Under the pieces are notes generated by a model. It was not told where the DNA came from and made no database searches. It was given only the letters and a program-made list of their open reading frames with translations. Of a DNA stretch of 21,098 nucleotides, positions 1 through 21,098 are shown piece after piece (the first letter of the stretch is position 1; each line of letters starts with the position of its first letter). The translations under genes and the position numbers were made by a program. The DNA is taken from positions 1-21,098 of IMG/VR virus record IMGVR_UViG_3300025168_000825. One strand, 5' to 3'. The DNA is from a virus.

Positions 1-105
1 GGTAAAATATAGAACGAGGGTATTAGGAATTCTTCCTTCAAGTTGTTTGCGTCTGAGACGTCACAGATAGCTAAAAGAATTCAGCTGGGTGGTGATGGTG
101 GCTAA
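1..105 (+). other. Window edge: possible 3' end of an upstream gene, frame broken
   Basis: No clean reading frame crosses this stretch. The second frame is open from the edge to a TAG at 68-70. The first frame has a TAG at 10-12, then reads about 30 sensible-looking codons (including SSFKLFASETSQIAKRIQLG) to TAA at 103-105. Joining the second frame (2-19) to the first frame at 19 by a -1 step gives one continuous protein-like C-terminus, so a sequencing indel, a frameshift or a degraded gene end is possible. Bases 1-100 are 42% GC by count, clearly richer than the next hundred bases (about a quarter GC). The segment also holds a small perfect inverted repeat, CGTCTGAGACG, at 50-60. I do not recognise the product. 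Confidence 0.3.
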
Positions 106-799
106 AAAGAAAATTATGATAAATGAAACTTGGTTAATAGACGATGTATTAGATCCTTCTTCTGATTTTTGGAAATATAAGGACAAATATGAAATTGATA
201 GTTTGTTGAGTAGAATATCTCCTCTTCAAACTAAAAGTCTGTTTAAAATTATTAATAAAGACCCAGTATTAGATCAATTTTCTGAGTTTATTGACTTTTT
301 CTCTTCAATGACACGAGAACAATTAGATGACTATGTTGATTTTATTGAGGATAATGAAGTAGAGATAATGTCTGACCAAGTTTGGAAAATGGTAGATGAA
401 CAAGACCAAAAAGAATTGTTTACTAAAGATCCAAATGTGTTTGATGCATGGTGGAATACACTACATCACTCAGAAATAGAATACTACATGACTAGAATTG
501 TAGAGAATCAAAGATTAATTGAACCTACAGATGTTTTAGAGTTTATGTTAAAATTAAAGTCTATATCAGGTAGTAAAAAGAAAAGAAATTTAAAGTATTA
601 TCCTCTTCCAGCAGGAAAATATTTAACAGTACAATTAGTTGGAGACAAATTAGCAATAAGCAGTAAAGATATAAAAAAATTAGATGGTGTTAAGGACTTA
701 TTAGTATCTAGAGGAAATTACTTTCTAGAAGAACGATATAAGATTAGTCCTAACGGAGAAAAAATTTTTACATATCTATTTTTAACAAAGAACATTTAA
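95..799 (+). CDS. Hypothetical protein, 234 aa
   Basis: This is an open frame of AT-rich, phage-like codons with no family I recognise. The N-terminal two thirds are acidic and probably helical (for example TREQLDDYVDFIEDNEVEI). A basic linker (GSKKKRNLKYYPLP) follows near residue 160, then a mixed alpha/beta C-terminal part containing GKYLTVQLVGDKLAIS. No signal peptide or membrane segment is seen. The start is uncertain: GTG codons at 89, 92 and 98, ATG at 95 and ATG at 116 are all in frame. I chose the ATG at 95; there is no convincing Shine-Dalgarno sequence, only the G-rich run at 87-92. The start overlaps the possible upstream frame that ends at 105. The next gene begins 18 bases downstream. 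The ORF is secure, the function unknown. Confidence 0.75.
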   Translation: MVAKKKIMINETWLIDDVLDPSSDFWKYKDKYEIDSLLSRISPLQTKSLFKIINKDPVLDQFSEFIDFFSSMTREQLDDYVDFIEDNEVEIMSDQVWKMVDEQDQKELFTKDPNVFDAWWNTLHHSEIEYYMTRIVENQRLIEPTDVLEFMLKLKSISGSKKKRNLKYYPLPAGKYLTVQLVGDKLAISSKDIKKLDGVKDLLVSRGNYFLEERYKISPNGEKIFTYLFLTKNI

Positions 800-817
800 A
801 AGTTATATGAGAACATT

Positions 818-997
818 ATGAAAAACAAGATACCAGTACAAAACGCATTAGAAAGAGCTAGTCAATTAGCATACAGTTTAGAAAATGCACTACGAGCAAG
901 CAAAGCAGATTATAAATACACTTTAGATATGGTTACACAGATAAAAAACCTATTAAAAAAAGCTGAAGATAGAGTAAGACTAGAGCATGAAAGCTAG
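818..997 (+). CDS. Small helical hypothetical protein, 59 aa
   Basis: A short frame runs from ATG 818 to TAG 995-997 and overlaps the start of the downstream membrane-protein gene by 11 bases. The product begins MKNKIPVQNALERASQLAYS and ends EDRVRLEHES. It reads as one or two amphipathic helices rich in Leu, Ala and Lys, with no Gly, Pro-rich or Cys-rich segments. It fills what would otherwise be a 187-base gap in a tightly packed operon, and its codon use (gca, aaa, tta, ata) matches its neighbours. Both points support it being real. The overlap suggests translational coupling to the membrane protein, so it may act with it, but no family is recognised. Confidence 0.6.
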   Translation: MKNKIPVQNALERASQLAYSLENALRASKADYKYTLDMVTQIKNLLKKAEDRVRLEHES

Positions 998-2018
998 AAT
1001 ACTTCCATTATTAATTGCCATATCTGCACTAGCAGTATCAGGTTCAGCTGCATTTTATTCTGTCTTTGGACTGAGTAAACTATTTGCAGGAGCCAGCTTA
1101 CAGGTAATTATAATGGCCGGATCTTTAGAATTTGCAAAATTAGTAGTAGCATCTCTTTTATATCAATATTGGGATACTATAAATAAATTCTTAAGGGCAT
1201 ACTTGGCAATTGCATGTTTTGTTCTTATGATTATAACTAGTGGAGGTATATACGGATTTTTATCTGGAGCATACCAATCAACAGCAACACAATCAGAATT
1301 GCTTGATAAGTCACTTGCAATATTACAGCAAAAACAAGTTAGGTTTGAGGAAACTAAACAAGACCTTAAATATGAAAAAGCTGGACTATCAAAATCAATC
1401 TCAGATTTAAGAATATCATTATCAAATCCAGCACAAGTTCAATATGTCGATAAAGAATCAGGGCAACTGATTACTACAACCTCATCGTCTAGTAGAAGGG
1501 CTTTACAGGATGAATTGGCTAGAGCTTTAAATGATAGAAATGATGTAAATAATAAACTAACTGCTGTGACGGATTCTATTACAAAAACTGATATGTCAAT
1601 TTTAAATAAAGAAATAGACAATGAAGACCAACGAGAGTTGGGCCCATTAAAATATTTAGCTGCAACTACAGGAAAAGATATGAATCAGGTTGTTAATTGG
1701 TTTTTACTAATGATTATATTTGTATTCGATCCGTTGGCTATAGCTCTAGTTGTTGCAGCCAACATGGCCTTTGCACAAATAAAACCTAAAATTAAAATGT
1801 CTGTACCAGAAGGAATGGAATTTAATAAAAAATATGCAATACCAAAATCATGGCCAAATCCAGAAATAAACGAAGAAGACTTAATTGTGGATGATTTAGA
1901 ATTAAAAAGAAGACCAATAGAATTTGAAGGACCTTTTGTTGTTGAAAAGTCACTAAGGTCTGATATACCAATTGACGATATATATGGTGAAGACAACAAA
2001 CTAAAAAGAGGATTATAA
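987..2018 (+). CDS. Four-helix membrane protein with long coiled-coil loop
   Basis: The 343-aa product has predicted membrane helices at about residues 5-27, 38-59, 69-92 and 235-260. Between helices 3 and 4 lies a charged, heptad-like segment (about 100-215) that looks like a coiled-coil hairpin, with a Ser/Thr-rich patch (TTTSSSS) around 163-169. The C-terminal 80 residues are hydrophilic, acidic and proline-containing, probably a cytoplasmic tail. The layout resembles bacterial membrane proteins of unknown function that place a coiled coil between membrane hairpins. My impression is that similar proteins recur in marine T4-like phages, but I cannot verify this. Its ATG lies inside the end of the 59-aa gene, and its TAA overlaps the next ATG (TAATG). 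Roles in membrane remodelling, superinfection exclusion or lysis timing are speculation. Confidence 0.75.
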   Translation: MKARILPLLIAISALAVSGSAAFYSVFGLSKLFAGASLQVIIMAGSLEFAKLVVASLLYQYWDTINKFLRAYLAIACFVLMIITSGGIYGFLSGAYQSTATQSELLDKSLAILQQKQVRFEETKQDLKYEKAGLSKSISDLRISLSNPAQVQYVDKESGQLITTTSSSSRRALQDELARALNDRNDVNNKLTAVTDSITKTDMSILNKEIDNEDQRELGPLKYLAATTGKDMNQVVNWFLLMIIFVFDPLAIALVVAANMAFAQIKPKIKMSVPEGMEFNKKYAIPKSWPNPEINEEDLIVDDLELKRRPIEFEGPFVVEKSLRSDIPIDDIYGEDNKLKRGL

Positions 2019-2560
2019 TGGAAAAACCCGAAGAATACTTTGTAGAATACGTAAAAGGAACAGCTTGGAACGAAAATAAAAATTCAATGTATCGCCAAAT
2101 GGAATGTAGAATTTGCGGACAAATGTCGAAATGCGGTGAAGATGCAACGGCTGTAACATGCCATGTATGTGTATCTGAAGGAATAAATGCAGAGTTTGGT
2201 GGACCAGAACTATTAGGCAAAAAGTCAACAGGCAGGCCAAGAGGTTGGAGATGGATGGCAGTATATGTTGATAAAGATGGAACTGTATATCACAAAGGAG
2301 AAGAACAACCTGAATTAAAAGGAACACTAAAGCCTAGTGAAATAAAAGATAGTGGAAACAAGCTAAATAAAAAAGACAAATTAAAAATAAAACAAGAAGC
2401 AGGAAGTAGGTTATATAAACTCAAGAAAGAATATACAGACTTGAGATGGAAAAAAGATAAAAAGGTTTTTGAAAAACACATTAAGTATGAAACTAGAATT
2501 CTAGCTGGAAAATTCCCTAGAAAGTTTGATGCTAATGAGTACCTCGAAAAAAAGTATTAG
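2018..2560 (+). CDS. Zinc-ribbon protein with AT-hook-like GRPR motif
   Basis: The 180-aa product has a putative four-cysteine zinc ribbon: C30-x2-C33 (CRICG) and C48-x2-C51 (CHVC), with an additional C39 between. A TGRPRGWRW motif at 71-79 resembles an AT-hook or basic minor-groove binder. It is followed by a strand-rich segment (WMAVYVDKDGTVYHKG). The C-terminal half is lysine-rich and probably helical. These features suggest a nucleic-acid-binding or transcription-associated protein in the cytoplasm. It lies a few genes upstream of the gp55-like sigma factor, which also carries a GRPRK motif, so a role in late transcription is an inference worth testing. The start ATG overlaps the preceding stop, with no separate Shine-Dalgarno sequence. 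I recognise no named family. Confidence 0.75.
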   Translation: MEKPEEYFVEYVKGTAWNENKNSMYRQMECRICGQMSKCGEDATAVTCHVCVSEGINAEFGGPELLGKKSTGRPRGWRWMAVYVDKDGTVYHKGEEQPELKGTLKPSEIKDSGNKLNKKDKLKIKQEAGSRLYKLKKEYTDLRWKKDKKVFEKHIKYETRILAGKFPRKFDANEYLEKKY

Positions 2561-2589
2561 ATTATTTTACCGTTTAAGATATTTTGTTT

Positions 2590-2620
2590 ATATTATACTA
2601 AATAATTAGATAATATGGAG
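2590..2620 (+). promoter_or_regulatory. Leader hairpin abutting the ribosome binding site of the 2628 gene
   Basis: ATATTATACTA (2590-2600) and TAGATAATAT (2607-2616) form a 10-bp stem with one bulged A and a 6-base loop. The right arm runs straight into GGAG at 2617-2620. The stem has only one G-C pair, so it is weak. GGAG lies 7 bases before the GTG at 2628, which decides that start. The 67-base gap also contains TATATTATACT, which could be a promoter -10 region. The gene at 19061 has a similar hairpin plus ATATGGAGA arrangement. Confidence 0.35.
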
Positions 2621-2627
2621 AACTTAC

Positions 2628-2864
2628 GTGTTAATAAACATGCAAAATAAACTAACATATAGTAGAGGTGAATCTACTAAAGAAGCAAAGGTTATAGACT
2701 TTACATTACCAAAAGGTATGACATGCCACGAGTTTAAGATTATATGTATACGAATGGCTCATGCCATCGGATATCATACTAACTCTGTTAAAGATACATT
2801 TGGTAAAATAGAAGACCCAAATCTAGAAAAAGATAAAAAACAATTAAAATTATTATTTGACTAA
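2628..2864 (+). CDS. Conserved-looking small hypothetical protein, 78 aa
   Basis: The product is soluble and of unknown function. Its core (FTLPKGMTCHEFKIICIRMA, then HAIGYHTNSVKDTFG) looks like a compact helical domain of a type often seen in T4-like phages, but I cannot name the family. GTG at 2628 is chosen because GGAG at 2617-2620 sits 7 bases upstream; the ATG at 2640 would leave 19 bases. It opens a coupled run: its TAA at 2862-2864 is one base before the ATG of the ClpP-like gene. Being first after a 67-base gap with a hairpin leader, it may mark a new transcript or a translational control point. Confidence 0.7.
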   Translation: MLINMQNKLTYSRGESTKEAKVIDFTLPKGMTCHEFKIICIRMAHAIGYHTNSVKDTFGKIEDPNLEKDKKQLKLLFD

Positions 2865-2865
2865 T

Positions 2866-3498
2866 ATGAGTATATACGAACAAGACGAACGCGAAATGCC
2901 AGGAAAAGAATCAATAACAATAGATTCAACAACCTTGCCAAAACAAGAAACCAATTCAAAATGGGAAGAATCAGACAGAGGAGTTTGGATACCAGAAAGT
3001 GTTGTATATTTAATAGGCGAAATTGCTGATTATACATTGTTTGACTTTATGACTCGCATACGAACTGTAATTAGAGAACGAGATGAACAGTATCGTGAAG
3101 AGTCACTTAACTTAATTATCAATTCTCCAGGAGGTGATGTTTCTGAAATGTTTGGAATGATTGACTTTATGGAGCTAATTGAAACTAAGGTAAATACAAT
3201 TTGTAGAGGATCAGCACAATCTGCTGCGGCTATTATATTAGCATGTGGAACAGGTAAAAGAGCTGCATCTAAGCATTCAACAATAATGTTTCATCAAGGA
3301 TCCACGTTTTCTCAAGGTAAATTGTCAGATGTAAGAGCAGGCCTAGAATATTCAAAGGCTGTAGAGACCAAGATATATAATCTTTTAGGTGACAAAACTA
3401 AAAAAGATGCCAAATGGTGGGAAAGTAAATGCAAGTCAGATTTTTACTTAACCGCAGAAGAGGCTTTAGAACTTGGTGTAATAGACGTAATAGGATAA
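2866..3498 (+). CDS. clpP: ClpP-like serine protease
   Basis: The 210-aa product has the ClpP/crotonase-type protease core. The oxyanion strand is LNLIINSPGGDVSEMFGMID (81-100). The nucleophile is Ser119 in GSAQSAAA, the catalytic histidine is His143 in MFHQG, and the catalytic aspartate is Asp192 in SDFYLTAEEALELGVID, so the triad appears complete. An N-terminal extension of about 40 polar residues precedes the core. In bacteria ClpP forms a barrel that degrades proteins delivered by ClpX or ClpA. A phage copy could redirect host proteolysis or process virion proteins; which of these applies cannot be read here. No ATPase partner is visible in this window. ATG 2866 is preferred over an upstream TTG at 2857, because it directly follows the previous stop. 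The stop is two bases before the HD-domain gene. Confidence 0.88.
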   Translation: MSIYEQDEREMPGKESITIDSTTLPKQETNSKWEESDRGVWIPESVVYLIGEIADYTLFDFMTRIRTVIRERDEQYREESLNLIINSPGGDVSEMFGMIDFMELIETKVNTICRGSAQSAAAIILACGTGKRAASKHSTIMFHQGSTFSQGKLSDVRAGLEYSKAVETKIYNLLGDKTKKDAKWWESKCKSDFYLTAEEALELGVIDVIG

Positions 3499-3500
3499 AT

Positions 3501-4271
3501 ATGAAATTAACAGAACAACAAATAGCAGAAAACTGGGAACAGTTAACGGGTAAAATATCAACAACCTTTTCAGGAGAAAGATTAGAAAATTTAACAAACC
3601 TATATGACACTCTAAAGGATAGAATGATGTTTGCTCCAGCATCTGGAATAGAACATTTTCACAATTGTTTTATTGGTGGATATGTCGACCATGTATTGAG
3701 AGTAATGAAATGCTCTGCAACACTATATAAAACGTGGAAAGATATGGGAGCCGATATGAGTGGCTATACAATAGAAGAATTAGCTTTTTCTGCGCTTAAT
3801 CACGACCTAGGAAAAGTTGGAGATATTGAAAACGATTATTATGTACCAAATCCAAGTGAATGGCATAGAAAGAATCAAGGCAAGGTTTATAATGTCAATC
3901 CAAATATTCAAAACATGACAGTACCACACCGTAGCTTATGGCTATTGCAAGAATTTAATGTAAAGTATACTCAAAATGAGATGATTGCAATAATGACTCA
4001 TGATGGATTATATGATGACGGAAATGCTGCATATCTTAAAACATGGGATAAAGATAGAAAACTTAGAAATCACATGCCATTATTACTACATCAAGCAGAC
4101 CATATGGCATCAATGATTGAATTTGAAATGTGGAATAGAGGAGGAATAACGGCATCAGCACCGCTTGTTAAAAACTCAGCTCCAACATTTAAGAAAAAAG
4201 CTCCTAAAATTTCTACAGCAAATGATAATGCACAAGACTTATTTAAGGACTTATTTGGAGATACTAAGTGA
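3501..4271 (+). CDS. HD-domain metal-dependent phosphohydrolase
   Basis: The 256-aa product carries the HD-superfamily metal ligands in order: H52/H54 and H64 (HFHNCFIGGYVDH), H101-D102 (NHDLGKVGD), H167 (MTHDG) and D200/H201 (LHQADHMAS). The GGYVDH...HDLGK arrangement resembles the HD domain of the YhaM/CbfA 3'-5' exoribonucleases, although the OB-fold of YhaM is absent. Substrates of the superfamily include nucleotides, cyclic nucleotides and RNA, so the substrate here is unknown. The C-terminal 35 residues (KKKAPK, then an acidic end) look flexible. ATG 3501 follows the clpP stop by two bases, with AGGA at 3492-3495 as a possible ribosome binding site; the frame is open further upstream but only inside clpP. 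The stop overlaps the next GTG (GTGA). Confidence 0.82.
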   Translation: MKLTEQQIAENWEQLTGKISTTFSGERLENLTNLYDTLKDRMMFAPASGIEHFHNCFIGGYVDHVLRVMKCSATLYKTWKDMGADMSGYTIEELAFSALNHDLGKVGDIENDYYVPNPSEWHRKNQGKVYNVNPNIQNMTVPHRSLWLLQEFNVKYTQNEMIAIMTHDGLYDDGNAAYLKTWDKDRKLRNHMPLLLHQADHMASMIEFEMWNRGGITASAPLVKNSAPTFKKKAPKISTANDNAQDLFKDLFGDTK

Positions 4272-4528
4272 TAATAACAATTGTTATATTGTCACTATTG
4301 TGTATTTTTCTTGGATATTCTACCTTTAATATGTTAAAAAAAGTAGAACTCTATGAAGAAACTGTAGACGAAACGGATGAATTATTGTTGTCTACTAGAA
4401 AAGAATTACAACAAGTTTTGGATGGAATTCGTAAAATTGACCATAGAAACATTTTTGAAAGTGATGATGAGGTTGGTCAAACATTCAAACAAATATTAAA
4501 ATTAATTGAAAGCTTGGAGAAATTGTAA
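4268..4528 (+). CDS. Single-pass membrane protein with coiled coil, 86 aa
   Basis: An N-terminal membrane helix (about residues 2-21, IITIVILSLLCIFLGYST) is followed by a charged helical stretch with heptad character and a conserved-looking ESDDEVGQTF motif near residue 64. The GTG start overlaps the HD gene stop as GTGA, and the stop overlaps the sigma gene ATG as TAATG, so it is translationally coupled on both sides. I recall similar small proteins beside sigma-factor genes in T4-like cyanophages, but cannot verify it. The topology would also suit an inner-membrane spanin, yet no outer-membrane spanin partner is next to it and the DDEVG motif argues against a fast-evolving lysis protein. 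Confidence 0.75.
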   Translation: MIITIVILSLLCIFLGYSTFNMLKKVELYEETVDETDELLLSTRKELQQVLDGIRKIDHRNIFESDDEVGQTFKQILKLIESLEKL

Positions 4529-5313
4529 TGGAACCACTGAAACCAGTAGAGAAGTTTTACGCAGAATTAAAAAAACAGCAAGATGAAGAAGAAAGAATTG
4601 CAATCTTAGCAGCAAATGGCAAAAAACGAGGCAGACCTAGAAAAAGCAAAATGTATTTTACACCAATAACAGAAGCCGCTATTATAGCATATAATGCTGA
4701 GTCTGATTTAAAACTACGAAATAAAGTATTTAATGAACATATACACAGGGCCCTAGATAAACTTTCAGAAAATATTATTCATACATTTAAGTTTTATTAT
4801 TTTGATTATGGTGCAAGAGAATTAAAACAAGAAGTTGTAGCTTTTATGCTTGAAAAATTACCAAAATTTCAAGAAGGAAAAGGTAAAGCTTTTTCATATT
4901 TTAGTATAGTTGCAAAAAATTATTTAATACAAAACAATAATAAAAACTATAAAGCAATGAAAGAAAAGGCGCCTGTATTAGCCATAGATACACAGAGAGA
5001 CGTTACAAATGAAGAGGCAAAAAAAGATTTTAGTGACCAACGTGCTGCTTTTATGGAAGCATTTATTGACCACTACGATAGACAAATACCAAAGGTCTTT
5101 AAAAGTGAAAGGGATCGAAAAATAGCATATGCCGTTATACAATTATTTAGAGAACGAGACAATATAGAAAATTTTAATAAGAAAGCACTGTATATTATGA
5201 TTAGAGAAATGACAAACACTAGAACTCAGTACATAACGAAGGTTGTCAATATAATAAAAAAGGAATATTCAGATACTTTCCAAAAATATCAAGAAGCAAA
5301 AGTTAATATCTAG
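4528..5313 (+). CDS. gp55: Late-transcription sigma factor, gp55-like
   Basis: The 261-aa product contains a sigma region-2-like helical block at about residues 97-145. It includes ELKQEVVAFMLEKLPKFQ, then GKAFSYFSIVAKNYLIQ, a pattern typical of T4 gp55-type and other minimal sigma factors. A basic GRPRKSK motif at 35-41 resembles an AT-hook. In T4, gp55 directs host RNA polymerase to late promoters with the gp45 clamp and co-activator gp33. The protein is longer than T4 gp55 (about 185 aa), with an extra N-terminal arm and a longer helical C-terminus. No region-4 domain is evident. It is the last gene of the coupled operon and immediately precedes the envelope cassette and tail genes, which it likely switches on. 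It starts at a TAATG overlap. Confidence 0.8.
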   Translation: MEPLKPVEKFYAELKKQQDEEERIAILAANGKKRGRPRKSKMYFTPITEAAIIAYNAESDLKLRNKVFNEHIHRALDKLSENIIHTFKFYYFDYGARELKQEVVAFMLEKLPKFQEGKGKAFSYFSIVAKNYLIQNNNKNYKAMKEKAPVLAIDTQRDVTNEEAKKDFSDQRAAFMEAFIDHYDRQIPKVFKSERDRKIAYAVIQLFRERDNIENFNKKALYIMIREMTNTRTQYITKVVNIIKKEYSDTFQKYQEAKVNI

Positions 5314-5401
5314 ATGAAATATTTAGTATATTTAATTTTGAACACGGTCAATAGTGGCCACAAAACGTTACTAGCATAACAATTAAAAGAGGAGAAAATT
5401 T
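5314..5401 (+). promoter_or_regulatory. Leader of the outer-membrane protein gene
   Basis: This gap separates the sigma operon from the envelope cassette. It contains an AT-rich stretch (AAATATTTAGTATATTTAAT) that could hold a promoter, including TAATTTTG, a match to the Bacteroidetes -7 box TAnnTTTG but without a clear -33 TTTG. GTCAAT (5347-5352) is followed directly by AGTGGC (5353-5358). A strong ribosome binding site, AAGAGGAGAAA (5387-5397), ends 4 bases before the ATG. The GTCAAT, AGTGGC and ribosome-binding-site blocks recur in the leader at 5851-5883. Confidence 0.4.
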
Positions 5402-5836
5402 ATGAGAAATTTATTTTTAACATTAACATTAGCTTGCGCAACATTGTTTGCAGGAGCTCAAAACTTTATGGTTATCACAACCTATAATGCACCAGAAGAT
5501 GGAGCAGATTTCGAGCTTTCAAGCTTAACTGACAATATGGGTATCGGATATGTACTAAACGATACTTGGACTGTTGGTCTAATCGCTGCCGGTGAAGATT
5601 CAGTAGGAGACAAAAACTATGATGTATTCGGTCGTTACAATCACAACGCGAATATGTTTGTTTCTGTTCAAGCACCAACTGAAGAAATGATGGACAACTT
5701 AACAATTGGTTTAGGTTATTCATTTGTAGTATGGAAAACTCTAGCAATAGAGCCAAATTATACAATGGGTCTTAAAGAAGACACAAACGGAGATAGAGAA
5801 GGTACGTTCAACCTAGGGTTGGCTTACCGTTTCTAA
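5402..5836 (+). CDS. Small outer-membrane beta-barrel protein
   Basis: The 144-aa precursor starts with a clear signal peptide (MRNLFLTLTLACATLFAGA) with likely cleavage at A19|Q20; AQ at the cleavage site is common in Bacteroidetes. The mature 125 residues alternate polar and apolar residues in about eight strands (for example NLTIGLGYSFVV at 99-110), with acidic loops such as EDTNGDREG. It ends FNLGLAYRF, with a terminal aromatic residue as in outer-membrane proteins recognised by the BAM complex. Size and strand count suit an OmpX-sized eight-strand barrel. It should sit in the host outer membrane during infection. Receptor masking, altered permeability or lysis support are possible roles. 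A strong AAGAGGAG site suggests high expression. It is not a usual T4-like core gene. Confidence 0.75.
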   Translation: MRNLFLTLTLACATLFAGAQNFMVITTYNAPEDGADFELSSLTDNMGIGYVLNDTWTVGLIAAGEDSVGDKNYDVFGRYNHNANMFVSVQAPTEEMMDNLTIGLGYSFVVWKTLAIEPNYTMGLKEDTNGDREGTFNLGLAYRF

Positions 5837-5850
5837 GTAATTAACAATTA

Positions 5851-5883
5851 GTCAATGCTAGTGGCAAATAACAAGAGGAGAAA
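5851..5883 (+). promoter_or_regulatory. Leader of the 74-aa membrane protein, similar to the upstream leader
   Basis: GTCAAT (5851-5856), AGTGGC (5860-5865) and AAGAGGAGAAA (5873-5883) repeat, in the same order, blocks found before the outer-membrane protein gene. The main differences are a 3-base spacer between the first two blocks and a shorter distance to the ribosome binding site. GGAG lies 8 bases before the ATG. A shared regulator site, RNA structure or duplication would explain the similarity. No terminator separates the two genes. Confidence 0.4.
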
Positions 5884-5888
5884 TCAAA

Positions 5889-6113
5889 ATGGAAAATGTA
5901 ATTAAAATGATTGCAAGCTTTTTTGGCGGATTAACAACAATTCTTATGGCTGTATTACCAGTAACGATCTTATGGTTCGTTGTAACAGGTGGTTCAGTAT
6001 TTGGAATGGATGTAATTGCAAATTTAACAGCTTTAGTTGATGGATTTGGACAAGGTGGATTTACTGGTTTAGTAGTTCTACTAATTGTAGCATCATTCTT
6101 TGTTAAGAAGTAA
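5889..6113 (+). CDS. Two-helix small membrane protein, holin-like
   Basis: The 74-aa product has two predicted membrane helices, about residues 10-33 and 55-72. They are joined by a Gly-rich, weakly acidic loop (VDGFGQGGFTG), and the protein ends in a basic tail (FFVKK). Length and topology suit a class II holin, which makes holes in the inner membrane at lysis. However, no endolysin lies beside it, and any small pore or envelope protein would look alike. A very strong ribosome binding site (AGAGGAG) and a terminator 21 bases after the stop imply high, insulated expression. It shares leader sequence with the outer-membrane protein gene, so the two may act together on the host envelope. Confidence 0.65.
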   Translation: MENVIKMIASFFGGLTTILMAVLPVTILWFVVTGGSVFGMDVIANLTALVDGFGQGGFTGLVVLLIVASFFVKK

Positions 6114-6134
6114 TTAGTTTTACTTGTATAGAGG

Positions 6135-6174
6135 TTGCCCAGGTGCTTATTAAAGTGCTTGGGCAATTTTTATT
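6135..6174 (+). terminator. Rho-independent terminator
   Basis: TTGCCCAGGTGCTT (6135-6148) pairs with AAGTGCTTGGGCAA (6153-6166). The stem is 14 bp including three G-U pairs, with an ATTA loop, followed by TTTTTATTT. It is the strongest terminator in the window and separates the envelope cassette from the tail block. Confidence 0.92.
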
Positions 6175-6187
6175 TATAAGCTCGGAT

Positions 6188-6222
6188 ATATTTATATATA
6201 GATTAAGTAGATATACTAGGAG
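6188..6222 (+). promoter_or_regulatory. Candidate late promoter and ribosome binding site of the tail operon
   Basis: Just after the terminator, ATATTTATATA (6188-6198) is followed by TATACT (6212-6217) and a good AGGAG site (6218-6222), which lies 6 bases before ATG 6229. The same 11-mer occurs before 8284. A new transcript must start here if the terminator works, so a promoter is expected. The exact element is inferred. The plus strand does not show the T4 late box TATAAATA; its complement does. Confidence 0.4.
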
Positions 6223-6228
6223 ATAACT

Positions 6229-6567
6229 ATGTTCGACGATGAAATATTTAAGGGTAAAACCCTTTCAAACTTGTTCTCTGAGATTTACCAAAACTCTCGA
6301 AAAAAAGATGAACAAATAAATACTTTAATTGGCCAACTAAAAGGTTTAATTAAAAACATGACAGACGCAACTGTCATTGTTCCGCTTATAAAAGACTATA
6401 TTGATGCATCACTTAAAAATGATGACCATTTAATAAAGATGGCAGGAATAATACAAAGAGCAACACAAAGAGCTGAAACAGGCGGAGGAGATTTTTCATT
6501 GAGTGATGATGAAAAGAAACAACTTATAAACTCTATTGAAGAAATAGAAAAAAATAAGGAGACCTAA
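6229..6567 (+). CDS. Putative baseplate/tail-associated protein, 112 aa
   Basis: The product is small, helical and soluble: MFDDEIFKGKTLSNLFSEIY, then NSRKKDEQINTLIGQLKGLI, and a Gly-rich break (ETGGGDFSLSDDEKK) before a final helix. No signal or membrane segment is seen. It is the first gene after a strong terminator and candidate promoter, and is followed two bases later by the gp5-like spike gene. I therefore infer a role in baseplate hub assembly or virion structure. Its ending places the AAGGAGA ribosome binding site of the next gene (6556-6562) inside its own coding sequence. I do not recognise a T4 counterpart with certainty. Confidence 0.65.
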   Translation: MFDDEIFKGKTLSNLFSEIYQNSRKKDEQINTLIGQLKGLIKNMTDATVIVPLIKDYIDASLKNDDHLIKMAGIIQRATQRAETGGGDFSLSDDEKKQLINSIEEIEKNKET

Positions 6568-6569
6568 AC

Positions 6570-7754
6570 ATGCCAATAAATACAGGTGGACAACAAAGCG
6601 GAATTACCGGACAACCGTCAAAACTAGCAGTTGAAGCAGGCGAAGTTGTTGATATTATACTTGATGAATCACATCCAGAATATACAGACACTGGTAATGG
6701 TGTTGGATGTTGCTTAGTTAGGCTAATTCAAACACAAAGAAATCAAAGTGATTATTCATTAAATTGGTTAAAACCAGCGTCTGCAAATAATATACAATAC
6801 CCTTTAATTGGTGAACTAGTAATGTGCATGGATGGAGCATCTGCAGATTCACAGCGACAATCAGGCGCAACAATGAAATATTGGTTGCCATATCCACAGA
6901 ATGTATTTAATGATGTAAACGAAAATAGTTTGCCCTTTGCGTCTTATGCACTAGACAGAAGACTTGGTACTCCTAGTGAATTTGATAGACATAAAGGAGA
7001 CGCAGAACCAGAAGGACCAACACTTGGTAATTCATTTGAGTCAAAAGAAATACAAACCCTACAACCATATGAAGGTGATATGATTCTTCAAGGTAGATGG
7101 GGAAATTCAATTAGATTTGGAAGTACAGCAGATCCACAAGCAGGAGATCCAAACCTATATTCAGATGGAGGTGCTAAAGGCGATCCAATAATAACTATGA
7201 ATGTAGGATATGGTGATGCATCTGACACAGCAGAAGGTTATCATATAGAAGATTGGTCGACATCAGGAGATGGAACACAGGTTGTTTTAGCAGCTGGACA
7301 AATTATACCTTTAGAAATTGCTAGTACAAATAAGGATTCATATCATAATAGTTCAAATCCTGACGAGCAAGATGCCTATGAAGGAAATCAAATCATATTA
7401 AATTCAGATAGAATAGTGTTTAATGCAAAAACAGATAGTATTTTAGGAACAGCAAAAGTTTCAGTTGGATTTTCAACAGAAGGTACTTTCAATGTAGATG
7501 CAGATGACCACACAATAATAGACTCACCAAAAATATATTTAGGAAATGCATCAACTGATGAAGCAGAGCCTGTAGCACTAGGTCAAACTTTAGTTGATTG
7601 GTTACAAGAATTATGTGATGCGCTTTCAGCAGAAACACATCCAACAGCATGTGGACCAAGCGGAACACCTATAAATGCAGCAGACTATTCAAGCTTAAAG
7701 TCTAAAGCACCAGATATATTGAGTCAAAATAGTTTTTGTACTAAAACAAATTAG
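6570..7754 (+). CDS. gp5-like baseplate hub/central spike protein
   Basis: The 394-aa product has an N-terminal half with OB-fold-like strands (VDIILDESHPEY, then YPLIGELVMCMDG). A conserved-looking baseplate motif follows at 165-185 (QPYEGDMILQGRWGNSIRFG), of a kind I associate with hub or spike proteins of marine myoviruses. Residues 270-327 are strand repeats (NQIILNSDRIVFNAKTDS, GTFNVDADDHTIIDSPKIYLG) suggestive of a trimeric beta-helix spike. The T4 gp5 lysozyme domain is not apparent: no E-D-T type catalytic segment or helical insert of about 160 residues is visible. It should form part of the membrane-piercing tip of the tail. Good AAGGAGA site 7 bases upstream. The C-terminus has several Cys residues (C349, C361, C390). 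Function is inferred from motif and gene order. Confidence 0.7.
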   Translation: MPINTGGQQSGITGQPSKLAVEAGEVVDIILDESHPEYTDTGNGVGCCLVRLIQTQRNQSDYSLNWLKPASANNIQYPLIGELVMCMDGASADSQRQSGATMKYWLPYPQNVFNDVNENSLPFASYALDRRLGTPSEFDRHKGDAEPEGPTLGNSFESKEIQTLQPYEGDMILQGRWGNSIRFGSTADPQAGDPNLYSDGGAKGDPIITMNVGYGDASDTAEGYHIEDWSTSGDGTQVVLAAGQIIPLEIASTNKDSYHNSSNPDEQDAYEGNQIILNSDRIVFNAKTDSILGTAKVSVGFSTEGTFNVDADDHTIIDSPKIYLGNASTDEAEPVALGQTLVDWLQELCDALSAETHPTACGPSGTPINAADYSSLKSKAPDILSQNSFCTKTN

Positions 7755-7762
7755 GAGAGGTT

Positions 7763-8233
7763 ATGCCATTCGGAGCACCATTATTTGCAAATGTATATAA
7801 CGCTGAATTCGGAGCAAATGTTCCAGGTGGAGAAGCGCAAGGAGATGCAGGTAAAGGTTGGGCCAAAGCAACTGCAGCTGGAGCAGCTTTAGTTATGGCG
7901 CCAGCACCATCATCAACTATAAGTGTAGCAGAACAAGCTATGGCAGGAGCATTAGCAGGATGGAATTCAGATAACGACAACGCCGGAATGATGTTAAAGT
8001 CTGCACTAGTAACATTTGCTGCTTCAATGGTACCGGGTTTTTTAGGTCCAGCACTATCAGCAATACCTCCAGCAGGACCTCCACCAATAGATAGTGTATT
8101 TTCAATGGGAGATGCTGGCGCTGATGCATTATCAATGGGAAATGCCTTTGGAGGTATATTAGCTAGTTGGTTTCCAACTGGCACATTCATTATTCCAGGA
8201 GCTCCACCAATTGGACCATTACCTTGGATATAG
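7763..8233 (+). CDS. Ala/Gly/Pro-rich hydrophobic tail protein, 156 aa
   Basis: The composition is unusual: Ala, Gly, Pro, Met and Ser dominate, there are very few charges, and Cys is absent. The middle (GKGWAKATAAGAALVMAPAP and GMMLKSALVTFAASMVPGFL) could be hydrophobic helices. The end is proline-rich (GTFIIPGAPPIGPLPWI). GGAGAGG at 7754-7760 gives a strong start. Its position between the spike and gp25 genes points to a baseplate hub or tail-tube-end component, perhaps one that contacts or enters the host membrane. I do not recognise the family. It could be a spike-tip accessory or a protein released on injection. Confidence 0.65.
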   Translation: MPFGAPLFANVYNAEFGANVPGGEAQGDAGKGWAKATAAGAALVMAPAPSSTISVAEQAMAGALAGWNSDNDNAGMMLKSALVTFAASMVPGFLGPALSAIPPAGPPPIDSVFSMGDAGADALSMGNAFGGILASWFPTGTFIIPGAPPIGPLPWI

Positions 8234-8256
8234 TGACTAAAAACGTAATCAATGAG

Positions 8257-8267
8257 ATATTTATATA
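8257..8267 (+). promoter_or_regulatory. Candidate promoter motif ATATTTATATA before 8284
   Basis: The 50-base gap before 8284 contains ATATTTATATA, the same 11-mer seen at 6188-6198 after the terminator. In both places an AAGTA follows within 15 bases. It is 16 bases from the ATG here and 30 there. A/T-only words are common in this genome, so the call is tentative. Confidence 0.3.
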
Positions 8268-8283
8268 AGTAACGAGAAATATT

Positions 8284-8790
8284 ATGAGCACATCAAAAAA
8301 ATTATTAGAAATAATAAAAAAAGCAGTTAGAGAAGAAGTAAGAACAGTAGTTCGTGAAGAACTTAAAGAAGCTTTGGGAACCAAAAAAGAATTAACACCA
8401 GAGCATATTAAGCACGGAATGAGTTTAGCTGAAATGGCAAATTCTCCAAAAAACCCTTACGAACAAGGAACTACTGCAAAGAAGAAAAAAAGAAAAACTG
8501 TTGAGTTTACAAAAGATCCTGTTTTAAATAAGATACTAAACGAAACAGCAAATGAAGAATGGAAAACTATGGGTGGTGGCACCTTTACAAATGGAAAGGC
8601 TGGAATGGCAAGTGCAATGGGACTACAATCACCAGAACAAATGTTTGGTGGAAAACCAACTGTAGAGCAAATGCTTCCTAACGATAGAAAACACGTACAA
8701 GTTAGTGATGACATGGCAGAAATATTAACAAAAGACTATTCTGAACTAATGAAAAAAGTAGACGAAAACGCTAAAAAGAAGAGACCTTAA
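8284..8790 (+). CDS. Coiled-coil virion/baseplate-associated protein, 168 aa
   Basis: The N-terminus is a strongly charged amphipathic helix (LLEIIKKAVREEVRTVVREE), a probable oligomerising coiled coil. It is followed by a lysine cluster (KKKKRK) near residue 62 and a segment KDPVLNKILNETANEEW that looks conserved in type. Met/Gly-rich sequence (GGGTFTNGKAGMASAMG) and a basic tail (KKKRP) follow. No membrane segment. The ATG has no good Shine-Dalgarno sequence. The gene sits immediately before gp25 (three bases apart), so it is probably a baseplate structural or assembly factor. The function is not recognised. Confidence 0.7.
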   Translation: MSTSKKLLEIIKKAVREEVRTVVREELKEALGTKKELTPEHIKHGMSLAEMANSPKNPYEQGTTAKKKKRKTVEFTKDPVLNKILNETANEEWKTMGGGTFTNGKAGMASAMGLQSPEQMFGGKPTVEQMLPNDRKHVQVSDDMAEILTKDYSELMKKVDENAKKKRP

Positions 8791-8793
8791 TAA

Positions 8794-9246
8794 ATGGCAA
8801 TACCTGCTAGAAAAATATTTAGGATTAATCAGGCCGATGAAGACGAAAGAATTGCGGTAGGAATAGACTTGCCATTGGTAAAAGCTAGCGGAGCACCATT
8901 TCCACAAACAAGGTTAACAATAGATGCGGCCAAAGCCAATCTTAAAAACCTAATATTAACTAGAAAAGGAGAAAGACCTTTTCATCCTGAGCTAGGCACT
9001 AGTATATATGACTTTTTATTTGACCCTAATATGGATGAGATGTTAGTAAATATTGAGGAAGAAATAAATAACGCAATAGCAAAATTTTTACCATATCTTA
9101 TTGTAACAGACTTAATTGTTGCAGTTGCAGATCAATCATATGGTTTTAGTGATAATTTTAATGGTGTAAGAATAAGCATATCTTTCACATTAGCAGGAAA
9201 TAGGTTTGACGAACAATCAGTTGTTCTCGTAATCGGAGCAGAATAA
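8794..9246 (+). CDS. gp25: Baseplate wedge protein, gp25 family
   Basis: The 150-aa product matches the GPW/gp25 family in length and pattern. The core has LTIDAAKANLKNLILTRKGE followed by RPFHPELGTSIYDFLFDPN (residues 61-79), then the EEINNAIAKFLPYL helix and two closing strands (FNGVRISISFTLAG). In T4, gp25 joins the gp6-gp53 wedge core and helps start sheath assembly. The name 'acidic lysozyme' for this family is historical, and structural work assigns it a wedge role. The gene overlaps gp6 by TAATG, the expected pairing for these two wedge proteins. Confidence 0.92.
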   Translation: MAIPARKIFRINQADEDERIAVGIDLPLVKASGAPFPQTRLTIDAAKANLKNLILTRKGERPFHPELGTSIYDFLFDPNMDEMLVNIEEEINNAIAKFLPYLIVTDLIVAVADQSYGFSDNFNGVRISISFTLAGNRFDEQSVVLVIGAE

Positions 9247-11126
9247 TGGCATTAGTAAAAAAAGAAGTAAAATATTTGAATAAAGATTTTTCTCAATTTA
9301 GAGAAAAATTAGTTAATTTTGCAAAGGTATACTTTCCTGACACATACACGGACTTTAATGAAACTTCACCTGGAATGATGTTTATTGAAATGACGGCATA
9401 TGTTGGTGATGTATTATCAATGTATATAGATAATCAACTTAAAGAGTCCATGCTATTACACGCAGAAGATTCTCAAAACATATATGATATTGCACAAGCA
9501 TTAGGATATAAACCTCAACCGTCTTCTGCTGCAACCACGACTCTAGATGTTTTTCATTTAGTGCCAGCAGTTGGAAGTGGAGTTAACATTGCTCCAGATT
9601 TTAGGTATGCTCAAGAGTTGCAAGAAGGAATGACAATCAAATCTACAGAAAACGCTGAAGTTGAATTTAGAACTTTAGAAGCTGTAAACTTTGCTTTTTC
9701 AAGTTCAAATAGTCAAACTGATGTATCCATATATAAAGTAGATGAAACAACAGGAGTTCCTCAGTTTTATTTATTACAAAAAAGTGTTAAAGCTATTTCT
9801 GGAAAATTAGAATCTGAAAACTTTACCTTTACATCACCTAAAAAGTTTGATAGAATACGTTTAGACCCAAATAATATAATAGATATTGTAGATGCAAAGG
9901 ATATTGATGGAAATAGATGGTATGAAGTAGACTATCTTGCACAAGATACAGTTTATACTGAGGTTAAACAGGGAGAAGCTGAAGATCCTCTATTATCTCC
10001 ATATGAAGATACGGTACCATATATTTTATCATTACGACGAGTACCTAAGCGTTTTACAAAAAGAATTACATCAAACAATCAGATAGAATTACATTTTGGA
10101 GCAGGAGTATCTGCAAATGCAGATGAAATAATACTTCCAAATCCTATCAATATTGGAATGCAGTTACCATATGGAAATACGGCTGGATTAGATAATGCAT
10201 ACGATCCAACAAATGTATTATTTACTAGAGGATACGGTCAAGCACCATCGGATACAACACTAGTTGTTAGATATTATACTGGTGGTGGAATACAAGCAAA
10301 TGTCGGAGCAAAGACACTTACTGACATTACAAGTAAGGATTTTATTGGTGGAGCAGATGGATTAGATGAGGGAGTTATAAAATTTGCACAAGATTCTTTA
10401 GCTTGTACAAATCCTGGTCCAGCAACAGGTGGAAGAGGACAAGAAACTGTTGAGGAAATTAGACAAAATGCTATGGCATCTTATGCATCTCAAAATAGAG
10501 CCGTTACAAAGGAAGATTATATTGCAAGAGTATATTCTCTTCCAGGAAAATATGGAAGTATTGCAAAAGCGTATGTTGAACGAGATGAACAAAATTCACA
10601 AGGAACAGGCAATGATGATTTTAATCCGTTAGCAATTAACATATATACACTATCATACAACTCATCAAAGCAACTATTATCTTCTAATTTGGCAACAAAA
10701 ACAAATCTAAAAACATATCTTAAAAAATATAGAATGTTAACAGACGGAATTAATCTTAAGAATGCCCATATTATAAACATTGGAGTTCGTTTTGAAATAT
10801 TGCCTAGGCCTGATGTAATAACTAAAGAAGTATTACTTAAAACTCTTGATGAAGCAAAAAGATATTTTTCTATTGAGAAATGGCAAATAAATGAACCAAT
10901 ATCAGTATCAGATCTTGCAGCAGTGTTAGACCAAGTAGAAGGAGTACAATCCATTTTAAATTTAACTATACTAAACAGGTTTGATACAGAATCTGGATAC
11001 TCTGGAAATTATTATGATATTGGTGAAGCTACAAAAAATAATATTATTTATCCTTCGATGGATCCTTCTATATTTGAAGTAAAATATCCAGACACTGATA
11101 TAGAAGCAAGAATAGTAGGAGCATAA
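9246..11126 (+). CDS. gp6: Baseplate wedge protein, gp6 / baseplate-J family
   Basis: The 626-aa product is close to T4 gp6 (660 aa). The N-terminal signature is KDFSQFREKLVNFAKVYFPD, then FNETSPGMMFIEMTAYVGD and HAEDSQNIYDIAQALGYKP. The middle part contains GGADGLDEGVIKFAQDS, VEEIRQNAMASYASQNRAVT and KEDYIARVYSLPGKYGSIAK, typical of baseplate-J-like proteins. gp6 dimers form the inner iris ring that changes conformation on tail contraction. It begins at a TAATG overlap with gp25, as in many myoviruses, and is followed two bases later by the DNRLRE-like gene. No truncation is evident. Confidence 0.92.
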   Translation: MALVKKEVKYLNKDFSQFREKLVNFAKVYFPDTYTDFNETSPGMMFIEMTAYVGDVLSMYIDNQLKESMLLHAEDSQNIYDIAQALGYKPQPSSAATTTLDVFHLVPAVGSGVNIAPDFRYAQELQEGMTIKSTENAEVEFRTLEAVNFAFSSSNSQTDVSIYKVDETTGVPQFYLLQKSVKAISGKLESENFTFTSPKKFDRIRLDPNNIIDIVDAKDIDGNRWYEVDYLAQDTVYTEVKQGEAEDPLLSPYEDTVPYILSLRRVPKRFTKRITSNNQIELHFGAGVSANADEIILPNPINIGMQLPYGNTAGLDNAYDPTNVLFTRGYGQAPSDTTLVVRYYTGGGIQANVGAKTLTDITSKDFIGGADGLDEGVIKFAQDSLACTNPGPATGGRGQETVEEIRQNAMASYASQNRAVTKEDYIARVYSLPGKYGSIAKAYVERDEQNSQGTGNDDFNPLAINIYTLSYNSSKQLLSSNLATKTNLKTYLKKYRMLTDGINLKNAHIINIGVRFEILPRPDVITKEVLLKTLDEAKRYFSIEKWQINEPISVSDLAAVLDQVEGVQSILNLTILNRFDTESGYSGNYYDIGEATKNNIIYPSMDPSIFEVKYPDTDIEARIVGA

Positions 11127-11128
11127 TT

Positions 11129-12256
11129 ATGATATATAATATAACATCATCTATTGATTCAACTATGTATGAACAATATGAAAATAGAAATACTGGCATA
11201 GATGAAGTATTACAAATTGATAAAATAATATCTGAGTCATCAACAAATAATACCTTTAATTCTAGAATACTTACAAAATTTGACCTAGGATACATATCAC
11301 AATCAATATTAGATGGCCATATTAAGGATACGTTTAGAGCAAAATTAAAGTTTTATACACATGCAGCCGTTGCAATACCCTATACATACGAAATAAATGC
11401 ATATGCAGTTTCTCAGTCTTGGGAAATGGGAATTGGTAGATCTACACACAATCCTAAAACAAATGAAGGTGTTAGTTGGACATATAGAGATGGTGAATCA
11501 GCTGCTACTGCATGGCAAACTGCAAGTGCTGCACTAACAACAGGAACTACTGCAAGCTTTGTTAATCTTACAAATGTTGGAGGAGGAACTTGGTGGACTG
11601 CTAGTGAAGCTAGCCAAACCTTTACATATGAATCATCTGACTTAGAACTTGATGTAACTGAAATTGTTACAAACTGGATTAGTGGTAGTTGGAATGGAGG
11701 TCCTGTTTTAGCAAACGACGGATTTATTGTTAAGCGGTCTGACATTCAAGAATATAATGGCAATAATTATGGCCAATTGTTATTCTTTTCAAAAGAAACA
11801 CATACAATATACCAACCAAAATTAGAAATTGCATGGGATGATAATGCATTAACGTTAACGGGAATAAGTGAGCTTGACATTTCAGGTGATGTTTTTGTAT
11901 ATGTAAAAAATAATAGAGAACTAATACATAGAGACAGTAAAGAAAGAATACGTGTTGTAGGTAGAGAACGATATCCTATTAAAACGTATGCGTCTGCATC
12001 TGAAGACATGGTAGTTAAACATTTACCAACTTCTTCATATTGGTCAATACAAGATTATAATACTGGAGAAACTGTTATTGACTACGACGAAACATACACA
12101 AAACTTAGTTGTGATGGTAGTGGAAATTATTTTGATATTTGGATGGACCAATTAGAATCAGATAGACGATATAAGTTTTTAATAAAAAGTGTAAGTAATG
12201 GTGGAAATATTAGAAAAATATTTGACAATGACCTAACATTTAAAATAGTAGATTAA
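11129..12256 (+). CDS. Virion protein with DNRLRE-like beta-sandwich domain
   Basis: Residues of roughly 45-240 resemble the DNRLRE beta-sandwich. They have an early FRAKLKFYTH strand, a tryptophan-centred SQSWEMGIG motif, VSWTYRDG, the hallmark LDVTEIVTNWISG (174-186), NDGFIVKRS (196-204) and a late FFSKETHTIYQPKLEIAWDD (219-238). In extracellular bacterial proteins this fold is a structural or carbohydrate-binding module. The remaining 135 residues are beta-rich (SELDISGDVFVYVKNN). It lies immediately after gp6, where T4 has gp7, so it is probably a baseplate or tail-fibre-attachment protein on the virion surface. It could bind surface glycans or simply be a connector. I recognise no T4 counterpart by sequence. 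Confidence 0.65.
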   Translation: MIYNITSSIDSTMYEQYENRNTGIDEVLQIDKIISESSTNNTFNSRILTKFDLGYISQSILDGHIKDTFRAKLKFYTHAAVAIPYTYEINAYAVSQSWEMGIGRSTHNPKTNEGVSWTYRDGESAATAWQTASAALTTGTTASFVNLTNVGGGTWWTASEASQTFTYESSDLELDVTEIVTNWISGSWNGGPVLANDGFIVKRSDIQEYNGNNYGQLLFFSKETHTIYQPKLEIAWDDNALTLTGISELDISGDVFVYVKNNRELIHRDSKERIRVVGRERYPIKTYASASEDMVVKHLPTSSYWSIQDYNTGETVIDYDETYTKLSCDGSGNYFDIWMDQLESDRRYKFLIKSVSNGGNIRKIFDNDLTFKIVD

Positions 12257-12257
12257 G

Positions 12258-13550
12258 ATGGCAAAACCAAGATATAGACGTCAATCAGTTGTAAAGTCGG
12301 TACAAGAAAAGTCTCTTGAATCTAGAAGTGATTACGTCGGAAGCAGAGACGCAACAATAGTTAAGCCAGATAATGGAGCAGTTTCAATTGCCACAGTACA
12401 AGATGACTATTATCCTTGGGATGCAGGAGCACATATTATTGCTGAAAACGTTCAGGAATTCCAGATAAATACAGAATTAGATTATTTAGAAACAGCGGCT
12501 GATAAAACCCATAGAGATCCTAATGGAAATATTGTTTCACAATTAAATAGTGATGCTATAGGTCAAGATTTTGTTATACTTCCACAAAGATATGTTTTAG
12601 AAAGAGACCAATACATAGAAGTAATAGATACCTCTATAACTGAACTTTTGCCAAATGTTGTTTATGGACCAACTGGTCCTCCAATATTACGATCGAATCC
12701 TAATTCTGGAGAAACAACTGGTATTATTATTTTTCCGTCACTAGGAACAGTTGATGGTAAAATATCTGATGGCTATTCAATTTTTGATGATCCAGGACTA
12801 TCAGCAACAGTTTTTCAATTTCCTGGAAACCACTGTAGAACAATAGTTGCAGATGCATATAATTACCTTGCCGAAGATGATATTGAAATTGAAGACGGCC
12901 TAACATATGAATGGATATTTAATTCAGATAATCCAGCAAAACATGGACTAGAAACTAGAAAAAAAATTAGTAATAAGGTTGTTTCTAGAACAAAAAAATT
13001 ATCATTGATAAATTCAACAATTTTCGAAACAGGCTATTATACCTGTAGAATAAAAAATGAACGTGGAACAATTGAAACACCAGCAATATATATTTTATGT
13101 AAAGGTGGATTAATAATTGAAAGAGACCAAATACTTAATCCTGAAACTAACGAATTTATAGGATTCGGAGCAGCAACTGGTGAAGTAATAGAAGACCAAC
13201 AACATAATCAATCTTATTCTATAACAGATGGTTGGTTTGATTTTGATGAAGAAAATAATGAATGGTTTAGAACTGCATGGGACACTTTGCAAGAAGAATG
13301 GTATGTTAGAAATAATTATCGTGGTTTTAGTGATTGGAGAGTTCCAAAATATGGACCAGAGCCAAAATCTAACGATGTATCGGATGAGCGTGTAGTTAAT
13401 CCAACAAGAACAAGTGCAGTTTCAAGAGTTCCTGAACAGCCAGTTCAACAACGAAAAAGTCAAGTAACTGTTCAACCACAACAGCAAGTTGTAAGAACAA
13501 CCCTTCCTTCAAATAGGTCAGGTAGAAACTCAAGAATACAGGAATCATAA
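12258..13550 (+). CDS. Virion protein with Ig-like domain and disordered basic ends
   Basis: The 430-aa product starts with a short basic segment (AKPRYRRQ). Residues about 190-282 look like an immunoglobulin-like domain: C193 in the B-strand position, W219 in LTYEWIF, and the hallmark FETGYYTCRIKNERGT with C263. A W/D/E-rich segment follows (WFDFDEENNEWFRTAWDTLQ, then EEWYVRNNYRGFSDWRVPKY). The last 55 residues are disordered, rich in Gln, Arg and Ser (VTVQPQQQVVR). Ig-like domains on phage virions often sit on exposed surfaces and can weakly bind host or mucus glycans. This gene lies between the DNRLRE protein and the giant baseplate protein, one base and a TAATG overlap apart. The function is inferred to be tail-surface. 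Confidence 0.65.
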   Translation: MAKPRYRRQSVVKSVQEKSLESRSDYVGSRDATIVKPDNGAVSIATVQDDYYPWDAGAHIIAENVQEFQINTELDYLETAADKTHRDPNGNIVSQLNSDAIGQDFVILPQRYVLERDQYIEVIDTSITELLPNVVYGPTGPPILRSNPNSGETTGIIIFPSLGTVDGKISDGYSIFDDPGLSATVFQFPGNHCRTIVADAYNYLAEDDIEIEDGLTYEWIFNSDNPAKHGLETRKKISNKVVSRTKKLSLINSTIFETGYYTCRIKNERGTIETPAIYILCKGGLIIERDQILNPETNEFIGFGAATGEVIEDQQHNQSYSITDGWFDFDEENNEWFRTAWDTLQEEWYVRNNYRGFSDWRVPKYGPEPKSNDVSDERVVNPTRTSAVSRVPEQPVQQRKSQVTVQPQQQVVRTTLPSNRSGRNSRIQES

Positions 13551-16500
13551 TGACTTGGAATACTAAATACAAACAAGAAGACTTAAGACTTATTCCATCA
13601 AAGGCAATATTGTCAGACTTTGGTAAGGCAATTGATGTAGAAGACATTGTTGAATTACATATATTTTCAAGTGATGGATTAACTAAACTATTTTCAGAAC
13701 CAGATATAACATCATATAAGGTTGCAGAAGGTGGAATTCTTGATGATGGAACTATAAATAATGACTCTGTAGTATTTTTAGACTTGCACAATGATATTAG
13801 AAACTATGTAAGTGCCGGTACCTTTGTTGTAAAGTATAACTTTTTTAGAACAGTTGTTGGAAGTAATGACCCAGGACTAAATGATTTATTTGTTGATGAA
13901 ATAAGTACTAGTAGAAAAGAAATACGATTAAAAATTAGTCCTGATTCTACACAAACAGAAAAAGAAATATTTGAAGATTTTGCAGATAAGTTATCAATTA
14001 AAGGATCTGTAGACCATTGGGTAGATGTTCATGTTAATTTTGGAAATGGTCTTGCACCATTAATTGTAAATTGGTCGATAGATAAACTTACAACTCCAGA
14101 ATTCCCATATTCTATTGTATTAAAGTTATATGAACCACTTCCAATAGAAATAAAGGTAAAACAACCGTGTTGGATTGTACAAGAAATGATAACACCGGTA
14201 CAGGAAACTGTTTATGTAGAATCTCCAGAAATAGAAAAACAAGTTAATCGCTTATCTGGTCCAAACTTTAGCGCTGCAAGTGGTGATGGATTGGGTCCTG
14301 GAACTTCAAACTTTTACAACTGGAATACTCTAACTGATGCAAAAGAAGAAGTTGTAAATAAAGTACTAAACAGATATTTCTCAAGTAGTTTAGATAATGT
14401 AAGACTTAGTGTTGATTATAGAAAATATGACCACTTTGTAAGATTTGGATCTGCAGAACAACGACTTAAAAACTTCCAATATAAAATTTCTCAATTAGAG
14501 TTTTACGACAATAAAATAGCAGATCTTTCATTTAACTCTTTGGCAACACAGAGTAATTCGGACGTAACAGGTTCATATTATTATACTAAAAATGTAGAAA
14601 ATTTCAAAACTCAAAAAAATAATATAATTTCAAAATTTGATGGCTATGAAAAATTTCTGTATGAAGAATCTGCATCATATCAAAATAATTCATTAGGAGA
14701 TTTTTATCCTACCACTTGGCCAAAATTGTCATTTGTACATGCTAGTGGCTCAATACCTAAAACTCCTCATATTAATATGTCAGTAACCTCATCTGAGGCT
14801 ATTGACTGGTTTGATGGTGCAATTTCTTCTGCATCTATGTATGACGATAAAAATATTCATTCATTGCAAAACACCGCAATACCTTTACATATTCATGAAG
14901 ATCCTACATTAGGAACTGATGAAAATATAAACGGAGAATATGTAAAGTTTGTACATATGGTTGGAGAGTTTTTTGATAATATCTATCTATATGTGACTGC
15001 AATTCCTGAAACTTGGGATAGGCACAATGCACTTGATGCAAGCCTAATCGAAGGACAATTTAGTGGTTCAGATATGATATCAAAGGATTTAATCTACATG
15101 GGATTAAAGTCTTTAGGATATAGCCAATGTTTGAAATCAAACGAACAAGACCTTTGGACGTATGTAATTGGAACAGATAAAGACGGAAATTATGGAGATA
15201 AAGCTAATTATTTTGAAACAAATGATTGGTCATTTTGGCAAGCACCGGACGATCAATATGCTTCTGGAAGTTATATTGCTGGTACTTCTGAATTTTCACA
15301 GTCCAGAATATATGCATCTGATTTTTATCAAACATCACATTCTATAGCTCGAGAAAATGTTAGATTAGAATTTGGAAAAAGATTATTAAATAATTTACCA
15401 CATCTAATGAAAACTAAAGGTACAAAGGAAAATCTTCATGCATATATGAATATTTATGGTATACCTAGAACCCTATTTAGAATAAAGGAATGGGGTGGAT
15501 GTGTACCTACTGAGTATTTTACAAATGAATATTATGAATATGATACATACAATTATGGATTAAACTTTACTGGAACATCAAACATAACCGCATCTTGGGA
15601 TGAAGTAGTACATCCAACAATAATGGCAGATAATGGAAATAGAAGCCAGTTTCCAGATACCATAGAATTTAGGTTTAAGCTTCCAGACTTAAAAGATTTT
15701 AATTTAAAATGTGGAAAAGCAAACTTTACAGAACTAAAAAACAACGCCAACAAGAAAGACATGGTGATGGTTCAAATAAATTCAAGCTCATTTATTGCAG
15801 TTGAACACGCTTCCACAATCAAAGGAACAGCTACATATGCTACTACATCAAATGGTTCAACATTTTCTACACTTGATGATAGTAAATATGGTAGAGTAAA
15901 ATTTGCACTTAAAACACTAGATGGAATAAATGCAGATGGACAATTTATATCTACGGTTACCGATTGGGCCCCGATATATGATGGAGATTGGTGGAACGTA
16001 ATGGTTAATAGAAACTCTCCAACTGCAACAACAGTTTCTGCATCCAACACTGAAAACTTTACATATAGTTTATTTTGTAAAAAGTCTACTGATTGGTCAA
16101 GAGGAACAATTACACATGCACTTTCATCTAGCCTAAAAACAACAGGTAGTACAGAACTAGGGTCTTATGCAAATGCAAGTTGGAATTCTGATGGATACAT
16201 AGATACACAGTGGGTTAGTAGTAGTTTTTTATCACCTGAAAACACACAATCATCTGATACTGGATATACGGTAGGTACTTATGCTCAAAACTTTGACTCA
16301 TTTTTTATAGGAGGAGCTGTAAATAGTGGAAATTGGTCAATAAACAATGTTTCATGTTCAAATGAACAAGATGGCTCAATAGTTACTGACTATCATAATT
16401 TTAGTGGTTCACTACAAGAATTCCGTTTTTGGATGAAGCCGTTGTCTGAATCTGCATTTAATAATCACGTGCTTAATCCAATGGCAATTGATGGTAATAC

Positions 16501-18994
16501 ATACACATCCTCATACTCTGACCTTATTGCAAGATATTCTTTAGGAGCAGATTTAAAAACGTACGCTTTAGATAATGGATCTATAATTGAATCTTCTCAT
16601 CCAAATCAAGATATTGAAAGACCATTTCAATCAAATAGAAGTACAAATATTACAGCAAGTGGATTTAATGGAACGGTTGATTTTGTAGAATCATATGAGA
16701 AAGTTGCAACAATTGTTCCAAATGCAATTGGACTAAATGCTGGCCAGCAAAAAATAAGAATAGAAGAAAATTCATTAGAAGGTAATCTTTCTTATAATAA
16801 AAAAGCTGAAGTTCCTAACGGCCATCCTAATGATGTAAATAGAGTTTCAATACAGCTTACTCCTGTTGACCAAATAAATATTGATATGGAACACCAATTG
16901 GGTGGAATAGAATTTAACGATTTGGTTGGAGATCCTAGAGCAAAATATCAAACATATTATGATGATGTTATATTCTATGATAATCATTATTGGTTAAAGC
17001 ATTTTGGACCGTTTAAATACTCAGAATTCTTTAAAATGATAAGATACTATGATGATACTGTACTTTGTCAAATGAAACGAAATGTTCCTGGAAGAAATAA
17101 GCCAGACTTTAATGTTTCAATAGAACCTCATATTTTAGAAAGACCTCGTATACCTGTTAGAAAGCCAACCTTAGAACATATACAATTAGAAGGATCTGCG
17201 TCCGCAAGAGTATATGCAAATGGAAATACAACTGAATTAGGAAGATTTAAACATAATGGTCCTGGAGATCCATACTACAGTAATTGGAATAATAATGGAC
17301 CTGAAGAATCTAGATATGGAGATTTAATTACTCCACATTATAATTCTGGACATAGAGATCAAGCACACCAATTACCACAACTTCATCCTTCATACGGAAC
17401 TGGAGGTCAACGTGAAAGAGAAAGAAATGTAACTGGACTATTTAGAACTACTGTTGGTGAACTCGAAGCAACAGTAATAAGGCGTCCATTTGAGCCACTC
17501 ATTAAAGATGATATTTTTATGTGTTGGGAAAGAGACCAGCATGGAGATGCAGCTAGATATGAATGGCATTTACCTGTTACTTGGAATAGCTCAAAAGGAA
17601 ACTATTCAGATTATTTTGTAAGCGGAGTAACAACAGTAGCTGCAGATAAAGGAAAAACAACAATAGGATTAGCAGGAACCTTTCCTAATGCTGGATTTGA
17701 AACATATTCGTCAAAATCTATAGTTCTTACAGCAACTAATGGAACAGTTGTAACATTTTTATGTCATGATTCAGGTTCCCCATCAGAAGGAGAAACAGCT
17801 TCTCAAGGAGCAAATGTAGCAGGAGCTGTCTTTTTATATGATAGTAATCCTGTGAATTTAGCTGGAAATATAAAAACAGCAATAAATGGCCATAGTTTAT
17901 TTACAGCCGGTGCTGTACATCAAAAGGGTACGGCAATAAACTCGTCTGGAGATCTAACTGCAAAATATATTGTACCAATTACACAATCAACAGCAGGAGA
18001 TAATGGTAATACAAATATGTTTGGAACGTTTTTTCCTCCATATAATTACAGTAACCTTCAAGGAGATCAAACTAGCTTATTTAATGCACATAGCGCAAGT
18101 AGACTTCACGTATTTCCTGATGACAATGGATTTGCTGGAGGTAAAGCAGTAACTAAGCATCCAAAAATAACAGCTTTAAGTGATTCAACAAGAACACAGG
18201 TAACTCAAGCAAATGCATACTGGGAAAGAGACGTTTTCATGAACGTTAGTCATCCTATGGATCCTAGAGAAGATGAAGTATTCTTTGACTTTAATAAAAA
18301 TGAATATTTACCGACAAACTTATTCCCAAATAAGCCTGTGTTTGATAGAACCAGAAACTATCCAATATTAAATAATGGTTTAACTTCTTACGCTGACAAT
18401 AAGTCTTGTCGTGATAGAGGTAAAGAATTTTTCTATCCATTTATCGGAAATCAGAGAGAATCTTTTTATAAATTAACTGAACTACATAGATTTGCAACTG
18501 AACTTAGTCAATCATTGGGTATAAAAGTACCAAGAATACAGTTTGGTCAATCTGACCTTGGATATGGAAATTTAGATGGACAAGCCATTGTTTCACATAG
18601 TGGAGCTCCAATACAAAACTTAAATGGAATATCTGTACTAAGTAGATCTGCACAATATCAAGATTATAGAGCTAAAGGCTTACAGAACTTAATATATGAT
18701 GGTTGCATGATGTCAGCCTCAGACTTTAATATAGATTCACCACAAACAATTGATGGTGGACCAATCGTAGAAATAATAGATACAACACCGTTTACAATAA
18801 CAGCGGCACCTGCAACACTTGGTGAAGGTCCAGGTAGAACATCTGGAGAAGGTGTAGGTAGAGGAGTAGGTCAATATTCTGGAAGACCAATCGGAAGAGC
18901 ACCGGCTGCTGGCAGAGGACAAGTTACATCCGGTGGTAGATATAATTACCTTAGGTCTAGCAGAAATGCACCTCAGGGAAATCAAGTGCTATAA
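13550..18994 (+). CDS. Giant mosaic baseplate/tail protein, 1814 aa
   Basis: This is the largest gene here. Residues 1-220 are beta-rich. Around 610-650 is a signature recalling marine myovirus baseplate proteins and tail protein I (LLNNLPHLMKTKGTKENLHA, then YMNIYGIPRTLFRIKEWGG). About 703-985 looks like a concanavalin/LamG-like sandwich, ending GSLQEFRFWMKPLSESAFNN. About 1357-1495 is a separate module (TIGLAGTF, VVTFLCHDSG, NLAGNIKTAING, TQSTAGDNGNTNMFG) typical of inserted phage structural domains. Residues 1757-1800 are Gly/Arg-rich (GEGVGRGVGQYSGRPIGRAP). By position after gp6 it may be the functional counterpart of T4 gp7 or gp10, but sequence does not prove this. It is probably a baseplate-peripheral protein that could touch host glycans. 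It starts at a TAATG overlap. Confidence 0.7.
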   Translation: MTWNTKYKQEDLRLIPSKAILSDFGKAIDVEDIVELHIFSSDGLTKLFSEPDITSYKVAEGGILDDGTINNDSVVFLDLHNDIRNYVSAGTFVVKYNFFRTVVGSNDPGLNDLFVDEISTSRKEIRLKISPDSTQTEKEIFEDFADKLSIKGSVDHWVDVHVNFGNGLAPLIVNWSIDKLTTPEFPYSIVLKLYEPLPIEIKVKQPCWIVQEMITPVQETVYVESPEIEKQVNRLSGPNFSAASGDGLGPGTSNFYNWNTLTDAKEEVVNKVLNRYFSSSLDNVRLSVDYRKYDHFVRFGSAEQRLKNFQYKISQLEFYDNKIADLSFNSLATQSNSDVTGSYYYTKNVENFKTQKNNIISKFDGYEKFLYEESASYQNNSLGDFYPTTWPKLSFVHASGSIPKTPHINMSVTSSEAIDWFDGAISSASMYDDKNIHSLQNTAIPLHIHEDPTLGTDENINGEYVKFVHMVGEFFDNIYLYVTAIPETWDRHNALDASLIEGQFSGSDMISKDLIYMGLKSLGYSQCLKSNEQDLWTYVIGTDKDGNYGDKANYFETNDWSFWQAPDDQYASGSYIAGTSEFSQSRIYASDFYQTSHSIARENVRLEFGKRLLNNLPHLMKTKGTKENLHAYMNIYGIPRTLFRIKEWGGCVPTEYFTNEYYEYDTYNYGLNFTGTSNITASWDEVVHPTIMADNGNRSQFPDTIEFRFKLPDLKDFNLKCGKANFTELKNNANKKDMVMVQINSSSFIAVEHASTIKGTATYATTSNGSTFSTLDDSKYGRVKFALKTLDGINADGQFISTVTDWAPIYDGDWWNVMVNRNSPTATTVSASNTENFTYSLFCKKSTDWSRGTITHALSSSLKTTGSTELGSYANASWNSDGYIDTQWVSSSFLSPENTQSSDTGYTVGTYAQNFDSFFIGGAVNSGNWSINNVSCSNEQDGSIVTDYHNFSGSLQEFRFWMKPLSESAFNNHVLNPMAIDGNTYTSSYSDLIARYSLGADLKTYALDNGSIIESSHPNQDIERPFQSNRSTNITASGFNGTVDFVESYEKVATIVPNAIGLNAGQQKIRIEENSLEGNLSYNKKAEVPNGHPNDVNRVSIQLTPVDQINIDMEHQLGGIEFNDLVGDPRAKYQTYYDDVIFYDNHYWLKHFGPFKYSEFFKMIRYYDDTVLCQMKRNVPGRNKPDFNVSIEPHILERPRIPVRKPTLEHIQLEGSASARVYANGNTTELGRFKHNGPGDPYYSNWNNNGPEESRYGDLITPHYNSGHRDQAHQLPQLHPSYGTGGQRERERNVTGLFRTTVGELEATVIRRPFEPLIKDDIFMCWERDQHGDAARYEWHLPVTWNSSKGNYSDYFVSGVTTVAADKGKTTIGLAGTFPNAGFETYSSKSIVLTATNGTVVTFLCHDSGSPSEGETASQGANVAGAVFLYDSNPVNLAGNIKTAINGHSLFTAGAVHQKGTAINSSGDLTAKYIVPITQSTAGDNGNTNMFGTFFPPYNYSNLQGDQTSLFNAHSASRLHVFPDDNGFAGGKAVTKHPKITALSDSTRTQVTQANAYWERDVFMNVSHPMDPREDEVFFDFNKNEYLPTNLFPNKPVFDRTRNYPILNNGLTSYADNKSCRDRGKEFFYPFIGNQRESFYKLTELHRFATELSQSLGIKVPRIQFGQSDLGYGNLDGQAIVSHSGAPIQNLNGISVLSRSAQYQDYRAKGLQNLIYDGCMMSASDFNIDSPQTIDGGPIVEIIDTTPFTITAAPATLGEGPGRTSGEGVGRGVGQYSGRPIGRAPAAGRGQVTSGGRYNYLRSSRNAPQGNQVL

Positions 18995-19010
18995 TATATA
19001 TAAAATTAAA

Positions 19011-19055
19011 ACAGTATTATATTTATTATTGATATAATCTGTAAAATATGGAGAC
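19011..19055 (+). promoter_or_regulatory. Leader hairpin and ribosome binding site before 19061
   Basis: ACAGTATTATAT (19011-19022) and ATATAATCTGT (19032-19042) form an 11-bp stem with one bulged T and a 9-base loop. No T-tract follows, so it is not a normal terminator. The right arm contains TATAAT (19033-19038), which could instead be a promoter -10 box. ATATGGAGA at 19046-19054 gives the ribosome binding site and matches the leader of the 2628 gene base for base. Confidence 0.35.
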
Positions 19056-19060
19056 ATTAA

Positions 19061-19735
19061 ATGGGATACTTAGATAAAACAACAATAACTGTTGACGCAA
19101 TCTTAACAAAGAAAGGAAGAGAACTATTAGCAAAAAATAGATCTGCTTTCAATATTACAAAATTTGCCTTGGCAGATGATGAAATTGACTACAACTTATG
19201 GGATGTTAATCATGCCTTAGGAACAAACTATTATGGACAAGCAATCGAATCAATGCCGATTGTTGAAGCAAGTCCAGATGAAACACAAATGATGCGATAT
19301 AAATTGGTTACATTGCCAAAAAATATATCTAAGATGCCAGTAGTGACTGCTCTACCAGGAGCAATAACACTGACATCAGCAGGGCAAAATGCAACAGTTG
19401 TTCCATCAACCACAAACTTTCAAAATGGAAATAATACATATGGATATACTGCAATCCTTGCAGATTCAGATGTGTGTTATCTAAATATTGCACCAGGAGG
19501 AGCTGTAGATTCAAGGTTTAATCCATCAGTACCTAGTCCAATTGAAACAAACGTTAAGTCTATAAGTTTAGTTGGAAAGTCATTTCAAATCGTGGCAAAA
19601 GCACAACCTTTACAGACAGTATCAACAACATTAACTATTATTGGAAACGAAACAGGTGGATCAGCAACTGTAACTATCACTGTTAATAAAGAAGAAGTTA
19701 GTACCAATATATTAGAGTCACCAGCATATAGATAG
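19061..19735 (+). CDS. Conserved-looking virion structural protein, 224 aa
   Basis: The first 110 residues carry dense, conserved-looking motifs: MGYLDKTTITVDAILTKKGR, FALADDEIDYNLWD, and YYGQAIESMPIVEASPDE, followed by MRYKLVTLPKNISKMPV. The C-terminal half looks like a beta-sandwich (LVGKSFQIVAKA, then TLTIIGNETGGSATVTITVN), possibly Ig-like. No signal peptide or membrane helix is present. I have the impression that this N-terminal pattern recurs in marine T4-like phages, but I cannot name the family. It has its own leader after the giant gene with a GGAG site 7 bases upstream, so it may be expressed more strongly than its neighbours. It is probably a tail or neck component. Confidence 0.7.
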   Translation: MGYLDKTTITVDAILTKKGRELLAKNRSAFNITKFALADDEIDYNLWDVNHALGTNYYGQAIESMPIVEASPDETQMMRYKLVTLPKNISKMPVVTALPGAITLTSAGQNATVVPSTTNFQNGNNTYGYTAILADSDVCYLNIAPGGAVDSRFNPSVPSPIETNVKSISLVGKSFQIVAKAQPLQTVSTTLTIIGNETGGSATVTITVNKEEVSTNILESPAYR

Positions 19736-19746
19736 GGAAATAAACA

Positions 19747-20967
19747 ATGGCAAATTATAGAGACAGCAGAGGAAACCCAGTTTCTCCAGCAAGATTAAGT
19801 CCTAGTAAAGGACAAAACCAAAGTGATAGAGTCACTAGAGACAGAGAAAGACCTCAACAAGAACCAAGTAGGAGACCTTTTGTAAGACCTAGGCCAAACC
19901 CTATTACACCGAGAGCCATAACTTCAGTTTTTTCTGAATTTGGAGCTGATGATATTGTGGAAAACTTAGATTCAGATGTTGTAACTGCTGCATTATTTTC
20001 TGAAAATCAAGGAGAAATTACAGGAATGCATACTTCTTCTGCTCAAAGTCAAAGTTCTGGAGAATACTATTTAGATGTATACCAAAAAGATCCATCAAGA
20101 AATAATAACCAAGAAATTCAATTTGCTCTAGCATTCGGCCACTATGCTGGATCAGGCTCACAACCTCCTCAATATACTTCTGTTGGATTTACTCCAAGTA
20201 AAGCTGTATATACTCAATATGCAAATACATTACTAAATGCAGGAGACAATAGATTTACTGTAAACAATGTTCATCCTAATTCTAAGGCAAATCTTGAAAT
20301 GATTTATGCTATAAACTTCCAAAGAACTAGAATGAAAGAAAAAATCGATCCAGGTAATTGGGAATTACATGTTTCAGGAACACAATATCCAATTAAACTA
20401 ATTGATGATTCTACAGTATCTGACGGAACAGTAACCGAAGCAGGAAGACAATACTTTATTAGGAGTGGTACAATTGATGCAGGTGTTATGGCATCAAACA
20501 CATATCATTATGGTTTAGTTTATCCTGATATGGGTGTAATAATTTTAGATCCAATGGCAATTAGTGGAAGTGCAAGAATACGAGTTAATTCTTCTTCTTT
20601 TGCATATACTTCAACGGCAGTAACGGTTTCAAATGCAAATACAACAGACTTCTTTACACATTTAAGTGGATCTGGAACTGCACAAGTCGGATATCTTGCA
20701 GCAAGAAATAAAGAAACAATTCATTCAACACATTATTTCATTAGGGTTAAAAACAATGAATTTAACTTTTCAAATAATCCTACATTTACGTCAGGATCTA
20801 CTGGAACATTTGCAAATGCATCATACTTTAGAGATCCAAAATCATATGTAACCTCAATAGGACTATATAATGATAATAATGAATTATTAGCAATTGCAAA
20901 ATTAAGCAAACCATTATTAAAAACATTTTCAAGAGAAGCTCTTGTACGTGTAAAACTTGAATTCTAA
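19747..20967 (+). CDS. Virion structural protein with disordered Arg/Pro-rich N-terminus, 406 aa
   Basis: The first 58 residues are low complexity and basic (RDSRGNPVSPARLSPSKG, then SRRPFVRPRPNPITPR) and are probably disordered. The rest is beta-rich and looks like a folded virion protein, with NWELHVSGTQYPIKLIDDS in the middle and a closing YVTSIGLYNDNNELLAIAKL, then SKPLLKTFSREALVRVKLEF. That ending resembles a motif I associate with marine myovirus tail-region proteins of unknown role. It starts 11 bases after the previous stop with AGGGA as a weak ribosome binding site. The basic arm may bind a partner such as the giant protein or nucleic acid. The function is not known. Confidence 0.68.
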   Translation: MANYRDSRGNPVSPARLSPSKGQNQSDRVTRDRERPQQEPSRRPFVRPRPNPITPRAITSVFSEFGADDIVENLDSDVVTAALFSENQGEITGMHTSSAQSQSSGEYYLDVYQKDPSRNNNQEIQFALAFGHYAGSGSQPPQYTSVGFTPSKAVYTQYANTLLNAGDNRFTVNNVHPNSKANLEMIYAINFQRTRMKEKIDPGNWELHVSGTQYPIKLIDDSTVSDGTVTEAGRQYFIRSGTIDAGVMASNTYHYGLVYPDMGVIILDPMAISGSARIRVNSSSFAYTSTAVTVSNANTTDFFTHLSGSGTAQVGYLAARNKETIHSTHYFIRVKNNEFNFSNNPTFTSGSTGTFANASYFRDPKSYVTSIGLYNDNNELLAIAKLSKPLLKTFSREALVRVKLEF

Positions 20968-20981
20968 AATAGGGAAAAAGT

Positions 20982-21098
20982 ATGTCCGAAGTTTTTAAGA
21001 CATTTGAGAAAGATGACATACAGGTACGGGGTTTTACTGCAAACAAATCTTATGACCTAACTCTATCTACTTATTCTGCATCATATAAACCAGAATCG
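20982..21098 (+). CDS. Start of another virion protein, truncated by the window edge
   Basis: ATG 20982 opens 39 codons (MSEVFKTFEKDDIQVRGFTA and onward) without a stop before the edge. A TAGGGAAA sequence lies upstream, as before the 19747 gene. Spacing of 14 bases from the previous stop and the same orientation make it the next gene of the tail block. Too little is visible to assign a family. Confidence 0.65.
   Translation, partial: MSEVFKTFEKDDIQVRGFTANKSYDLTLSTYSASYKPES

Follow-up and report, generated by a model that had tools for sequence, protein, structure and literature searches.

An outer-membrane barrel and a two-helix membrane protein form a cassette of predicted two-membrane design in uncultured marine phages

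The window, a 21-kb virus fragment, comprises 21,098 nt, and the two cassette genes and their terminator lie on its plus strand between 5402 and 6175. Two open reading frames were read at the places located in the earlier note. The one at 5402-5836 encodes a 144-aa protein, predicted to be an exported eight-strand outer-membrane beta-barrel (allele A) from its reading frame, an AlphaFold2 model, structural matches and weak Pfam matches. The other, at 5889-6113, encodes a 74-aa protein (TM), modelled as a two-helix inner-membrane protein with both ends predicted inside. Shine-Dalgarno (SD) sites with the motif AGAGGAG were read directly at 5388-5394 for the barrel gene and at 5874-5880 for the TM gene. 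Downstream, a stem at 6135-6166 followed by a T-tract makes up an intrinsic terminator (6135-6175; folding energy -29.5 kcal/mol, z -6.5), which was found by folding and was not picked up by a simple pattern scan. These results confirmed the two genes, the AGAGGAG sites and the strong 3' terminator described earlier. The unit had also been called insulated, with a sigma operon upstream. The insulation is shown at the 3' end, where the terminator lies; a pattern scan established no promoter upstream of the cassette, and the upstream gene matched Pfam Sigma70_r2 weakly (E 0.15). Upstream of this sigma-like gene, 4268-4528 encodes a protein of 86 aa that starts with a membrane segment and probably forms a coiled coil; its match to Rz spanins was very weak (E 0.14). 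A long gene at 13550 had distant matches in Flavobacterium phage immuto and Microcystis phage Mel-JY01.

A hairpin, GGTC-AATAGT-GGCC, was read upstream of the barrel gene at 5346-5359, and the TM gene has a weak counterpart, GTC-AATGCTAGT-GGC, at 5851-5865. This second hairpin is stronger in relatives, for example TGTCA-AATGCTAG-TGACA. AATAGT hairpins occurred in the leaders of both cassette genes with seven different stems. AATAGT with stems of at least 4 bp was found in 14 of 25 distinct cases in cassette leaders against 13 of 389 elsewhere (Fisher p 1.6e-12), a value that is overstated because the loci are related; the test also used the very loci on which the element had been noticed. The barrel leader of the window as a whole folded no better than shuffles (z 0.29), and neither did the hairpins of TM-gene leaders alone. 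A hairpin with a T-run stood 3' of the cassette in 58 of 60 cases in the window's neighbourhood, 19 of 19 in a head-gene neighbourhood, 11 of 20 in a third group and nearly all others. In the window's neighbourhood, an SD-like motif preceded 89% of the barrel and 97% of the TM genes, as against 0% in most others; the cassettes of other phages have A-rich leaders without SD sites. The cassette genes follow their own group in this respect, since SD sites were found for 40% of genes in the window group, 2% in the head group and 3% in immuto. The very strong ribosome binding sites claimed earlier are thus present at both window genes but are a trait of the lineage, not of the cassette. Across the cassette phages (groups C1-C11), SD usage was bimodal, with 40% and 23% in two groups and 0-5% in most others and in immuto. 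Two longer records of the SD-using group, G005 and G009, and the 297-kb record G002 encode ribosomal protein bS21. It has been reported that bS21 in Flavobacterium governs anti-SD access (PMC9976891), and a link between bS21 and SD usage in the cassette phages is possible.

The barrel protein has a signal peptide, MRNLFLTLTLACATLFAGA, before Q at the predicted cleavage site and ends in Phe. The signal peptide, with its ending of AGA before Q, is typical of Bacteroidota. The AlphaFold2 model (54 sequences; mean pLDDT 79.5, pTM 0.67) showed eight strands after the signal helix, at residues 22-29, 46-51, 56-65, 71-80, 85-91, 101-111, 114-126 and 132-143. The window barrel therefore has the eight-strand model, signal peptide and C-terminal aromatic residue by which small outer-membrane barrels are recognised. 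Its top structural matches by VIA-align were the OprF N-domain, Opa60, OmpA and NspA (Z 10.5-11.8). OprF came first (Z 11.8), but avidin-type barrels scored less than 1 Z behind, so the fold alone does not place the barrel. For this reason the outer-membrane assignment leans also on the signal peptide, the C-terminal signal and weak Pfam matches. The window barrel matched OMP_b-brl (PF13505) at E 0.021 with 15.4 bits, under the cut-off of 28.7; the best family member reached E 2e-6, and 41 of 54 members were at E<=0.1. From its sequence and model, the protein is predicted to leave the cytoplasm by the Sec route and to insert into the outer membrane.

The model of the TM protein had a modest pLDDT of 70.6, with helices at 2-32 and 41-72. 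Its charged residues are E2, K6, D41, D51, K73 and K74, with Asp in the loop only and Lys near both ends. TM is predicted to form a two-helix hairpin in the inner membrane with both ends inside. The structure predictions for the two proteins thus support, at the level of models, the proposal that the pair would place one protein in each host membrane. Searches of Pfam, PHROGs, NCBIfam and PADLOC gave no usable family for TM and weak matches only for the barrel, and a PDB sequence search with the cassette proteins gave no significant match. Exclusion and defence families did not match the cassette proteins either, except for one weak AbiEi match to the other barrel allele, which is probably due to chance. 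Rz/Rz1 spanins, which combine an inner-membrane anchor bearing a periplasm-spanning coiled coil with an outer-membrane lipoprotein, were considered and rejected: a short loop is all that TM would expose to the periplasm, and its partner is a barrel whose signal peptide lacks a lipobox Cys where cleavage is predicted.

We examined the pairing of the two genes by homology searches seeded with cassette members, taking the best 80 loci of each, so that more distant lone barrels could be missed. Among these matches there were 154 distinct barrels, of which 150 were paired with TM and 4 lay at contig ends. Each of the 150 distinct barrels, in uncultured viruses, whose contig leaves space for a neighbour was therefore paired among the matches listed, in many neighbourhoods and in both gene orders, which answers the concern that the genes might rarely co-occur. 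The corresponding 152 distinct TM genes comprised 137 paired, 11 alone with room and 4 at contig ends. In the first searches, both genes had been found at every locus with room, the exceptions being contig ends and one bacterial MAG; the wider TM search gave lone copies, and strict mutual pairing was rejected. The pair thus stands as a unit in that, among the matches listed, a barrel with room always has TM beside it, but the dependence is one-way. Every longer record examined had one barrel and one TM. We are highly confident of the cassette anatomy and pairing as described. The homologous pairs, conserved reading frames, dN/dS of about 0.2 and 150 distinct barrels indicate that the cassette is more than a chance arrangement.

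The lone TM genes mostly belong to a divergent subfamily (with FVSLSILAEVIFG) and occur in several neighbourhoods. L346, however, belongs to the window's neighbourhood and its TM gene is an ordinary one; 137 bases separate the sigma-like gene from TM, no barrel is present, and the arrangement looks like a barrel loss. When bacterial genomes were searched for the cassette, TM was found only in two related small-genome MAGs of the order Cytophagales, as tandem relatives in bacterial surroundings without a homologous barrel (L258 5001-5540; L269 2608-3152). From the lone TM genes, L346 among them, and these tandem copies, we infer that the core effector is TM, which would be the older of the two, and that the barrel joined it later as a dependent partner in the outer membrane. 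In L278, a lone TM gene lies upstream of a 59-aa gene, a membrane/coiled-coil gene and an HD gene; this order (L278 2951-4605) is apparently common to the window at 818-2018, with homology judged by eye. The contig L257, binned in an archaeal Nitrosopelagicus MAG, holds the cassette with phage-type neighbours and is probably a misbinned phage contig.

The 119 distinct cassettes were classified by common neighbour genes, a grouping that is approximate. The window's neighbourhood, with the sigma-like gene and a baseplate operon, held 61 of them. A head neighbourhood, in which a prohead protease (Peptidase_S77, E 4e-27 in L229) is followed by a putative scaffold and capsid, held 21, and a third, mixed group held 20. 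The remaining cassettes formed smaller groups near thioredoxin, ribonucleotide reductase, a ClpP-like gene (297-kb contig) and others. In total, the cassette was found in about 10 gene neighbourhoods, and the order was reversed, TM before barrel, in 10 of the 119. Judging from these sequences, the pair has moved as a unit between unrelated genome places. In one group, a gene close to the cassette encodes a 70-aa protein that ends in a membrane segment and belongs to no known family (L070 3747-3959); G009 and G002 have homologs elsewhere (48% identity). One gene of L203 (5121-6275) combines a peptidoglycan-binding domain with a C-terminal dual-specificity phosphatase-like match, which is unusual.

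In immuto, the genes before the cassette (42%), after it (44%) and next (32%) and an HD phosphohydrolase gene (38%) are in the same order as in the window, and about 34 bases stand at the place of the cassette. Neither cassette gene was found elsewhere in the immuto and Mel-JY01 genomes. The empty site and the lack of copies elsewhere in these two phages indicate that the cassette is accessory, and the site has the pattern of accessory cargo rather than of a structural or core gene. Nine queries from both families were run against 50,697 cultured phage records without a credible match; the only hit was insignificant (E 0.6, under a capsid gene). Together with the empty syntenic site, this agrees with the statement of the earlier note that the pair is not part of the T4 core set.

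The barrels fall into two types, or alleles, which are about 28% identical. In L006 and L039, the TM DNA and the downstream 120 bases are 100% identical but the barrel types differ, which places a breakpoint within the cassette. The barrel allele changes at least 13 times on the TM tree, a number that may be inflated because the protein is short. Median dN/dS was 0.18-0.24 for both genes, and these ratios indicate that both are under purifying selection. The predicted surface loops of the barrel were no more variable than its strands.

We conclude that the pair is an uncharacterised envelope cassette with a predicted two-membrane design. Its best-fitting purpose is envelope remodelling or superinfection exclusion, to which we assign a probability of about 0.4. 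The barrel and TM would remodel the envelope of the infected cell so that further phages are blocked. TM in the inner membrane might hinder DNA entry, in principle as T4 Imm does, and the barrel might occupy or alter the outer surface or join the TM effector to it. We prefer exclusion because of the accessory distribution, the mobility, the predicted placement in both membranes and precedent; exclusion proteins of the inner and outer membrane are known in T4 Imm and T5 Llp. Several points speak against it. The loops of the barrel give no hint of an arms race at the surface. Classical exclusion proteins are early products, whereas several cassette neighbourhoods are late-gene regions. Some phages keep TM on its own, so that whatever TM does can proceed without the barrel. 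More tentatively, the cassette may be a hitherto unrecognised trans-envelope phage system. A mobile TM, which some small-genome bacteria also have, would have gained a dedicated barrel with two interchangeable alleles, and the whole would pass as one piece between unrelated marine phages that initiate translation in different ways.

The main rival, a lysis module in which TM would act as a class-II-type holin and the barrel would weaken or tune the outer membrane at lysis, is unlikely. TM has a suitable size, two helices and a Lys-ended C-terminus, one lone TM relative matched a holin PHROG very weakly (E 0.042), an endolysin lies 0.9-1.7 kb off in two minor neighbourhoods, and some neighbouring genes weakly resemble Rz spanins (E 0.005-0.009). 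However, endolysin relatives were found near 3 of 119 cassettes only, on the opposite strand, and the three largest neighbourhoods (102 of 119 cassettes) had no relative nearby of the two query endolysins used, a search by which other types could be missed. When three endolysin families were searched in ten long records, matches were found in the 297-kb record only, where the lysozyme-family gene is about 8 kb from the cassette. The cassette is also absent from the related lytic phage immuto, and we know of no barrel that is part of a holin system. The genomic context thus links the cassette only weakly to lysis genes. It is rather improbable that the pair is permeability cargo of benefit to the host, preserving the envelope or changing uptake during infection with no role against phages. 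The purifying selection on loops and strands, the acidic loops and the TM relatives in bacterial genomes would fit such cargo, but eight-strand barrels usually have no open pore, and the two swapped alleles are not obviously accounted for.

That the two genes are merely inherited neighbours with no joint role is improbable: TM stands alone in 11 distinct genes with room, including L346, among the best 80 loci per search, but the pair was kept across about 10 neighbourhoods and through order reversal, and no barrel without TM was seen among the matches listed. A role of TM as a membrane-bound factor in head assembly or in the virion, to which the barrel would be only a passenger, is very improbable. 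In neighbourhood C2, TM does separate the prohead protease gene from that of the putative scaffold, as does the lone TM of L280 and L284. Most copies, however, are elsewhere (ribonucleotide reductase, thioredoxin, baseplate), phages without TM still build heads, and head assembly offers no role for an exported barrel.

Although many uncultured marine phages carry the pair, no homolog was found in cultured phage records and no usable family in curated collections. The one-way dependence and the natural barrel-less copy provide a ready design for probing phage action on both Gram-negative membranes, and the same design could tell exclusion from lysis control.

We compared the cassette with known systems; no description of a barrel and TM pair was found in the literature. 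T4 Imm likewise has about 80 aa and two predicted membrane segments and comes from a T4-type phage, but it shows no sequence similarity to TM (BLASTP E 15) and is an early T4 gene without an outer-membrane partner. Class II holins share with TM the two helices, the length of 65-95 aa and the predicted N-in/C-in topology. They differ in that TM has no credible holin family match in PHROGs or Pfam and the endolysin linkage of the cassette is sporadic. Phages can encode outer-membrane barrels. Lambda Lom (Ail/OmpX type) and the barrels that have been predicted for marine phages are, like the window gene, phage genes for a small outer-membrane barrel, and BFVD contains many such proteins, including one from an uncultured virus that is 37% identical to the barrel. 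Such phage-encoded barrels are not known to travel with a dedicated inner-membrane protein. The OmpA/OprF/OmpX-type barrels (PF13505) have in common with the window barrel the predicted eight strands, the signal peptide and the C-terminal Phe, but the window barrel falls below the Pfam cut-off, is phage-borne and is paired with an inner-membrane partner.
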